A stretch of DNA of 64,000 bases from Haloarcula mannanilytica (lineage in GTDB: Archaea; Halobacteriota; Halobacteria; Halobacteriales; Haloarculaceae). The DNA is taken from NCBI RefSeq assembly GCF_005406125.1, contig NZ_BIXZ01000003.1:1-64000 (forward strand). Direction: 5' to 3'. Made by a program: the position numbers and the translations under genes. Positions 1-64,000 of the stretch are shown here, in pieces. The notes below the pieces were generated by a model. That model did not search any database. It was not told the origin of the DNA and worked only from the letters and a program-made list of their open reading frames with translations. How positions within the stretch are numbered: position 1 is the first letter of the stretch; each line of letters starts with the position of its first letter.

Positions 1-111
1 GCCCTGAAGTCTGGGACTGTGACACCGAGTGGTGGATTCACCGCCCACCCGGAAGGGTCCGAGGTCGAGTCCACGGACAAGCCCCACCCTCAAAGCGCCG
101 AAGGCGCTTAG
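1..111 (+). CDS. tnpB: TnpB-family transposon nuclease, C-terminal tail (partial)
   Basis: Frame 1 is open from the first base and stops at TAG 109-111, giving the last 36 codons of a gene that begins outside the window. The tail is rich in Gly, Ser, Thr and Pro and ends PHPQSAEGA, a style I associate with the disordered C-terminus of haloarchaeal OrfB/TnpB proteins of the IS200/IS605 (IS1341) group. No catalytic domain is inside the window, so the assignment rests on this tail plus the long hairpin that overlaps the stop codon. Full-length TnpB is an RNA-guided DNA nuclease about 400 residues long. Another protein with a disordered tail cannot be excluded without upstream sequence. Confidence 0.6.
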   Translation, partial: ALKSGTVTPSGGFTAHPEGSEVESTDKPHPQSAEGA

Positions 112-118
112 GGTGGGG
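82..118 (+). repeat. Right-end hairpin of IS200/IS605-type element
   Basis: A near-perfect stem joins CCCCACCCT (82-90) with AGGGTGGGG (110-118), and an inner stem pairs AGCGCC with GGCGCT across a GAA loop. It overlaps the stop codon of the TnpB-like reading frame, where the right end of such elements and the 3' scaffold of the guide (omega) RNA normally lie. The following bases read GTAGTTGAC. By analogy with characterised family members, the element would end there and the RNA guide would begin just beyond. That last step is inference. Confidence 0.6.
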
Positions 119-278
119 TAGTTGACCGCTCGCACTAGGTGTCGGTTTTGCCCTTGGTGCTGTTATTGACCTCTTCTGATAGTGATTATTGTAGATTAGT
201 TCCGGATAGCGCCGACCCGGGGGCGGGGCGTCCTCTATGCCTCTCCCAGCTATAGGGATCTGCCCTGATACAGCTCGG

Positions 279-938
279 CTACTCCGGCGGCGAGCCGACG
301 AGCGGACGCTCGGGGGCGGCCAGGGTGTTCTGGACCAGTGTTCGCGTTCCGCGACGGAGCCGCTCCGAGGCGGCCTGGCTGGAGATACCCAGCTCTGCGG
401 CGAGGTCCGAGAGGGACGATTCCCGTGGCACAGTGAAATACCCGCGGTTGAGCGCGAGCAACAGCACTTCCTTTTGCGGGTCTGTCACGCCGAACTGCGG
501 GGACGCCTCCGTGTCATCGGTAATTGTCTGAATGTCGATATTGATATCGCTTGAAACGAGCGAATCACGGAACGACAGCACCGAACTCTTCTCGGGGAAC
601 CGGGCCCGAAACACCCAGTCGTCCCCGGTCTGTGCGGCACCGAGGAGGAACCCGTCTGCCTTCAACAATGACTGTCCAATCGAACCGACTACCATGTCAG
701 TTGTATGTAGTGTATACCAGTGACCATCTCCTTCGGACGCCACGTGAGCGTAGTCTGTAATACTCTCGTCTTGGGCCAGGTTCGCTTCAATGGCGGGTCG
801 TTCGACAGGGCCGATCCAGGCGACGGCACGGCAGTCGTCGCCCTCGCAGTGCAGCCGCTGTATTCGTATCGCTGTTTTACTCAGCGTCTCAGCTGTTCGT
901 TGCAAGAGAGGGGCATCGATGTGAAATTCTACTATCAT
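279..938 (-). CDS. Bat-like helix-turn-helix transcriptional regulator
   Basis: The 219-residue protein ends with a typical haloarchaeal bacterioopsin-activator (HTH_10) module at about residues 151-206: a TDPQKEVLLLAL helix, a GYFTVPRESSLSDLAAELG segment and the recognition-helix region SSQAASERLRRG. The N-terminal 140 residues form a mixed alpha/beta region like the ligand- or signal-sensing part of this family, with no PAS or GAF motif that I can name. It is divergent from the pilin-like gene at 1238, but no regulatory link is visible. A TATA-like box lies 23-32 bases before the ATG. The target and inducing signal are unknown. Confidence 0.85.
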   Translation of the reverse strand: MIVEFHIDAPLLQRTAETLSKTAIRIQRLHCEGDDCRAVAWIGPVERPAIEANLAQDESITDYAHVASEGDGHWYTLHTTDMVVGSIGQSLLKADGFLLGAAQTGDDWVFRARFPEKSSVLSFRDSLVSSDINIDIQTITDDTEASPQFGVTDPQKEVLLLALNRGYFTVPRESSLSDLAAELGISSQAASERLRRGTRTLVQNTLAAPERPLVGSPPE

Positions 939-960
939 GTCTCACTGTCACGTAGCAACA

Positions 961-970
961 ATGATAAACC
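961..970 (-). promoter_or_regulatory. TATA-like box for the Bat-like regulator
   Basis: On the minus strand the sequence reads GGTTTATCAT, centred about 28 bases before the ATG at 938. This is the usual distance for a haloarchaeal transcript starting at or very near the start codon. Confidence 0.45.
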
Positions 971-1133
971 CCGGTCAGACAGTTGTCGTACCTGAAAACG
1001 GTGCTTGTATAATTTCCGGGTACTGAAGGTTGACGGCGGTATGGGCCGGGGTATAGTTGCTTCAAGCACCAATCGGTAGCACTCGGGAAATACACTTAAA
1101 TTCCCAGCATGGTCTACCATGTCTCAGCTACCA

Positions 1134-1153
1134 GCACCCTTTTGAGCGGGTGC
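1134..1153. repeat. GCACCC/GGGTGC stem-loop upstream of pilin-like gene
   Basis: GCACCC (1134-1139) pairs with GGGTGC (1148-1153) across an 8-base loop. It lies about 85 bases before the pilin-like start in the divergent intergenic stretch 939-1237, which otherwise holds only promoter-like AT-rich sequence. The same stem sequence recurs at 4792-4808. Function unknown. Confidence 0.35.
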
Positions 1154-1237
1154 GAGTATTGTATAGCAGCCTGCACGATGGGGATGGCCCCGAACTCGGT
1201 TGACGGCATCATACGGAGCGTTGCGGCCTGAATCCAC

Positions 1238-1681
1238 ATGATTGACTCTCCCCGCGGCCAATCAGAAACCGTCGGCATCGTGCTGCTGACGGCAGTCATC
1301 GTCGTAGTGGTCTCGGTACTCGGAGCCGGTATTCTCTCGTCCGGGCCACAACCCGCTGAGAGACCGCTTGTGGACCTCGATATAGACATCTCGTCGAACA
1401 ATGTCACAATCACCCATAGCGGGGGTGACACCGTCGACGGTGCGTCACTCGACGTTGGTATCCGAAACGAAACGGCGAGCCAGCGCTACACGTCCGCCGT
1501 CACCGGACAGTTCCGGCCGACTGACACGCGGACGCTGTCACACTCTCTGACCGGTACTGTCACCGTGCTCGTGATTGATACCGGGAGCAACAGCGTCCTC
1601 GGGCGTGACAGCCAAGCGCCGGATACCGAGACAGCGACGGCCGCGGGGATGCCGGCTATCGAATCGGAGAGGCGATTATAG
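1238..1681 (+). CDS. Type IV pilin-like (archaeal DUF1628-type N-terminus) protein
   Basis: The 147-residue product begins with SPRGQSETVGIVLL followed by an uninterrupted hydrophobic helix to about residue 34. This is the class III signal pattern cut by the archaeal prepilin peptidase PibD, probably just after RG and before QSETV. The remaining about 110 residues are beta-rich and rich in Thr and Ser, as expected for an extracellular pilin head; the last 20 residues look disordered. It stands alone, without a pilus assembly ATPase nearby, so it may be a minor pilin or surface protein using a remote assembly system. The ATG at 1238 puts a weak TATA-like CATACGG about 27 bases upstream. Confidence 0.75.
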   Translation: MIDSPRGQSETVGIVLLTAVIVVVVSVLGAGILSSGPQPAERPLVDLDIDISSNNVTITHSGGDTVDGASLDVGIRNETASQRYTSAVTGQFRPTDTRTLSHSLTGTVTVLVIDTGSNSVLGRDSQAPDTETATAAGMPAIESERRL

Positions 1682-1830
1682 CGTTCGACGCTGTGACGAT
1701 TTCGGACGGTTTGACGGCTGAAAGCCCGATGTATGCCTCCCTGCACTCCGAGAACCCAGTCCAGATAGCCAGTGCGTCTTCGTTCAGTAATGGGTGCGAA
1801 CTGGCTTCCGTCTCCCCCACCGTGGTAGCG

Positions 1831-2295
1831 CTACTGCAGGTTTTCGCCCTGATACGACCCCTCATAGGTCCCCTCGTGAGCCGCGTCGGCGAGGACGAGC
1901 TGTGCGACCCGCGCGCCCGCTTCGAGTTCTATCGGATGATGGACTTCCAGAAGCCCTTCACCTCGCCCCTCATAGCCGGCATCCCAGACGGCCGTATCGA
2001 GCATACAGGAGTTGCGAAGCAACGACGACCGCGGGAGGAGAAAGCCAACGTGTCCCTCTGGGATGACGACGCGGTCAGCGTACTCGACGATGTAGCCGCC
2101 GCGGTCGAGGTGGTACATGCCGTCGTTGGGTTCGATCTCCTGTCGGTCGCCGACGGTCTTGCCATCGCGCTCGATGCGCCCCGGTTCGACCTGCTCGTAG
2201 ACGGCCCCGAGCGTGAGGTCGACGCCGTTCGGTTGCACCTGTGATTCCGCCAGGTCGCCGAGGGCATCGGCGACGAACTGCCCGCTTTTGAACAT
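1831..2295 (-). CDS. dCTP deaminase / dUTPase family protein
   Basis: The 154-residue protein carries the trimeric dUTPase/dCTP deaminase fold motifs: GVDLTL near residue 24, PRSSLLRN near 88 and DTAVWDAGYEGRGEG near 100. The enzyme would remove or convert dUTP/dCTP to keep uracil out of DNA and supply dUMP for thymidylate synthesis in the cytosol. Haloarchaea commonly annotate this short form as deoxyuridine 5'-triphosphate nucleotidohydrolase, while full dCTP deaminases are nearer 195 residues. The exact reaction cannot be settled from the sequence alone. It converges with nothing close by and is divergent from aconitase. Confidence 0.85.
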   Translation of the reverse strand: MFKSGQFVADALGDLAESQVQPNGVDLTLGAVYEQVEPGRIERDGKTVGDRQEIEPNDGMYHLDRGGYIVEYADRVVIPEGHVGFLLPRSSLLRNSCMLDTAVWDAGYEGRGEGLLEVHHPIELEAGARVAQLVLADAAHEGTYEGSYQGENLQ

Positions 2296-2420
2296 ACGGA
2301 GTTCTGTGCGAGTGTCGTGGAAAGACCTGCCGGTCTCGCCGATCCCCGGTCGGTTGACTCACATCTGAGTGGCGGACGGGACGGGGTTTTTATAAATGCA
2401 AAATAGGGAGGAATACGCGG

Positions 2421-2430
2421 GATTTATACC
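2421..2430 (+). promoter_or_regulatory. TATA-like box of aconitase gene
   Basis: GATTTATACC is centred about 30 bases before the ATG at 2456, implying a leaderless transcript. This supports 2456 over the in-frame ATG at 2396, which would place the box inside the coding region. A second TTTTTATAAAT element at 2387-2396 could drive a longer transcript. Confidence 0.6.
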
Positions 2431-2455
2431 GGCGCGCCATCCATTGACGCACGTT

Positions 2456-4429
2456 ATGGGACAGACGCTTACGGAAAAGATTCTCGACGACCATCTCGTC
2501 GAAGGGGAGCTGACACCCGGAGAGGAGATCGGGATCGAGATCGATCAGGTGCTGACACAGGACACGACCGGGACGCTTGTTTGGCTGCAGTTCGAGGCCC
2601 TGGGCCTCGAAGAGGTTCAGACGGAGCTTGCCGCGCAGTACTGTGACCACCAGACCTACCAGTTCGACTTCAAGAACACGGACGACCACCGCTTCCTCCG
2701 CTCGGCCGCAGGCACGTTCGGGGCTCACTTCTCGCGCCCCGGCAACGGTATCTGTCACAACGTCCACAAGGAGAACTTCGCCGAACCCGGCAAGACGATG
2801 CTCGGGTCGGACTCTCACACGCCGACCCCCGGTGGCCTTGGCGAGCTCGCCATCGGCTCCGGTGGCCTCGATGTCGCCGTCGCGATGGGTGGCGGCGCGT
2901 ACTACATCGAGATGCCGGAAGTCGTCAACGTCCGCCTCGAAGGCGAACTGCCCGAATGGGCCACCGCCAAGGACGTAATCTTGGAGCTGCTCCGCCGGCT
3001 GTCGGTCAAGGGCGGCGTCGGCAAGGTGCTTGAATACACCGGCCCCGGCGTCGAGACGCTGACCGTTCCCGAGCGGACCACCATCACGAACATGGGGACC
3101 GAACTCGGTGCCACGTCCTCGATCTTCCCGACGGACGACCAGACCAAGGACTACCTCGAACGCCTCGGCCGCGAGGAGGTTTTCGAGGAGATCGGCCCCG
3201 ACGAGGACGCCGAGTACGCCGACGAGATCGTCGTCGACCTCTCGGACCTCGAACCGCTCATCGCCGAGCCGTCGATGCCTGACAACGTCGTGCCCGTCTC
3301 CGAGGTCGAGGGCGTCGATGTCGAGCAGGTCATGATCGGCTCCTGTACGAACGGCGCCTACGAGGACATCCTCCCGGCCGCGAAGATGCTGGAAGGGCGC
3401 AACATCGACAAGAAGACCGAGATGATCGTCGCCCCCGGTTCCAAGCAGGCCTCCGAAATGCTGGCCCGCGAGGGCTGGACCGCGGAGATGATGGCTGCTG
3501 GCGTCAACTTCTCCGAGGCGACGTGTGGTGCCTGTATCGGCATCGGCCACGTCCCGGCCTCCGACTCCGTCTCGCTGCGGACGTTCAACCGCAACTTCGA
3601 GGGTCGCTCCGGTATCGAGGACGACAACGTCTACCTCTGCTCGCCGGAAGTCGCCACCGCGGCGGCCATCAAGGGCGAAATCGTCGACCCGCGCAACCTC
3701 GCCGACGAACTCGGCGACCTCGAGGCCCCCGGCCTGGAGATGCCCGACCAGTACATCGGCAACTCCGAATCGGACCTCATCGCGCCGGAAAACGCCGTCG
3801 ACGACGAACTCATCAAAGGCCCGAACATCGGCGACGTGCCGCTGAAGGACCCGCTGGAGACCGAAGTCGGTGGCGAAGCCCTCCTCAAGATGGAGGACAA
3901 CATCACGACGGACCACATCATCCCGGCCACACAGGACATCCTGATGTACCGGTCGAACGTCCCGAAGCTCTCCGAGTTCACGCTCTCGCGTGTCGACGAC
4001 ACGTTCGCGGAGCGCGCACTCGAAGCCGACGGCGGCGTCCTCGTCGCCGGCGAGAACTACGGCCAGGGCTCCTCGCGCGAACACGCGGCCCTGTGCCCGA
4101 TGTATCTCGGTATCGAGACGGTCCTCGCACAGAGCTTCGCCCGCATCCACAAGGCGAACCTGTTCAACTTCGGGATCGTCCCGCTCACCATCGACGAGGA
4201 GACCTACGAGAAGATCGAGCAGGGCGACGACATCGAGGTCGTCGACGACGCAGCAGAGGCTGTCAAGTCCGGCCAGGAAGAGTTTACCATCCGCGTCAAC
4301 GACGACTGGGAAGCGACCGGCTATCTCGACGCCTCCGACCGCGAGCGCGAGATTCTCGCCGCCGGTGGCAAGCTCTCGCACACGAAGATGCAGCACGACG
4401 ACGGCGGCGCTGCACCTGCTGACGACTAA
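2456..4429 (+). CDS. acn: Aconitate hydratase
   Basis: This 657-residue enzyme isomerises citrate to isocitrate in the citric acid cycle. The three [4Fe-4S] ligands are visible: Cys297 in SCTNG, and Cys357 and Cys360 in TCGACIGIG. Substrate-binding segments include SDSHTPTPGGLG and the C-terminal swivel motif YGQGSSREHAAL. Domain order is three aconitase N-terminal domains, a linker at about residue 450, then the swivel domain from about 480 to the end. The length fits the mitochondrial-like or haloarchaeal form rather than the 890-residue AcnA form. The start is set by the TATA-like box at 2421-2430; an in-frame ATG at 2396 would add 20 residues that do not resemble the family. A T-tract terminator follows about 125 bases downstream. 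Confidence 0.95.
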   Translation: MGQTLTEKILDDHLVEGELTPGEEIGIEIDQVLTQDTTGTLVWLQFEALGLEEVQTELAAQYCDHQTYQFDFKNTDDHRFLRSAAGTFGAHFSRPGNGICHNVHKENFAEPGKTMLGSDSHTPTPGGLGELAIGSGGLDVAVAMGGGAYYIEMPEVVNVRLEGELPEWATAKDVILELLRRLSVKGGVGKVLEYTGPGVETLTVPERTTITNMGTELGATSSIFPTDDQTKDYLERLGREEVFEEIGPDEDAEYADEIVVDLSDLEPLIAEPSMPDNVVPVSEVEGVDVEQVMIGSCTNGAYEDILPAAKMLEGRNIDKKTEMIVAPGSKQASEMLAREGWTAEMMAAGVNFSEATCGACIGIGHVPASDSVSLRTFNRNFEGRSGIEDDNVYLCSPEVATAAAIKGEIVDPRNLADELGDLEAPGLEMPDQYIGNSESDLIAPENAVDDELIKGPNIGDVPLKDPLETEVGGEALLKMEDNITTDHIIPATQDILMYRSNVPKLSEFTLSRVDDTFAERALEADGGVLVAGENYGQGSSREHAALCPMYLGIETVLAQSFARIHKANLFNFGIVPLTIDEETYEKIEQGDDIEVVDDAAEAVKSGQEEFTIRVNDDWEATGYLDASDREREILAAGGKLSHTKMQHDDGGAAPADD

Positions 4430-4969
4430 AGCGAGATTCCGTCAGGAATCTCGATATTGCGAGCGGGGAGGAACGACCCGCGACGGAGAGACTCCGAACG
4501 TAGTGAGGAGTCTCTTACAGGTCGACCGGCGCTTCGCGCCGTGAGACACGCGAGGTCGCCTTACGACCGCGATTTTTTTCGATGGTGACGCCGTGAGCCG
4601 CTACTGTTGTCTCAGAGAACCAGCACAGTCGGCGATAGCGGACGAAATGCCCGAACCAGCCAAAATATCTCACCCAGGGACAGATATTCCCGATTTAGCA
4701 CTCGCTACACGGCGGATATGCTACCTACCAGTGGTAGCGAAACTTAGCAACGGTGGAAAGATTGGAAAGAGGGGTGGGGGTGGGGGTGGTGGCACCCAAA
4801 ATGGGTGCGATTATAAGTAGGTCCGTTGGGCTAAAGAACCTTCCGACGTTCTGTTCGCACCTCGGTCGTATCGATGCATGAATTATCAGTTCCTATCGAC
4901 AAACAGTCAGAACTGGGTGCCGGTTCGGTCGGCGATAACGCATATGTAGGTCCGCACCGAATACCGCAT
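4430..4969. other. 540-bp non-coding region between acn and rimI
   Basis: No convincing gene is seen. It holds inverted repeats GAGATTCC/GGAATCTC (about 4433-4452) and GAGACTCC (4488-4495)/GGAGTCTC (4507-4514), a GGCGC-TTC-GCGCC mini-hairpin (about 4528-4540), a terminator at 4554-4579, a G-rich tract at 4771-4792 and a GCACCC/GGGTGC stem at 4792-4808. Two TATA-like boxes follow, ATTATAAG near 4809-4816 and CATATG at 4941-4946. A 75-codon ORF at 4593-4820 is low in acidic residues and ends in poly-Gly from the G-tract, so I treat it as spurious. Confidence 0.6.
4554..4579 (+). terminator. Hairpin plus T-tract terminator after acn
   Basis: GGTCG (4554-4558) pairs with CGACC (4564-4568), and seven T residues follow at 4573-4579. 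Archaeal termination relies chiefly on the T-run, so this is a reasonable end for the aconitase transcript. Confidence 0.5.
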
Positions 4970-5467
4970 GTGACAACGGTCGCCCCCGACGGATCTGAGC
5001 CGCCGGACACCCCGCGGGTTCGGCGCGCCGTCCGCGCGGATCTCATCGAGATCCACCGCATCGAGCAGGCGTCGTTTCCGCAGCCGTGGCCGTTTTCGGC
5101 ACTGGAGAGCTATCTCGGCGAACCGGGGTTTCTCGTCGCCGAGACCGGCAACGACGACGATGACCCGCCCGCTGTCGCAGGCTACGTCGTCGCGGATACA
5201 GTGCCGAACCACGGCACACCGCTTGGCCACATCAAGGACCTCGCGGTTCGGGCGTCGTACCGACGGCAGGGGGTGGCGAGCGCGCTGTTGACGCATGCGA
5301 TGGAGGTCATCGACGAGACGGGCGCCGGTTCGGTCAAGCTGGAGGTCCGGGCCGACAACGACGGGGCGCGACAGCTCTACCGGCGCTTCGGGTTCGAGCA
5401 CCGCAAGACGATTCCGAACTACTACAGCAACGGCGAGGACGCCCTTGTGATGGTCCGCCTGCTGTAG
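4970..5467 (+). CDS. rimI: RimI-like GNAT N-acetyltransferase
   Basis: A GNAT-fold acetyltransferase with the family hallmarks: an N-terminal VRRAVRADLIEIHRIEQASFP strand-helix, GHIKDLAVRASYRRQGVAS for acetyl-CoA binding (R/Q-x-x-G-x-G/A) and a C-terminal LEVRADNDGARQLYRRFGF. It most resembles RimI, which acetylates the N-terminus of ribosomal protein S18 in bacteria; archaeal homologues act more broadly as NAT enzymes. The start is chosen as GTG 4970 because CATATG at 4941-4946 is at leaderless distance and the conserved domain begins soon after. An in-frame ATG at 4874 would add 32 residues without family similarity and may be used from a distal promoter. It heads a same-strand run of six genes. 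Confidence 0.85.
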   Translation: MTTVAPDGSEPPDTPRVRRAVRADLIEIHRIEQASFPQPWPFSALESYLGEPGFLVAETGNDDDDPPAVAGYVVADTVPNHGTPLGHIKDLAVRASYRRQGVASALLTHAMEVIDETGAGSVKLEVRADNDGARQLYRRFGFEHRKTIPNYYSNGEDALVMVRLL

Positions 5468-5498
5468 GTGGTCGCTGCGCTTCGCCGAGACCCCGACT

Positions 5499-5506
5499 GC
5501 ATATAC
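5499..5506 (+). promoter_or_regulatory. TATA-like box before the CPVC protein
   Basis: GCATATAC lies about 28-35 bases before the ATG at 5534. It fixes that start over an ORF opening directly after the rimI stop, and suggests the gene can be transcribed separately from rimI. Confidence 0.45.
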
Positions 5507-5533
5507 GGCTCCGTATCCACGGTTTGCACACCG

Positions 5534-6004
5534 ATGGGATACGCCTGTCCAGTGTGCGAGGACCCGCAAGCTGACGACGTGCATCTGGCGAACCACCTCG
5601 CGTTCACGGCGATGACCGGCGGCGACGACCACGAGGCCTGGCTCGACGAGCACGTCCCCGACTGGGGACAACTCGGAGAAGACGAACTGTCCACGGAAGT
5701 CGTCGAATACGCCGAGGAGACGGAGTTCCCGCAGGTGTTTGAGGACACCGTCGACCGCAGCGGGGACGGACATAGCCACGAACACGACCACGCAGGCCAC
5801 GGGCACGGCCAAAGCGACCTCCCGCAGGGCGCGGACCGTCATCGCGGGTCGAACGCCCTCAGTGACCACGACAGCGAGGTGCTGGCCGAGGCACGGGACC
5901 TGACGCGAGAGATGTTGCGTGAGGGCGACGACAGTGACACGGAAGACGGCGGTTCGGACGCTGCTGCCGAGGACGCGACCGACGACGGAGACGAAACCGA
6001 ATAG
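5534..6004 (+). CDS. DUF5810-like haloarchaeal zinc-binding protein
   Basis: The 156-residue acidic protein opens with MGYACPVCEDPQADDVHLANHL. The CxxC and spaced histidines look like a small zinc-binding knuckle. The middle contains a His- and Asp-rich stretch (HSHEHDHAGHGHG) that could bind metal, and the last 30 residues are a disordered acidic tail. I recall this N-terminus from the haloarchaeal family DUF5810, which has no assigned function. It sits between rimI and a DUF5809-like gene with short gaps. A metal-storage or zinc-finger role is only a guess from the residue pattern. Confidence 0.75.
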   Translation: MGYACPVCEDPQADDVHLANHLAFTAMTGGDDHEAWLDEHVPDWGQLGEDELSTEVVEYAEETEFPQVFEDTVDRSGDGHSHEHDHAGHGHGQSDLPQGADRHRGSNALSDHDSEVLAEARDLTREMLREGDDSDTEDGGSDAAAEDATDDGDETE

Positions 6005-6027
6005 TCCGACCGGCGATAAGTGCGGGT

Positions 6028-6441
6028 ATGGACACCGAGGGGCAGTTCGCGCCGGCATCGGCAGCCGAAGCCAGCGAGCGCTACGAGGCGCTCGGACCGA
6101 CGGCACAGGTCGTCGTCAAGGAAGTCGCGAAGGCGATGGGACTCGACGCCGAGGCCTACGAGGAACGGGTCACCAGTGAGGTGGTCGAAACCGCCCGCGA
6201 CGTGCTGTTCGCGGAATCGCTCGTGGTCCAAGTCGGTTCGATGGCGGAGTTCGAGGAGTGGCGCGCCGATACCGACTGCGAGGTGACGCTGGTCGGCGCG
6301 GAGAACGTCGACAACGTGGTCTGGCACGCTGTGCCCTTCGCCGAGCAGGCCGTCGCGGCGACGTTCCAGGACAAACGCCGGGCCGCCATCGGTACTCTCC
6401 GCCGGCAGGCATTCGGTCGTATCTACCGCGAGGTCGTCTGA
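6028..6441 (+). CDS. DUF5809-like haloarchaeal protein
   Basis: A 137-residue soluble protein that I match by memory to the haloarchaeal family DUF5809. It has a helical N-terminus (ASERYEALGPTAQVVVKEVAKAMG) and a compact alpha/beta second half with EVTLVGAENVDNVVWHAVPF and a basic C-terminal helix (QDKRRAAIGTLRRQAFGRIY). No catalytic motif is visible. It begins 23 bases after the previous stop, and its TGA shares one base with the ATG of the following membrane gene, so co-transcription and translational coupling are likely. Function unknown. Confidence 0.75.
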   Translation: MDTEGQFAPASAAEASERYEALGPTAQVVVKEVAKAMGLDAEAYEERVTSEVVETARDVLFAESLVVQVGSMAEFEEWRADTDCEVTLVGAENVDNVVWHAVPFAEQAVAATFQDKRRAAIGTLRRQAFGRIYREVV

Positions 6442-6854
6442 TGCGGCCGGTCACACGGAACACCTTGCTCGGCATCATCGCCGTCGTCGTGCTGTTGCTG
6501 GCCCTGGGTGCGCTGCCAGGGCTTCTCAAGAGCGGCGACCCCTACTACGTCGTCGCCACGCCGACCGACGGCGAGTACAGCGTCGAGAACGGCACGGCGA
6601 TCAACTGGAGTACCCAGTCAGAGCGGCGCTTCCCGTACACGAGCGCGGCGCTTGCCGACGCATCCCCGTCGGCGGCCGGACAGTCCGACCCGTACTGGCG
6701 CGGGCCGGTCGGGTTCAAGGGCGCGTTCACCCACTCGCCGTTCGACGAGCGAGATGCCTTACGACAGCAGTACGACGGCGCTGTGACCGATGATGGCGTC
6801 GTCGTCAGGTACAACGGCACGTTTTACCACGTCGCGGTCAGACAGGAGGTATGA
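6441..6854 (+). CDS. Small single-pass membrane protein (haloarchaeal, unknown)
   Basis: The true start is ATG 6441, whose first base is the last base of the preceding TGA. The 137 residues begin with three or four polar residues and one transmembrane helix at about 9-28 (LLGIIAVVVLLLALGALPGLL). The remaining about 110 residues would be extracellular and contain conserved-looking YYVVATP, NWSTQ, YWRGPVGF and NGTFYHVAV segments. The topology fits a membrane-anchored surface domain. Its TGA overlaps the start of the Nudix gene by 4 bases. I do not recognise a named family. Confidence 0.75.
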   Translation: MRPVTRNTLLGIIAVVVLLLALGALPGLLKSGDPYYVVATPTDGEYSVENGTAINWSTQSERRFPYTSAALADASPSAAGQSDPYWRGPVGFKGAFTHSPFDERDALRQQYDGAVTDDGVVVRYNGTFYHVAVRQEV

Positions 6855-7393
6855 CCCGCGAACCGGCCCACGAGTGGCCCGTCGTCGAGAGTGAGCGCGA
6901 GTACGAGACCGGCTGGTACACCGGCGGCTACGACCGGGTTCGCCAGCCTGACGGCTCGGAGAAGGACTACTACTGGGCGGAACTGCCTGATGCGGCCGTC
7001 GTGGTTGCCACGACCGGCGACGAACTCGTTATGGTCGACCAGTACCGCCCGACCATCCGCGAGCAATGTCTCGAACTCCCCGCCGGCATCGTCGAGGACG
7101 GCGAGTCCTACACGACTGCTGGCGCACGCGAACTCCGCGAAGAGACCGGCTTTGAGGCCGCCGGCGTCTCGCTTATCGAGGAGTTCTCGTGTTCGACCGG
7201 TGTGCTCCGACACCGGCGCGGTATCGTCTTCGCCGAGGGCCTAGAACCCGTCGACCGGGAACTCGACGACAACGAGTTCCTCTCGGTGACGACGGTCCCC
7301 ATCGACGAGGCGCTGCAGGTCGCCCGGCGCGAACCGGCCAACGACGCCACTATCGAGGGCATCCTGCTGGCACAGACCGACGGCTTGCTGTAG
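6851..7393 (+). CDS. Nudix hydrolase (ADP-ribose pyrophosphatase-like)
   Basis: A 180-residue Nudix enzyme with an intact box at residues 79-101: Gly79, Glu85, Arg93-Glu94 and Glu97-Glu98 before Thr-Gly-Phe, matching GX5EX7REUXEEXGU. The upstream DQYRPTIREQCLELPAG segment is typical of ADP-ribose or NDP-sugar pyrophosphatases, which hydrolyse nucleoside diphosphate derivatives using Mg ions coordinated by the box. The start ATG overlaps the previous stop by 4 bases and is directly abutted by AGGAGGT, a Shine-Dalgarno-like sequence with no spacer. It is most likely translated by coupling. The exact substrate cannot be deduced. Confidence 0.9.
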   Translation: MTREPAHEWPVVESEREYETGWYTGGYDRVRQPDGSEKDYYWAELPDAAVVVATTGDELVMVDQYRPTIREQCLELPAGIVEDGESYTTAGARELREETGFEAAGVSLIEEFSCSTGVLRHRRGIVFAEGLEPVDRELDDNEFLSVTTVPIDEALQVARREPANDATIEGILLAQTDGLL

Positions 7394-7431
7394 CCGGTGA
7401 AGGTTTAGGTATCGCCCGCTAGCGGCTGGAT

Positions 7432-7818
7432 ATGGACGGCGAAATCGACGCCGACGAGCTGCGGTCACAACTCGAAGAGGGGGACGTGCGGGTGGTCGAC
7501 ATCCGCTCTCCGGGTGCGTTTGAGCGGGGCCATATCCCCGGGAGCGAGAACGTCCCGTTCCCCTCACTCGTCGACGAAGTCGAACGGTTCGAAGGGGACG
7601 AGCAGGTCGTGACGGTCTGTCCGCACGGGAAATCAAGCGTCCAGGCCGCCCGGCTCATCGCCTCGTACAAGGGCTTCGACGGCGATGTCGTGAGCCTCGC
7701 ACCGGGACTCGACGGCTGGGAGGGGCCGCTGGAACGCGGTGATGCGAGTGAGGCGACGCCGGCAGACGCTGCGACCGCTGACGGCGATTCCGACGACGGT
7801 TCTGCGGCACCGTTTTAG
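7432..7818 (+). CDS. Rhodanese-like sulfurtransferase
   Basis: A single rhodanese domain occupies residues 1-100: VRVVDIRSPGAFERGHIPGS, then the active-site loop CPHGKSS with Cys63 as the persulfide carrier. The last 30 residues are an acidic, Ala/Asp-rich disordered tail. The loop size is that of GlpE/PspE-like single-domain rhodaneses, which move sulfur from thiosulfate or a persulfide to thiol acceptors. It lies 38 bases behind the Nudix gene and may be the last gene of that cluster. The physiological acceptor is unknown. Confidence 0.88.
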   Translation: MDGEIDADELRSQLEEGDVRVVDIRSPGAFERGHIPGSENVPFPSLVDEVERFEGDEQVVTVCPHGKSSVQAARLIASYKGFDGDVVSLAPGLDGWEGPLERGDASEATPADAATADGDSDDGSAAPF

Positions 7819-7983
7819 CTGTCGCTCGGGCGTTGAAATGGTGGCTCAGGAAAAGTCCATCGTCACAAGGGGCTCAGCGGGGGTAACATCTCGTCATCGC
7901 CACCAAGAGTCGATTACGCGTCCCCGCTGAAAAGTTCGTCTATTATTTAGTCAGCCACACCGGCGTGGGAGTGGGGTTACCCT

Positions 7984-8415
7984 TCACCTCGGCTCGAAGA
8001 CGTGGACCGGCCAGTCCGTTTCGTAGTCGAGTGCGGCCTCCCGCTCTGCGGCCGTCGGCTCACGCACTGTGAGTTCGACCGAGTCACCGATGGCGACGTC
8101 GGCGTAGTCGGCGGCCACGCGTCCAAGGAGGCGGCCCCCGTCCGCGAGTTCCACGACGGCGACCGTGTAGGGTGCGTCCGCCGCGAACGCTGGCGGCGGC
8201 GTGTGGACCTCTGTGTATGAGAAGACCTGACCTTCGGGTGATTGCGGTTCGATGTCGACGGCGCGACTACCGCAGGCGTAGCAGGCCGGGCGCGGCGGCA
8301 ACAGGACCTGTCCACAGTCCGCACAGACGCCGCCTAGGAGTTCGCCGTCGGCGAGGCTGTCGAAGAACCCTGGCAGTGTCCGCGGGTCGGTCGCATCGAG
8401 GTCTCCGTCAGTCAT
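7984..8415 (-). CDS. Zn-ribbon OB-fold (DUF35) partner of thiolase
   Basis: The 143-residue protein has an N-terminal rubredoxin-like zinc ribbon with CADC and CYAC cysteine pairs at about residues 31-48, followed by an OB-fold (GQVFSYTEVHTPPPAF, YTVAVVELADGGRLLGRV). Such DUF35 proteins bind acyl-CoA thiolases, and in archaea bridge acetoacetyl-CoA thiolase and HMG-CoA synthase. Its ATG overlaps the thiolase stop by 4 bases, so the two are translated together, which supports a complex. No HMG-CoA synthase gene is next to it, so the physiological acyl-CoA pathway remains open. Confidence 0.9.
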   Translation of the reverse strand: MTDGDLDATDPRTLPGFFDSLADGELLGGVCADCGQVLLPPRPACYACGSRAVDIEPQSPEGQVFSYTEVHTPPPAFAADAPYTVAVVELADGGRLLGRVAADYADVAIGDSVELTVREPTAAEREAALDYETDWPVHVFEPR

Positions 8416-9581
8416 CGTGCCTCCGCCGTCGTGAGCACGTGGCCGACAGTGACGGCGTCCGCGACGCCCCCTTCGTTGAGTAACAAGGCTGTCTTGGTCC
8501 CTTCGACCGCGCGGTCACCTGCGGCACCCGTGAGTTGTTCGTAGGCTTCGAGCGCCTGCAAGAGGCCGGTCGCACCGATGGGGTGGCCCCGGGCCTTCAG
8601 TCCGCCGCTCGGACTCAACTGCACGTCCGTCCAGCCGTCCGCTCGCTCCGCCGGTGCCTGGTAGCTCTGATAGCCCGTTCCCTTGGGAGCGAAGCCGGCT
8701 GCTTCCGCGAGCAACGCCTCGCAGACGGTGAAGGCGTCGTGGACTTCCGCAATATCGATGTCCTCGGCGTTGATGCCCGCTTCCTCGTAGGCCGTCTCAG
8801 CGGCGATGCGACCGCCCGCGATGTCCGTCATGTTCCGTTCGGCGACCGCGATGTTGTTCGCGGAGGCCCCGCTGCCCGCAACATGCACCTGCGGCCGGTC
8901 GAGGTCGGCTGCCAGTTCGGCGGTCGTCACGAGGACAGCCGCAGCGCCGTCCCCGACCGGCGCACAGTCGAAGAGCTTCAGCGGCGGGGCGATGAGGTCT
9001 GATTCCATGACCTTCGCCACGTCAATCTCCTTCGGAAACTGGGCCCGAGGGTTGCGAGCGGCGTTGGCGTGGTTCTTCACCGCAATCTCGGCGAGGTCGC
9101 GTTCCGTGGCGTCCGTCTCGTGGAGGTACCGCTGGGCGAGCAGTGCGTACTGGCTGGGTGCGGTGACGCCGGAGCGTTGCTCGATGGGGCGGTCGAACGC
9201 CGCCGACAGCGCGTCCGTCGCGCCGCTGGTGCCCGCGGATGTCATCTTCTCGACGCCGCAGGCGAGCACGGCCTCGTGTTCTCCGTTGCGAACGTCCTTG
9301 ACCGCGTGGCGCAACGCGAGCGCGCCTGCGGCGGCACACCCCTCGACCCGCTCGGCGGGGACGTGACGGAGGCCGGCCCACTCGGCCAACAGCGTCCCGT
9401 ACATGATCTGGTGTTCGTAGCTTTCCGACTGGTTGCCGACGTATACTGCTTCAACGAGGGTGGCTGGGTCGGGCAGTTCGTCGAACGCCTCTGCGAGGGC
9501 GACCGAAAACAGGTCGCGGCCCGGGAGGTCTGTGCGGCCGAGCGGCGAAGCCCCCACCGACGCAATGACTGGTTCTGGCAT
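8412..9581 (-). CDS. Thiolase (acetyl-CoA acetyltransferase family)
   Basis: The 389-residue thiolase-fold enzyme has the nucleophile Cys82 in VEGCAAAGALAL and the catalytic histidine in ARGHPIGATG. The NEAF-type motif appears as VHDAFTVCEALL, as in SCP2-like and archaeal thiolases. The usual second cysteine (CxG) is absent; the equivalent segment reads LLNEGG. It would condense or cleave acyl-CoA units in the cytosol. The 4-base overlap with the Zn-ribbon/OB-fold gene indicates an operon. An acetoacetyl-CoA thiolase role for isoprenoid synthesis and a beta-oxidation role are both possible. Confidence 0.9.
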   Translation of the reverse strand: MPEPVIASVGASPLGRTDLPGRDLFSVALAEAFDELPDPATLVEAVYVGNQSESYEHQIMYGTLLAEWAGLRHVPAERVEGCAAAGALALRHAVKDVRNGEHEAVLACGVEKMTSAGTSGATDALSAAFDRPIEQRSGVTAPSQYALLAQRYLHETDATERDLAEIAVKNHANAARNPRAQFPKEIDVAKVMESDLIAPPLKLFDCAPVGDGAAAVLVTTAELAADLDRPQVHVAGSGASANNIAVAERNMTDIAGGRIAAETAYEEAGINAEDIDIAEVHDAFTVCEALLAEAAGFAPKGTGYQSYQAPAERADGWTDVQLSPSGGLKARGHPIGATGLLQALEAYEQLTGAAGDRAVEGTKTALLLNEGGVADAVTVGHVLTTAEAR

Positions 9582-9867
9582 GTGTACCTACCCTGTCTTG
9601 ACGGTACTTGTTAGGTATTAGCATCCTACAGCTAACTGAGCCCGCGAGACAGAGGACCACTTGCATATCATCACTGGTGTTGCACTCCCCCGGTCTGTGA
9701 TGGAGTTCAATGCTCGTGCCAGCAGACCCGATTACGGCGTTTTCAACGACTACTACTACCGAATCTGAGCTGACAGCTGTCTGAATAACTATAGTGTTAC
9801 CCTCGGCTATATAGCGAACATATAAAATAACTATACGAGGATCCGCGATTTCCAGACCGAACCTCCC

Positions 9868-10653
9868 GTGTCTGACACCGAGACAAGCCAGCCGCGAATC
9901 GAGCAGGCACTCGACATCGTCCAGCGAGAAATCGACTGTATCGAGGCTGAACTGACGGCTCTCAGTCGGTTTCGGACCAAGATCGTCTCTATCGAACCGA
10001 CGGCACGCGCCGCGGGGACCGTCGATACGTCGGCCGGTGGCATGTCGGCACTGAGTTCCCGCCAGCCGAAACCCGATGCCAGCCTGCGTGCCGTCAGAGA
10101 AGCGTATCGGGAGACGGTCATGGCGGTGCCACACTTCGAAGCCGAGTACGATGACTCGCTGGAAGCGAACATGTCGACGGAGTTCGGACCGGAACTGGGG
10201 ACACAGATCGCCACGGGCACACGCCTGACGCCGCAGTTGTACGAGGCACTGCTGAGTGCAAGTGAGGGTGCCCGCGACGAACGCGAGACGCTGCTCCCGG
10301 AACTCGAACGGGAGCGCGAGTCGCTCCAGTCGGTGCGGAACAAACTCGAAGATTGCGAACACCGGGCGGCCGCCCTCGGTTCGAACGCACGCCGGACGAC
10401 TGACCCCGCTCGGCTTGACACCATCGATGACCAGCTCGCCGACATCGAAGCTGCGTGCGAGACGGCGGCAGCGACCCGCCAACGGCAGCTCCACAGCCGG
10501 TCGGCCGCTGCTCTCTCGGGCATCGACGGGACCAGTCTCGTCCGCTATCTCTATGACGAGTGTTCGGTGACGTGTCCGGCACTTGCTGATATCGTCGCCT
10601 GCCTCGACATGATCAGGCGACACCGTCGCCACTGTCTGGTGTCGACGAGCTGA
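9868..10653 (+). CDS. Coiled-coil protein, DUF7260-like
   Basis: A 261-residue soluble protein starting at GTG. It has two heptad-like helical stretches, at about residues 10-45 (RIEQALDIVQREIDCIEAELTALS) and 130-170 (ERETLLPELERERESLQSVRNKLEDCEH), around a central segment, with a Cys-containing C-terminus. I think it belongs to the haloarchaeal family DUF7260, whose function is not known. It stands alone in an AT-rich setting (9582-9867 has several TATA-like elements and no other gene). One of these, CTATACG near 9831-9838, is at leaderless distance. Convergent with the AbrB-PhoU gene. Confidence 0.65.
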   Translation: MSDTETSQPRIEQALDIVQREIDCIEAELTALSRFRTKIVSIEPTARAAGTVDTSAGGMSALSSRQPKPDASLRAVREAYRETVMAVPHFEAEYDDSLEANMSTEFGPELGTQIATGTRLTPQLYEALLSASEGARDERETLLPELERERESLQSVRNKLEDCEHRAAALGSNARRTTDPARLDTIDDQLADIEAACETAAATRQRQLHSRSAAALSGIDGTSLVRYLYDECSVTCPALADIVACLDMIRRHRRHCLVSTS

Positions 10654-10693
10654 GGGAAAGAGTGGTCGACTGTCGTTTCTTCGTTGGCTGCTC

Positions 10694-11698
10694 TCAGGAC
10701 TGTGGCCGCGGTGCGGCTTTCTGGAGCGCGCTTTCGGCGATGTTCCCGCCGTAGTCTGCGGTCCGGGACAGCGAGTCGACAACGAGCCCGAGTACCTGTG
10801 CGCTCTGTGGATCGAACTCCCGGATCTTCCCGTCGACTTCGCGGGCGGTCTCGTCCACATCGGGAATCTGGCTCCGGGCCTCGTTTGCCAGGTCGACGGC
10901 CTCATCGGAGTTTTCGGTCAACAGGGCGTCCATTGCGGTTTCGGGAACGGCGATAGCCTCGGCTTCCAACTGGTCGAGCAGGTCAGCGGTTTCACCGGTG
11001 ATCTCCCCGATCTCCTGGGAGAGGCTGGCGATCTTCGTGGCGTGGTCGGCGATACGCTCTAGCTGGCGGGCGCTGGACTGGAAATCGAACACCGTCTCGC
11101 GTGGGAACCCGATCTCATCGGCCGCCGTCGGATTCCGGAGGACGGTCCGGAACACACGCGAGACCATGTACCAGAGCCGGTCCACGTCATCGTCGCGTTG
11201 CATTACGTCCGCCGCGAGGTCGTCGTTGTCCTCGATGAGCGCCTCGACGGCGTCGGAGAGCATCGTCAATGAGACCAATCGCATGCGCGTAATGGCGTTG
11301 TGGACCGATAGCTCCGAGGAGTCGAGCAGGTCCTGCAGGACGACCCGGTCGGTCGTCTCCTCGATCATCTCCAGGCCGACAAGCCCCTGCGTGGCGTCGC
11401 GGATGATCCGTCGCTGTTCGGCGGTTATCCGAGAGGCTTCGAGCTGGATGATGTCGAAGCCACTGACGTACATCGTCATCACTGCCCGCGTGAGTTCGTG
11501 CCTGTTTTCCAGCCCCTCCACGTCGAGACTCCCCTCCACACGACCGTTGTCGCGCTGTGGAGCGAGCAACAGCAGGTCCCGTTCGGCGTGGAACTCGACG
11601 ACGCTGCCCGCGCTCACGTCGTTTTCTGTCGCCCACTCTTTGGGTAGTGAGACGGTGTATGTCGACCCGCCCGTCACCTGGACCTTGCGTGTCTCCAT
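10694..11698 (-). CDS. AbrB-PhoU fusion regulator of phosphate uptake (copy 1)
   Basis: The 334-residue protein begins with a SpoVT/AbrB swapped-hairpin domain (METRKVQVTGGSTYTVSLPKEWA, residues 1-50). Two PhoU-type helical repeats follow, the second carrying the typical ARQLERIADHATKIASLS segment. PhoU proteins restrain the Pst transporter or its regulators; the AbrB head suggests DNA binding. It is transcribed divergently from pstS and resembles copy 2 at 18646, which ends the pst operon. A TATA-like box (ATTTATATCAT, 11721-11731) and a motif shared with the pstS side lie upstream. It is a good candidate for the phosphate-responsive regulator of this locus, but that is inference. Confidence 0.88.
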   Translation of the reverse strand: METRKVQVTGGSTYTVSLPKEWATENDVSAGSVVEFHAERDLLLLAPQRDNGRVEGSLDVEGLENRHELTRAVMTMYVSGFDIIQLEASRITAEQRRIIRDATQGLVGLEMIEETTDRVVLQDLLDSSELSVHNAITRMRLVSLTMLSDAVEALIEDNDDLAADVMQRDDDVDRLWYMVSRVFRTVLRNPTAADEIGFPRETVFDFQSSARQLERIADHATKIASLSQEIGEITGETADLLDQLEAEAIAVPETAMDALLTENSDEAVDLANEARSQIPDVDETAREVDGKIREFDPQSAQVLGLVVDSLSRTADYGGNIAESALQKAAPRPQS

Positions 11699-12030
11699 GT
11701 GACCGGCACTCGTTCACGGGATGATATAAATCCATTCATATCTATATACTGTATTGGAGTTCTAATATTTGGGGACATATTCGCCGTCTGAGCGACATTT
11801 ATTCGATGATATTCACCGGTGTAGCCGGTTCTGACCGACTAAAACGGCGATATCTGAGTGCCCGTTCATACAATCGGAATTCAGGTACAAGAAGGCTCAA
11901 ATACGGTGAATGAGGTAGTATATTTGCACCTATTTGTGGGTGTTTACCACACTATATCTATATAGTAATATGGCGAACGATATAGGAATCTTAGCAGGTT
12001 ACTTATTAGCCGTCCTGCTGGACTCTGGTG
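11699..12030. promoter_or_regulatory. Divergent promoter region between AbrB-PhoU copy 1 and pstS
   Basis: This 332-bp stretch is far more AT-rich than the genes around it and contains no gene. The leftward TATA-like box is at 11721-11731. Rightward candidates are GATATAG near 11979-11986 and CTTATTA near 12002-12008. The 11-mer ATATCTATATA occurs twice, at 11738-11748 and 11954-11964, each just upstream of a TATA-like box. The second copy lies in a near-perfect palindrome, ACTATATCTATATAGT (11951-11966). This makes it a likely operator region for phosphate control. Confidence 0.55.
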
Positions 12031-13197
12031 ATGGCGCACGATCCAGACGGGCTGTCAGACTTCGTATCGCGGCGGAAATTCATCGCAACGACAGGTGCAA
12101 CCAGTATCGCTGCGATCGCTGGCTGTTCCAGTGGGAGCAGCGACACCGACTCGGACGGTGGCTCCGGCGGCAGCACGGACACTGCGGCGTCGACGGAAAC
12201 GGAAGCGACCGAAATGGAGGAGACCGAAACGGAAGCGACCGAGAGTGGCGGCTCCAGTGACACCAGCGCGCTCGAATCCGGCGGTTCCTCGACGGTGTAC
12301 CCCATCGCCAACACCGCGGCCTCTTACTGGAACGCCAACCGGCCGGCTAGCGACTCCGAGTACTGGCCCCACGGCGAGTACGACATCGACACCGATCAGA
12401 ATCTCGCCGACTACTGGGCGGGCCTGTACGGGTTCGAGGCCGGCGGCGAGGAGGGCCCGCCGTTCCAGTTCACCGTCGGTCTTTCCCACTCCGGGACCGG
12501 CGTCGAGAAGGTCATGAACGGCCAGAACGACATCGGCAACTCCTCCGGGAATGTCGAGGACGAACTCCCGGACCGTGACTCCTATGAGAGCTTCGTCGAC
12601 CACGTCGTCGGCGTCGACGGCCAGCCGCTCGTCGTCTCGCAGGAAATCGCCGACGCCGGCGTCGAGCAGATTACCGGCGACCAGCTCAAGGGCCTCTACA
12701 AGGGCGACATCACCAACTGGAGCGAACTCGGCGGTCCGGACCGCGAGATTCAGGTGCTGGGCCGGGTCAAGGGCTCCGGGACGCGCACCTCCTTCGTCTC
12801 CAACGTCTTCGGCAACCCCGAGGAAGACACCAGCGTCGCCAACCGCTACGGGCAGAACCAGCGCCTCGCACAGGCCATCGCTCAGGCCGACAACGCCATC
12901 AGCTACCTCGCGCTGGCGTTCATCGACACCGACGGGCTGGCCCCCATCGCTCTGGAATGGGAGGGGACGACCTATGCCTACCAGGACGACGAGAACGGCC
13001 TGGACTCCAAGGCGTACCCGCTGTCGCGGGACCTCCACATGTACACGTGGGAAGGCACCTCGAACAAGGAAGCCGCGGTCATCAACATGATCCTGTCAGA
13101 CTTCGGCCAGGACACGTTCGTCGCGCCGAACAACTACTTCAAGCTTAGCGCCCGCCGGCAAGAGGAACAGCGCGCCAAGCTCCCCGACCAAGTGTAA
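12031..13197 (+). CDS. pstS: Phosphate ABC transporter substrate-binding lipoprotein PstS
   Basis: The 388-residue protein has a twin-arginine signal (SRRKF) leading to a lipobox whose Cys32 follows IAG, so it is folded in the cytosol, exported by Tat and lipid-anchored outside. After the cysteine comes a 40-residue acidic linker with TETEA repeats, then the PstS-like periplasmic-binding fold starting GGSSTVYPIANTAASYW. Typical phosphate-site motifs include GSGTRTSF near the middle. Start codons GTG 12028 and ATG 12031 are adjacent; ATG is preferred. It heads pstSCAB-phoU and is followed 58 bases later by pstC. Expression is expected to rise under phosphate limitation. Confidence 0.95.
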   Translation: MAHDPDGLSDFVSRRKFIATTGATSIAAIAGCSSGSSDTDSDGGSGGSTDTAASTETEATEMEETETEATESGGSSDTSALESGGSSTVYPIANTAASYWNANRPASDSEYWPHGEYDIDTDQNLADYWAGLYGFEAGGEEGPPFQFTVGLSHSGTGVEKVMNGQNDIGNSSGNVEDELPDRDSYESFVDHVVGVDGQPLVVSQEIADAGVEQITGDQLKGLYKGDITNWSELGGPDREIQVLGRVKGSGTRTSFVSNVFGNPEEDTSVANRYGQNQRLAQAIAQADNAISYLALAFIDTDGLAPIALEWEGTTYAYQDDENGLDSKAYPLSRDLHMYTWEGTSNKEAAVINMILSDFGQDTFVAPNNYFKLSARRQEEQRAKLPDQV

Positions 13198-13255
13198 TCG
13201 CCCGCGACCGGAACGGTTGGACAGTTGTCGACCGTGTCGGTCGATTTTCCATACT

Positions 13256-14377
13256 ATGACAGAGGACATACCTACGACGGAGGGAGAGGCGGTTTCAAGC
13301 GGGGAGAGAGTCGACGGGTCGACGCTCGCCGTCGGCACGATAGCGACGACGCTGGTGGCGACGGTTCTCGTCTTCCTGTTTCGGCCGGCCCTGGCGCTGC
13401 CCATGCTGCTCGCGTTCGTGTTTGTCACGGTGGTCGGCTGGGTGACTTATCAGGCCGAAGTCGCACGCCTGCTCACGCTGGTCGCGACGGTGCTGACAGT
13501 GCTGACGGTCGCGTTCATCACGTTCTTCCTGTTCATGAGCGCACTGCCGGCGTTTCTCGAACACGGGCTCGGCCTCCTCCTGATTCCGGAACAGGGTGGG
13601 GAGCCCCGCTGGTTCTTCTGGCTCGAAACCGTCCTGCCGTCGAATTCGACGTACTGGAACCCACTCAGTGGGGCCTACTCGCTGATTCCGATGATCTGGG
13701 CGACGGTGATCGTTACCCTCATCGCGGGCGCAGTGGCTGGGCCACTCGGTCTGTTCGGCGCGCTGTTCATCGCCGAGGTCGCCAGCGACCGCCTGCGGGA
13801 ACTCATCAAGCCCGGTGTCGAGATCCTGGCCGGTATCCCCTCTATCGTCTACGGGTTCATCGGCTTCCAGGTGCTGAACGGCTTCATCCAGACGAACTTC
13901 CTCGATGACGGAGCGAGCTTTCTCATCGCCGGCGTCGTCGTGGGCGTGATGGCACTGCCGACGGTCGTCTCCGTCGGCGAGGACGCCCTCTCAAGCGTCC
14001 CCCAGTCGATGGGTGACGGCTCCGTCGCCATGGGCGCGACCGAGTGGCAGACGATGAAGAGTATCTCCATCCCGGCGGCGTTCTCGGGCATCTCCGCGGC
14101 CGTTATCCTCGGCCTCGGACGGGCCATCGGCGAAACGATGGCCGTCGCCGCCATCATGGCCTCGGGGACGCAGTTCGCCGACCCGCTGTTCGACATCTTC
14201 GATGCCAACGCGACGCTGACCAGTCTGATTGCGACCCAGTACGGGAGCGCATCCGAGAGCACCGTCGACGTGCTGTTCGTCGCCGGCGTCATGCTGTTCG
14301 TCATCGTCGCCGGGATGAGCATCGTCTCGCAGTACATCGAACGACGCATGCAGCGGAAACTGAAGGGGCAACAATGA
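13256..14377 (+). CDS. pstC: Phosphate ABC transporter permease PstC
   Basis: The 373-residue membrane protein starts at ATG 13256 (MTEDIPTTEGEAV); an upstream in-frame ATG at 13217 adds 13 atypical residues. Two or three N-terminal helices precede the binding-protein-dependent permease domain. The EAA loop, which contacts PstB, is visible as SVPQSMGDGSVAMGATEWQ, and ILGLGRAIGETMAVAAIMA is a PstC/PstA signature. It forms the membrane channel together with PstA. Its stop overlaps the pstA start by 4 bases (ATGA). Confidence 0.95.
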   Translation: MTEDIPTTEGEAVSSGERVDGSTLAVGTIATTLVATVLVFLFRPALALPMLLAFVFVTVVGWVTYQAEVARLLTLVATVLTVLTVAFITFFLFMSALPAFLEHGLGLLLIPEQGGEPRWFFWLETVLPSNSTYWNPLSGAYSLIPMIWATVIVTLIAGAVAGPLGLFGALFIAEVASDRLRELIKPGVEILAGIPSIVYGFIGFQVLNGFIQTNFLDDGASFLIAGVVVGVMALPTVVSVGEDALSSVPQSMGDGSVAMGATEWQTMKSISIPAAFSGISAAVILGLGRAIGETMAVAAIMASGTQFADPLFDIFDANATLTSLIATQYGSASESTVDVLFVAGVMLFVIVAGMSIVSQYIERRMQRKLKGQQ

Positions 14378-17028
14378 GTGACGCCTACGCGACCACGGAC
14401 CGACTCGTCAGTGCGGATTCGAACATCTACGACCGGGCCCTCGATACGGCGATTGCGCTGAGCGTCATCGGCTTCACGCTCGGGCTCGCCACGCTCGTAA
14501 ATCTGGTCCCGCCCGGTGCCAGCGGCAGTGCCCTCACCACTGCCTTCGGGACGCTGCTGGCTATTGTCACTGGGGCGGTCGGCATCACCGGCCTCGCATC
14601 TTACACCAACGTCGTTCCGGTCACCTCACAGCGGGTGCGTGGCATCGGTCTCGGCCTCGTCGTTTCGACAGTCGCGCTGACCGTCCTCGCGGCGGCCCTT
14701 CCGGTGACGATGGCGACGCTGCTGGGAACCGTCTTGCTGGTCGAGGCGCTGGCGGTCACCGTCGCTGGCGTCACCTCCCGGCTCGAAATCGTTGACACGG
14801 AACCGAACATGAGCGCCGGCCTGCTCTCCGGCGTGGCCTTTGGCACTATCGGCCTCGCCATGGGAGCGGCTGTCGGGGGTGCCCTCGCCGGCTTTGGCTC
14901 GCTCCTGTGGCTCGTCGGCGCTATCGTCGCCGGTATCGGGCTGTTTCTGCTGGCGATTCTCCCCCGCGAAGACCTCGGCTCGACGCTCCCGACGGCTCTC
15001 GTCGTCGGCGCGCTCGGGCTGACAATCGTGACCGGGACCATCGGCGTCGGCTGGCAGTGGAGCCCGCAGACGCTCTCCGGTGGCTTCACCGGCGGCGCAG
15101 TCATCCCGGTGTTCCTTCTGGTCGGGACGCTCCTGTCGGCCTGGTCGGCCGCGAAGTGCCGGGCCGGGTTCGGTGCCCGGGGACGCGAATACGGGGCCTT
15201 CCTCGTCATCAACCTCAACGCCTTCCTGATGGTCACTGTGATGGCGACAATCGTCGTGTTCGTGACGGTCAAAGGCGTTGGCTACGCGATCCACGGGTTC
15301 TCAATCGGCGCATTGACCGCGCTGGTCCTGCTGACGCCTGCACTCCTCGCCGCGATCCAGTTCGCCCGGTCGCCCGCGGGCACGAACGACTGGCACACCG
15401 GCGCACGACAGCTGTTCCGCGTGCTCCCGCTGGCGGTTGTCGGCGCGCTCGCCGCGGTGTTTGTGAGCGTGCCCATCACCGGGTCCCCGCTGCGCTACCC
15501 GTTCACCTACACGGTACTCGTCAACCGACAGGAGCAGTCAATCGACACGGCGATCGCGGTGACGCCGGACATGACGATCGGGACGCTCCTGTTGATCGCG
15601 CCGGCACTGTTGCTCGCGGTCACCTTCTTCCGTTCGTTCGGCTCGCTCCGAAAGGTCGGGACGCAGTCCGAGCGGACCGGGTCGATCAGACAGGCCGTTC
15701 CGACCGCGGTGCTCGCGCTCGTCGTTCTCATCGGCCTCTTCCTGCTTCTCGGTCCCGCTCCGTTCGGTCTCCCCCTCGGCGGCACGCTCGGCCTCGCCGC
15801 CGTCGTCGCCGGTGCAGTCGCGGCGGGCGGGCTCGCCGTCTATCCGCTCGTCGGCGTACTCACAAGCGACGGGCCGACATTGGCCGACAGCGCACAGCGC
15901 GAGGCCCCGCTGTTCACGCTGGGGGTGTTCGGCGGACTCGGGCTGTTGCTGACCGCGCTGTTGCTCCAGCCCGTCGCCGGCGTCAATCCGCAGGTCGGCC
16001 CGGTGAACCTCGTGCCGGCGGTGGCGTTAGCGGCCGCCGTTGCCTCACTGGCGCTGGCGACGCTCACGACCGTCGCAAAGCGCTCCAGCGAGGAGACCAT
16101 CACCCGCCGGCTGCTGACCGAGGAGACGCGACTCGGCCTCGTTGGCGCGGCCGGCTTCACCGCGCTGGTAGGCCTGCACGTCGCCGTTACCGGCGTCTCC
16201 TTTACCGTTCTCGGCGTCTCGGTCTCCAACGAGGGGAGCCTCTCGTGGCCGATGGTGATGCAGGCCTACATCCCGCTGGGGGCCGAACCCGGTGGGATCA
16301 TGCCTGCCATCATCGGCACGGTGTGGCTGGTCATCGGCGCGACGCTGTTTGCCGTCCCGCTGGGGGTCGGTGCGGCGGTGTTCCTCACCGAGTACGCCGA
16401 GCAGGGTCGGTTCACCGCGGTCGTCGAGATCGCGACGAATGCGCTCTGGAGTACGCCGAGTATCGTCTTCGGCCTGTTCGGGGCGGCCTTCCTGATCCCG
16501 CGGCTGGGCGGCGACGAGTCCCTGCTGGCCGGGATGCTTGTGCTCGGGTTCATGCTCCTGCCGCTGGTGCTCATCACCTCGCGGGAGTCAATCAAGGCTG
16601 TTCCCGACGAGTATCGGGACGCCAGCGCGGCCCTGGGCGTGACCCAGTGGGAGACCATCAAGAGCGTCGTCCTGCCCGCGGCGATGCCGGGGGTCATCAC
16701 CGGCGTCATCCTCGGTGTCGGCCGCATCGCCGGCGAGACTGCCCCGCTCATTCTCGTGCTCGGGTCGACGCTGAACGCGACGGCCGCCGTCAACGTTATC
16801 GACGGGTTCCGCTTCGTCTCGGGGCCACCCTTTATCGCTAACGACGCCTTGCTGACGGCCTCGGCGTCACTGCCGACGCAGGTGTGGGCCGTCATCGCGG
16901 CCGGGGTGTCGGGGTCGCCACAGATGGGGTGGGCGACGGCGTTCATCCTGCTGATGGTCGTTCTGACGTTCTATGCGGTCGGTATCACGGCGCGGACGTA
17001 CTTCCGGAGGAAACTCAACTATGAGTGA
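14374..17028 (+). CDS. pstA: Phosphate ABC transporter permease PstA, with very long N-terminal membrane extension
   Basis: The 884-residue product starts at ATG 14374, overlapping the pstC stop. Only about residues 620-884 form the PstA permease: the EAA loop [17 protein letters not shown], the [17 protein letters not shown] signature and about five or six helices. The first about 620 residues contain roughly 16-17 further hydrophobic segments and no motif I can assign. Ordinary PstA is near 300 residues, and haloarchaeal ones are often enlarged but usually shorter than this. The reading frame is uninterrupted with the local codon bias, so this is one protein rather than a frameshift join. 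The pstB start lies 8 bases inside its end, so translation is coupled. The role of the extension is unknown. Confidence 0.92.
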
Positions 17029-17962
17029 TAGCATCAACACGGAGACGAGCACGGAGACGCAAACGAGCGGCGGTCAGACGGTCGAAACCGCATCGCCGAG
17101 CACCGAGACGACAGCCGGCGAGAGCGACGAGCAGATCCGCGAGGCGTGGCGCCAGTACGACTTCGATGGCGACGCGAAGCTCTCGGTCGAGAATCTGGAT
17201 GTCTGGTACGGCGACGACCACGCGCTGAAAGACGTTTCAATGGAGATCCCCGAAAACAGCGTCACGGCGCTCATCGGTCCGTCGGGCTGTGGCAAGTCGA
17301 CGTATCTCCGGTGTCTGAACCGCATGAACGACCGCATCAAGGCCGCTCGTATCGACGGCTCGGTCGAACTCGAAGGCACCGAGATCTACGACCCCAACGC
17401 CAACCTCGTCGAACTGCGCAAGCGCATCGGGATGGTGTTCCAGTCGCCGAATCCGTTCCCAAAATCCATCCGCGAGAACATCTCGTATGGCCCCCGCAAG
17501 CACGGCGACATCAACAAGGGCCTGCTCGCGCGCCTGTTCGGCCGCGACGATACGGAGAAAGAAGGCGACCTCGTCGAACGCTCGCTGAAACAGGCCGCGC
17601 TGTGGGACGAGGTCAGCGACCGTCTCGGCGACAACGCGCTGGGACTCTCGGGCGGCCAGCAACAGCGGCTCTGCATCGCCCGCTGTCTGGCCGTCGATCC
17701 CGAGGTCATCCTGATGGACGAGCCGGCATCGGCGCTTGACCCCATCGCAACCTCGAAGATCGAAGACCTCGTCGAGGAGCTGTCGGAGAACTACACCGTC
17801 GTCATCGTCACCCACAACATGCAGCAGGCGGCCCGCATCTCGGACCAGACCGCCGTCTTCCTCACCGGCGGCGAACTCGTCGAATACGACGACACGGACA
17901 AGATATTCGAGAACCCCGAGAGTCAACGCGTCGAGGACTACATCACCGGCAAGTTCGGGTGA
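17021..17962 (+). CDS. pstB: Phosphate ABC transporter ATPase PstB
   Basis: The 313-residue ATPase has an acidic, Thr/Ser-rich 55-residue head, then a standard ABC domain: Walker [10 protein letters not shown], the Q-loop [11 protein letters not shown], signature LSGGQQQR, Walker B VILMDEP and the H-loop VTHNMQQAA. The sequence matches PstB in detail, including [10 protein letters not shown] after Walker A. It powers phosphate import through PstC/PstA. A GGAGG sequence at 17006-17010 lies ten bases before the ATG and is one of the clear Shine-Dalgarno sites in this region. The gene overlaps pstA by 8 bases and is followed by phoU after 3 bases. Confidence 0.96.
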
Positions 17963-17965
17963 CCC

Positions 17966-18643
17966 ATGTCGCGCGAGTCGTACCAGCAGCAACTGGACGA
18001 ACTCCGGGCGAACGTGGTCGACATGGGTGAGCTTGTCGTCGAGCGCCTCGAAGCAGCGCTTACAGCCCTCCAAACGGTCGATCTGGAGACGGCACAGTCG
18101 ATCATCGACGGCGACGACGAGATAAACGAGCTGTATCTGGGTCTGGAAGCGGACTGTATCGACCTCTTTGCCCTCCAGCAGCCGGTCGCCACCGACCTCC
18201 GTTTTATCGCTGCCTCGTTCAAGATCATCACCGACCTCGAACGCGTCGGCGACCTCGCGACGAACCTCGCGGCCTACGCGCAGTCGGCCGACCAGCGGCT
18301 CGGCCTCGATATCGATGTCGATACCATCGGCCGGGAAGCCACCGAGATGGTCGAGCGCAGCATCGACGCCTACGAACGGGAAGATATCGAGGCATGCCGC
18401 GCCATCGCGGCCGACGACGACGAACTCGATGCGCTCTGTCAGCGGGCCAGCGAGACCGTCGCCCGTGACCTCATCGAACGGGAGGCCGACAGCGACGACG
18501 GTTGGGGGGTCGAACAGCTTCTCGACGACGTGTCCCGGCTCCTGTTGACGGTTCGGGACCTCGAACGCGTCGGCGACCACGCCGTCAACATCGCGGCACG
18601 CACCCTGTATATGGTCGAAACTGATTCCGAACTCATCTACTAA
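17966..18643 (+). CDS. phoU: Phosphate-specific transport accessory protein PhoU
   Basis: The 225-residue all-helical protein has two PhoU repeats, each with the metal-binding-type motif: DLERVGDLATNLA at about residues 90-102 and DLERVGDHAVNIA at about 195-207. PhoU normally dampens Pst activity when phosphate is plentiful and prevents toxic overaccumulation. It has the usual length (about 220) and the canonical place after pstB, with a gap of 3 bases. A third PhoU-domain gene begins 2 bases after its stop. Confidence 0.95.
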   Translation: MSRESYQQQLDELRANVVDMGELVVERLEAALTALQTVDLETAQSIIDGDDEINELYLGLEADCIDLFALQQPVATDLRFIAASFKIITDLERVGDLATNLAAYAQSADQRLGLDIDVDTIGREATEMVERSIDAYEREDIEACRAIAADDDELDALCQRASETVARDLIEREADSDDGWGVEQLLDDVSRLLLTVRDLERVGDHAVNIAARTLYMVETDSELIY

Positions 18644-18645
18644 GC

Positions 18646-19707
18646 ATGGAAACCCGAAAGATACAGACCGTCGGCGGCGGGACCTACACCGTTTCGCTAC
18701 CGAAAGAGTGGGCCGAGTCGGAAGGCTGTACGGCCGGGACGACGGTCAACCTCCATACGCACATCGACGGCCTGCTAGTGATTCAGACGCCCGAGTCCCA
18801 GACGGGAGCGCGGAACCGCGTCGCGCTCGAAGCCGGGACCGACGACCCGGCCGAGATAGAGCAGTTGCTCCGGGCGGCCTACGCCGCCGGCGTCGAGTCC
18901 GTCGTCCTCGAAGTCCCCGACGGCTACACCGACGACCAACTCCGGGCTATCGAACGCGTCACGCGGAACCTGACCGGCGTGACCGTCGCCGAGGAGACCG
19001 AGACGGCGGTGACGGTCCAGACGCTGCTCGACGCCGGCGAGGTGTCCGTCAGACAGTCGGTCCGCCAGCTCCAGTTCGTCGCGCTATCGATGCACCGGGA
19101 CGCGATGGCCGCGCTCACGGCCGGGACAACCAGCGACCGATGGGGCGACCGCGACGAGCAGGCCGACCGGCTGTATGCCATGATTGATCGCTACTTCGAG
19201 CGCGGCCTGGCACGACTCGACGAGATCGACGCGCTCGGGCTGACGCGCCCCGAACTGTTCAGCCTCTGGGTGACCGCGAACGAACTCGAACGCGTAGCTG
19301 ACCACGCTGAACGCATCGGCACCGTGGCTGACCAACTCGACGGTCAGCCCGCCGGTCCCATCGCCACCGGTCTCAATGACATCGCCGATGAGGTCCGCGC
19401 CGTCGTCGAGGACGCCGTCCGCGTCATCATCGGCGACGCCTGCGTTGCCACCGCCCGGCAGACCCTCGCCAAGCGCCGGGCCGTGCGCCAGCGAATAACT
19501 GACCTCGACCGACAGCTGTTCGAATCCGGTGACGCCGATTACCGGCTCACACGTGCCCTCGATAGCCTTTCTAGAACGGCGGAACACGGCGGCAACATCG
19601 CCGAGTTCGGGCTTCGGATGGCCGTCCGCGACGGTGCGCTCGCCGACTCCAGTACCGGCACCGACGACGCGGACACGTCGGGGTCGGCGGCCGAGACGGA
19701 GTCGTGA
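18646..19707 (+). CDS. AbrB-PhoU fusion regulator of phosphate uptake (copy 2)
   Basis: A 353-residue protein with the same architecture as the gene at 10694: an AbrB-type head (METRKIQTVGGGTYTVSLPKEWA) and two PhoU-like helical repeats, the second with TANELERVADHAERIGTVA. The C-terminal 25 residues are a disordered acidic tail. It is the sixth gene of the pst operon, starting 2 bases after phoU. The first 22 residues of the two fusions are nearly identical, while their PhoU parts differ much more. This suggests they recognise similar DNA but sense or contact different partners. That last point is inference. Confidence 0.88.
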   Translation: METRKIQTVGGGTYTVSLPKEWAESEGCTAGTTVNLHTHIDGLLVIQTPESQTGARNRVALEAGTDDPAEIEQLLRAAYAAGVESVVLEVPDGYTDDQLRAIERVTRNLTGVTVAEETETAVTVQTLLDAGEVSVRQSVRQLQFVALSMHRDAMAALTAGTTSDRWGDRDEQADRLYAMIDRYFERGLARLDEIDALGLTRPELFSLWVTANELERVADHAERIGTVADQLDGQPAGPIATGLNDIADEVRAVVEDAVRVIIGDACVATARQTLAKRRAVRQRITDLDRQLFESGDADYRLTRALDSLSRTAEHGGNIAEFGLRMAVRDGALADSSTGTDDADTSGSAAETES

Positions 19708-19775
19708 CTCCGTCCAGTCCCTTTTGATGGAGCTCTCGGCAGTATCCTTTTGCGATTGCGAACGGTAGTACTGGC

Positions 19776-20078
19776 ATGGCCAAGCGTGATACGCGTCGGA
19801 TCGCGCACGAGCGTCTGGACGAGCCACATATCTCCGGGCGGCGTATCAGTGTTCGGCAGATATACGCGCTCGTCGAAGAGCGCGGCGAAGACCCCGTGGC
19901 TGTGGCTGATCGCTACGACCTCGATGTCGCTTCTGTCTACCACGCACTTGCGTACTACCACGACCATCCCCGCGAAATGCGTGCCGTAGAACAGGAACGG
20001 GACACCACGATGGACACAATCCGTGACGAAATCGACCGTCCCGCGGGTGTCGAACCCGATTCCATCCGTGATGAGTGA
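19776..20078 (+). CDS. DUF433 antitoxin-like protein
   Basis: The 100-residue protein has the compact DUF433 helix-turn-helix form: HISGRRISVRQIYALVEERGEDPVAVADRYDLDVASVYHALAYYHDHP lies at about residues 18-66. An acidic tail follows. DUF433 proteins are commonly paired with DUF5615 PIN-like toxins, and the next gene is exactly that, overlapping by 8 bases. The expected role is to bind the toxin and repress the shared promoter. The pair is a small stand-alone unit between the pst operon and thiE. Confidence 0.85.
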   Translation: MAKRDTRRIAHERLDEPHISGRRISVRQIYALVEERGEDPVAVADRYDLDVASVYHALAYYHDHPREMRAVEQERDTTMDTIRDEIDRPAGVEPDSIRDE

Positions 20079-20415
20079 ATGGCGGTTCTTGCTTGACGAA
20101 AATATCGACCCGAAAACAGCCACCTACCTTCGGAAAGAAGACCTGGCTGCTGAACACGTCCGCGACGCGCTCTGGCAGGGAGCCGCGGACGAGGCCGATG
20201 TCCTCCCGTATGCCTTGGAACAGGACTGTATCGTCGTGACCAGCGATGTCACGGATTTCGGTCGCCTCCCTCCGGAGTCTCATGCGGGAATTGTCCTCCT
20301 GTACGACGACACGATGCCGGCGTATCAGGTCGCTTCAGGTCTTATCGCAATGGTCGATGCGTACCCTGGGCGTTCGGCGTTTCCCGGCCGCGAAGAACTC
20401 GATGCGTGGGTGTGA
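20071..20415 (+). CDS. DUF5615 PIN-like toxin candidate
   Basis: The 114-residue protein begins FLLDENIDPKTATYLRKE. The acidic residues of LLDEN and of CIVVTSDVTDFGRL resemble the metal site of PIN-like/Mut7-C nucleases. Start ATG 20071 lies inside the end of the DUF433 gene, so the two are translationally coupled in antitoxin-first order. An alternative GTG/ATG further upstream would add residues unlike the family. Nuclease activity is predicted from the family and has not been shown here. The pair could also act in ways other than growth inhibition. Confidence 0.83.
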   Translation: MSEWRFLLDENIDPKTATYLRKEDLAAEHVRDALWQGAADEADVLPYALEQDCIVVTSDVTDFGRLPPESHAGIVLLYDDTMPAYQVASGLIAMVDAYPGRSAFPGREELDAWV

Positions 20416-20472
20416 GCGCACTCGGCAGCTCCCACCCCGAAACTTCGCACCAACACACGGACGTGGCCTCGG

Positions 20473-21156
20473 ATGCCAAGCACACAAGACCCATCGGTTC
20501 CCAGACTCGCTATGGTCGACTGGGACGTGTATCTCGTTACGCAGGCGTCGCTCTCGGCGGGTCGGACAACCGAGGAAATCGTCGCGGACGCAATCGACGG
20601 CGGCGTCGGCGTCGTCCAACTCCGCGAGAAGGACCGGACAGCGCGCGAACGCTACGAACTCGGCCAGCGAGTACGGGAACTGACCCGCAAAGCCGGCGTC
20701 ACGTTCGTCGTCAACGACCGCGTTGACCTCGCACAGGCACTCGACGCCGACGGGGTCCACCTCGGCGACGACGACCTGCCCGTCTCTGTCGCACGGGACC
20801 TGCTGGGCGAGGACGCGATTATCGGTCGCTCTGTCTCGACTGTCGAAGACGCCGAAGCGGCCGAGGCCGCTGGCGCGGATTACCTCGGCGTCGGCGCGGT
20901 GTTTGCCACTGGCTCGAAAGACGACATCGATGACGACGAATACGCTGTCGGCACTGACCGCGTCGCCGCAATCGCCGAGGCTGTCGATATCCCCTTCGTC
21001 GGTATCGGCGGTATCACGGCCGAAAACGCCACAGAAGTCGTCGAAGCGGGGGCCGACGGTGTCGCCGTTATCACCGCCATCACGCAGGCCGACGATCCGG
21101 ACATAGCGACGGCAGATCTGGCGACCGCTGTCAAGCGTGGTCGTCAACGGAAGTAG
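20473..21156 (+). CDS. thiE: Thiamine-phosphate synthase
   Basis: A TIM-barrel enzyme of 227 residues that joins hydroxymethylpyrimidine diphosphate with thiazole phosphate to make thiamine monophosphate. Hallmarks are VQLREKDRTARE (diphosphate binding), VNDRVDLAQALDADGVHLGDDDLP, IGRSVSTVEDA and the C-terminal phosphate loop VGIGGITAENA. The start is uncertain: ATG 20473 gives a 13-residue extension, while ATG 20512 (MVDWDVYLVTQ) starts right at the first strand. No TPP riboswitch is apparent in the 57 bases before the gene. Confidence 0.93.
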   Translation: MPSTQDPSVPRLAMVDWDVYLVTQASLSAGRTTEEIVADAIDGGVGVVQLREKDRTARERYELGQRVRELTRKAGVTFVVNDRVDLAQALDADGVHLGDDDLPVSVARDLLGEDAIIGRSVSTVEDAEAAEAAGADYLGVGAVFATGSKDDIDDDEYAVGTDRVAAIAEAVDIPFVGIGGITAENATEVVEAGADGVAVITAITQADDPDIATADLATAVKRGRQRK

Positions 21157-21164
21157 CCATCCGG

Positions 21165-21425
21165 CTACCCTGACCGGTGCTCCTGGAATTTCTCGCGCAA
21201 CTGCCGCTCGTCGACGTGGTATTTGAACGCCGGTGAGTCGTCGACGAAGACGTAGGGGACGCGCTCGCCGTACTCCTCCCGAAGGTCGGGGTCTTCGTCA
21301 ACGTCGACGAGGTCCAGTGCGACGGCGACTCCCTCGTCGTCGGCGACCCGCTCGATGGTCTCGATGGCCTGTTCACAGAGATGGCAGTCCTCGCGCGTGT
21401 ATACGGTGACCGACACGTCGCTCAT
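21165..21425 (-). CDS. Glutaredoxin-like thiol protein
   Basis: A small thioredoxin-fold protein of 86 residues with YTREDCHLCEQA at the N-terminus (Cys14-His-Leu-Cys17) and a cis-proline segment RVPYVFVDD. The size and motif fit the DUF836/glutaredoxin-like group, which handles dithiol exchange in the cytosol. It converges with thiE with 8 bases between stops, so it is probably expressed on its own. Confidence 0.85.
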   Translation of the reverse strand: MSDVSVTVYTREDCHLCEQAIETIERVADDEGVAVALDLVDVDEDPDLREEYGERVPYVFVDDSPAFKYHVDERQLREKFQEHRSG

Positions 21426-21505
21426 CGCCGCGGTGTAAGTGCCCGGCGACTAAAGACCCTGCCGTCGTCGATGGGTTTCAATGTCTCGGGCCCGTACCAG
21501 CGGTG

Positions 21506-22447
21506 ATGACAGGCTGGACTGCCGAGGACATGCCCTCGTTGACGGATCGAACCGTGGTCGTAACTGGCGCGAACAGCGGACTGGGGCTGGAGGGCTCGAA
21601 AGCGTTCGCACGCAAGGGCGCAACGGTGGTAATGGCCTGCCGCAGCGTCGAGCGCGGTGAATCGGCGGCCGCGGAGATCCGCGAAGCCGTTCCCGACGCG
21701 ACGCTGGACGTTCGCGAGTGTGACCTGGCCGATCTGGCGAACGTCGAGGCTTTCGCCGACGGTCTCCACGAGGACTACGACGCCGTCGATGTCCTCTGTA
21801 ACAACGCCGGTGTGATGGCGATTCCCCGGAGCGAGACGGCAGACGGCTTCGAGACCCAGGTCGGCGTCAACCATCTGGGACACTTCGCCCTGACCGGGCA
21901 CCTGCTCGACCTGCTCCGGGCCGCCGACGGCGAATCCCGAATTGTCACGCAGTCAAGCGGCGCTCACGAGATGGGCGAGATAGATTTCGACGACCTCCAG
22001 CGCGAGCGCTCCTACGGCAAGTGGGAGGCCTACGGTCAGAGCAAGCTCGCAAACCTCCTCTTTGCCTACGAACTCCAGCGCCGACTGGGCAACCACGGCT
22101 GGGAGGACGTACTCAGCGTCGCCTGCCACCCCGGCTACGCCGACACGGACCTACAGTTCCGTGGCCCTCGGGAGATGGGGTCGACGCTGCGGACCGCGTT
22201 CATGGGCATCGCCAACGCCGTGCTCGCCCAGTCTGCCGAACAGGGCGCGCTGCCGATGCTGTACGCCGCCACCGCGGACGATGTTATCGGCGGCGAGTAC
22301 GTCGGCCCCGGCGGCCTGTTCGACATGCGTGGTCCGCCCGAGTTCCAGCAGTCGAACGCGGCCTCCCGCGACGAGGAAACCGCCGAACGGCTCTGGGGGG
22401 TCTCGACTGACCTCACCGGCGTCGAGTACGACTTCGAGAGCGCCTGA
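21506..22447 (+). CDS. Short-chain dehydrogenase/reductase
   Basis: The 313-residue SDR oxidoreductase has the cofactor motif TGANSGLGLEG near residue 20, the NNAG motif (LCNNAGVMA), catalytic Ser of VTQSSGAH and the YxxxK pair as YGQSKLAN. ACRS following the second strand resembles the NADP-preferring pattern of the retinol dehydrogenase/WW-domain oxidoreductase-like group. GTG 21503 and ATG 21506 are adjacent alternatives. It is divergent from the glutaredoxin gene. The substrate cannot be told from the sequence. Confidence 0.9.
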   Translation: MTGWTAEDMPSLTDRTVVVTGANSGLGLEGSKAFARKGATVVMACRSVERGESAAAEIREAVPDATLDVRECDLADLANVEAFADGLHEDYDAVDVLCNNAGVMAIPRSETADGFETQVGVNHLGHFALTGHLLDLLRAADGESRIVTQSSGAHEMGEIDFDDLQRERSYGKWEAYGQSKLANLLFAYELQRRLGNHGWEDVLSVACHPGYADTDLQFRGPREMGSTLRTAFMGIANAVLAQSAEQGALPMLYAATADDVIGGEYVGPGGLFDMRGPPEFQQSNAASRDEETAERLWGVSTDLTGVEYDFESA

Positions 22448-22527
22448 ACCCCTTCGGTACTGTCGCGACCCGAACGAAGTCGGCAATCCCCACTTTTTCA
22501 CGCCCTGAACCTGAACCCCACCGGTAC

Positions 22528-23604
22528 ATGCAACCAGTCGAGATCACGCTCAGACTGCTTGCTGGCCTCGCCCTGATCCTCGCGAACGGCTTCTTCGTCG
22601 CTATCGAGTTCGCGCTGACGAGAGCCAGACAGTACACCGAATCGGAGTTCGACGAGCCCGGCCTCCGTCGGGCCTGGGAGATGACCGACGACCTGGAGAT
22701 CTACCTGACGAGCTGTCAGGTCGGCATTACTGCCTCCAGTATCGCCGTCGGTATCGTCGCCGAGCCGGCACTGGCGGCCATCTTCGAGCCGTACTTCCAG
22801 TCCTCCGCGCTGGCCGGCGTCGGGGCCGGCGCGGCCATCGCCTTCCTCATCATCAACCTCGTCCACCTGACGCACGGCGAGCAGACGCCCACGTATCTCG
22901 GCGTTGAGCGCGCGAAGTTCGTCTGCCGGTACGGCGCGACGCCGCTGTACTACTTCGCTTTGCTCATCTCACCGATCATCAAGGTCGGTGACGGCGTCGC
23001 CAAGTGGACGCTCGGCCTGTTCGGCGTCGAGATGTCCGGTGCGTGGCTCGAAACCGAGGTCGACACCTTCGAGTCTCGCGCGGAACTGCGCAACGAACTC
23101 GGCTCCGTCCTCGACCGCGGCGACGTGTCCGAGGACCGCCGCGAGGAGATACTCGCGGCGTTCCAGGTCGGCGATCGTGAGGTCGGCGAGGTGATGAACC
23201 CACGGGAAGACATTGTCGCGCTGTCGACGGCTGCCGACGACGCGACCAATGCCGAGCGCATCGCCGAGACGCCCCACACCCGCTACCCGCTTGTCGGCGA
23301 GACGCTCGAAGAGTTCCTCGGTATCGTCTACATCCCCGCGCTCGTCGACGAGCGCGAGGAACAGGCCGGCGACGGCGGTCTGCTGGACGGCATCGACCTC
23401 GAAGCCGTCGCGTCGCCGCCGATGACGATGTCCCCCAATACGACCGTCAGCGACGCTATCGACCAGTTCCAGGCCGAACGGCAGGAACTCGCGTTCGTCC
23501 TTGATGACGGCGAGGTCGTCGGGCTGGTGACCGTCACGGACCTGCTCGAAGAGGTCGTCGGCGACATTCAGGACCCGATGGACGCCGAGGCCGGCGTCGA
23601 CTGA
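22528..23604 (+). CDS. CNNM (DUF21) transmembrane protein with CBS domains
   Basis: The 358-residue membrane protein begins with an amphipathic or transmembrane stretch ending NGFFVAIEFALTRARQ. A DUF21 region follows with about four helices including VGITASSIAVGIVAEPAL and LVHLTHGEQTPTYLG. Two CBS motifs come next, MNPREDIVALSTAAD at about residue 220 and MSPNTTVSDAIDQFQAER near 300. No CorC/HlyC C-terminal domain is present, making it shorter than CorB-type proteins. Family members transport or sense Mg and other divalent cations, controlled by nucleotides bound at the CBS pair. Confidence 0.88.
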   Translation: MQPVEITLRLLAGLALILANGFFVAIEFALTRARQYTESEFDEPGLRRAWEMTDDLEIYLTSCQVGITASSIAVGIVAEPALAAIFEPYFQSSALAGVGAGAAIAFLIINLVHLTHGEQTPTYLGVERAKFVCRYGATPLYYFALLISPIIKVGDGVAKWTLGLFGVEMSGAWLETEVDTFESRAELRNELGSVLDRGDVSEDRREEILAAFQVGDREVGEVMNPREDIVALSTAADDATNAERIAETPHTRYPLVGETLEEFLGIVYIPALVDEREEQAGDGGLLDGIDLEAVASPPMTMSPNTTVSDAIDQFQAERQELAFVLDDGEVVGLVTVTDLLEEVVGDIQDPMDAEAGVD

Positions 23605-23727
23605 CGCTGAAAGTAGTTGCCTTGCCGCATCGGCTGTCGTGTTTGTCCTGTAGGCGGGGAACTACTACGAACTGTCCGGACCGATGGAACCGTTCGTCCG
23701 GAGTGGTGGAACCGACCCCTGAGGCGG

Positions 23728-24030
23728 CTAGCGCGGTGGCGTGTAGAAGTTGACTGTTTCCAGGGGTTCGTCACCGTCGTTCTCGATGCCGTGGCGCTCG
23801 CCGGGCTCGATGCGGACGAGGTCGCCGGCCTCGACCCTCTGAGTCTCGCTGTCGACGGTGACCACGCCGGTGCCGCTGACCACGAACAGCCACTGGTCGC
23901 TCTCGGCGTGGTAGTTCTCCGGTCCGCCGACGGACCGGCCCGGCGCGACGGTCATCTCGGCGGCCTGTGCCTCGTCGGTCTCCATGACGACCTCGAAGTA
24001 GCGGTCGAAATCGAGGTGTGCCCGTTCCAT
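23728..24030 (-). CDS. Cupin-domain protein
   Basis: A single small beta-barrel of 100 residues. Cupin motif 1 is seen as GPENYHAESDQWLFVVSGTGVV and motif 2 as GDLVRIEPGERHGIEN. His, Glu/Asp and the second-motif His supply a plausible metal site, though the usual first HxH is reduced to YHAES. It could be a small-molecule binder or an isomerase/dioxygenase. It stands alone between convergent and co-oriented genes. Substrate unknown. Confidence 0.85.
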   Translation of the reverse strand: MERAHLDFDRYFEVVMETDEAQAAEMTVAPGRSVGGPENYHAESDQWLFVVSGTGVVTVDSETQRVEAGDLVRIEPGERHGIENDGDEPLETVNFYTPPR

Positions 24031-24087
24031 ACGTTCCGGTCCGTCTGTACCGTAGAGTCGCTTTCGGGAAGAAGTGAGCTTCGGGAC

Positions 24088-25320
24088 TCAGTCTCCGCTG
24101 GTGAGCCGTCCGACTCGGCCGGTGAGTCTGGCCGCGATGCCCTCGAAGTGGGCGGTACTCCAGCCTGCGACGACGAGCGCGCCGACCGTGTTAAACACGA
24201 GGTCGTTCACGATGTCGCTCGTTCCGTACTGGGCGAGGACCGCCTCACCCCCGATTACCGACGCGAGGCCGCCGCTTGCGAACTCCAGAATCTCCCAGCC
24301 GACACCCACCGCGAGGACGAACAGGACGACGAAGGTCGCGCGAAACTCGCGGTTGAAATCGACCGCCCGGGAGTGGCGTTCGACCGCCCGTGCGACCGCG
24401 TATCCCATGCCGGCTATCAGCGACGCCGAGACGGCGTGGGTTAGGCTGTCATACCAGCCAAACGCCTCGTATAGTTCGAGCGCGCCGGCCGCGTGCAGCG
24501 TCGACGCAACCGTGATCCACAGCACGAGGCCGGTGTCCATCGCGTAGCCGTACTCCCGGCGGAACAGCGCCGGCAGGAACGTTATCGCCAGCGGGCCGCC
24601 GCTGTTGACGAACAGCGTCGCGTTGCCCCGAACGAGTGCGAATAGGGCTATTGCACCCAGGACAGCCTGTAGCGCCCGGACCGCGAGGCGGTGGTGCTGG
24701 CCGTCTCCGGGAAGGGACGCCCCTGATTGGTCAATTGCCGCTTGATTCCCTTCCGAGACGCGAAGCCGGGCGATACGGTCCGATCGCTCGAAGTACAGTT
24801 CGAACACGACGCCGGCGACGATACCGGCGGCTGCCGCCGTGACGAGGTCCCACATCAGTTCTGTCTGGCCGTCGAGAAATGCGGTTCCCAGTAGCGTATC
24901 CGTCGCGTAGATACCGACTGCCCAGACGCCGGCGACGGCCATCGTCACGATGACGACGAACACGGTCGCGAATCGCGGCGTCATCGTCAGGGAGGTACAC
25001 GCGTCGAGGACGACAGCCAGCAACAGGGCGACCCCGGCGATCACGAGAAACGGCGTGACTTGCGGGAACCCGCCGAACACCCGCACGAGCACCGGCACCG
25101 CGACCAGACCGAGCAACTCCGCGGGGACCGTCGTTTCGAGGTCTCGTGTGGCGAGCGGAACCGTGATCGCGATAGCGACGAGGAGCGCCGTGAGCACTGC
25201 CCAATCAAACTCGCCGCCGGCCGTGAACCGACCGATGCCACCCACGAGAATGCCAGTTACCACCCATGCACCGAGGGCGTCGAGCCGGTGGGGGCCGAGG
25301 AGAGACTGTAGTGAACCCAT
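24088..25320 (-). CDS. Polytopic membrane protein, YjdF/DUF2238-like C-terminus
   Basis: A 410-residue membrane protein with about ten hydrophobic helices. The last 140 residues contain YDSLTHAVSASLIAGMGYA, VGWEILEFASGG and TSDIVNDLVFNTVGAL. These conserved His, Glu, Asp and Asn positions inside helices resemble the bacterial YjdF/DUF2238 membrane family. The N-terminal half has helices without recognisable motifs. No transporter or enzyme signature is visible elsewhere. Function unknown. Confidence 0.8.
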   Translation of the reverse strand: MGSLQSLLGPHRLDALGAWVVTGILVGGIGRFTAGGEFDWAVLTALLVAIAITVPLATRDLETTVPAELLGLVAVPVLVRVFGGFPQVTPFLVIAGVALLLAVVLDACTSLTMTPRFATVFVVIVTMAVAGVWAVGIYATDTLLGTAFLDGQTELMWDLVTAAAAGIVAGVVFELYFERSDRIARLRVSEGNQAAIDQSGASLPGDGQHHRLAVRALQAVLGAIALFALVRGNATLFVNSGGPLAITFLPALFRREYGYAMDTGLVLWITVASTLHAAGALELYEAFGWYDSLTHAVSASLIAGMGYAVARAVERHSRAVDFNREFRATFVVLFVLAVGVGWEILEFASGGLASVIGGEAVLAQYGTSDIVNDLVFNTVGALVVAGWSTAHFEGIAARLTGRVGRLTSGD

Positions 25321-25440
25321 TACTGACTGTGGGTACGACGCGAGTCGTAATCAAAGCATGGCGGTTTCCTGACACCCGACCGGCCGCTTTCTGCCCGTGA
25401 GACCGCTGTCACGCGACTGACCGACGACTGTCTGACGAGG

Positions 25441-25446
25441 ATATAT
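25441..25446 (+). promoter_or_regulatory. TATA-like box of the 59-residue gene
   Basis: ATATAT lies 30-35 bases before ATG 25476, the normal leaderless spacing. It is one of the main reasons for believing the short ORF is a gene. Confidence 0.45.
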
Positions 25447-25475
25447 CTCTCTGGCGGTCCCACTCCCCGTAATCA

Positions 25476-25655
25476 ATGGACGAAGCGTTTCTGGACCTCG
25501 AAGCGATCGAAGTCGAACTGGACGAGGAGGTGCTCGATGCGATCGACGAGAAGGCGTTCGCCGACCACCGCGACAACCGGGACGCAGCGGTTCGTGACCT
25601 GCTCGACGAGTGGCTGAAACAGCGCGCCGCCGAGGACGGCGACGAGAGCGACTGA
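25476..25655 (+). CDS. Small acidic protein, possibly ribbon-helix-helix-like
   Basis: A 59-codon ORF with haloarchaeal codon bias and a well-placed TATA-like box. The predicted protein starts MDEAFLDLEAIEVELDEEVL and continues with DHRDNRDAAVRDLLDEWLKQR, a strand followed by two helices. That could be a CopG/VapB-type dimerising domain, but it is strongly acidic and lacks an obvious basic patch. It converges on the beta-CASP nuclease gene 26 bases later. No toxin gene is adjacent. Function unknown. Confidence 0.65.
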   Translation: MDEAFLDLEAIEVELDEEVLDAIDEKAFADHRDNRDAAVRDLLDEWLKQRAAEDGDESD

Positions 25656-25681
25656 ATTCCTCAGTTCCGCCCAGCCGTCCA

Positions 25682-26968
25682 TTATACAGTAACTGTCGCG
25701 CCGACCTCGGGCGCTGTCGCGTCGTAGCCGTTCTCGCGGAGTGTGTCCGCAAACGCCCCACAGCGGTCGCCGTGGTTCACGACCACCGGCGTGTCGCGGT
25801 AGCTGTCGAGATACTCCAGCAGGCCGTCGCGGTCGGCGTGTGCGGAGAAGTCGTACTGCTCGATCCGTGCGCTGACGGGCATGATGCGGCCGTCTATCTC
25901 CGCGCTGCCCGTCTCTAGCAGGTCCCGTCCCGGCGTCCCCTGGACCTGATAGCCGGTCATCGTGATCTTGTTCATCGGATTGGCCCGGATCTCGGGGATG
26001 TACGTCATCGCCGGACCGCCCGAGAGCATCCCGCTGGTGGTGACGATTGCGGCCTTCTGGTCGGTGATACGCTTTCGCTGGCCGTCCTTGCCCGTGACGA
26101 ACCGGGCGTGGGATTTCGCCCGCTGGAGCGCGTCCGCGTCGCGGACGAACTCGGGGTACTGCCCGAGCATCTCGGTCACCCGCTTTCCCATCCCGTCGAC
26201 GTAACAGGGGATGTCGTGGGCTTCACAGATGAGCAACATCTCCTGAGTCCGGCCGATGGCGAACGCCGGGACGACGACTGTCCCGCCCTCCCAGAGTGTC
26301 GTTTCGACGCTCTCGACGAATCGCTCCTCGACCGTCGTCCGTGGCTCGTGCTCGACATCCGAATACGTGCTCTCACAGATAATCGCGTCCGCGCCGGGGC
26401 GGGCCGTGGTCCCCGAGACGAGTCGCTGGTCGTCGGTGTGGAAATCGCCCGTGTAGAGGAGTCGGGTGTCGCCATCGTCGACGAGGACGTGCGCGCTCCC
26501 CGGGATGTGGCCGGCGTTGTAGAACGTGACCTCGTAGCCGGCGGCCTCGAACGACTCCCGGTAGCCGTGGGTCTCCGACACCTGCGTGACCCGTCTGACG
26601 TTGGTCTCGGTAAACGGACAGTTGACCGTTCCGCCGTGGAGTTTGAGCGTGTCCCGCGCGAGCGTCATCGCCAGTTCGTACGTCGGCGGCGTCCAGTGAA
26701 TCGGCGGCCGCGCGTCGCCCGACACCAGCGCCGGAATATTCCCAACGTGGTCCAGATGGCCGTGGGAAACGACGACGGCGTCCGGTGACGGCGTGCGAAC
26801 CGGGAACTGCGGCGGAGAGTCGGTCAGCATCCCGAAATCCAGCAGGAGCGACTCGTCGATGAGGACGGCACTCCGGCCGATCTCACCCGCGCCGCCGAGA
26901 AACTGCACATCCATTATCGGGGCGGAGGCGACCCGTCCGTTTCCGTCCGTCGGTTCCGTCCGAACCAT
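25682..26968 (-). CDS. Beta-CASP metallo-beta-lactamase-fold RNA nuclease/exonuclease
   Basis: The 428-residue protein has the metallo-beta-lactamase motifs VVVSHGHLDHVGN, AGHIPGSAHV and YTGDFHTDD, with a beta-CASP region that includes VVPAFAIGRTQE and the C-terminal motifs SARIEQYDFSAHAD and VVNHGD. Archaeal proteins of this arrangement without N-terminal KH domains act on RNA ends (aCPSF2/RNase J-like). The start is ATG 26968, 30-40 bases below a TATA-like TATTCTA on the minus strand. An ATG at 26914 (MDVQFLGGAG) begins exactly at the first strand and is a possible alternative. Confidence 0.88.
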   Translation of the reverse strand: MVRTEPTDGNGRVASAPIMDVQFLGGAGEIGRSAVLIDESLLLDFGMLTDSPPQFPVRTPSPDAVVVSHGHLDHVGNIPALVSGDARPPIHWTPPTYELAMTLARDTLKLHGGTVNCPFTETNVRRVTQVSETHGYRESFEAAGYEVTFYNAGHIPGSAHVLVDDGDTRLLYTGDFHTDDQRLVSGTTARPGADAIICESTYSDVEHEPRTTVEERFVESVETTLWEGGTVVVPAFAIGRTQEMLLICEAHDIPCYVDGMGKRVTEMLGQYPEFVRDADALQRAKSHARFVTGKDGQRKRITDQKAAIVTTSGMLSGGPAMTYIPEIRANPMNKITMTGYQVQGTPGRDLLETGSAEIDGRIMPVSARIEQYDFSAHADRDGLLEYLDSYRDTPVVVNHGDRCGAFADTLRENGYDATAPEVGATVTV

Positions 26969-27124
26969 GCCGCTGGTCCCCGGCCAGTCGGGATCTGTGT
27001 GCAATAGAATACCCTGATAGATGCGGATTTAACAGCCATGCGAACCCAGAACGAGAGTCTCGCTTTCGATATTGTGCGTGAGTAACATGTCGGTTGGGCA
27101 GTGCTACCACACTAGCATAAACAA

Positions 27125-27133
27125 TTATTATAC
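27125..27133 (+). promoter_or_regulatory. TATA-like box of the 39-residue zinc-finger gene
   Basis: TTATTATAC ends 24 bases before ATG 27157, matching leaderless transcription of the short gene. Confidence 0.5.
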
Positions 27134-27156
27134 TCCGGATCGATAGTTCAGTTGTC

Positions 27157-27276
27157 ATGGCGACACGCCAGCAAACACCGACGACGTACCACACGTGCAG
27201 TTGCGGTGAGGAGTTCGACACAACGGAGGAACTCCTCGAACACGCACGAGAGGCACACGGGCTTAGCGTACACTGA
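27157..27276 (+). CDS. 39-residue single zinc-finger protein
   Basis: ATG 27157 opens a 39-codon ORF ending TGA 27274-27276. The protein contains YHTCSCGEEFDTTEELLEHA followed by REAHG: a CxC pair and two histidines spaced His-x4-His, the layout of a C2H2-like finger with a shortened cysteine knuckle. Short proteins of this kind are common in haloarchaea and are often missed because of their size; some regulate metabolism or biofilm. The promoter is strong and local codon use is normal. The target is unknown. Confidence 0.75.
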   Translation: MATRQQTPTTYHTCSCGEEFDTTEELLEHAREAHGLSVH

Positions 27277-27323
27277 CTGGCGTCGCGCCGTTTTTTATAC
27301 TTAGAGCCACCGACAGCGACGCG

Positions 27324-27608
27324 TCACGATGTCTTGTCGATGTCCTGTCGCACGCTGAACCGCGCGTAGCCGCCGTGTGAGAGGTCCAGTGCGCCCAGCC
27401 ACCAGTTCCATCGCTCGGCGAGTCGATAGTCCTCGGGCGCGTCCCCGAGGTTGTCGACAACATCCTCCACCGTCAGCTCCGCGCCGAAATCGGTCACGAA
27501 CTGATCCGCTTCCGAGAGGTCCCGTGCCTGCCTGGCCACGACCGTGACGATGTCGGGGTCGGCGTCAAAGGCGTCGCGGAGTTCCCGTTCGAGTTCCTTT
27601 CGGTCCAC
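27324..27608 (-). CDS. Haloarchaeal conserved protein, unknown function
   Basis: A 94-residue soluble acidic protein starting at GTG 27608 (MDRKELERELRDAFDADPD). A helical N-terminal half is followed by ADQFVTDFGAELTVEDVVDNLGDAPEDY and a Trp-rich segment LAERWNWWLGALDLSHGGYARFSV. The Trp cluster looks like a fold core rather than a membrane helix. I cannot name the family. Transcribed alone. Confidence 0.7.
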   Translation of the reverse strand: MDRKELERELRDAFDADPDIVTVVARQARDLSEADQFVTDFGAELTVEDVVDNLGDAPEDYRLAERWNWWLGALDLSHGGYARFSVRQDIDKTS

Positions 27609-27923
27609 GTGCGGGTGTAAGATGCTCGTTTGACTTGAATGTACGGTTGGTTAGCAACATTTCAGTTCGGAGGCGGGAATCGCTGCTCGGAACGCTTGTC
27701 GCTGCCACGAACAGCTGCTGTGGCTCACCGACTAGCACTATAAAAATCCGAAAATAGGCCGTCTACGCTCTCGCTTACTCAGCCTCGCCCCGCTTCACGG
27801 CTTCCGATGGTCGCCGTTCCGCTACGAGGCCGATTCCTTCGCTGCGCTCAGTCGTCGGCCTCGCCTTTCTCCGCGGGTCGGCTATGCCTCCCCGCTCCGA
27901 TTCGAGGCTTCGTGCGCTACCGC
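27609..27923. other. 315-bp non-coding region holding a C-terminal-tail-like segment
   Basis: No independent gene is recognised. The left part has a TATA-like CTATAAAAAT near 27738-27747, which on the opposite strand reads as T-rich (TTTTC and GATTTTTATAG) and may end the upstream tssA transcript. The right part (27775-27923), on the minus strand, has an open frame with coding-like GC3. It begins SARSLESERGG, continues PTTERSEGIGLVAERR and ends KRGEAE then a stop, but has no start codon. It echoes the last codons of tssA and is described as a repeat separately. Confidence 0.5.
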
Positions 27924-27939
27924 TTACTCAGCCTCGCCC
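27772..27939 (-). repeat. 19-bp direct repeats enclosing a 130-bp segment at the tssA 3' end
   Basis: The 19-mer CGCTTACTCAGCCTCGCCC is present exactly at 27772-27790 and 27921-27939. The second copy encodes the last codons and stop of tssA (GEAE, stop); the first encodes KRGEAE and a stop in a different frame. The enclosed sequence is therefore a segmental duplication or an inserted tail-like cassette that duplicated the gene's terminal codons. Confidence 0.6.
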
Positions 27940-28784
27940 TTCTCAATAGGCGCACCAACTAGGTTGCCCCATTCGGTCCAGGAGCCGTCGTAGTTGATGG
28001 TGTCCTCGTAGCCCAGCAGTTCGTGCAGGGCGAACCAGGCGACGGAGGAGCGCTCACCGATGCGGCAGTAGGCGACCGTCGTGGAGTCGCCGTCGATGCC
28101 GTACTCGGCGTAGAGCTCTTCGAGTTCGTCGTAGTCCTTGAACGTCCCGTCGTCGTTGGTGACGGCCGCCCAGGAGATGTTCTGTGCGCCGGGCACGTGG
28201 CCGCCACGCTGGGCCGTCTCCTGGAGTCCAGGGGGTGCGAGGATCTCGCCGGAGAACTCCTCGGGTGAGCGAACGTCGACGAGCGGCAGTTCGCGCTCGA
28301 TGGCGTTCTCGACATCCTCTCGGTAGGCGCGGATGGACTCGCGCGGACCGGCGGCTTCGTAGTCGACCTCGGAGAACTCGGGCACTTCGTCGGTGAGTTC
28401 GTAGTCGTTCTCGACCCAGTACTCGCGGCCGCCGTCGAGCAGCTTCACGTCGTCGTGGCCGTAGTACTTGAACTGCCAATATGTGTAGGCGGCGAACCAG
28501 TTAGAGTTGTCACCGTAGAGGACGACCGTCGAGTCCTCGCTGATGCCGTGGGCACCCAGCAGGTCCTCGAAGTCGTCCTTGTCGAGGATGTCCCGCGTGG
28601 TCTGGTCCTGGAGGTCTGTCTCCCAGTTGAAGCCGATTGCGCCGGGCGCGTGGCTCTCGTCGTACAGTTCCGTGTCCACGTCCACCTCTACCAGTCGGTG
28701 GGCGGGGTCGTCGCTCTGGAACTCGTCCAGGTGCTCGCTGACCCAGTCGGCCGAGACGAGCACGTCGTTAGCGTATTCAGTCAT
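27924..28784 (-). CDS. tssA: Tandem-rhodanese thiosulfate sulfurtransferase
   Basis: The 286-residue protein has two rhodanese domains. The N-terminal one is inactive, with a Gly-Asp-Asn segment (VLYGDNSNWFA) in place of the catalytic cysteine. The C-terminal one carries Cys240 in the loop CRIGERSS. Family members transfer sulfane sulfur from thiosulfate or 3-mercaptopyruvate to cyanide or thiols; CRIGERS-type loops are typical of the thiosulfate:cyanide enzymes. The start is ATG 28784, about 30 bases below a TATA-like box. It is divergent from a second tandem-rhodanese gene at 29050. Confidence 0.92.
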   Translation of the reverse strand: MTEYANDVLVSADWVSEHLDEFQSDDPAHRLVEVDVDTELYDESHAPGAIGFNWETDLQDQTTRDILDKDDFEDLLGAHGISEDSTVVLYGDNSNWFAAYTYWQFKYYGHDDVKLLDGGREYWVENDYELTDEVPEFSEVDYEAAGPRESIRAYREDVENAIERELPLVDVRSPEEFSGEILAPPGLQETAQRGGHVPGAQNISWAAVTNDDGTFKDYDELEELYAEYGIDGDSTTVAYCRIGERSSVAWFALHELLGYEDTINYDGSWTEWGNLVGAPIEKGEAE

Positions 28785-28810
28785 AATGCATCGAAGCGTA
28801 AGTCTACCAG

Positions 28811-28820
28811 ACATATATTA
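28811..28820 (-). promoter_or_regulatory. TATA-like box of tssA
   Basis: On the minus strand TAATATATGT sits 27-36 bases before ATG 28784. A copy of its CATATATT core recurs at 28863-28870, so the divergent region may hold two promoters. Confidence 0.5.
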
Positions 28821-28890
28821 CCACGACTTTCGGCATGTTCGGCCACTCGTCCACCCTGACGGCATATATTGCCTCTACTAGACACTGTAG

Positions 28891-28898
28891 AAATATAA
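28891..28898 (+). promoter_or_regulatory. TATA-like box for tssB and its upstream ORF
   Basis: AAATATAA ends 29 bases before ATG 28928, implying a transcript that starts near the short upstream ORF and leaves about 130 bases before tssB. No closer TATA-like box is seen in front of tssB. Confidence 0.45.
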
Positions 28899-28927
28899 CA
28901 CGTCGCTGGTGTCACGGACACGTAACC

Positions 28928-29053
28928 ATGGAATGGCATGTCCGGCTGCGTCTCGGGCGACCTCCCCGCAAGAACAAGCAACATTTGCAACCACCTTCGA
29001 CTGGCAGCGATGAGAGCGTTCAAGCGACCGGAGCGGCAACGCCACGACAATGA
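28928..29053 (+). CDS. 41-codon upstream ORF overlapping tssB start
   Basis: ATG 28928 opens a 41-codon frame ending with the TGA of ATGA at 29050-29053, so its stop overlaps the tssB start. A TATA-like box is at leaderless distance. The predicted peptide (MEWHVRLRLGRPPRKNK at the start) is basic, unlike most haloarchaeal proteins, which argues for a leader peptide or chance ORF rather than a functional protein. The overlap geometry would couple tssB translation to it. Treat as a candidate. Confidence 0.35.
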   Translation: MEWHVRLRLGRPPRKNKQHLQPPSTGSDESVQATGAATPRQ

Positions 29054-29850
29054 CTGATTTCGTCTCCGCGGAGTGGGTAGCGAGCCAGGACGAGGACATC
29101 CGAATTGTCGACGTGCGCGACGCCTGGGAGTACGACGGCCTCGGCCACCTCCACGGTGCGGTGAGCGTGCCCTTCGATTCGTTCCGGGCGGACGAACACG
29201 GCGCTGAGTCCGACACCGACGCCGGCGACGGGATGCTCCCCGACGAGGACGACTGGGTGCAGTTGCTCTCGGAGGCCGGCATCACGCCCGACAGCGAAAT
29301 CGTCGCCTACGACGACCACCATGGCGTCTTCGCCGCGCGGTTTCTCGTCACTGCCGAACTGTTCGGCCACGACCCCGACCGGCTCCACCTCCTCGATGGC
29401 GACTTCTCCAGTTGGCAACTCGAACGGGAAACATCGAGCGAGACGCCGGCCGTCGAGTCGACAGACTACGAGGTGACGCGCCCCGAGTCGACGCCGTTGG
29501 TCGGCCCGGACGCGGTCGCCGACGCGGGCGACGACCCCGACGCGGTGCTGGTCGACACCCGCGAGGACGAGGAGTACGACGCGGGCCACATCCCCGGCGC
29601 GGTCCTGCTGGACTGGCGGAACCTCGTCGACGACGAGACGCGCGGCCTGCTTCCGCGGGCGGAGGCGCTGTCAGTGCTTGAAGACGCGGGTATCGTCCCC
29701 GAGAAGCGCGTCGTCCTCTACTGTAACACCGCCCGCCGCATCAGTCACACCTACGTCGTCCTCCGCCACCTCGGCTTCGAGCGGGTGGACTTCTACGAGG
29801 GGAGCCTCACCGAGTGGGAGGCACAGGGGCGGCCGCTGGAGACGAACTGA
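29050..29850 (+). CDS. tssB: Tandem-rhodanese sulfurtransferase
   Basis: Two rhodanese domains in 266 residues. The first lacks a catalytic cysteine (VAYDDHHGVFAAR). The second has Cys225 in the loop CNTARRIS, which differs from the CRIGER loop of the neighbouring tssA, so substrate preference probably differs. The N-terminal domain begins FVSAEWVASQDEDIRIVDVRD. The pair of divergent genes shares one intergenic region. Assigning thiosulfate or mercaptopyruvate as donor is not possible from the motif alone. Confidence 0.9.
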   Translation: MTDFVSAEWVASQDEDIRIVDVRDAWEYDGLGHLHGAVSVPFDSFRADEHGAESDTDAGDGMLPDEDDWVQLLSEAGITPDSEIVAYDDHHGVFAARFLVTAELFGHDPDRLHLLDGDFSSWQLERETSSETPAVESTDYEVTRPESTPLVGPDAVADAGDDPDAVLVDTREDEEYDAGHIPGAVLLDWRNLVDDETRGLLPRAEALSVLEDAGIVPEKRVVLYCNTARRISHTYVVLRHLGFERVDFYEGSLTEWEAQGRPLETN

Positions 29851-29884
29851 GCCGTTCACGACCGCCGGCAGATAGACCGCTGTC

Positions 29885-30889
29885 TCAGCTCAGCTTCTGC
29901 TGGTCCCCGTGTCGCTCGCTCGTCAGCAGCGACGACAGTTCGACCAGGAGCGCGATGACGACCGGCCCGGCGATGAAGCCGATGACGCCCAGCGTCAACA
30001 CCCCGCCGGTGAACCCGACGAAGTAGAGGCTGGCCGGCAGGCCGGTCGTCGAGCGGGCGAGCCTCGGCCTGATGACCGCGTCGGGGAGGAAGCCGACCAG
30101 GACGAGCCCGAACACGGTCACCAGCACCGCTCCGGTGATGTCGCCGTTGATGGCCTCCGCGGCGGCGATGGCGAGGACGACGACGCTGGGGCCGATGACG
30201 GGGACGAACTGCAGGACGCCGGCGGCCACCGCCAGCGCGAACGCGCCCTGGTACCCCAGCAGCCAGAACACGGCCCACGCCACGAGGAAGGTGCCGAAGG
30301 CCGTCGCCGCCTGAAGGACGTAAATCGCGTACAGCGTCCCCCGGAGCCGCTCGTGGAGCCGGTCGACGACATCGTGGTACGTCGCCGGCACGGTCCGGTA
30401 GACGGCTTTCTTCGGGGCCTGTGGCTGCCAGAGCATCGCGTAGACGAGAATCGTAAACAGGACGACTTTCAGCGCGAGGACGGGCGATTGCGCGGCCAGG
30501 CCGACCGCGACGGCCGTGAGCGCCTCCCGGCCGGCCGTCAGCGTGGGGTCTATCTCTAACAGGTAGCGGAACTCGCCGAACTCGACGGGCACGACCGGCG
30601 GGAGTTGCTGGAAGAACGTAAACAGGTCACGGCGGCGCAGATACAGCACGGCCCCGAGCGGGACGACCACGAGCGTTCCACTGACGAAGGCGATACCCGT
30701 TGTCACCGCTGCCGACAGCCGCCTGTTGAGCCCGTGGCGGCCGAGCCACTCCGAGACCGGGAACAGCACGTACGCGACCGTGATTGCGAAGAAAATCGTC
30801 GACAGCACTTGCTCCAGCAGGACTGTGGTCAGACAGCCGGCGAGCACGACCAGCCCCGCGAGGACGTAGGTCCGTCGACGTGTTGCCAC
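29885..30889 (-). CDS. AI-2E family transporter
   Basis: The 334-residue membrane protein has about eight helices in the AI-2E/UPF0118 pattern: paired N-terminal helices, a soluble loop (YLRRRDLFTFFQQLPPVVP), then VLQFVPVIGPSVVVLAIAAA and GFLPDAVIRPRLAR with the conserved Pro-x-x-Gly-Pro. GTG 30889 is chosen because a TTTTTACC element lies about 22-31 bases upstream; the alternative TTG 30937 would precede that element. Family members include exporters of quorum-signal-like compounds and Na/H antiporters, so no substrate can be stated. Confidence 0.85.
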   Translation of the reverse strand: MATRRRTYVLAGLVVLAGCLTTVLLEQVLSTIFFAITVAYVLFPVSEWLGRHGLNRRLSAAVTTGIAFVSGTLVVVPLGAVLYLRRRDLFTFFQQLPPVVPVEFGEFRYLLEIDPTLTAGREALTAVAVGLAAQSPVLALKVVLFTILVYAMLWQPQAPKKAVYRTVPATYHDVVDRLHERLRGTLYAIYVLQAATAFGTFLVAWAVFWLLGYQGAFALAVAAGVLQFVPVIGPSVVVLAIAAAEAINGDITGAVLVTVFGLVLVGFLPDAVIRPRLARSTTGLPASLYFVGFTGGVLTLGVIGFIAGPVVIALLVELSSLLTSERHGDQQKLS

Positions 30890-30953
30890 GCCCGCCTTTT
30901 CCGGTCGGTCGGTAAAAACGTTGTCTGCACACGCCAACTGGGTAACACGTCCG

Positions 30954-32036
30954 TCAGGACCGGGAAAACAGCGCTGCCAGTTGCTCGCGGGAGAACAGCG
31001 TCGTCGGCCGGTCCATGTGGACGCCGATTTCGCCCTCGAAGGCTTTCATCCCGGCTTTCTGTATCGGCTCCGGCGCGGAGTAGCCGGCCCGGACCGCGTG
31101 ACCAAGCCGAATCTCCTGGCGAAGGTCGTCGCGCCACGCCCGCTCGTACTCGCCCAGCGTCGCCGGCTCCTCGGGGTCGATCTCTCGGGCCGCGTGGTCG
31201 GCCGCGGTCATGCCATAGCGGATGCCGCCGCCCGTGAAGGGCTTGGTCTGGGCTGCGGCGTCGCCGACGAGGAACGACCGCCGGCCGGTGACCCGCTTCG
31301 GCGGGCCGATGGGAATGAGCCCCGAGCAGCGGCGGTCGGTCTCGACCCCGTAGCCGTCGACGAATTCCTCGAAGCGACCGCGGGCGTCGTCGCCCGGCGG
31401 CACCGCCAGCCCGTACTCGACGCCGGCCTCGCCCCGTGGGATGCGCCAGGCGAAAAACCGCGGGACGGTGAGGTGCACGTCGACGAAATCGCTGTGGTCC
31501 ACCTCGTCGCTGAACCCGAGCACGCCGTGGAGCAGCTCGTCGGGCTCCGGGAGGTCGAGTTCCCGCCGGACGCGGCTCTTTGGCCCGTCACAGCCCGCGA
31601 CCATCTTCGCCCGGTGCGTCTCGACGCCGTCATCGCCCCGAACCGCCACGGTGACGCCGTCCCTGTCCTCCGTGACGCCGACGACCGAATGCTCCTCACG
31701 AACGTCCGCGCCGGTGTCGCGGGCCAGCCCCGCGAGGTGCTTGTCCAGGCCGACGCGGTCGATGACGTTCGAGATGACTTCGTCCTTGTAGAAGGGGTGG
31801 TCTGCGCTCCCGGGACCGCCGGTGTGGAACCGCGCGCCCGAGATTTCGTTCTGGAACAGCTCGTCGCGGGCGTCCTCGGTGAACTCCCAGATGTCCGTGC
31901 TCACGTGGCCCGAGCAGGCCAGTGGCTTCCCGATCTCCCCCTGTTCGAACACCACCACGTCGAGCCCCCGACTCGCCGCTTGGCGCGCGTACCGGGACCC
32001 AGCCGGACCCGCGCCGACTACCACAACATCGTGCAT
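30954..32036 (-). CDS. Geranylgeranyl reductase family FAD-dependent oxidoreductase
   Basis: The 360-residue flavoprotein starts at ATG 32036 with the dinucleotide-binding motif VVVVGAGPAGSRYARQAA. Downstream come CSGHVSTDIWEF, the GCDGPKSRVRREL segment and the second FAD motif SFLVGDAAAQTKPFTGGGIRYG. This order fits the geranylgeranyl reductase family, which saturates isoprenoid chains of archaeal lipids or quinones. Several paralogues exist in haloarchaea, so the exact substrate is open. A much longer upstream frame is an artefact of high GC; similarity starts at 32036. Confidence 0.9.
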   Translation of the reverse strand: MHDVVVVGAGPAGSRYARQAASRGLDVVVFEQGEIGKPLACSGHVSTDIWEFTEDARDELFQNEISGARFHTGGPGSADHPFYKDEVISNVIDRVGLDKHLAGLARDTGADVREEHSVVGVTEDRDGVTVAVRGDDGVETHRAKMVAGCDGPKSRVRRELDLPEPDELLHGVLGFSDEVDHSDFVDVHLTVPRFFAWRIPRGEAGVEYGLAVPPGDDARGRFEEFVDGYGVETDRRCSGLIPIGPPKRVTGRRSFLVGDAAAQTKPFTGGGIRYGMTAADHAAREIDPEEPATLGEYERAWRDDLRQEIRLGHAVRAGYSAPEPIQKAGMKAFEGEIGVHMDRPTTLFSREQLAALFSRS

Positions 32037-32165
32037 ACACGTTCTCTCGGTGTCACGAACCAAATAGCTTCTCGATTCATACGGGCTGTTGTACCTGTTT
32101 TCGGCGACCATCGCATCACCAGCCGAAGCAGGGCGTATTTGTCGCTGCAGCCCTTCTCGACGGCC

Positions 32166-32552
32166 ATGGCGGAGTACCAGCCCGGGGTGTGTAACATCGG
32201 AGCGAACCAGCGCCGCGCCCGTCGACTGTCGGCCGTCGCGTCGTTCGCCATCGCTATCGGTATCGCGCTCGCCGTCGCAGTCGGTGCGGTCCCCGGCCTG
32301 TCGCTGTGGGCGACTGTCCCGTTCGTTTTCGGCGGGTACGTCGGCGCACTGCAGGACTACTTCCGGTTCTGCGTCGCCTTCGGGGCACTCGCCCGCTACG
32401 ATCTCTCCGGGTCGGGCGGGGAAAGCGGCCGTGTCGATGCTAGCGAGGCCGTCCGCGCCGACCGGCGACAGGCGGCGAAAATCCTTCTGCTCGCGGTCGT
32501 TGCGACGGCCGTGACGAGCGGCCTCGGCTACGCGGCTATCGTGCTGCTCTAA
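32166..32552 (+). CDS. Small membrane protein with a CNIG motif
   Basis: The 128-residue protein starts at ATG 32166 (MAEYQPGVCNIGANQRRARR). The Cys-Asn-Ile-Gly motif and Arg-rich patch lie just before the first of three hydrophobic helices (about 24-45, 48-62 and 107-127). I recall the CNIG-plus-arginines opening from small membrane proteins in several prokaryotes. YFRFCVAFGALARYDL between helices also looks conserved. The motif could bind a cofactor or lipid, but that is a guess. Confidence 0.75.
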   Translation: MAEYQPGVCNIGANQRRARRLSAVASFAIAIGIALAVAVGAVPGLSLWATVPFVFGGYVGALQDYFRFCVAFGALARYDLSGSGGESGRVDASEAVRADRRQAAKILLLAVVATAVTSGLGYAAIVLL

Positions 32553-32566
32553 TCGACTCTCGCTGG

Positions 32567-33076
32567 TCACCGTAGCGAAATCGTGAAGGCGACGACGGCG
32601 AGCAGCAACAGGCCGAGCGACAGCGGCGACGGCGTTCCCGTCACGGACCGGTAGACGAGATAGCCCATGCCACCGCCCGCCGTCAGGAGCACCACAATCA
32701 AGACGGTGTGGACGAGTTCGACGCGGAGCGTCGGGGCCTCGGAGCCGACCTGTGCGTCCAACCGCAGTGCGTGTCTGGCGGTCACCCAGGCCAGCACGAC
32801 CGGCACCGTCGTGCCGAGGACCCACTCCGGTGAGCCGTCGGCGGCAGCCTGTAGCACGGCTATGAACAGGCCGGCGACGCCGGTCGTCAGGGCGAACTCG
32901 GACCGACCCAGTAGACCGACGCCAACCGCCAGTCCGCCGACGACGGCAACCGCCAGCGATGCGGGGTCGGACGCGACGAGTCCGACAACGACGAGGACCG
33001 AACCCGCACTGACGCCGGCGCTGAACCGCGGCAGTCCTACAGCGGACGAACTGTCTCGATCAGACGCCAGCGGCAC
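32567..33076 (-). CDS. DUF7519-like membrane protein at end of MoxR/DUF58 operon
   Basis: The 169-residue protein starts at GTG 33076, inside the last 17 bases of the DUF58 gene. It has about five hydrophobic helices and little polar sequence. In haloarchaea the MoxR-DUF4129-DUF58 cluster normally ends with a membrane protein of this type, which I associate with DUF7519. No motif suggests an activity. The overlap indicates translational coupling. Confidence 0.72.
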   Translation of the reverse strand: MPLASDRDSSSAVGLPRFSAGVSAGSVLVVVGLVASDPASLAVAVVGGLAVGVGLLGRSEFALTTGVAGLFIAVLQAAADGSPEWVLGTTVPVVLAWVTARHALRLDAQVGSEAPTLRVELVHTVLIVVLLTAGGGMGYLVYRSVTGTPSPLSLGLLLLAVVAFTISLR

Positions 33077-35009
33077 GGGCCTGCACCCCCCTGAGCGGTG
33101 TCGTCGGGTCCCAGTCCTCTACCGGGATGTCGTGTCCACGAAGCGTCGAGAGCCGGTTTTCGCGGGCGAGATGCGCGTAGGCCCCGGCGACCGTGGACGG
33201 GTCCGTACAGTCCGGACTGACTACCGAAACGCTGTGACCGGCACCCGCCAGTTGTCGGATGAGGGCCACGCCGTCGTCGTCACAGAGCGGCGAGACGACG
33301 ACCACCTGTACGTCGGGGCCGAGCCGTGCCGACAGGTCGTTGACGGCAGCAGCGAGCTCTGTCGGCTCATTCGGTGGCGTCCATGGAACTGTGTTGTCGC
33401 CGGCAAGACACGTTCGGATGTCCTCGCGGTGGGCTTCGCCGGTCGTCGTCGGCAGCCAGCAGTCGCCCGCCCCAACCGTCCCCACGCCGACCGGAATCCC
33501 GTCGTCGAGCAATCGGTCGGCGATGCTGTGGGCGGCCGACGCGCCGTGCCGTGGTGCTGGCACATCTCCGACCGTCGGTGCGACGTACGCCGCGCGACGG
33601 GCATCGACGACCACGGCGACCCGCGGCCGGCGCGGCTCCTGGAACTCCACTATCGCCAGCTCGCCGGTCTTCGCGCGGTGGTGCCAGTCGATTCTCGACG
33701 CCGGGTCGCCGGGGCGGTACGCACGCAGCGAGTCGAACTCGACGCCGCTCCCGGTGACTCCCGCGTCCTGTCGTCCCGGCAGCGGGGTCGCCTGCTTGCG
33801 GGGCGCGCTGGCGTCGCCACTCGGCCGCTTGAAGCCGCACGCCAGGCTCTCATCGCCGTCCGTCACCGCGACGGTTCGGACCGTCTCTTGCGCGCCGGCG
33901 ACATCGCCCACAATCACAATCGGCGACTCAAACGTGTGAGTGCCTGGAACCGCCGTCAGCACGTAGGTGAACGACCGCTCGGTGCCGGGCCGCAACGCGG
34001 TGGTCAGCCGCGGCGACCCCGAGCGGACGCTGAGTCCGGCGGGCACTCCATCCAGCAATCGGAGGTCCGGAACCGTCGTCTCACCGACGTTCCGAACCGT
34101 CACGGTGACCTCGACGGTCGTTCCGGGCGTCGGCGTCCGCGGTTCGAGCGTCCGGGCGAGTTCGATGTCGGCCGTCGGCTCCCAGACCTTCGCGGCCCCG
34201 GCGAGTGCGACCCCGAACGCGGCGGTCAACACCGCGCCGGGAACCCCCATCACGACGCCGCCAGCGCTGGCAAGCAGAACCGCGACGGCGACGCGTCTGG
34301 TCCGTCCGGTCGACCGGATTCGAGGGAACTCGGCAGTGGGCCAGTACTCACCGGCGGAGTCTCCGTCTCCCATCCTTTCCCCTGGAGCAAGTCGGCTGTC
34401 CGGGTCGGGCGCATCGGCCGCCAGTCGGTCGGCTAACTCAGCGACGGCGTGGCGGGCCCGACGCACCTCGGGTAGTTCGGGTCGAACAAGGGGGAGCGAC
34501 GCCCGACGCGGCAGCGGCGGGCAAAGTCCGTCCGCGAAGAAGGCTGCGGCCGTCTCGTCGTCGGTCCACTCCCCGTCCGCGAGGCGGTCAGCGGCCACGC
34601 CCGGCCTGTCCCCGTCGGTCCGACCGAGTACGTCGACGGCAAGCTCATGCAGCGATGCGTACACACGCTCTCTGGGCGTTCGCTCCCTCGTCTCGTCCCA
34701 CTCGTCCGCGTCGTTGACTGCGCGGCGACCGACGGTGCTAATCCGGTCGAGTCGCTCGGCGAATCCCGTCCCGGGCACTCGATACCGGGGACGGGATTCG
34801 GGCGTCGGAAGCCGTAGCTCCGGGTCGTCGCTGTCGACCAGTTCTCTGGCTGCGAGTACCACCGCTGCGGCCCCGACCCCAACCGTCAGCAGCGTCGCCG
34901 CCACTCGCGGCAGGACCCCACCACTCAGTTCGGGCAGTGCCAGGAGGAGCCCGCCGGCACTGATAGCCAGGAGGCCAACAACCGTCGGTAGGCGTCGCCG
35001 ACGGGTCAC
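33060..35009 (-). CDS. DUF58 protein fused to an N-terminal DUF7269-like membrane module
   Basis: This 649-residue ORF has two parts. Residues 1-212 carry two N-terminal transmembrane helices (about 9-27 and 33-53) and a helical soluble domain like the separate DUF7269-type protein seen in related clusters. Residues 213-649 form a standard DUF58 protein: two helices, a beta-sandwich with PTPGTTVEVTVTVRNVGE, and the core FDSLRAYRPGDPASRIDWHHRAKTGEL. Its last 170 residues are a VWA-like region (VAVVVDARRAAY). ATG 34373, preceded by GGGGAAAGG, could be an independent start for the DUF58 part. The gene begins with GTG 35009 overlapping the DUF4129 stop by 4 bases. The role may be envelope complex assembly with the MoxR ATPase. 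Confidence 0.85.
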   Translation of the reverse strand: MTRRRRLPTVVGLLAISAGGLLLALPELSGGVLPRVAATLLTVGVGAAAVVLAARELVDSDDPELRLPTPESRPRYRVPGTGFAERLDRISTVGRRAVNDADEWDETRERTPRERVYASLHELAVDVLGRTDGDRPGVAADRLADGEWTDDETAAAFFADGLCPPLPRRASLPLVRPELPEVRRARHAVAELADRLAADAPDPDSRLAPGERMGDGDSAGEYWPTAEFPRIRSTGRTRRVAVAVLLASAGGVVMGVPGAVLTAAFGVALAGAAKVWEPTADIELARTLEPRTPTPGTTVEVTVTVRNVGETTVPDLRLLDGVPAGLSVRSGSPRLTTALRPGTERSFTYVLTAVPGTHTFESPIVIVGDVAGAQETVRTVAVTDGDESLACGFKRPSGDASAPRKQATPLPGRQDAGVTGSGVEFDSLRAYRPGDPASRIDWHHRAKTGELAIVEFQEPRRPRVAVVVDARRAAYVAPTVGDVPAPRHGASAAHSIADRLLDDGIPVGVGTVGAGDCWLPTTTGEAHREDIRTCLAGDNTVPWTPPNEPTELAAAVNDLSARLGPDVQVVVVSPLCDDDGVALIRQLAGAGHSVSVVSPDCTDPSTVAGAYAHLARENRLSTLRGHDIPVEDWDPTTPLRGVQARAAGV

Positions 35010-35713
35010 TGTGCAGCACCTCCGACAGGCGCGTCAAGCGACAGCGTGGCCGCGACGGCCCGCGCCCGCTGTTCCCGCTCCGGCGTTGCGGCCGCGCCGC
35101 CGTACCGGACCGCACAGAACAGGTCAGTCAGCGCCGTCACTGGCTGTTCTGGGAGGCCGGACTCGATAGCCCTATCCCGAACATCGGCAGGGGTCACCGG
35201 CTCCCCAGCGGGCGCTTCGGACCCTTCGTGGGCCGGTTTGACGCGATTCCTGAGCGCGACCCATGCCCGGTACACGTCGTTTTCCGGCGGCACGTCCGCC
35301 GCGAGCGAAACCGAATCGGCCGCGGGTGCCGTCGGCGTTGGTGGCGGACTCTCGTCGTCAGGGTCCGGGTCGGTCGCCTCGCCGCGGGTCAGTTCATACA
35401 GCACCGCTATCCCGCCCAACACGACGAGCATGAGGCCGGCGGCGACCTGCCAGCGCGGTGGGCCGTTGTTCACGTTCGATGCGGCCGCCGTCGCCGCGTC
35501 CGTCTCCGGAACCCTGGTCGCTGACTGGGTCCCCTCTGGGGTACCGGGTCCCCCGCCGCCCGGCGCTTGCGGGGGTGGCGTCGAATCGACCGTCTGCTCC
35601 TCGGTCGTCACTGCCGGCGCTGTCGAGACGGTTTCAACCGACGCGGCGACCATCGCCAGCGCGACGACGGCGAGGGCAGCGAGGACCAGTGAGCCGAGCC
35701 GCGCCACGGTCAC
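35006..35713 (-). CDS. DUF4129 domain membrane protein
   Basis: The 235-residue product starts at GTG 35713 (MTVARLGSLVLAALAVVALA), giving a signal-like or first transmembrane helix. A long Pro/Thr/Gly-rich extracellular linker follows, then a second helix at about residue 92-112 (VAAGLMLVVLGGIAVLYEL), and a cytosolic DUF4129 domain with DVYRAWVALRNRV and ALTDLFCAVRYGG. DUF4129 commonly sits beside MoxR ATPases and transglutaminase-like proteins. Here no transglutaminase is present. GTG 35707 is a near alternative. Confidence 0.82.
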   Translation of the reverse strand: MTVARLGSLVLAALAVVALAMVAASVETVSTAPAVTTEEQTVDSTPPPQAPGGGGPGTPEGTQSATRVPETDAATAAASNVNNGPPRWQVAAGLMLVVLGGIAVLYELTRGEATDPDPDDESPPPTPTAPAADSVSLAADVPPENDVYRAWVALRNRVKPAHEGSEAPAGEPVTPADVRDRAIESGLPEQPVTALTDLFCAVRYGGAAATPEREQRARAVAATLSLDAPVGGAAQ

Positions 35714-35768
35714 ACCTCCCGAGGGCTGTCTCCGGCAGGCCAGAGCGATTGTCCTCCCGCCATCTGAC

Positions 35769-36752
35769 TTACTCCCCGGCCGCCGGCGTCTCGGGGGCCG
35801 CCGGCGACACCGTCGGGACCGCGATGCTGTCGAACACGTCTGCGACGACATCGCCTGCGGTCGTCCCATCCACGGTCGCATCCGTCGTCAGAACCAGCCG
35901 GTGGGCCAGGACTGACTCACCGACGGTCTGTACGTCGACCGGGCGCACGTACTCCCGGCCCGCTATCACCGCGTGGCTCCGGGCGGCTTCCAGCAGGCGC
36001 TGGCTCCCGCGGGGCGAGACGCCGACGTCGGTGCGTGCATCCTGGCGGGTCCTGTGGACGATGTCGATGAGGTAGCTCAGAATATCGTCGTCGACAGTGA
36101 CTCGCTCGGGGACGGACTGTAAGCGGCGCACGCCCTCGGGGTCGAGGACGCCGTCGGTCGAGGGGGTCTGTGATTCCCGTTCGGTCCGCTGGCGAAGCAG
36201 TCCCTTCTCGGCGCTGGCCTCGGGGTAGCCGATGCTGGTCTTGACCAGAAACCGGTCGCGCTGGGCCTCCGGCAGGGGGAACACACCCTCGCTCTCGACG
36301 CGGTTCTGGGTCGCAACGACGACGAACGGCTCCGGTAACGGGTGGGTGTCGCCGTCGACGGTCACCTGCCCCTCGGCCATCGCCTCAAGCAGCGCGGCCT
36401 GTGTTTTCGGCGGGGCGCGGTTGATTTCGTCTGCCAGCACGAAGTTGGCGAATATCGGTCCCGCCGAGAACTCGAACTCGCCGTCGCCCTCGCGGTAGAC
36501 GTGCGTCCCGGTCACGTCCGCCGGCAGGAGGTCGGGCGTGAACTGCACTCGCGAGAAGGAGAGCCCCAGCGCAGTTGCGAAGCTCCGGGCGGTCAGCGTT
36601 TTGCCGGTTCCTGGCACGTCCTCGATGAGCACGTGACCTCGGGCGAGGACAGCGGTCAGCACCGTTTCGAGGAACTCCCGCTCGGCGACGACGCTCTCAG
36701 AAACCGTATCGAGAATCCGGTCACAGTCGGCACAGGCGTCTGAAACGTCCAT
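35769..36752 (-). CDS. MoxR-family AAA ATPase
   Basis: The 327-residue ATPase has Walker A VPGTGKT near residue 47, Walker B FVLADEINRAPPKTQAALLEAMAE near 105 and sensor motifs VVATQNRVESEGVFPLPEAQRDRF. The start is ATG 36752, with TATA-like ATATGTTA (36776-36783) at leaderless distance. MoxR ATPases act as chaperones that activate or assemble partner proteins containing VWA domains. The DUF58 product two genes downstream is the likely partner. It heads the four-gene operon that runs to 32567. Confidence 0.93.
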   Translation of the reverse strand: MDVSDACADCDRILDTVSESVVAEREFLETVLTAVLARGHVLIEDVPGTGKTLTARSFATALGLSFSRVQFTPDLLPADVTGTHVYREGDGEFEFSAGPIFANFVLADEINRAPPKTQAALLEAMAEGQVTVDGDTHPLPEPFVVVATQNRVESEGVFPLPEAQRDRFLVKTSIGYPEASAEKGLLRQRTERESQTPSTDGVLDPEGVRRLQSVPERVTVDDDILSYLIDIVHRTRQDARTDVGVSPRGSQRLLEAARSHAVIAGREYVRPVDVQTVGESVLAHRLVLTTDATVDGTTAGDVVADVFDSIAVPTVSPAAPETPAAGE

Positions 36753-36775
36753 CGTACCCCCGACTGGGACTGCCG

Positions 36776-36783
36776 ATATGTTA
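36776..36783 (-). promoter_or_regulatory. TATA-like box of the MoxR operon
   Basis: On the minus strand TAACATAT is centred about 28 bases before ATG 36752. It is the only good candidate in front of the four-gene operon. Confidence 0.5.
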
Positions 36784-36819
36784 GTAGTATGAACCGAGCT
36801 TCTCACCGAGAAAACGGGG

Positions 36820-37791
36820 TCAGACGACGACCAGTCCGCTCGGGACCTGGTCGTATTCGGCCGGCCATTCCTCGTCGCTGGGTCCTTTCCGCGTCCACGT
36901 TTCCCCGCGTTTCGACTGGAACAGGCCGTGATTCGTCAGTGCGAGCAAGCCGCCGTCCGGGTCGGCGGCGAGAACCGGCCGAGCCAACCCCGTCGGTCGC
37001 GGGAGGCCGTCCATCGACTGTCTCCACCGGTCGTCGTCCCACCGGTACACGTAGCTCTCGCCGCTGGTGCTGTGGGCCGACCGGGGGCCGCTGGCGGCCG
37101 AGACGACGACACGGTCCGGGTCCGCCGGATGGACAGCCAGGCCCCACACGTAGCGATGATCCAATCCGTCCTGTGGATGGGTCCACGTCTCGCCGCGGTC
37201 GGTCGAGATGGCGTAGCCGTCGCCGGCGGCGGTGTACACCCGGTCCGGGGCGTCGGGATGGGTCGCAAGCGTGTGGTTGTCCCGCCGTGCGCCGTCGGGG
37301 TGGTCCACCCACGTCTCGCCGCCGTCGGGACTGCGGACGAACGCGCCGGCCTCGATGGCGGCGTACACCTGCTCGGGGTCATCCGGCGCGAGCGCAATCC
37401 ACCGGACGTGGTGGGTATGGGGTCGCGGCGGGAACGACCACCGCGCCGACGAGTCGAGGTCGGTCAGGCCCGGTCGCTCCGTCCACGTCTCCCCGCCGTC
37501 GCTCGACCGGTAGACTGCGCTCGGCTCCGCCCCGGCCCAGACCACGTCAGCGTCGTGTGGGCTGACCGTGACGCTCGTCACGCGGTCGCCGGCATCGAGG
37601 ATTTCCTCCCACGTTGCGCCGCCGTCGGTCGTCCGCTGGAGTCCAGCGCCGACGGTGCCCACGAAGGCACGCTCCGGTTCGGCCACTTCCGCGGCGACGC
37701 ACTCGATGTCGTGCCCCACGAGACAGTCGTCGACGGCGTCGCCGTCGGTGGCGAGGACGCGGTCAGAGAGTGCAGCGTAAGCGATGTGCAT
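36820..37791 (-). CDS. BNR/sialidase-like beta-propeller protein
   Basis: The 323-residue protein starts at ATG 37791 (MHIAYAALSDRVLATD) and has no signal peptide. It contains at least four Asp-box (BNR) repeats of the form SxDGGxTW: RTTDGGATWEE, RSSDGGETWTE, RSPDGGETWVD and STDRGETWTH, each followed by a propeller blade. Such propellers are found in sialidases, photosystem assembly factor YCF48 and many cytosolic proteins of unknown role. No sialidase catalytic residues are evident. A scaffold or glycan-binding role is possible. Confidence 0.8.
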   Translation of the reverse strand: MHIAYAALSDRVLATDGDAVDDCLVGHDIECVAAEVAEPERAFVGTVGAGLQRTTDGGATWEEILDAGDRVTSVTVSPHDADVVWAGAEPSAVYRSSDGGETWTERPGLTDLDSSARWSFPPRPHTHHVRWIALAPDDPEQVYAAIEAGAFVRSPDGGETWVDHPDGARRDNHTLATHPDAPDRVYTAAGDGYAISTDRGETWTHPQDGLDHRYVWGLAVHPADPDRVVVSAASGPRSAHSTSGESYVYRWDDDRWRQSMDGLPRPTGLARPVLAADPDGGLLALTNHGLFQSKRGETWTRKGPSDEEWPAEYDQVPSGLVVV

Positions 37792-37859
37792 ACCGAGTGA
37801 CACGAGCCGGGAACAGAGAACGGTGTCGCCGGTTCGGGACCTCGCCTCGAAACCGCGGA

Positions 37860-38627
37860 CTACGGCGTCCACCAGCGCAGCCCAACCATCACGAAGATAA
37901 TAGCCAGTTGCATGAGCCCCTGCAGGCCGCCCAGTTTGGCGTTTCGCATCCCGATCTCGGAGACGAGATCAACGTCGGGGTTCTCGGAGACGACCTGCCG
38001 GTAGATGCGGATTTCTCCGGGCAGGATGACGCCGAAGCCCTGGACCGACAGCAGCGTCACGATAGCGAGCGTGGCGACGATCCACCACGAGGTCATCGCG
38101 AAGGCGGGCAGCGTGGTCGCAAGATACGCGCCGGAGCCAAGGACGGCCACGCCGAGGACGCCCAGCGTCTTCGGATCAGTCAGCGCATCGAACTGGGAGC
38201 CAATGAGGAGAACGACGGGAATCAGCGTCGCGGCGGTCAAAAGCGCCAGCCACGGGTCGGCGTTGGGGAACTTCCCGAGCCTGAGCGCCAGCAGGATGCC
38301 GCCGCTGATAGTCACCGTCGCCAGCGTCGGCATCAGGAACGTCATCTTGGGCGTGAACGAGGCGAAGAAGTCGGCTCGCGCCTCGGGCTCCTGGCCGCCC
38401 AGCACCGGCCCTAGCACGAGGCCCATGAACAGGTCGATGCCGGTCCACAGCACCCCGGCCATCACGTGGACGTAGGTCAGCGCCCGGATGTTGCCGCTGG
38501 CGAGCGCCCCTGCGAACGCGAGCAGCGGGATGGCGACTGCGCCCGCCGCAAAGGCCGGGTTCGCCTGCTTCGCCAGCCCACCGATACCCCGTTTCCGCTC
38601 GGTGCGGTCCGCTGTCGACTGTGCCAT
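37860..38627 (-). CDS. Seven-helix membrane protein, unknown
   Basis: A 255-residue integral membrane protein with a short basic cytosolic head (MAQSTADRTERKRG) and about seven helices. Conserved-looking spots are VHVMAGVLWTGIDLFMGLVLGP with a His-x-x-Ala-Gly and Trp-Thr-Gly inside the second helix, and RNAKLGGLQGLMQL near the C-terminus. The intramembrane histidine and WTG recall CopD/DUF2269-type heme or copper membrane proteins, but this is weak. It is the same strand as, and upstream of, the propeller gene. Confidence 0.7.
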   Translation of the reverse strand: MAQSTADRTERKRGIGGLAKQANPAFAAGAVAIPLLAFAGALASGNIRALTYVHVMAGVLWTGIDLFMGLVLGPVLGGQEPEARADFFASFTPKMTFLMPTLATVTISGGILLALRLGKFPNADPWLALLTAATLIPVVLLIGSQFDALTDPKTLGVLGVAVLGSGAYLATTLPAFAMTSWWIVATLAIVTLLSVQGFGVILPGEIRIYRQVVSENPDVDLVSEIGMRNAKLGGLQGLMQLAIIFVMVGLRWWTP

Positions 38628-38709
38628 GTCTGCTATATCAGGTTTCGCTATCGACTAAAACGTTGGTGGCCGAACCAGCGGTCGCCGCGGCTGACCACCC
38701 GGCGACCGA

Positions 38710-41682
38710 TTAGTCGTCGTCCGCGGCCGGCTGTGCCACGTCGCGGTCGGCGCGTGGCCCCTCAAGCTCGACGTTCGGCAGCAGGTCCCGGAGGTACTGC
38801 CCGGTGTAGGATTCCTCGCTCCGGGCCACCGCCTCCGGCGTCCCCTGTGCGACGAGTTCGCCGCCGTTCTCGCCGCCCTCGGGACCGAGGTCGATGATGT
38901 GGTCGGCGTTTTTCACGAGGTCGAGTTCGTGCTCGATGACGACCACCGTGTTGCCGTCGTCGGTGAGCCGGTGAAGCACGTCGATGAGTTTGCGTTCGTC
39001 CTCGGGGTGGAGCCCGGTCGTGGGCTCATCGAGCAGGTACAGTGTCTCGCCCGAGTCCTTCTTGCCCAGTTCCTCGGCGAGCTTGACGCGCTGGGCCTCG
39101 CCACCTGACAGGGTCGTCGAGGGCTGGCCCAGCCGCATGTAATCGAGTCCCACGTCCTTCAGGAGTTCCAGCCGGCGGCGGATGCCGCTGTGGCTCTCGA
39201 AGAAGTCGTAGGCCTCCTCGACGGTCATCTCCAGCACGTCGGCGATGGTCGCGCCCTTGTAGGTCACGTCCAGCGTCTCGTCGTTGTAACGCGCGCCGCC
39301 ACACTCCTCACAGGGGACCGTCACGTCTGAGAGGAAGTTCATGTCGATGGTGACCGTCCCCTGGCCGCCACACCCCTCACAGCGGCCGCCTTTGACGTTG
39401 AACGAGAATCGACCCTTCTCGTAGCCCCGCTGCTTGGCGAGGCTGGTCTCGGCGAACAGTTCGCGGATGTGGTCGAAGACGTTGGTGTAGGTCGCCGGGT
39501 TCGAGCGCGGTGTCCGGCCGATGGGCGACTGGTCGATGAGCCGCACCGTCTCGATGTTGTCGAGGCCGTCGATGGCGTCGTGCTCGCCGGGGTTCACATC
39601 GGTGTCGTTCATCCGACGGACCAGTCCCTTGTACAGCACGTCGTGCATCAGCGTCGACTTGCCCGACCCCGAGACACCCGTGATGGCGGTGAACGTCCCC
39701 AGCGGGATGGACACGTCGAGGTCCGCGAGGTTGTGCTGGCGAGCGCCCCGGACGGTGAGTTCGCCGTCGGCCTCGCGGCGGCTCTCCGGTACTGGAATCG
39801 TCCGCTCGCCCGAGAGGTACTCGCCGGTCACCGACGCCTCGGTGTCGATGACCTCGTCCATCGGCCCGTTGACGACGACCTCGCCACCGCGCTTGCCCGG
39901 CCCCGGACCCATGTCGATTATCTGGTCGGCGCGGCGCATCGTCTCGGTGTCGTGTTCGACGACGAGCAACGTGTTCCCGAGGTCCCGAAGCTCCTCTAAG
40001 GTGTTCAGCAGGCGGTCGTTGTCCCGCTGGTGCAGGCCGATAGAGGGCTCGTCGAGGACGTAGAGGACGCCGACGAGGCCGCTGCCGATTTGGGTCGCCA
40101 GCCGGATGCGCTGGCTCTCACCGCCAGACAGCGTCGAGGCCTCGCGGTCAAGCGTCAGGTAGTCCAGGCCGACCTCGGTCATGAAGCCAAGGCGGGCACG
40201 GATTTCCTTGAGAATCTCCTCGGCGATTTTCCGATCCCGAGCCGAGAGGTTCTCTTCCATCCCTTCGAAGTGGGCCAGCGCGTCGCTGATGGACATCTCG
40301 TTGACCTCGGTTATTGAGGTCCCGTCGACGAGCACCGCCCGCGACTCGGCCTTGAGTCGCGTCCCCTCACAGGCCGGACACGTCGTCGTCGCCATGAACT
40401 CCTCGATGTGCTCGCGGGCTCGGTCCGAGTCCGTCTCGACGTGTCGCCGCTCAAGATTCGGGATGACGCCCTCGAAGCGCTCGCTCTTCTCGCGGGTGCC
40501 GTTCTTCGTCCGCCACTGGAAGTCGACGATGCGGTCGGTGCCATAGAGGAACTGCCGCTGGATGGACTCGTCGAGTTCCTCGAACGGCGTCGAGAGGTCC
40601 ACGCCGAAGTGCTCGGCGACGTTGTCCAGTTGCCGCGAGTAGTACGTCCGGTCGTAGCTCCAGGGCTCGAAGACGTGCTTGAGCGGCTTCGTCGGGTCGG
40701 TGATGACGAGGTCCTCGCTGACCTCCTTGGTCTCGCCCAGCCCCTCACACTCCGGGCAGGCCCCGTGCGGTGAGTTGAACGAGAACGACCGCGTCTCGAT
40801 TTCGGAGATGTCGATGCCACAGTGCGTGCAGGCCAGGTCCTCGGAGAGTTCGACGACGAGGCGGTCCGAGGCAGCGTCCTCGTCCTCCTCTCCGTCGGCG
40901 AGGTCCCCCGTCGCCCGGGCGTCTGACCCACCGAGTGTTTCCGCCGCGCCCTCGGGCGGGTCCGGCAGGATGACCTTCAGCGTCCCGTCGGCCTCTTCGA
41001 GCGCGGTTTCGACGGAGTCCGTGATGCGCGAGCGAGCGTCCGGCGAAATCTTCACACGGTCCACGACCACGTCGACCGTGTGGTCGTAGTTCTCGTCCAG
41101 TTCTGGCCGGTCCAGCGTGAGGTCGAACTCCTCGCCGTCGACCTCGACGCGGCTGTACCCCTCGCTCACGAGGTCGTCGAACAGGTCTTCGAAGGCCCCC
41201 TTCTGGTCGCGGACGACCGGCGCACACAGTTTGGCGCGTGTTCCCTCCGGCAGTTCGAGGATGCGAGACACCATGTTCTGGGCGGACTGCTCGCCGACCT
41301 CGCGGCCACACTCCGGGCAGTGGGGCGTACCGACCCGAGCGTACAGCAGGCGGAGGTAGTCGTGCAGTTCGGTGACGGTGCCGACCGTCGAGCGGGGATT
41401 GTTGGCGGCGTTCTTCTGGTCGATAGAGATAGCCGGCGAGAGCCCTTCGACGTTCTCGACCTGGGGCTTGTCCATCTGGCCCAGGAAGTTCCGTGCGTAG
41501 GCCGACAGCGATTCGATGTAGCGCCGCTGGCCTTCGGCGTACACCGTCTCGAATGCGAGCGAGGATTTGCCCGACCCCGACAGCCCGGTGACGACTGTCA
41601 GTTCCTCGCGGGGAATCTCCACGTCGACGTCCTTGAGGTTGTGTTCCTCGGCCCCTCGGACCTCGATTGTATCCTTGCTCAT
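38710..41682 (-). CDS. uvrA: Excinuclease ABC subunit A
   Basis: The 990-residue ATPase recognises bulky DNA lesions and loads UvrB in nucleotide excision repair. Two ABC modules are seen: Walker [11 protein letters not shown] near the start and [10 protein letters not shown] in the second half, with signature LSGGESQR and LSGGEAQR. Two CxxC-x(n)-CxxC zinc fingers are present: CTHC...CPEC and CEGC...CEEC. ATG 41682 ([19 protein letters not shown]) is the family start; a frame extension to 41751 adds 23 unrelated residues. Length is slightly over the bacterial norm because of an acidic insert ([10 protein letters not shown]). Haloarchaea carry the bacterial-type Uvr system; uvrB and uvrC are not in the window. 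Confidence 0.97.
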
Positions 41683-41816
41683 CTTGGATTTTACTTGGCC
41701 GGCAGGGGGGAAACCCTGTCGGTTCGGGTCTCGACAGACGACTCTCAGCACGGCCCCGTCTTTATTTTGGCCGATGTGGCGAAAGATTTACCACGAATAT
41801 CGGATATGAGATTCGT

Positions 41817-42398
41817 ATGGGTACGACAAGCGACTACGATATCAAAGGTATCGACCTCTCTGACGACAGCTACACAGTCGAACAGAGCCTGGTCCGCAAC
41901 AAGTACAAGGCGATGGACGCCGCCGGGAACGTCGTCCTCCGCGGGAAACAGAAGATGCTGAAGATGAAAGAGGAGTTCCCGTTCGTCGACGCAAACGACA
42001 ACGAGGTGTTCCAGGTCAAGGCCGGCGGTATCATCGATGTAGCCGGGAACTACGTTCTCACCGACTCCAAGACCGGCGAGGACATCGTCATCCTCGACAA
42101 CGACTACTCCATCTTCCAGGACACGTGGAAGATTCGGGACGCCAGCACCGAGGCGAAGATCGCCGAAATCAACTCCCAGGGCGCGCTCGTGACCATCGCT
42201 CGCAACGTCGTCCCGTTCGGCGGGTGGATCCCCCACAAGTACGAGATCACCGACCAGGACGGCAACCACGTCGGCAACATCGACGGACAGTTCTCGCTGA
42301 AGGACCGCTACGAAATCACCATCGACGACGCCAGCACGGTCCCGAAAGAGCCGATCATCGCGGCGGCGATGGTCATCGACGCGATTCAGGGGAACTAA
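41817..42398 (+). CDS. LURP-one-related / Tubby-C-like protein
   Basis: The 193-residue protein is a beta-rich sandwich with YTVEQSLVRNKYKAMDAAGNVVLRGKQK, VFQVKAGGIIDVAGNYVLTD, EDIVILDNDYSIFQDTWKIRD and HKYEITDQDGNHVG. These are the repeated strand-turn units of the LURP-one (DUF567)/Tubby C-terminal fold with its central helix near the C-terminus (EPIIAAAMVIDAIQ). In eukaryotes related domains bind membrane phospholipids; in archaea the function is unknown. The start is ATG 41817, 25-32 bases below GATTTACC. Divergent from uvrA. Confidence 0.88.
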   Translation: MGTTSDYDIKGIDLSDDSYTVEQSLVRNKYKAMDAAGNVVLRGKQKMLKMKEEFPFVDANDNEVFQVKAGGIIDVAGNYVLTDSKTGEDIVILDNDYSIFQDTWKIRDASTEAKIAEINSQGALVTIARNVVPFGGWIPHKYEITDQDGNHVGNIDGQFSLKDRYEITIDDASTVPKEPIIAAAMVIDAIQGN

Positions 42399-42450
42399 CT
42401 GGCCCGCGGGCACCGGAATCCTTCTTGCCTTGGCTCCCCCAGGGACGGCT

Positions 42451-43869
42451 ATGCGCCGCCGGACGGTCCTCCGACGACTCGCCCTCGCAGGCACAGGTGT
42501 CGGGCTGGCGACCGGGACAGCCAACGGCCATCCGACGCCGACCGGTGACGGGACGGCCGAGCCAGCGGCCTCCGACACCCCGACTGGCGAGGACCCGCTT
42601 GGCGTGCTGGAGATGGAGACGGTGTACGAGGTCGTCACCAGCCCCGACGGGCACACGGCCTACGTCGCGACGGGGGACGGCATCGCGCTCGTCGACCTCG
42701 TCACGCCGACCAGTCCCCGACCGCTCAGCCAGCGAACCGACCTGCTGGCCGACAGCGACAACGGCCCGATACAGCGCGTGCAGGACCTCGCTGTCAGCGA
42801 TTCGCGGCTGCTGGCTGCCGGGCCGGCCCACCCCGCCGACGGAGCCCACGGCTTCGTCGTCTTCGACGTGAGCGACCGGCAGGACCCGGAGCGAATCGCG
42901 GGCGTCGAACTGGACACGCGAATCCACAACTGCGATTTCGACGGCCGCTACGCCTACCTGACCGCGAACGACCGCGACGGCAATCCCTTGCTCGTGGTCG
43001 ATACCGACGCCGAACAGGAGGTCGGCGAGTGGTCGCTGCTCGATGCTGGTGACGCTTGGAGCGATGTCCCGACGAGCCTCTGGCCGCTGCACGACGTGTG
43101 GGTGCAGAACGACCGGGCGTATCTGGCCTACTGGGACGGCGGGACGTGGATTGTCGACGTGTCGGACCCGAGCGACATCTCGCTGGTGGCGAAGGTCCGC
43201 GGGCGTTCTCCCGAGGAGTTGGCCGCTATCGAGAACCCCGGCACCGAACGGAGCGAGCCGCCGGGCAACGACCACTTCGTGACGGTCGACGAGGAGGCAT
43301 CGCTGCTGGGCGTCGGCGGCGAATCGTGGGACCTCGGTGACGACGACAGCGGCGGCCCGAGCGGCATCGACCTGTACGACATCAGCGACCCGACCGACGC
43401 CGAATTGCTGGCGACGCTCGACCCGCCGCCGACCTCGGACCCGTCGCCGGGGGGCATTCTCACGACGGCCCACAACTTCGAACTGACGGCCGACCGCTGT
43501 TACTCCGCGTGGTACAACGGCGGCGTCCGGGTCCACGACCTGACGGACCCGGCCACTCCCGAACTCGCTTTCGAGTGGCGCGACACCGAAGCGACCTCCT
43601 TCTGGACCGCACAGCGGGCCGCCGGCTGCTTTGTCGCCGGCAGCACCAACGCGAGCCAGGGGACGGAGGTCCAGCCCGGGCTGTACACGTTCCCGGACCC
43701 GCGGATACGGACGCCGACGGCGGACTCGTCGGGCACGAACAATGCGACCGGCAACGCTGACGGAACTGACGGCACGTCTCTCGGCGTCGGCGGCCCCGGC
43801 TTCGGCATCGGGTCGGCAGTCGCGGCGGTCGGACTGGTGGCGTGGCGCGCCCGACGCCGGCGTGACTGA
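42451..43869 (+). CDS. Exported LVIVD-repeat beta-propeller protein with PGF-CTERM-like anchor
   Basis: The 472-residue protein starts at ATG 42451 with a twin-arginine signal (MRRRTVLRRLALAGTG), a mature acidic linker, then a propeller of LVIVD-like repeats: GIALVDLVTP, GFVVFDVSDR, GTWIVDVSDPSDI, GIDLYDISDPTDA, VRVHDLTDPATP. The C-terminus is PGFGIGSAVAAVGLVAWRARRRRD: a PGF motif, one hydrophobic helix and a basic tail. That is the tripartite sorting signal handled by archaeosortase A, which removes the helix and attaches a lipid anchor. It is therefore a Tat-exported surface propeller. The ligand is unknown. Confidence 0.88.
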   Translation: MRRRTVLRRLALAGTGVGLATGTANGHPTPTGDGTAEPAASDTPTGEDPLGVLEMETVYEVVTSPDGHTAYVATGDGIALVDLVTPTSPRPLSQRTDLLADSDNGPIQRVQDLAVSDSRLLAAGPAHPADGAHGFVVFDVSDRQDPERIAGVELDTRIHNCDFDGRYAYLTANDRDGNPLLVVDTDAEQEVGEWSLLDAGDAWSDVPTSLWPLHDVWVQNDRAYLAYWDGGTWIVDVSDPSDISLVAKVRGRSPEELAAIENPGTERSEPPGNDHFVTVDEEASLLGVGGESWDLGDDDSGGPSGIDLYDISDPTDAELLATLDPPPTSDPSPGGILTTAHNFELTADRCYSAWYNGGVRVHDLTDPATPELAFEWRDTEATSFWTAQRAAGCFVAGSTNASQGTEVQPGLYTFPDPRIRTPTADSSGTNNATGNADGTDGTSLGVGGPGFGIGSAVAAVGLVAWRARRRRD

Positions 43870-43899
43870 CTCTGCACCGCGTGACTGAGCCCCGTTCCG

Positions 43900-45300
43900 T
43901 TACTCCAGGGCACTCTGAACGGCAGCCGCAACACTCCGGGCGCGCTCGGCCAGTGGTTCGGGGACGTGTCCGCGCTCGACGGCCGCGGCGAGTTCGTCGT
44001 CGTCGACCCGCTCGACGGTCCCGTCGGCGTGTTTCACCACGTCGACGTGCAGGTCGACGTAGCGGGCGGTGTCGGGGAATATCTCGACGGGCGTGCAGAC
44101 GTTGACGTAGGTCCCCTTCTTCTCGCCGTCGCTGTCGCGGTACACCGTCGGGTACCACCAGCGGCCCTCCTTGACTTTTGTTTCGGCGATGTCACCGGCC
44201 TCCTTCGGGATGCCGAGGGCGTCGTAGGAACCGCCGGCGCGCATCTCCCGCTCGATGGTCACCGTTCCGTCGTCGTTGACCGACTGGACTTCGCCGCTGC
44301 CCAGCGTGATGAGCCGGCCGTCGGGCTTGCCGTGGCCCAGCGACAGCGACCCACCGACCTGCGGGCCGAACTGCCGGGCCGTCACAGCGAAGGGGAAGTC
44401 CGTCTCGTCGGTGTCGAGGTCGTCACACAGTGCCTCGACGTAGTCGACGGCGGCGCTGGCCGCCCGGTCGCCGGCCTTCACGCGGTGGTGGCCCGGCATT
44501 GTCGCGGTCACCTCGCGCCGGGCCTCGTCCAGCGCGAACCGACTCTCGCGGCCGAACCACAGCCACGCCGTCGAAAGCCCCTCGTCGTAGCGCGTGGGGG
44601 CGCAGTCCTCGGGTGCGTCGGCTCCCGCAAGCGCGTCGTCGATAGCTGCCGCGCGGTCGTTGGCGGCGTCGAGGGCCTCGGCCAGCGCGTCGAAGCTCGC
44701 GTCCTCGCTCGCCGCTTCCCACGAGACGCTCCAACCCTCTCGTGGCTCCGCCGAAATCACGTCCAGCATCGCCGGGCCGCCGGTCCCCGACCTGTTGGCG
44801 GTCCCGCCGCGCACGAGCGAGAGTAGCGACCCGCGGACCGCGACGGTCGTGTCCAGCACGGGTCGGCCGTCGGTCCACGGCGCGCTCGCCTCGACGACCT
44901 GGACTCGAACTGTGTCACCCGTCTCGACGCGCTCGTCCGATGACGAGTACGGGAGAAACCCCTCGCCGTCGCCGAGGTCGACGACGGCTCCGCTGCTCAG
45001 CGTCTCGGTCACGGTGCCTGCGTAGACCGCGCCCTCGGGCGTCGGGTCGTCCCAGCGGAGTGTGTCCCGGCCAATTTCGGTCAGGCGGTCGATGATTGGG
45101 TCGGCAACGTCGCGGTCACCGACGACGCCGACGCCCTGCTGGTCGTCCGTCGTCGTCACGGTGACCGCCGCCCGCTCGTCGGCGAACTCGCCGTCGAAGC
45201 GGTCCTCGATGGGTCCCGACGCCTGGACGACCTCGTGGCCCGCCTCGCGCAGTAACTGGGTCAGCGCCGTCGCGTAGATGCCCCTGACCCGGACGGTCAT
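43900..45300 (-). CDS. FAU-1-like RNA-binding protein/ribonuclease
   Basis: The 466-residue protein resembles archaeal FAU-1 (AU-1): an N-terminal S1-like region (AVYAGTVTETLSSGAVVDLGDGEGFLPYS), a central RNase E/G-like region, and a C-terminal DUF402 domain with RWWYPTVYRDSDGEKKGTYVNVCTPVEIFPDTARYVDLHVDVV. FAU-1 homologues bind or cut AU-rich RNA and take part in 5S rRNA maturation. The order of domains matches and the length is close to the family norm. Its ATG overlaps the stop of the upstream small gene by 4 bases. Confidence 0.88.
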   Translation of the reverse strand: MTVRVRGIYATALTQLLREAGHEVVQASGPIEDRFDGEFADERAAVTVTTTDDQQGVGVVGDRDVADPIIDRLTEIGRDTLRWDDPTPEGAVYAGTVTETLSSGAVVDLGDGEGFLPYSSSDERVETGDTVRVQVVEASAPWTDGRPVLDTTVAVRGSLLSLVRGGTANRSGTGGPAMLDVISAEPREGWSVSWEAASEDASFDALAEALDAANDRAAAIDDALAGADAPEDCAPTRYDEGLSTAWLWFGRESRFALDEARREVTATMPGHHRVKAGDRAASAAVDYVEALCDDLDTDETDFPFAVTARQFGPQVGGSLSLGHGKPDGRLITLGSGEVQSVNDDGTVTIEREMRAGGSYDALGIPKEAGDIAETKVKEGRWWYPTVYRDSDGEKKGTYVNVCTPVEIFPDTARYVDLHVDVVKHADGTVERVDDDELAAAVERGHVPEPLAERARSVAAAVQSALE

Positions 45301-45671
45301 AGCGCGTCCTCGTCGGCGGCGAAGCGGACCCGCCCGTGGACCGTCGGCCCCAGTGAAAGTTCTACTTTCTCGTCGGTCAGGACCCGGCCACCCTCGACGG
45401 GGACGCCCCAGGTGTCGAACCGCAGATAGCCCCGGATGTCGTCGGCGTGGGTGAACAGATCGCAGTACTCGACGGTGTGTTCCTGAATCTCGCTGGAACT
45501 GTGGGCGATGTCCATATCGGAGTACACCGTCCCGCGGCTGTCGAAGAAGGCTTCGAGCGCTGCGGCCGCGTCGTCAGTGGCTGTGACCACCGCGTCGGAG
45601 GCCGCTTCGATGGTATCCTGGTCGATGCCGGCGTCGCGGAGCGCCTGCTGTTCGCGTTGCGTGAAGTGCAT
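45297..45671 (-). CDS. Haloarchaeal protein, DUF7532-like
   Basis: A 124-residue acidic protein (MHFTQREQQALRDAGI) with a helical N-terminal half, then EIQEHTVEYCDLFTHADDIRGYLRFDTWGVPVEGGRVL and ELSLGPTVHGRVRFA. I associate it with a haloarchaeal family of unknown function (DUF7532). It directly precedes and overlaps the FAU-1-like gene, so it may have a role in RNA metabolism, but that is inference from position only. A cysteine and a His near the centre may be structural. Confidence 0.72.
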   Translation of the reverse strand: MHFTQREQQALRDAGIDQDTIEAASDAVVTATDDAAAALEAFFDSRGTVYSDMDIAHSSSEIQEHTVEYCDLFTHADDIRGYLRFDTWGVPVEGGRVLTDEKVELSLGPTVHGRVRFAADEDAL

Positions 45672-45715
45672 ACCCGCGAGTCAGTGGCGGAGGGAGGAAA
45701 ACAGTGCGGAATCGC

Positions 45716-45877
45716 CTACACGATCATCGCGTTCAGTACGAGCATCAGCAGGCCGAACAGGACGCCGGTCGCGACGATTGTTCGAGGGTCGATACGGATC
45801 GTGTTCTGGTCTTCGGCGTCGAAATATCGGACCAGTCCCGCACTGGACATCAGTCCGCCGCCGTCGCTGCCACTCAT
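45716..45877 (-). CDS. secG: Preprotein translocase subunit Sec61-beta
   Basis: A 53-codon gene. The protein has a polar head with [21 protein letters not shown], the conserved archaeal/eukaryotic Sec61-beta cytosolic stretch, then [14 protein letters not shown] leading into one transmembrane helix (about 32-51). It is the small beta subunit of the SecYE-beta channel in the cytoplasmic membrane. It is 44 bases upstream of the DUF7532-like gene on the same strand and may share its transcript. The residues are clear enough to be confident despite the short length. Confidence 0.9.
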
Positions 45878-45992
45878 ACTTCAGGGTCGCGTAGCACCGA
45901 CAGTAAGCCTTTCGGGTCGCCCGCGATTGCATGCGCCGGGTACACATGGATAACCCTTATCAGATCCCACGGGCTAACACGAATAGAGTACT

Positions 45993-46259
45993 ATGACGGT
46001 TACACTGAAGGACTTCTACGCAGACTGGTGCGGCCCGTGCAAAACGCAGGACCCGATTCTCGAAGACCTCGAAGAGGAGTGGACCGATGTCGAGTTCGAG
46101 AAGATCAACGTCGACGAGGAGCAGGACGTTGCCAACGAGTACCAGGTCCGCTCGCTCCCGACACTCATCATCGAGAACGACGACGGCATCGTCGAGCGTT
46201 TTGTCGGCGTCACGCAGGCCGACGACATCGACGACGCGCTACAGCAGGCCTCGGCGTAA
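45993..46259 (+). CDS. trxA: Thioredoxin
   Basis: The 88-residue protein is a minimal thioredoxin: FYADWCGPCKTQDP with Cys13 and Cys16, then VEFEKINVDEEQDVANEYQVRSLPTLII with the cis-proline (SLPT). It reduces protein disulfides in the cytosol. It is shorter than the usual 105-110 residues because the N-terminal strand is trimmed. TAACCCTTATC sequences upstream are weak promoter candidates. A T-run follows the stop. Confidence 0.93.
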   Translation: MTVTLKDFYADWCGPCKTQDPILEDLEEEWTDVEFEKINVDEEQDVANEYQVRSLPTLIIENDDGIVERFVGVTQADDIDDALQQASA

Positions 46260-46404
46260 CGCAGCAGTTTTTTGCGGTTTGTCACGCTTCCCGATAGCGG
46301 CCGCGCCAGCGTCTCGTCGCTGGCGTCGGGGACGGGCAAGGCTGGCACGAAGCAGGCCTAGCAAGAATATCGCTGTCCGCGGCGGGGCCGTCGTCGCAGG
46401 CATA

Positions 46405-46425
46405 CCGCGCGCCGGCGGCGCGCGG
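46405..46425. repeat. GC-only perfect inverted repeat
   Basis: CCGCGCGCC (46405-46413) and GGCGCGCGG (46417-46425) flank a 3-base loop. It is one of three stem-loops in the convergent gap 46260-46542 between trxA and npdG. Confidence 0.5.
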
Positions 46426-46430
46426 TTTCA

Positions 46431-46466
46431 CTTCTCGCGACCAGCGGGAGCGAGAAGGTCGTTTTT
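46431..46466 (+). terminator. Hairpin plus T-run between convergent trxA and npdG
   Basis: CTTCTCGC (46431-46438) pairs with GCGAGAAG (46450-46457), and TTTTT follows at 46462-46466. A third stem, GCGGCGC/GCGCCGC with a GAA loop, sits at 46499-46515. An earlier T6 run at 46267-46272 directly after the trxA stop may be the main thioredoxin terminator. No gene is seen in 46260-46542. Confidence 0.5.
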
Positions 46467-46542
46467 AGCGTAGATTTTTGCAAGGAGTGGTTCCCACAGC
46501 GGCGCGAAGCGCCGCGAGGAAACCCGACGCAGTAAAAAGGTA

Positions 46543-47211
46543 CTATTGGAACCGCACGCCCAGGTCGTGCAGGCCGTCGTTGTGCCGGGCGACGTTGATG
46601 AGCAGCGGCGTCAGTCCCTCGACTTCCGCAGCATTCGCAAGGGGGCCGCCGTCCAGCGCACGAAGCCCCTCGATGCCTTCGGCGAGTTCACAGACGGTGT
46701 CCTTGGCGTCGGTGTCGTCGCCGACGACGATGGTGTCCCAGTCGAGGTCGGCATCGAGGTTGGCGAGGCGACCGGCCGCGAGGTTGTGGAACGCGCCGAC
46801 GACAGGGGTGTCGTCGGGGGCGGCGTTGGCGGCCAGTTGCGTGACGCTGCCGGCCCCGGGGCGGTTGTAGTGGAAGCCGTCCTCGTCGCGTTGCATCCCG
46901 ACGGCCGGGGCGACGAGCGTCGTGTCGTCGAGTTCGTCAGCGACGGCCTCGACGGTGTCCGTGAGGTGGTAGGCGGGGACGGCGGCGACGACCACGTCGG
47001 CGCGGGCGGCGGCGTCCTCGTTACCCAGGCCGGCGATCTCCACGTCTTCGTGGCCGCGGCTGCGCAGTTCCGCCTCGTACTCCTCGGCCTTGTTCGCCGC
47101 TTTCTCGGCTTTCCGGGAGCCGATGATTATCGTGTGGTTCGTGTCGTCGGCCCAGCGGAGGGCGAGGCCTTGGCCGATGTCTCCGGTACCGCCAAGCAAC
47201 GCGATGTCCAT
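46543..47211 (-). CDS. npdG: F420H2:NADP+ oxidoreductase
   Basis: The 222-residue protein starts at ATG 47211 with MDIALLGGTGDIGQGLALRWA, the Rossmann motif of the NADP-binding site. It continues with IIIGSRKAEKA (the SR pair favours the 2'-phosphate of NADP) and VVAAVPAYHL. The C-terminal part has NLAAGRLANLDADLDWDTIVVGDD and the all-family ending GLTPLLINVARHN. It passes hydride between reduced coenzyme F420 and NADP. An in-frame extension to 47352 has no support. Confidence 0.92.
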   Translation of the reverse strand: MDIALLGGTGDIGQGLALRWADDTNHTIIIGSRKAEKAANKAEEYEAELRSRGHEDVEIAGLGNEDAAARADVVVAAVPAYHLTDTVEAVADELDDTTLVAPAVGMQRDEDGFHYNRPGAGSVTQLAANAAPDDTPVVGAFHNLAAGRLANLDADLDWDTIVVGDDTDAKDTVCELAEGIEGLRALDGGPLANAAEVEGLTPLLINVARHNDGLHDLGVRFQ

Positions 47212-47264
47212 ATCTACGGCGTAGGCCGACCACTGAATAAGCGTTGTGTGACAGGTTCGCGCGC

Positions 47265-47654
47265 TCAGGTGTACTCTTCCCAGGCCCAGTCGAACCCGCC
47301 GGCGAAGGTGATATACAGCGCACTCCCGAGCCCCACCAGATAGCTGAGCCACTGGGTCCCAACGCCGAGGGCGGAAGTGTGTCCGAGGGCGAAATCAAAC
47401 AGCGTCGAGAGCGGCACCGTCACGAAAAACAGGACGATGATGAACAGTCCGACGCGGCCCGGTCGATGGATGGATTCGAAGATATCGTCGTACGTACGCA
47501 TCGTCCAGTAGGCCGCGCCCAGGCCGATAACCTGGCAGGTGATGGCGTACAGCGGCACCAGATCGACCGACGGCTCGCGGATGATTGCGCCCCCGACGAG
47601 CCCGGCCCAGATGCTCACCAGAAACGCCCAGCCAAACGTCGGCAGTCGTCGCAT
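47265..47654 (-). CDS. Four-helix membrane protein, unknown
   Basis: The 129-residue protein has four predicted helices: about 7-25, 33-50, 67-88 and 98-118. A polar loop, RTYDDIFESIHRPGR, lies between the second and third. Charged residues are otherwise sparse. It starts 53 bases upstream of npdG on the same strand and may be co-transcribed, though nothing links the functions. Unknown family. Confidence 0.72.
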   Translation of the reverse strand: MRRLPTFGWAFLVSIWAGLVGGAIIREPSVDLVPLYAITCQVIGLGAAYWTMRTYDDIFESIHRPGRVGLFIIVLFFVTVPLSTLFDFALGHTSALGVGTQWLSYLVGLGSALYITFAGGFDWAWEEYT

Positions 47655-47732
47655 ATTCGGGGTCTCTGTCCCGGCGGTGAAACCGTTGCCGTTTGCGGTC
47701 GAGCGATGTTGCTGGAAAACCGACGACGCCGG

Positions 47733-48605
47733 CTACGCCGCGTCCAGCAGGTCGGGAAGGTCAGTGACCGATTCGATGACGGCGCTCGCACCGTTGTTGG
47801 CGAACGTCCGGCGGCCGGCGTCGCCGGTCAACCCGCCGGTCAGGACGCCGACCCCGTAGTACACGCGGTCCTCGTCGGCTTCGTCGGCGTTGACCGCCGT
47901 CGCCATGTCGTCGAGGGTGTCCCCGGCGAAGGCGATCCGCTCGGCGTCGAAGCGCTCGGCGAGCGTCCGCAAAGCGGCGGGGTGGGGCTTGCCCTCCTCC
48001 CAGTCGTCCATGGTGAAGCGGTGCTCCGGCGGCAGGTCGAGGCCGACCCGCTCCAGCGCGATGTCGGCTTCTGCGGCGGGGCGACCGGTGACGACGCCGA
48101 CGGCGAAGCGCCTTCGCAGGTCAGCTAACATCTCGTCGTCGACCAGCAGCGGCTCGTCGTGGATGTACCCCGGCGCGTCGAACGGCGGCTCCCCGCCTTC
48201 GATATCCCGATAGAGGTCCGTGCCGAGATACAGCGTCTGGAACACATCCCGGAGCTGTTCGGGGTCCCAGGCGTCGAAAACCCGTTTCTCGGCCGAGTCA
48301 TCGAGCAGGTCACGAACGACTGCCTCGGCCGCGTCGAGGCCGCCGCCGCGCTCGGCGATAGCGTCGGTAAACGCCGCCAGGTCGGAGACCGCGGACTCGT
48401 GCCCGGCGAGGACGAACAGCGCCGCTGCGTCGGTCAGTTCCCAGTCGTTGTTGAACCCGCCGGCGTCCTTGAACTGCTGGATGGCCGACTTCTCGATTGT
48501 GTCGCCGTACACCCGGTCGATGGATTCGACGATGGCTCGGCGGTAGGAGTCGGCCACGTCCACCAGCACGCCGTCGATGTCGAGGACGACCGCGTCGACT
48601 TGCAT
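47733..48605 (-). CDS. HAD-superfamily hydrolase (TIGR01548-like)
   Basis: The 290-residue phosphatase-like protein starts at ATG 48605 with the nucleophile motif [11 protein letters not shown]. Later HAD motifs are VGVVTGRP and, near the end, the acidic [15 protein letters not shown] large cap domain separates them, with [16 protein letters not shown]. The haloarchaeal family TIGR01548 has this size and motif wording; it is near histidine biosynthesis genes in some genomes, but none is here. The natural substrate is not known. Confidence 0.87.
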
Positions 48606-48624
48606 GGGTGAGCGAAGGAAACGC

Positions 48625-49029
48625 TCACTCAAGCGCCTTGCTATCTTTCGCCCGGTACAGCGTCTCCCCGCCCGGGAGCTGCTCGCGCTCGACGGGGACT
48701 GTCGGCGGGTCGCCACCCAGCGTCGTGAACCAGAACGCCGCCCCGGCGGCGTCGGCGACAGCCAGCGTCGGCCGGTGGAGTTCCGGCGGGAGGTTTCGGG
48801 CGAATACGATGTCACACTCTGAATACACGGCGTAATCTGGGTCAAGTATGTCGTCAACGACGAACGTGACGCCGTCGGGGACCGTCCGCTTGACGATGTC
48901 CGTCGCCGTTACGTCGACGCCGCGACTGGCCAGTCGGCCGGCTATGTCAGGGTGATTTCCGATGCCGACCTCGACGACGGAATCGACGGACGCCAGTCGG
49001 TCGACGAGCGCGCCGGTGGTGTCGGTCAC
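48625..49029 (-). CDS. UPF0146 family protein
   Basis: The 134-residue protein has a Rossmann-like methyltransferase core in miniature: [28 protein letters not shown], then [32 protein letters not shown]0146 is an archaeal family that lacks a full methyltransferase and has no demonstrated activity. GTG 49029 is selected because GCATATG on the minus strand is 24-34 bases upstream. The frame runs on to 49653 without an ATG that makes sense. It follows the HAD gene divergently from archaemetzincin. Confidence 0.83.
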
Positions 49030-49068
49030 GTCGTACAATTTATGAGATGTGGGCGCATATGCGTTCCC

Positions 49069-49590
49069 ATGCACGTCGACATCGTGCCGGTGGGCGAGGT
49101 CTCGGCCCAGGTCAAACGCGAGGCCTCCGACGGACTCCGGTCCGTCTATGACTGTGAGGTCTCGATGCACGAGCCACAGTCCGTTCCGGCCGGCGCGTAC
49201 GATGGGGACCGCGACCAGTACCGCGCCGAGGAGTTCATCGATCTGGCCCGCCGGGTCGGCTCCGGCGGCAAGAACATCGCTATCACGCCGAAAGACCTCT
49301 TCTACCGCCGCCGTAACTACGTCTTCGGCCTCGCGTATCTCGGCGGTTCCGGCAGCGTCATCTCCACGTATCGGCTCCAGACCTCCTCCGACGGCGGCTT
49401 CTCGAACCGCTCGGCCGGCGAAATCTTCTCCCAGCGGGTCCGCAAGGAGGTCGTCCACGAGGTCGGCCACACGCTCGGCCTCGAACACTGCGACAACAAG
49501 CGCTGCGTGATGAACTTCTCGCCCACGGTCCGGCAGGTCGACGTGAAGGAAGTCTCGCTGTGTGGTTCCTGCCAGCGAAACGTCTTGTAG
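49069..49590 (+). CDS. amzA: Archaemetzincin zinc protease
   Basis: The 173-residue metalloprotease has the signature HEVGHTLGLEHC at residues 130-141 (zinc ligands His130, His134, His140, catalytic Glu131). The family's extra cysteines follow: HCDNKRCVMNF and SLCGSCQ, which bind a second structural zinc. ATG 49069 (MHVDIVPVGEVSAQV) fits the family N-terminus. It is cytosolic, since no signal is seen; physiological substrates are unknown. The coding strand is divergent from UPF0146 with a 39-base gap, so the two promoters overlap. Confidence 0.93.
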   Translation: MHVDIVPVGEVSAQVKREASDGLRSVYDCEVSMHEPQSVPAGAYDGDRDQYRAEEFIDLARRVGSGGKNIAITPKDLFYRRRNYVFGLAYLGGSGSVISTYRLQTSSDGGFSNRSAGEIFSQRVRKEVVHEVGHTLGLEHCDNKRCVMNFSPTVRQVDVKEVSLCGSCQRNVL

Positions 49591-49624
49591 TCTGCGAACG
49601 GATACCAAACTGTTTGGGGCCGGT

Positions 49625-49634
49625 GCATATTTTT
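49625..49634 (+). promoter_or_regulatory. TATA-like box of the small acidic gene
   Basis: GCATATTTTT is centred about 30 bases before ATG 49659, showing that the small gene is transcribed separately from amzA. Confidence 0.45.
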
Positions 49635-49658
49635 CTGTGGTACTGGTACACACACGCG

Positions 49659-49874
49659 ATGAGCAAGAGTCAGTCCCCCGAACGCGTCGCGGAACTGCGA
49701 GACATCTTCGTGACGGTCACCGGCGATGAATCGGTCATTGAATCCCAGGCCGACGACCAGCCCGACCGCGAACTCGACCCCGACGAGGAGTTCGACCCCG
49801 AGGAAGTCGCTGATGGGCTTGATGACGCTGTTGCCGGGTCCGAAACCAGTGCGAGTGGTGATCCAGCGGCGTGA
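49659..49874 (+). CDS. Small acidic haloarchaeal protein
   Basis: The 71-residue protein starts at ATG 49659 with SPERVAELRDIFVTVTGDESVIESQ, a helix-strand module, followed by a very acidic tail (PDEEFDPEEVADGLDD). It contains no motif I recognise. Similar small acidic proteins occur widely in haloarchaea. The well-placed TATA-like box argues that the gene is real. It converges with the ABCE1 gene. Confidence 0.7.
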   Translation: MSKSQSPERVAELRDIFVTVTGDESVIESQADDQPDRELDPDEEFDPEEVADGLDDAVAGSETSASGDPAA

Positions 49875-49920
49875 CTGATGCGTCCGCTGCCACGCGGAAC
49901 AGGATTTCTCTACGGACGGC

Positions 49921-51750
49921 CTACGGCGCGTAGTAGTACTCGCCGGCGTTTTTCTGCTCGCGGTCCAGTTGTGAGTCGGGCTTGTTGATGCGTGGCCGGG
50001 AGGTTCGCTCGTCGCGGCGGAAGGTGATATCGAGATTCTTGAGGAACTCGTTCATCCCCTCGCGCATGCCCTGTGGCGGCGCTGCGTGGCCGTTTTTCGC
50101 CGGCTCGCCGTCGAAGACGAGCAGCCGGTCGGCCAGCAGGTCGATCATGTAGATGTCGTGGTCGATGACCATCGCCGTCGCGTCGTGGTTCTCGGCGTAG
50201 CGCCGGATGGCCGATGTCGCCATGACCCGCTGTTCCACGTCCAGGTGGGCCGAGGGCTCGTCCAGCAGGTAGAGGTCGGCGTCCTTCGAGAGGCAGGCCG
50301 CGATGGCGACGCGCTGGCGCTCCCCGCCCGAGAGGTCGGTGAGTTGCTGTTCCATCACCGACTCCAGCTGGAGAGGCTGTGCGATTTCGGTGTTCCAGTA
50401 GGAGCTGCCGAAGTCGTCGGTTATCGACGCGAGGAACGCGTCGACACGCATCGGCTGGTCGATTTCGATGTACTGGGGCTTGTAGGCGATGTCGAGGCTG
50501 GTGTCGATGTCGCCGGCGGTCGGTTCGAGCCGACCGGCCAGCATCTTGGCGAACGTCGACTTCCCGATGCCGTTCGGGCCGACGACGCCCAGTACTTCGC
50601 TCTCGCGGATGGTGCCGGCCTCGACATCCAGCGAGAACTCGCCGTCGCCGTAGCTCTTCTGGAGTTCGGGGTACTCGATGACCACGTCGCCGGTCGAGGC
50701 GGTTCGCGGGGCGTGTTCCTCGAACTCGATTTCCGTCTGGCGGACCCGCATGTTCTCGTTTTCGAGGTAGCCCGAGAGATACTCGTTGATACCCTTCTTC
50801 GTGGATTTGGGCGGCGTGATGATACCGAACGCGCCGGGGGTCCCGTAGGCGACGTTGATGTTGTCGGCGAGCAGGTCCAGGATTGCGAGATCGTGCTCGA
50901 CGACGAGCATCGAGCGGTCCTCCTCCTCGGCGAGTTCCCGGATGAGCCGCGCAGCGGTCATCCGCTGGCCGATGTCCAGATACGGCGTAATCTCGTCGAG
51001 GAAGTAGAAGTCCGCGTCACGCGCCAGCGTGGCGACGAGCGCGACCCGCTGGAGCTCACCGCCCGAGAGGTCGTCGATGTGGTTGTCGACGACTGGGCCG
51101 ATGCCCGTGCGCTCGATGAGGTAGTCAAGGTCGCCCCGCTCGTCGGTCTGGTCGAGGAGCTGGCGGGCCTTCCCGTCGAACTGGTCCGGAATCCGGTCGA
51201 CGTACTGGGGCTTGCGAGCGACGGTCACGTCGCCGTCGCGCATCTGTTCGAGGTACTCCTGCAGGGCGGTCCCGCGGTACTCGTCGAGGATTTCGTCCCA
51301 GTTCGGCTCCTCGCCGTAGCGGCCCAGGTTGGGCTGCATCTCGTCGGCGAGGATGCGGACGGCAGTGGTCTTCCCGATGCCGTTCGGGCCGAGAATCCCG
51401 GTGACCTGGCCCTCAGCGGGGCTTGGGAGCCCGTACAGCGCGAAGGCGTTCTCCCCGTAGCGGTGGACCGGCTCGTCGGTCAGCTCCTGGGGCAGATTGA
51501 TGATCTCGATGGCGTCGAACGGGCACTTGTTCACGCAGATGCCACAGGACTCGCCCAGACAGATCTCCTCGGAGATGCGGACCTGGTCGGGCTGGCCCTC
51601 GAAGGGTTCGTCCTCTTCGTACTCGTCTTCCCGCTTGACGATGCATTCCTTCCCGCTGCGGTTGGGCGGGCAGTAGTTCATGCACTCGTAGTTACAGCGG
51701 TCGGGCTGACACCGCTCTAAGTCGACGACTGCGATACTGTCTTCGGCCAT
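49921..51750 (-). CDS. Ribosome-recycling ATPase ABCE1 (Rli1)
   Basis: The 609-residue protein has an N-terminal pair of [4Fe-4S] clusters (CQPDRCNYECMNYCPP and CLGESCGICVNKCPFDAI). Two ABC modules follow: Walker A GPNGIGKTT and GPNGIGKST, signatures LSGGELQR and LSGGERQR. It splits the 70S ribosome after termination, working with the release factor or Pelota. ATG 51750 (MAEDSIAVVDLERC) is the family start; upstream extension is spurious. Two bases separate it from the EMC6-like gene upstream on the same strand. Confidence 0.96.
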   Translation of the reverse strand: MAEDSIAVVDLERCQPDRCNYECMNYCPPNRSGKECIVKREDEYEEDEPFEGQPDQVRISEEICLGESCGICVNKCPFDAIEIINLPQELTDEPVHRYGENAFALYGLPSPAEGQVTGILGPNGIGKTTAVRILADEMQPNLGRYGEEPNWDEILDEYRGTALQEYLEQMRDGDVTVARKPQYVDRIPDQFDGKARQLLDQTDERGDLDYLIERTGIGPVVDNHIDDLSGGELQRVALVATLARDADFYFLDEITPYLDIGQRMTAARLIRELAEEEDRSMLVVEHDLAILDLLADNINVAYGTPGAFGIITPPKSTKKGINEYLSGYLENENMRVRQTEIEFEEHAPRTASTGDVVIEYPELQKSYGDGEFSLDVEAGTIRESEVLGVVGPNGIGKSTFAKMLAGRLEPTAGDIDTSLDIAYKPQYIEIDQPMRVDAFLASITDDFGSSYWNTEIAQPLQLESVMEQQLTDLSGGERQRVAIAACLSKDADLYLLDEPSAHLDVEQRVMATSAIRRYAENHDATAMVIDHDIYMIDLLADRLLVFDGEPAKNGHAAPPQGMREGMNEFLKNLDITFRRDERTSRPRINKPDSQLDREQKNAGEYYYAP

Positions 51751-51752
51751 CG

Positions 51753-52049
51753 TTACGCTCCCGCCGTCAGAAGAATGCCCCACGAGACGAACCACAGCGA
51801 GAAGGTCATGAAGCCGATGTAGAGCACGTCCTTCGCCGAGAGGTCGTCCGTGTCGATGCCGATCACCCGCAGAATCGGGAACTGTGCTGCGATAGCGACC
51901 GCGACGACCAGCACGCCTTGCGGGTCGCTCGGCGCTGTCGCTAACGCGTTAGAACCGAACGCGGCGGCGATGCCAGCGACGGCCGTCAGCGTCGTGACAG
52001 TGAGCCCCCGCATGTGAGAGCTCATCCCGTCCGCCGTTTCCGTAGCCAT
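51753..52049 (-). CDS. EMC6-like membrane protein
   Basis: The 98-residue protein, starting at ATG 52049, has three transmembrane segments at about 16-37, 45-63 and 77-97 with a short acidic loop (GIDTDDLSAKD). I recall haloarchaeal proteins of this size described as EMC6-like, after a small subunit of the eukaryotic membrane-protein insertion complex EMC. It lies immediately upstream of ABCE1 with only 2 bases between, a suggestive pairing of membrane insertion and ribosome recycling. The functional link is inference. Confidence 0.72.
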   Translation of the reverse strand: MATETADGMSSHMRGLTVTTLTAVAGIAAAFGSNALATAPSDPQGVLVVAVAIAAQFPILRVIGIDTDDLSAKDVLYIGFMTFSLWFVSWGILLTAGA

Positions 52050-52163
52050 ACCACACGTTCCACTACCCGCAACCAAAAGGTGCGCGGTTCGGTGCTGCGA
52101 GCGCTCGTGCCGGCGAGACGGACTCCTCAATCTTTATGCGGCCGGCGCTTGTGATTACGGGTA

Positions 52164-52427
52164 ATGACGGACTCTGATGGGGAGGCCATCGCAGACCTTC
52201 CGCCGAGCGCAAAGCTCGTATACAAGGTTCTGGAGTACGACGGCCCGCTGACACAGAAAGGCATCGTCGAAGAGTCGATGCTCTCGGCCCGCACTGTTCG
52301 CTACGCTCTGGAACGACTCGACGAAGTCGGTGTTATCGAAGAAGACGTGTACTTCGCCGACGCACGGCAGAACCTCTACGAGATCGTCGACCAACCGGCC
52401 GAAGCGGACGCCGCTGTCTCGGACTGA
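52164..52427 (+). CDS. Winged-helix MarR-like DNA-binding protein
   Basis: The 87-residue protein has the compact winged-helix arrangement PSAKLVYKVLEYDGPLTQKGIVEESMLSARTVRYALERLDEVGVIEEDVYFADARQNLYEI. The recognition helix region is ARTVRYALERL and the wing is EEDVYFADARQNLY. It lacks a ligand-binding domain and is small for MarR, so it may act as a dimer or adaptor. It is divergent from EMC6-like/ABCE1 with a 114-base gap. Target genes are unknown. Confidence 0.85.
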   Translation: MTDSDGEAIADLPPSAKLVYKVLEYDGPLTQKGIVEESMLSARTVRYALERLDEVGVIEEDVYFADARQNLYEIVDQPAEADAAVSD

Positions 52428-52471
52428 CTGGCCTTCTTACTCGGTTTTGCACTGCGGTCAGTAGCCACCGC

Positions 52472-53029
52472 TCACAGCGACGCGACCACGTCGTCCGTCG
52501 GCGCGATTGTCGCGAACTCACCGCGCAGTTGCGCCAGCGCGGTTCGGTGAACGAGTGCTGGTTCGAAGCGTTCACCGTCCAGCACCCGGTCGAACGTCGC
52601 CGTCGCGTCGCCCGGCACGACTACGTCGAAGCCGCGGTTTTCAGCCATCCGCGTCGTCGTCGAGACGCAGTGGTCGGTCGTCAGACCACAGATGACGAGC
52701 GTCTCGTACCCATGGTCGCGGAGCCACGTCTCCAGCTCGGTATCGATGAACGCGCCGTTGACGCGCTTTTCGAACGTCGCTTCGCCCGACGCAGGCTCTA
52801 GCCCCGGCTTGAACGCGAACCCCGGCTCGCCGCGCCGGAGCGGCGAGTTCGGCTCCGTCGAGTCGTGTCGAACGTGAACGATCGGGAGCCCACGTTCCCG
52901 CCACGCAGTAAGCAGCCGCGTGGCGTTCGCCTCGGCGTCGGGATTGCTCCGCGTCCCCCACCGTGACTCGTCGAATCCCTGCTGGAAGTCCACGAGGACG
53001 AGCACCGGCGTCTCGGGCAGTTCGACCAT
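52472..53029 (-). CDS. Isochorismatase-family cysteine hydrolase
   Basis: The 185-residue hydrolase has the catalytic triad pattern of the family: Asp14 in VLVDFQQGF, Lys88 in FEKRVNGAF and Cys121 in [10 protein letters not shown]. It could cleave nicotinamide or another amide. [18 protein letters not shown] segment is typical of the nicotinamidase-like branch. It follows a YcgG-like gene on the same strand with 1 base between, so the two are probably one operon. Confidence 0.9.
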
Positions 53030-53030
53030 G

Positions 53031-53852
53031 TCAGTCGGCTGGCTCTGGCGCGGGCGTTTCGATGAGCCACTTCGATTTCGGATGTTCGCGCGTCACGGTC
53101 ATCGGACACTCGTCCGGCGACGCGTCTTCGTCCGAGGACAGCATGTACTGGGGCCACTCACGGTCGCCCTCGACGCCCCAGTCACCGAGATCAGCGTGCG
53201 GACAGACGCCATCGTACGCTTCGAGCCGTCCCTGGATGACATCGCGGGCGTGCTGGCCGGCCTCGGTATCGGCCGTGACGTTCAGGTCCTCGAACAGCGC
53301 CCGGGGCTGGAACGTGATCTCCAGCCCGACCGGGCAGTAGCGGCTCTTTCGCGTGTCATAGAACGGCGCACGACAGGTCGGAAACATCGGCTCGCCCCCG
53401 AAACAGAACTCCCAGTGAGGGTCATCGGGGTCGGTCGGGATATCCTCGGGCCACGGTTCCGGGTCGTGAACGTGGAGAAACTGGAGGACATGCCAGAGTC
53501 GGTCGTGGTACTCGGACTCAGTCAACGGTCGGTCCGGCGGCCGGAAGAACGTCACCAGCGACGCCCGCTCGCTGTGGTCCTGGTAGGTCTCTATGTAGGT
53601 GAGCAGCGTCCTGCCGAGGTCGAACAGCGCGTCCGCGTCGCTCATCGACGGGACAGCCGTATACAGCGGATCGCCGTCTCGCACTGACTCCGCGCCGAAG
53701 AAACAGGGGAACGGGGAGCCGTTTCGCTCACCGGTCAATCCCTCTCTGAACGTTCGCCAGTGGGCCCCAACCCAGTCGGGCGCGTCGCCGCGCTCTACTC
53801 GGGCGGCCAGTGTTTCCTGGTCTTGTAAGCTACCGACGACTGCGTCGGTCAT
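53031..53852 (-). CDS. YqcI/YcgG family protein
   Basis: The 273-residue soluble protein has conserved family segments: [70 protein letters not shown] and [10 protein letters not shown]. YqcI/YcgG homologues are widespread in bacteria and archaea but have no assigned reaction; Cys and His residues in the core may bind metal. It is the first gene of a two-gene operon with the isochorismatase-like gene. The ATG at 53852 is close to the conserved start. Confidence 0.88.
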
Positions 53853-53963
53853 GGGTAGCCGGTCGGGCTCCTCCGGAATTTATCTGTCGCTTTCGGCAGC
53901 TCGACTGCTGTATTTGGCACAATTGTTCACTTATATCTCGTCAGTCTGGAAAATTCGATAGCG

Positions 53964-54083
53964 GTGGCCGCCGCGGTGAACGAGCGTCCCGAGGATATCG
54001 CAGGCAACATCGACTACAACTCTGGGATGTTGAAGCCGCGCACCGGCCGGTTATCGAACGCTCCTACGACGGGACGACCGTAA
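53964..54083 (+). CDS. Candidate 39-codon leaderless ORF or gene remnant
   Basis: GTG 53964 opens a 39-codon frame ending TAA 54081-54083. TTATAT at 53931-53936 is at the right distance for a leaderless transcript. Codons for AAAVNERPEDIAGNIDYNSG show strong GC3 bias like real genes. The last six codons overlap the convergent PINc-ATPase gene. No family is recognised; it may be a short gene, a truncated relic or chance. The rest of 53853-54063 holds nothing else. Confidence 0.3.
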   Translation: MAAAVNERPEDIAGNIDYNSGMLKPRTGRLSNAPTTGRP

Positions 54084-55941
54084 TCGTACTGCCGCGGTCG
54101 ATGGCCCGCTCCAGTTCTTCGGCGATGCCCGACCCCCGCGAGACCTGAATCTCGCCGCTACGGGAGACCGTCGCGGTAAAGAGGTACTCGCCGTCGGCCT
54201 GTAGCTCGACGGTGTCGCCGGCATGGCCATCGAGCGGGACGATGACGTGCCGAGAGGTGACTTCGGGCTGGACGATTTCACCCTGCTTGCCGCCGGATTC
54301 GGTCTTGGGACCGCCCGAGGGTCCGGACGGTCGCTCCTCGAAGGTCCGCACGTCGATGTCGATGCCGAGGCGGTTCTCCACGTCGGAGATGCGGCCCCCG
54401 CCCTTGCCGATGACCTGCGAGATGTCGTCGTCCTCGACCCAGGCGATAGCGGTGTTGGGGCCACGGAGTTCGACCTCGACGTGGCCGCGGGCAATCGACC
54501 GAATCTCGCGCTCGACCTCCTGCTTGGCGAGGCGGTCGACACCCGAATCCTCCTGGTCGTCTTCGTCGCCAAGCGGCACCGTGACGACCTGGTTGTTGAA
54601 GGTGTAAATCTCGAACTCCGGTCGGTTGGTCTCGAAGTCCTTGACCATGATGACCGGTCGCGCGAGGTCGTCTTCCATGAGGCCCTGCGGGACCTTGACC
54701 TCGGTCGTCACGTCGTAGACGGTGTGGACCTCACCGGCTTCGATGTAGACGACGGTGTCGACAATCTGGGGAATGAGTCCCAGTTCGACGCGGCCGATGA
54801 GCCGCTGGAGCGCGTCGATGGCGCGGGTCGCGTGGACGACGCCGACCATGCCGACGCCGGCCAGGCGCATGTCAGCGAACACTTCGAAGTCGTCGGTTTT
54901 GCGCACCTCGTCGTAGATGGTGTAGTCCGGTCGGACCATCAGCAGCGAGTCGGCGGTCTTCTCCATCGAGCCGCCGAGTTCGGTGTACTGCGTGATGTTC
55001 GGCCCGACCTGGAGGTCCCGGGGTTTCTCCATCGTCTTGACCGCGTAGTCGGCGTCGACGAGGAACTCCCCGACGGCCTGGGCAAAGGTCGACTTCCCGG
55101 CCCCGGGTGAGCCGGAGATGAGGACGCCGCGCTGGTGTTCGGTGAAGCGGTCCCGGAGCTGGTCCGCGTACTCGTAGTCGTCCAGTTCGGTCTTGACGAT
55201 TGGCCGGACGGCCGTGATTTCGAGTGCGTCGGCGAATGGCGGCCGCGCGATAGCGATGCGGTAGTCCCGGAACTGGGTGATTGTCATCCCCGGCTCGTCG
55301 AGTTCGAGGAAGCCGTCGGGCGAGGCGCGCGCGCTCTCCTCGATGTCGGCGGCGTACTCTCGGAGCTCGCTCTCAGTCGCGGGGTCGTCGCGGATCGGCG
55401 TGTACTGCATATCGCCGATAGAGCCCTTCTTGGCGTAGGGCTGGACGCCGACCTTGAGGTGGACGCTCATCGTCCCCTCGTCGAAGAAGTTCTCGATCTG
55501 GAGGCGGTCGACCGTCCGCTTGATCGGCTCGACGAACTCGACTGCGAGCCCCTTCGCGCGGGCGACCTGTGCCTGCACGTCGTCGCTGGTCACGAGCGTC
55601 GCGTCGCGGTCACCGGCGATGTCTCGGATGAGCGCGTCGATCTGGCCCTCGCCGGCTTCGCGCTTCTCGATGGCGTCGGGCCGCCGGCCGACGTACTCTA
55701 CGTCGATTGTCCCTTCCTCGGCCAGGTCGACGAGCGTCTGTAGCTCCTCAAGCCCCTCCCAGCCGGTCTCGCGGCCGTCGTTCGCCTGTGCTTCGAGTTC
55801 GCCGACGACGGCTTCGGGGACCACGACCGTCGCGCCGGCAAAGCCCATGCCGTCGACATCGGTGTCAGGGTCGGCATCGGCCTTCACTTGGTCGGACACG
55901 CGGCCGTCGATGACCACGCTCGTGTCCGGTACGATTTCCAT
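54064..55941 (-). CDS. PIN-domain / type II secretion-like ATPase / KH protein
   Basis: The 625-residue protein has a PIN nuclease domain (MEIVPDTSVVIDGRVSDQV at the start; Asp of VLD-type sites and DALIRDIAGD). A GspE/PilT-like ATPase follows with Walker A GSPGAGKSTFAQ, an aspartate box and PQGLMEDDLARPV. It ends with a KH-like RNA-binding domain (VIGKGGGRISDVENRLG) and a C-terminal beta region. This PINc/VapC-ATPase architecture is conserved across archaea. It resembles a nuclease-coupled RNA remodeller; no target has been established here. The start ATG 55941 is clear. Confidence 0.92.
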   Translation of the reverse strand: MEIVPDTSVVIDGRVSDQVKADADPDTDVDGMGFAGATVVVPEAVVGELEAQANDGRETGWEGLEELQTLVDLAEEGTIDVEYVGRRPDAIEKREAGEGQIDALIRDIAGDRDATLVTSDDVQAQVARAKGLAVEFVEPIKRTVDRLQIENFFDEGTMSVHLKVGVQPYAKKGSIGDMQYTPIRDDPATESELREYAADIEESARASPDGFLELDEPGMTITQFRDYRIAIARPPFADALEITAVRPIVKTELDDYEYADQLRDRFTEHQRGVLISGSPGAGKSTFAQAVGEFLVDADYAVKTMEKPRDLQVGPNITQYTELGGSMEKTADSLLMVRPDYTIYDEVRKTDDFEVFADMRLAGVGMVGVVHATRAIDALQRLIGRVELGLIPQIVDTVVYIEAGEVHTVYDVTTEVKVPQGLMEDDLARPVIMVKDFETNRPEFEIYTFNNQVVTVPLGDEDDQEDSGVDRLAKQEVEREIRSIARGHVEVELRGPNTAIAWVEDDDISQVIGKGGGRISDVENRLGIDIDVRTFEERPSGPSGGPKTESGGKQGEIVQPEVTSRHVIVPLDGHAGDTVELQADGEYLFTATVSRSGEIQVSRGSGIAEELERAIDRGSTITVVPS

Positions 55942-56046
55942 ATCGGGCCGTTGGAGACTGCCGTTGATAAGGGTGTGGAGTCCACACGCACCTCGGTTCC
56001 GTTCACCGACGCCGCAAAACGGGACAAACGCTGTACCGCAGCCGAC

Positions 56047-56301
56047 TCAGACGGCCTTCCGGAGTTGCGTCCGGACGCTCCGGTCAACCGACGCAAGCGA
56101 CGGCTGTCCGTACTGATTGGCCGCCAGCTCACGGACCCATAGTGTCCGGTCCAGCTCCCGGAGCCCCTCCTGTTCGCCCACGAGTTCGACCGTTTCGGCG
56201 TTCGCCTCGACGATGTCGACGCCCGTGTTGCCGCGGACGGCCCGCTTCAGCTCGCTGACTTCCGCGGTTGTGACCCCCTCGACCGTGATTTCCGAACTCA
56301 T
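56047..56301 (-). CDS. Small haloarchaeal protein, unknown
   Basis: The 84-residue protein starts at ATG 56301 (MSSEITVEGVTTAEVSELKRAVRG), followed by VDIVEANAETVELVGEQEGLRELDRTLWVRELAANQYGQP. The strand-helix pattern suggests a compact alpha/beta domain. A TATTTACC-type element on the minus strand is at about 30 bases. It lies upstream of the PINc-ATPase on the same strand with a 105-base gap. Function unknown. Confidence 0.7.
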   Translation of the reverse strand: MSSEITVEGVTTAEVSELKRAVRGNTGVDIVEANAETVELVGEQEGLRELDRTLWVRELAANQYGQPSLASVDRSVRTQLRKAV

Positions 56302-56417
56302 CACCACTACGTACGTACCTGGTAAATAAATCTGGACTACCGAATCGTTTAGGCCTCTAAACATGGCAATCCGCTCCTGTCCATGACTTTTTGCCGTCCC
56401 GGTCCCCGACCCACGGT

Positions 56418-57500
56418 ATGGCCACGCTCACGTCGCTGACTCGCGATCTCGTTTCGATACCCAGTCACGACGACGAAGCGGCTGCCGGGAAGTCTATCCG
56501 GCAGTGGCTTGAAACCAACACCGACGCGCGGGTCACCCGCGACGACCACGGCAACGTCATCGCTCGCAAAGGGCAGGGCGACACATCGCTGGCGCTCGTC
56601 GGCCACCACGACGTAGTCCCGCCGGACGGCTCACAGGTAGATACCGACGGCGAGTACGTCGTCGAGGAACGCGACGGCCGCCTCTATGGCCGCGGCACAG
56701 CGGACATGAAAGGCTGTGTCGCCGCGGCGATGCTGGCATTCCGGGACGCCGACCCCGCCAGCGAACTCGTCTTCGCCTCCTTCGTCGGCGAGGAGCAGGG
56801 CGGGGTCGGTTGCCAGGCCGCCATCGAGGACGGCTTCGCGCCCGACTACGCCGTCGTCGGGGAGGGGTCGACCGGCTACTCCGGCGACGGCGTCACCGAC
56901 GTAGCAGTGGCTCACAAGGGCCGACGGGGGTCAACCATCGTCGCCGAGGGCGCGGCGGCCCACGCCAGCGAACCCGAAGCGGGCGCGAACGCCATCTACC
57001 GCGCGACCGACGCCGTCGACATGGTCCGGGACCTCGATTTCCCTGAGACGACGGTCCTGGGCCACGACCTGCGTGGGAGCGTCGCCGTCACCGAAATCGA
57101 CGGCGGGTCGGCCTGGAACGTCATTCCCGAGCACTGTGAGGCCACGGTCGACGAGCGGACGGTCCCCGGCGAGCGCGCGCCGCTTGACAGGGTGGAAGCC
57201 ATCGACGGCGTCACTTGGCGCGTCGACCAGGACCTCCCGCCGATGGCCTGCAGCGACGCCGAGTTCGCCGACACGGTGCTTAACGCGGCGACTGCGGCGC
57301 AGGATGGCGCGCCCGAGCACGTGGTCAAACCGCACGCGACCGATGCCGGCTGGCTCGCCCAGGCCGGTACGGACTGCGTGATTGTCGGTGCGGCCGAACC
57401 CGGTGAGGCCCACACTGCCGACGAGAGCGTCTCGCTGGACGTACTGGAACGCTGCCGCGAGGTCTATGAACGCATCGCCGAAGCGTGGCCATCGCACTGA
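56418..57500 (+). CDS. M20-family metallopeptidase / deacylase
   Basis: The 360-residue enzyme has a dinuclear zinc centre: His64 in GHHDVVPP, Asp96 in GRGTADMKGC and Glu125-Glu126 in SFVGEEQGG. A dimerisation domain follows (GSAWNVIPEHCEATVDERT), then the C-terminal ligand histidine near EPGEAHTADES. It resembles ArgE/DapE/LysK deacylases that remove acyl groups from amino-acid intermediates. No arginine or lysine genes are adjacent, so the substrate remains open. ATG 56418 (MATLTSLTRDLVSIPSHDDE) is the natural start; ATG 56391 adds 9 residues. Confidence 0.9.
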   Translation: MATLTSLTRDLVSIPSHDDEAAAGKSIRQWLETNTDARVTRDDHGNVIARKGQGDTSLALVGHHDVVPPDGSQVDTDGEYVVEERDGRLYGRGTADMKGCVAAAMLAFRDADPASELVFASFVGEEQGGVGCQAAIEDGFAPDYAVVGEGSTGYSGDGVTDVAVAHKGRRGSTIVAEGAAAHASEPEAGANAIYRATDAVDMVRDLDFPETTVLGHDLRGSVAVTEIDGGSAWNVIPEHCEATVDERTVPGERAPLDRVEAIDGVTWRVDQDLPPMACSDAEFADTVLNAATAAQDGAPEHVVKPHATDAGWLAQAGTDCVIVGAAEPGEAHTADESVSLDVLERCREVYERIAEAWPSH

Positions 57501-57600
57501 TTTTCGACAGTAACGCTACTACAGTCGCCAGCGTGGTGCCTGAACCGTCCTCGGGTTTCTCTCTGGCGTTGAATGCTGACTTCTGAATTAATTCCACTAA

Positions 57601-57700
57601 ATCCTGACTATACTGAATGTACATCCATATAGATTTTCTAACAGTGGGTATTCATATAGAAAACCCGAAATACTTGTATATTCATCCATATTTATACCTG
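57601..57700 (+). promoter_or_regulatory. AT-rich repeated-motif promoter of formamidase-like gene
   Basis: TATA-like ATTTATACC (57690-57698) precedes ATG 57727 by 29 bases. Upstream are CATCCATAT at 57622-57630 and again at 57683-57691, and CATATAG at 57626-57632 and 57653-57659. The spacing of similar motifs, about 30 bases, would put them on the same face of the helix at three turns. They may be binding sites for a regulator. The whole gap 57501-57726 has no gene. Confidence 0.45.
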
Positions 57701-57726
57701 CCTGACACCTCCCGGGACGTGGAGCG

Positions 57727-58896
57727 ATGAAACGAAGACGACTCATGAAAGCGGCAGGCGCGTTGGGCGTCCTCGGGGCCGGAACCGGCTCGCAGCTTCT
57801 CGGGGAGAACATCGACCTCGCGGCCGCACAGGAGGAAGACGAGACAGAGGCCGACGGCCAAGCGGATGAGGAGTATGAAGTCGATACAGTCGTCGAATCA
57901 ACGACCGAGAACGTGGAATGGGGCGCAATCGACCCGACAAAGGACCCCGTTGAACGGGTCGAATCAGGCTCGGTGGTCCAGATTGAGACCATATCCCACG
58001 AAGGTATCCTGGAAGACCAGCCCGGTCCCGAGGAATTCTTCACAAGCGCGGGGATTCCGGAATCCGAAATTTTGGAGGACCAGGTCAGTGTCTACGAGGA
58101 AGTCCCCCACGACGGGGGTGGCCCACACGTCGTCACCGGGCCGGTGTACATCGAGGACGCCGAACCTGGCGACGTGCTGGAGGTCGAAGTGCTGGATATC
58201 GACTTCCGTGTCCCCTACGGCGCGAACACGATGCGACAGCGGAAAGGCGGCCTTCCCTCGGAGTTCACGTGGAACGACAGCGAGGTGATCGAATTTGACC
58301 TCGACCGGGGCGTCGCGGAACTCAGTGATACCACCGAAATTCCGCTGGAACCGTTCCAGGGAATCATGGCTGTCGGTCCGACGGCGACGACGGGGCGGGT
58401 GAACTCAGTGCCACCGGGTCCGTTCGGCGGCAACATCGATGTCCAGGGCACCGGCGTCGGGACGACGCTGTACTTCCCGGTTTTCGTTCCTGGCGCACTG
58501 TTTTTCACCGGCGACGGGCACGCGCTGCAGGGCAACGGCGAAGTCGACCTCACCGCCCTGGAGACATCGCTGACGCCGACGTTCCGGTTCACGCTGCACA
58601 AGAACGCCGAGCAGATGGACTGGCCCATCGCCGAGACCGACGAGGATGTCTACGTCATGGGCATCAACGACGACCTCGACAACGCGATGGAACAGGCGCT
58701 CCGCGAGGCGATCTCCCTGCTCGTCCACCAGAAAGACATGACGCCGACGGAGGCCTACCGACTGCTGAGTCTCGCCGGGGACTTCAACGTCTCACAGATT
58801 GTGGATATCAACAAGGGGATTCACGGGAAAATCCCGAAGAGCATCTTCACCGACGGCTTCGAAATCGACCCACAGAATCTGGGTGAGAGCTTCTAA
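57727..58896 (+). CDS. Exported acetamidase/formamidase family protein
   Basis: The 389-residue protein has a twin-arginine-like signal peptide (MKRRRLMKAAGALGVLGAG), a mature acidic linker and the FmdA/AmdA fold: DPVERVESGSVVQIETISHEG, HVVTGPVYIEDAEPGDVLEVEVLDI, PFGGNIDVQGTGVGTTLYFPVFVPGALFFTGDGHALQGNGE and QKDMTPTEAYRLLSLAGDFNVSQIVD. This family hydrolyses short amides such as formamide and acetamide to ammonia and acid. Most homologues are cytosolic; here the signal puts it outside. No lipobox cysteine is visible, so it may be released or loosely attached. It stands alone with its own promoter. Confidence 0.85.
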   Translation: MKRRRLMKAAGALGVLGAGTGSQLLGENIDLAAAQEEDETEADGQADEEYEVDTVVESTTENVEWGAIDPTKDPVERVESGSVVQIETISHEGILEDQPGPEEFFTSAGIPESEILEDQVSVYEEVPHDGGGPHVVTGPVYIEDAEPGDVLEVEVLDIDFRVPYGANTMRQRKGGLPSEFTWNDSEVIEFDLDRGVAELSDTTEIPLEPFQGIMAVGPTATTGRVNSVPPGPFGGNIDVQGTGVGTTLYFPVFVPGALFFTGDGHALQGNGEVDLTALETSLTPTFRFTLHKNAEQMDWPIAETDEDVYVMGINDDLDNAMEQALREAISLLVHQKDMTPTEAYRLLSLAGDFNVSQIVDINKGIHGKIPKSIFTDGFEIDPQNLGESF

Positions 58897-58982
58897 GAAC
58901 CCGATAACTGGTTGTGTCGCCGGCACGTGCGTTGTTTTCCGGCGACACCGCTTCTTTAGGGTCGCCGGCCTAATCCCGCTGT

Positions 58983-60485
58983 ATGGCAACAGCGAGCGAG
59001 GACAGCGAGTCCACGTACGAGCAGTTCCTGGATCACGTCCGCCGCCTCCACTACATCGGAGACGCTGGTGGTGTCCTCAACTGGGACCAGCAGGTGATGA
59101 TGCCCGACGCCGGGACGCCGGCCCGGGCGAAGCAGACCTCCGCCATCTCGACGCTCCATCACGAACTGCTGACCGACGACGACCTGGCCGACTGGCTAGA
59201 CGAACTTGACGACGCCGACCTCGACGACGAGCAGGAGGCCGTCGTTCGGGAGGTCCGCCGGGACCACGAGCGGGCGACGAGGGTCCCCGCCGACCTCGTC
59301 GAACGCATTTCGGAGGCGTCCTCCAACGCCCTGCCGGTCTGGAAGGAGGCCAAGGCCGAGGACGACTTCGACGCGTTCGCCGACACGCTCGAAGAACTGG
59401 TCGACCTCCGCCGGGAGTACGCCGCGGCTATCGATCCCGACCGCGACCCCTACGAGGTGCTGTTCGAGGAGTACGAGCCGTATCTCGGCATCGACACCGC
59501 TGAGGACGTGCTGACGGAACTCCGTGACGCGCTCGTGCCGCTCATCGACGACATCGCCGACAGCGACGTGACGCTGGCCGACCCCTTCGAGGGCACCTAC
59601 GACGACGACACCCAGCACGATCTCGTCGAGACGGCGCTGGACGCGCTGGGATACGACTGGGACCGCGGCCGCCTCGACACCGCGCCCCATCCGTTCTCGA
59701 TGGGGACACAGTTCGACGCCCGCGTCACCACTCGCTTCACCCCCGAGGACCCGCTGGACGCGCTCGGGTCGACCATCCACGAGTTCGGCCACGCCACCTA
59801 CACACTCGGGCTCCCGCAAGAGCAGTACGGCACGCCGCTTGGCGACAACCGCGACCTCTCCGTCCACGAGTCACAGTCCCGCTTCTGGGAGAACCACGTC
59901 GGCCGCTCGAAGCCGTTCTGGGATTTCTTCGCCGACACCGCAAACGACCACCTCGGGACCGAAGCCACCGCACAGCAGTTCTACGAAGCGTCCAACGAGG
60001 TGTACGACGACAACCTCATCCGGGTCGAAGCAGACGAGCTAACGTATCACATGCACATCATCGTCCGCTTTGAAATCGAGCGGGACCTCATTCGCGGGGA
60101 CCTCGACGTAGCCGAGGTGCCCCAGGTCTGGAACGACAAGATGGAGGAGTATCTCGGTATCCGGCCTGACACCGACGCCGAGGGCTGCCTGCAGGACATC
60201 CACTGGACCAACGGGGCCTTCGGCTACTTCCCTACCTACACGCTCGGGTCGGTGCTGGCCGCGCAACTGGACCACCACGCCCGGCGGGACATCGACGGCT
60301 TCGACGACCACGTCCGCGCCGGCGAGTTCGGGCCGATCCACGACTGGCTCACTGAACACGTCCACCGGCACGGCGCTCGCTATCGGACCGACGACCTCGT
60401 TCGGGAAGCGACGGGGGAATCCTTCACCGCCGAGCACTTCCTCGACTACGTCGACGAGAAGTACCGAGAGCTATACGACTGCTAA
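58983..60485 (+). CDS. M32 family metallocarboxypeptidase
   Basis: The 500-residue enzyme has the HEFGH active site at residues 266-270, within STIHEFGHATYTLG, and downstream family segments RFWENHVGRSKPFWDFF, RVEADELTYHMHIIVRFEIERDLI and IHWTNGAFGYFPTYTLGSVLAAQL. M32 enzymes (Taq/Pfu carboxypeptidase 1 type) remove C-terminal residues with a Zn or Co ion, in the cytosol. Length is exactly that of the family. It stands alone after the formamidase-like gene. Confidence 0.94.
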   Translation: MATASEDSESTYEQFLDHVRRLHYIGDAGGVLNWDQQVMMPDAGTPARAKQTSAISTLHHELLTDDDLADWLDELDDADLDDEQEAVVREVRRDHERATRVPADLVERISEASSNALPVWKEAKAEDDFDAFADTLEELVDLRREYAAAIDPDRDPYEVLFEEYEPYLGIDTAEDVLTELRDALVPLIDDIADSDVTLADPFEGTYDDDTQHDLVETALDALGYDWDRGRLDTAPHPFSMGTQFDARVTTRFTPEDPLDALGSTIHEFGHATYTLGLPQEQYGTPLGDNRDLSVHESQSRFWENHVGRSKPFWDFFADTANDHLGTEATAQQFYEASNEVYDDNLIRVEADELTYHMHIIVRFEIERDLIRGDLDVAEVPQVWNDKMEEYLGIRPDTDAEGCLQDIHWTNGAFGYFPTYTLGSVLAAQLDHHARRDIDGFDDHVRAGEFGPIHDWLTEHVHRHGARYRTDDLVREATGESFTAEHFLDYVDEKYRELYDC

Positions 60486-60542
60486 CACGATGGGCGAAAC
60501 TCACCGTTCCAGATATCGTCTGTGATACTATTGGGTATCCCG

Positions 60543-60552
60543 TTTTTATATT
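60543..60552 (+). promoter_or_regulatory. TATA-like box of the transducer gene
   Basis: TTTTTATATT is 24-33 bases before ATG 60576, favouring that start over ATG 60567 or 60522. Confidence 0.5.
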
Positions 60553-60575
60553 CCCGTCCCATTTTGATGACTACT

Positions 60576-61562
60576 ATGGCCGAGAGACCGATGGAAAACG
60601 TAGCAGACCAAACAGGGTCGGGGATCGACGATGATATCGATGCGGATATCGAGGACGACATCGCGGAAGACATCGACACGGAAGCCGGCTACAGTCACGA
60701 GGCGGCGAGCCAGATCCAGACGATGCTTGCCGAACTAGAAGATTCGTCGGTCGGCATCGCCGAGGAGACCGACGACATCCGCGAACAGGCCGCCGAGCAG
60801 TATGAGGGGATGTCGGAGGTCGCAAACGAGATCTCGAACCTCTCGGCGTCGGTCGAACAGATCGCTTCCTCGGCGGAGGAGGTCTCCGCGGCCTCCCGCG
60901 AAGCGACGGAACTCGCCGAACGCGGGCAGGGGAACGCCGACGACGTTCACGAGGCAATGGAGAACATCCAGCAGGCGGCCGACAGCGTCGCCGAGGATGT
61001 CAAAACGATCCAGCAAAGCGTCCAGGAGATCGACGAGATCGTCGACGTGATCAACGACATCGCCGACCAGACGAACATGCTGGCGCTGAACGCGTCTATC
61101 GAGGCCGCTCGCGCAGGGGAAGCGGGCGAAGGGTTCGCCGTTGTCGCCAACGAGGTTAAGAGCCTCGCCGAGGAGTCACAGGAGCAGGCGACGACCATCG
61201 AGGGGATGATCGACGGCATCCAGGACGATACCGAAAACGCCGTCGAGAGCCTGGAAGAGAGCAACGAGGAGATCGACGAGGGTATCGACACCGTCGAGGA
61301 GTCGACTGAAATCCTCGAAGAAATCGACGACACCGTCCGCGAGGTCAACAACGGTATCGAGGAGGTCGCCACCGCCACGGACCAGCAGGCCGCCTCGACC
61401 GAGGAAGTCGCGAGCATGGTCGATCAGTCCACGACGGCCGCCGAGGGTATCGCCGACAGCACGGCCGACATCGCCGACGAATCTATGGAACAGACTGACC
61501 TCATCAGCGACATCAACCAGGCGATAGACGACCTCGTGGCGGACCTCCAGCGCAACAACTGA
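60576..61562 (+). CDS. Cytoplasmic methyl-accepting chemotaxis transducer without sensor domain
   Basis: The 328-residue protein has no transmembrane helix and no PAS, GAF or other sensor domain. After a 35-residue acidic head ([18 protein letters not shown]) almost all of it is the antiparallel coiled-coil signalling domain. Its hairpin tip, [38 protein letters not shown], is intact and binds CheA/CheW. Adaptation-helix Glu/Gln pairs are seen on both sides. It may receive its signal by complex formation with other transducers or a small-molecule-binding partner. No che genes are nearby. Confidence 0.88.
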
Positions 61563-61628
61563 GCGGCTAGCTGTTCTGGCCGTTTGTATCGGTACTGGGC
61601 TCGAATATGCTCCCACGATGAACCCGGC

Positions 61629-61637
61629 GTTTATTTC
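61629..61637 (+). promoter_or_regulatory. TATA-like box of ubaA
   Basis: GTTTATTTC is centred 26 bases before ATG 61659 and supports that start. Confidence 0.4.
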
Positions 61638-61658
61638 TCCGGGCTGCCAACCGTCGCT

Positions 61659-62474
61659 ATGCGACCGGATCTGGATCCCGAACAGCTTGACCGGTACTCC
61701 CGGCACATCATCATGAACGACGTGGGGCCGGAGGGCCAGGCCGCACTCCTTGACACCGACGTACTGGTCGTCGGGGCCGGCGGCCTCGGCGCACCAGTGC
61801 TTCAGTACCTCGCAGCCGCGGGCATCGGCCAGCTCGGCATCGTCGACGACGACACCGTCGAGCGGTCGAACCTCCAGCGGCAGGTCATCCACGGCGACGA
61901 CGACATCGGGCGGCCGAAAGTCGACAGTGCCGCCGAGTTCGTCACCGGCCTCAACCCCGACGTGACCGTCGACCGCCACGAGCTGCGGCTGGCGCGGGAG
62001 AACGCGACCGACCTGGTGGCCGACTACGACATCGTCGTCGACGCCTCCGACAATTTCGCCACGCGATTCCTCGTCAACGACGCCTGCACCCTCTCGGGCA
62101 CGCCCTTTTCCCACGGGGCGATCTTCCAGTTCGAGGGACAGGTGACGACCTTTTCCGGCGACAGCCCGTGTTACCGCTGTCTGTTCCCGGAAGCGCCGCC
62201 GGAGGGGACTGTCCCCGACTGCGCGACGGCGGGCGTCCTCGGTGTCCTGCCGGGGACTATCGGCTGCATGCAAGCGACCGAGGTCGTCAAGCTCGCTATG
62301 GACTACGGTGAAACGCTGGAGGGCCGGCTCATCGCCTACGACGCCGCGGAGATGTCCTTCGAGGAAATCCCCGTCGCCGCCAACCCCGACTGCCCGGTGT
62401 GTGGCGACGACCCGGCCATCGCCAGCGTCGCCGACGCCAGCTACGAGGGCCGCTGTTCGCTCGCTGAGGACTGA
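61659..62474 (+). CDS. ubaA: E1-like ubiquitin-activating enzyme homologue UbaA (MoeB/ThiF family)
   Basis: The 271-residue adenylyltransferase has the ATP-binding motif VVGAGGLGAPVLQYLAAAG, the RSNLQRQVI adenylation segment, DASDNFATRFLVNDAC, and two CxxC zinc pairs (CYRC and CPVC). The candidate catalytic cysteine is in PDCATAGVLG. In haloarchaea this one E1 activates ubiquitin-like SAMP proteins, both for protein conjugation and for sulfur transfer in tRNA thiolation and molybdopterin synthesis. It has no C-terminal rhodanese domain, so sulfur must come from a separate donor; rhodanese proteins occur elsewhere in the window. Confidence 0.9.
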   Translation: MRPDLDPEQLDRYSRHIIMNDVGPEGQAALLDTDVLVVGAGGLGAPVLQYLAAAGIGQLGIVDDDTVERSNLQRQVIHGDDDIGRPKVDSAAEFVTGLNPDVTVDRHELRLARENATDLVADYDIVVDASDNFATRFLVNDACTLSGTPFSHGAIFQFEGQVTTFSGDSPCYRCLFPEAPPEGTVPDCATAGVLGVLPGTIGCMQATEVVKLAMDYGETLEGRLIAYDAAEMSFEEIPVAANPDCPVCGDDPAIASVADASYEGRCSLAED

Positions 62475-62568
62475 CCGACTCGCTCCGTGCTGTTCCTCAA
62501 TTCTCACTGCTGATACTGGAGAACCGAGTTTTATGCGCCGATAGCCGTGATTCTCGGTACCGCCTCTC

Positions 62569-62940
62569 ATGTCCCGCCCTGACCACGCCTCCCACCCCCT
62601 CTCGGTTCGCCTCCGGAAGCCCGGCTACGTCGAACTCGTGTTCTCGCTGGTGCTCGTCTGGGGCTTCGGCGATGCGCTGTCGACGCTGTTTGCTGCCCGC
62701 TTTGCCGGCCCTGGGCTGGAAGCCAACCCCTGGATTCGAACTCTGTTGATTCACGAACCGCTGCTCGTCATCGCCCTGAAGATGGCTGTCGTCCTCTACG
62801 TCGGCGTCGTCCTGCTTGAGTGTCGTGACCTCGTCGAACGGGTCCCGCTGTGGCGAGCCTGGCTGCTCTCCATCGTGGCGCTCGGCGCGGCGGTCGTGGT
62901 CGGCAACACCTACGTTGGCCTGGCCGCAGCCGCCGCTTAG
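62569..62940 (+). CDS. DUF5658-like small membrane protein
   Basis: The 123-residue protein has three helices (about 22-42, 64-84 and 95-118). WGFGDALSTLFAARFAGPGLEANPWIRTL has the D-x2-ST and GxEANP pattern that I associate with DUF5658. A second conserved part is VIALKMAVVLYVGVVL. It ends with convergent overlap: its TAG and the stop of the BtuF-like gene share bases 62937-62940. Function unknown. Confidence 0.75.
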   Translation: MSRPDHASHPLSVRLRKPGYVELVFSLVLVWGFGDALSTLFAARFAGPGLEANPWIRTLLIHEPLLVIALKMAVVLYVGVVLLECRDLVERVPLWRAWLLSIVALGAAVVVGNTYVGLAAAAA

Positions 62941-63848
62941 GCCCGGACGGTCCTGAGTTCGACGGCGGCGTCCCGTGGCGGCGCGTCGAACAGATCCGGA
63001 TGGACGAGCGCCGCCAGGAACTCAAGCGTGTCCACGAGCCGCGGCCCCGAGCGGTTGACGTAGTGGTGGCCGTCCATTACGTAGGTCCGGCCTTCGCGGA
63101 CCGCGGTCAGGTCGTCGAAACCGGGGCGTTCGGTCAGGTCAGCGAGGTTCTCGCGGGTCTGTGCCACGTCGAACCCACACGGCGCGGCGACAAGCACCTC
63201 GGGGTCGTATTCGCGGACCTCCTCCCATTCGCGGGGTCGAGAGTGTGCGCCCCGTTCTTCCATCCCGTAGGTGCCACCTGCCGTCTCGACCATCCCGGGT
63301 ACCCAGTGCCCGGCGACCATCACCGGGTCCAGCCAGTCGAGCACCGCGACGCGGGGCGTCGTCTCGGCCCGTGCCGCAGTCGTCTTGATGGCCGCGACCC
63401 GGTCCCGGAGGTCCGCGACAAGTTCGGCGGCGCGGTCGTCGCACCCGACCGCTGCGCCGACCCGGTGGATTGACTCGAATAAGTCACCGAGGCTGTGAAC
63501 GTCGAGCGTCAGTACGTCGGCGTCCAGTCCTAACTCCTCAACGGCGTCGGCGACCAGCACGTGGTCGACGGCACACACGTCACAGACACCCTGGGTGATG
63601 ATGAGGTCCGGGTCAAGCGCCGCCAGCGTTTCGCGGTCGATGGCGTAGACGCCGTCGCTCTCCTCGGCGGCCGCGACCTGCTCGTTAATCTCGCCGCTGG
63701 AGGCTTCCGGGTCGACGCGCGACCGATTGACGGACGGCTTCTCGCGGGCCGCCGGCGGATGGTCGCATTCGTGTGAGACGCCGACCGGCTCAACGCCGAG
63801 CGCGTAGACGATTTCTGTCGCCGAGGGCAGCAGCGTGACGACTCGCAT
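62937..63848 (-). CDS. BtuF-like cobalamin/metal-chelate binding protein without signal peptide
   Basis: The 303-residue protein is a helical-backbone binding protein (MRVVTLLPSATEIVYALGVEPVGVSHECDHPP), with LDPDLIITQGVCDVCAVDH, VAVLDWLDPVMVAGHWVPGMVETAGG and GFDDLTAVREGRTYVMDGHHYVNRSGPRLVDTLEFLA. It fits the BtuF/cobalamin-binding group, but starts directly at the first strand with no signal peptide or lipobox. ATG 63848 is the family start. It may be a cytosolic corrinoid or heme binder, or be exported by an unrecognised route. No btuCD genes are adjacent in the window. Confidence 0.82.
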   Translation of the reverse strand: MRVVTLLPSATEIVYALGVEPVGVSHECDHPPAAREKPSVNRSRVDPEASSGEINEQVAAAEESDGVYAIDRETLAALDPDLIITQGVCDVCAVDHVLVADAVEELGLDADVLTLDVHSLGDLFESIHRVGAAVGCDDRAAELVADLRDRVAAIKTTAARAETTPRVAVLDWLDPVMVAGHWVPGMVETAGGTYGMEERGAHSRPREWEEVREYDPEVLVAAPCGFDVAQTRENLADLTERPGFDDLTAVREGRTYVMDGHHYVNRSGPRLVDTLEFLAALVHPDLFDAPPRDAAVELRTVRA

Positions 63849-63943
63849 ACCCCGACCTTGGACCGCGCGGACAAAAACCTGCGTCCACCACACCGCTCCC
63901 GTGCTTCGTTACGCTTACCGTCTGTCGCCGAGGAGACGCGGGC

Positions 63944-64000
63944 ATGGAAGTCAAGTCGAGACACCACCTCCGCTCGGACGAGGTCGACACCATCACGACG
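63944..64000 (+). CDS. PUA-domain RNA-binding protein, 5' end (partial)
   Basis: ATG 63944 opens a frame that leaves the window after 19 codons. The start MEVKSRHHLRSDEVDTITT matches, by memory, the N-terminus of an archaeal pre-PUA/PUA RNA-binding protein related to MCT-1/DUF1947 (usual form KVKSRHFLRKKE). Only about 19 residues can be seen, so domain content is inferred. Confidence 0.6.
   Translation, partial: MEVKSRHHLRSDEVDTITT

Follow-up and report, generated by a model that had tools for sequence, protein, structure and literature searches.

The divergent genes for an AbrB-PhoU fusion protein and for a phosphate transport (pst) operon in Haloarcula mannanilytica are separated by a 332-bp intergenic region, in which one 11-letter word occurs twice. 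The question that this locus raises is whether the repeat marks an operator for phosphate control and, if so, what its functional unit is and which protein reads it.

The window, i.e., the whole 64-kb stretch of DNA that was analysed, has a GC content of 65%, and the intergenic region one of 42%. Leftward lies the AbrB-PhoU gene (10694-11698, minus strand), a candidate regulator gene with a SpoVT/AbrB-MazE type N-terminus and a PhoU domain according to Pfam and to the AlphaFold2 topology; its protein matches those of its nearest named relatives, among them Haloarcula argentinensis, japonica and sebkhae, at 97-98%. Rightward lies pstS1 (12031-13197, plus strand), which encodes a phosphate-binding protein (Pfam PBP_like_2, 2.5e-23; NCBIfam TIGR02136, 1.6e-41, below its cut-off). 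The remaining pst operon (13259-18643, plus strand) encodes the permease(s), the ATPase PstB and PhoU (Pfam BPD_transp_1, ABC_tran and PhoU), with a presumed reading frame for PstA, and is closed by a second, distant AbrB-PhoU homologue (18646-19623, plus strand, 35% identity). Rfam families at gathering scores were absent from 9500-12200, and no tandem repeats were found in 11600-12100.

The repeated word and its conserved unit

The 11-mer ATATCTATATA stands, as the initial annotation had it, at 11738-11748 and 11954-11964 (plus strand) between the divergent genes; these are its only copies in the window, and the whole genome has five. The second copy lies within ACTATATCTATATAGT (11951-11966, plus strand), which is indeed a 16-bp palindrome with a single, central mismatched pair. 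In 2000 dinucleotide-preserving shuffles of the 332-bp region, a direct exact repeat of at least 11 letters appeared 25 times, and 41 times when inverted repeats were included. At about 1-2% of local shuffles, such a repeat is mildly unusual. Palindromes of 16 letters in which no more than one pair is mismatched turned up in 352 of the 2000 shuffles, which means that the palindrome, taken alone, is not notable.

The region was then compared in an alignment of 15 orthologous intergenic regions of the Haloarcula group, the window's own included, where one row without a PstS match at the expected place (L009) and one with a distant PstS match (L014) were both retained. Of the 332 columns of the alignment 96 are invariant, and of its 141 central columns (11790-11930) 7. 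Towards AbrB-PhoU, an unbroken run of 13 columns (11736-11748) is invariant, and so is the TATA stretch at 11725-11734, which contains the TATA box TTTATA of AbrB-PhoU (11725-11730, minus strand; TTTAT has the same spacing in relatives). Towards pstS, 14 of the 15 sequences have an exact CTATATAG and the fifteenth has ATATATAG, so that VTATATAG, usually as CTATATAG, is kept in all 15, while one of the seven columns of the palindrome's left arm is invariant and the second 11-mer copy is intact in five sequences, the window included. Because only the letters VTATATAG are kept on both sides, they are the unit, on the minus strand at left and palindromic at right. The left unit is GTATATAG at 11742-11749 (minus strand), overlapped by the first 11-mer copy and ending 11 nt before TTTATA; the right unit is CTATATAG at 11958-11965 (plus strand).

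Absence of the motif from orthologous intergenic regions, which the initial annotation had named as grounds for giving up an operator, was looked for in these 15 Haloarcula-group sequences and was not found. It is very likely that the word repeated before the back-to-back phosphate genes is a real control site. The idea of an operator in front of both promoters is thus strongly supported by phylogenetic footprinting, but its unit had been drawn wrongly: the 11-mer is set aside for its extra letters, which vary among relatives, and the 16-bp palindrome for its variable left arm and for the frequency of similar palindromes in shuffles. Judged from the sequences alone, the palindrome is probably incidental, since its left arm is not conserved. 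That the repeat as such is a chance match in AT-rich DNA can draw on the 25 and 352 shuffles mentioned above, but with VTATATAG conserved at a fixed position in relatives this explanation is extremely improbable; chance may still be the source of those additional letters by which, on the pstS side, the box is extended to the 11-mer and the palindrome.

Our reading, to which we assign a probability of roughly 0.7, is that the shared word represents two copies of the haloarchaeal Pho box VTATATAG, with CTATATAG as its palindromic form, and that this box would be read by AbrB-PhoU, be it as an activator or as a repressor.

Spacing of the boxes in pst promoters

Rather than next to the palindrome, the rightward TATA-like box is better placed at TACTTATT (12000-12007, plus strand), which starts 31 nt before the ATG at 12031, a geometry that is probably leaderless. 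This weak core has TCTTAGCAGGT just before it, and 12 of the 17 columns of 11992-12008 are invariant. The pstS1 promoter also has a second, degenerate box, CGATATAG (11978-11985, plus strand), which is absent from the list of the initial annotation. This proximal box is poorly conserved in the Haloarcula group, with three of the eight columns of 11979-11986 invariant.

When pstS genes that face AbrB-PhoU are scanned across haloarchaea, a box with at most one mismatch starts 46-90 bp before the start codon in 49 of 51 loci and is exact in 34. Both counts are inflated by common ancestry, since related species do not provide independent promoters, and the set of 51 loci shares members with the set of 15 sequences. 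In the two loci counted as misses (L074 and L086) the start codon is uncertain. Spacings were counted in the 37 of 42 non-redundant promoters that have a recognised core hexamer, i.e., TA[CT]TTA or either of two variants rich in T (L057, L074, L086, L090 and L091 were left out). The 39 NTATATAG words in these promoters all fall on five spacings: 14 nt (15 words), 23 nt (2), 33 nt (16), 34 nt (2) and 43 nt (4) before the core. The vector length of this distribution is 0.98 at a period of 9.5-9.75 bp, which is about one helical turn. The majority core in the 34 promoters with TA[CT]TTA is [AC]ATAG[TC]AG[AG]GTA[CT]TTA. The pstS1 promoter of the window fits this ladder, with CTATATAG at 34 nt and the decayed CGATATAG at 14 nt before TACTTA in the core at 12000, and the place at 14 nt is the one that holds 15 boxes in other pst promoters. 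Box positions jump between rungs in different lineages, an outcome that ancestry alone would not readily give.

To see what such spacing could mean, consider an AbrB-PhoU dimer that would bind each box through its AbrB/MazE-type N-terminus, while the PhoU domain would receive phosphate, or the state of the Pst transporter, as its presumed signal. At pstS, the dimer would meet one or two boxes placed 14, 23, 33/34 or 43 nt ahead of the weak conserved core [AC]ATAGYAGRGTAYTTA, at intervals of roughly a helical turn. A weak TATA preceded by boxes on the same side of the helix would suit an activator that contacts the basal machinery under phosphate limitation. At its own gene, the dimer would find a box 11 nt before a strong TATA box, which would give autoregulation; when this distance is measured to the TTAT equivalent to that of the pst core, the box is out of phase with the pst boxes by about half a turn, and the offset may imply a different, perhaps negative, effect.

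That AbrB-PhoU activates pst rather than represses it is a proposition to which we give even odds. A variant of our main reading, not exclusive of it, is that AbrB-PhoU binds the box as a phosphate-dependent repressor. The DUF7260 and metallophosphoesterase-ppk1 promoters, where the box is 6 nt from a TATA element, and the AbrB-PhoU promoter, where it is 11 nt before TTTAT, would suit such a role, since bound protein could hinder TFB/TBP there. The pst boxes, however, precede a core with a weak TATA and keep in helical phase with it over distances of as much as 43 nt, and passages of PMC6560208 describe pho-boxes as essential for upregulation in Halobacterium salinarum, so that repression appears rather unlikely.

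The ladder also bears on the proposal that an alternative TFB/TBP pair uses the box as a basal promoter element, in place of a regulator site. AT-richness and fixed distances to the core are what such an element would have, but the same word is found at 11, 14, 23, 33/34 and 43 nt in different promoters and its ten sites in 4.2 Mb are few, which makes a basal element quite improbable.

The box before AbrB-PhoU genes and its candidate reader

Upstream regions were taken from the best 80 of 226 AbrB-PhoU relatives, of which 79 were used and one with less than 100 bp upstream was left out. Between -60 and -29, 66 of the 79 loci have a word that differs from CTATATAG at no more than one letter, where 300 letter-permuted control words reach 2.0 of the 79 loci on average, and 78 have one with two mismatches or fewer. 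The highest-scoring permuted words are TATATAGC with 58 loci, which is the same word shifted by one, and then ATCTATAG with 40, which is two letters away. The box stands most frequently 11 nt ahead of TTTAT. The box precedes AbrB-PhoU in 50 of 51 loci with PstS at two mismatches or fewer (44 at one or fewer), and in 28 of 28 loci without a PstS found within 900 bp (22 at one or fewer). Since it is present also where no PstS is found at this distance, the box follows the regulator gene itself. The genome of H. mannanilytica has six AbrB-PhoU homologues, and the box occurs only at the two that face a pstS gene; the 300 bp before the distant homologue at the end of the pst operon (18646-19623) are without a Pho box. 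Presence of the box with or without pstS, together with its limitation to the two pstS-facing homologues, points to autoregulation.

In the AbrB-PhoU protein, Pfam MazE_antitoxin (PF04014) matches residues 7-51 (6.3e-11; 42.5 bits against a cut-off of 24.7) and Pfam PhoU (PF01895) residues 136-225 (7.8e-22; 77.9 bits against 23.5), while NCBIfam TIGR02135 scores 61 bits, below its cut-off of 130.25. The PhoU domain has the PDB relatives 1t72 and 4q25, and its bundle is predicted confidently by AlphaFold2 (mean pLDDT 81.3). The predicted N-terminus has the strand-strand-helix-strand-strand order of SpoVT-AbrB domains at low pLDDT, as would be expected when a swapped dimer is predicted as a monomer. 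The AbrB segment is almost invariant over 31 diverse proteins, which is what one would expect if its DNA target were also fixed. Regulators of the SpoVT/AbrB-MazE family have a dimeric DNA-binding domain of the swapped-hairpin type, and the same type of domain is predicted at the N-terminus of AbrB-PhoU, where it is joined to a PhoU domain and associated with phosphate genes. An archaeal relative of these regulators by fold, Sso7c4, is described in excerpts of PMC5222340.

A phosphate operator could also be read by another protein, such as SirR, an Lrp-type regulator or another PhoU homologue. SirR and Lrp have been tied to phosphate transport genes of Halobacterium in portions of PMC1502140 and PMC2894021, the former of which proposes SirR as regulator of a phosphate/transport cluster with a motif computed in 2006, and the genome itself offers six AbrB-PhoU-like genes. 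Against a different reader stand the tracking of the AbrB-PhoU gene by the box even when no pstS lies beside it and the restriction of the box, among the six homologues, to the two that face pstS. Another reader is thus unlikely, and AbrB-PhoU is retained as the candidate.

Predicted regulon and relation to known phosphate systems

The genome of 4.2 Mb has 10 sites for CTATATAG and 26 for the reversed control word GATATATC; nine relatives have 5-13 and 17-44 sites, respectively. In each of the ten genomes the reversed control outnumbers CTATATAG about 1.5- to 5.4-fold, as if the latter were avoided outside its sites. Six of the ten CTATATAG sites lie 44-76 bp before a start codon, and five of these six are at conserved positions, four of the five with phosphate-related products. 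When 15 of the 26 GATATATC sites were examined, one lay 44-76 bp before a plausible start, and no evident phosphate gene was found at the 15, as judged by the N-terminal residues that the longest frame to either side encodes.

The five conserved sites precede pstS1, pstS2, metallophosphoesterase-ppk1, CDP-alcohol phosphatidyltransferase-PHP and DUF7260. The pstS2 gene faces the second close AbrB-PhoU, and its box has at most one mismatch in 25 of 29 genus-level homologues (29 of 33 pstS2-type places were scanned). The site at L124, before a calcineurin-like phosphoesterase gene followed by a polyphosphate kinase gene, is kept in 12 of 21 homologues and in all nine with at least 82% identity; a polyphosphate kinase also belongs to the sRNA132 set of H. 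volcanii in passages of PMC6560208. The site before the CDP-alcohol phosphatidyltransferase gene, which is followed by a PHP protein gene, is kept in seven of seven at one mismatch or fewer. In the window, CTATATAG at 9807-9814 (plus strand), followed by CATATAAAAT, precedes the gene for a DUF7260 protein (9868-10653, plus strand; Pfam DUF7260, 8.9e-65), a predicted regulon member; this box has at most one mismatch in 16 of 18 usable genus homologues (18 of 20, where L210, at a contig edge, and L200, with its gene at a contig edge, were left out). The DUF7260 promoter (9807-9866, CTATATAG-N4-CATATAAAAT) closely resembles that of metallophosphoesterase-ppk1 (L124), with the box 6 nt from a TATA element in both, and this likeness suggests a common promoter type within the regulon.

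The remaining sites are less clear. One (L125) precedes a UgpB/sugar (glycerol-phosphate)-type ABC protein gene and is doubtful: with the box at one mismatch or fewer in one of eight homologues, and a homologue beside a xylose gene in Halobacterium hubeiense, it is probably not a conserved member. Another doubtful site (L118) lies at a GNAT/DsbA pair and occurs also in one relative (L283); before the GNAT gene in both genomes (L118, 1501-1540, and L283), CTATATAG has after it TCATAGCAAC, which closely resembles the pst core. Three sites are without a clear phosphate link (L116, inside an ORF, L117 and L123). In the relatives, two CTATATAG sites per genome, 18 in all, were examined. Among them, two (L287 and L297) lie 27 bp before the gene for a secreted-looking protein, which in L287 has the Pfam matches ABC_transp_aux and OST48_N. 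The shorter definition RTATATAG was rejected as a genome-wide predictor: its 51 sites, of which 49 were assessed (C24:310 and L239 were left out), include few with a plausible start at promoter distance. It is unspecific by itself, since there are few such starts beyond the two AbrB-PhoU genes, pstS2 and a phosphatase-like gene. The last of these is a 2-phosphosulfolactate-phosphatase-like gene; its start is preceded at 71 bp by GTATATAG in the present genome (L260) and by CTATATAG in one of the relatives (L288).

Taken together, the proposal is that a single fused AbrB-PhoU acts on VTATATAG boxes, that it activates pst in exact helical register (14/23/33/43 nt before [AC]ATAGYAGRGTAYTTA), that it regulates its own gene from a box some half a turn out of this phase (11 nt ahead of TTTAT), and that its regulon includes DUF7260 and the metallophosphoesterase-polyphosphate kinase and CDP-alcohol phosphatidyltransferase/PHP operons. 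As a whole, this scheme may just as well fail as hold.

The box does not explain all phosphate control. Eight pstS genes were read for which a facing close AbrB-PhoU is absent or not known; one of them has the box at a usual distance, a Halococcus gene (L301) with CTATATAG at -63 of the annotated start. The usual places are without the box in HVO_A0477-type pstS genes on Haloferax plasmids (L298 and L299) and in Halorubrum (L300), where near-matches occur at -122 to -131 only, and in the pstS2-type genes L171, L172, L173 and L187, which lie away from a close AbrB-PhoU and have another common promoter. In L298, L299, L171-L173 and L187 this different shared promoter consists of TATTATAAACG and then a second T-rich element, with no canonical box. 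HVO_A0477-type pst is phosphate-responsive in Haloferax according to parts of PMC6560208; since its two plasmid relatives are without the box, a second mode of phosphate control probably exists.

How, then, does the box relate to known systems? The bacterial PHO box is a repeated short operator before pstS, with units in helical register, that defines a phosphate regulon; it differs from the present box in sequence and in its reader, PhoB, a two-component response regulator, whereas the candidate reader here is an AbrB-PhoU fusion. The phosphate stimulon of H. salinarum, reportedly described by Wende in 2009 (cited in PMC6560208), is said to include a glycerol-3-phosphate transporter. Two pst systems are common to that stimulon and to the present genome; DUF7260, CDP-alcohol phosphatidyltransferase-PHP and the 2-phosphosulfolactate-phosphatase-like gene are added here as predicted members, while the glycerol-3-phosphate transporter finds no support here. 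Pho-boxes in the pst1 and pst2 promoters of H. salinarum R1 are attributed to Furtwangler et al. (2010, Mol Microbiol 76:378) in passages of PMC6560208 and PMC6267482, the former calling them binding motifs of PhoU regulators that are essential for pst upregulation. From the same two papers a Haloferax PhoU2 with a predicted DNA-binding N-terminus is known. The present box likewise occurs in haloarchaeal pst promoters, a comparison made by description and not by sequence; the phased architecture and the wider gene set come from the present analysis. Open-licence papers in which TATATAG is found with haloarchaea (PMC7714787) or CTATATAG with archaea are not evidently about a phosphate box. As far as the literature covered here goes, a consensus shared by many haloarchaea, a ladder of helical spacings before a conserved core and a pst-independent autoregulatory box are new, and so are DUF7260, phosphoesterase-ppk1 and CDP-alcohol transferase-PHP as predicted members.

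For the biology of haloarchaea, the box provides a precise, testable operator for phosphate control, with a helical-phasing rule that can be tested with spacers and that separates an activator from a repressor, and it predicts a link to phosphate stress for the uncharacterised DUF7260 family and for a small number of others.
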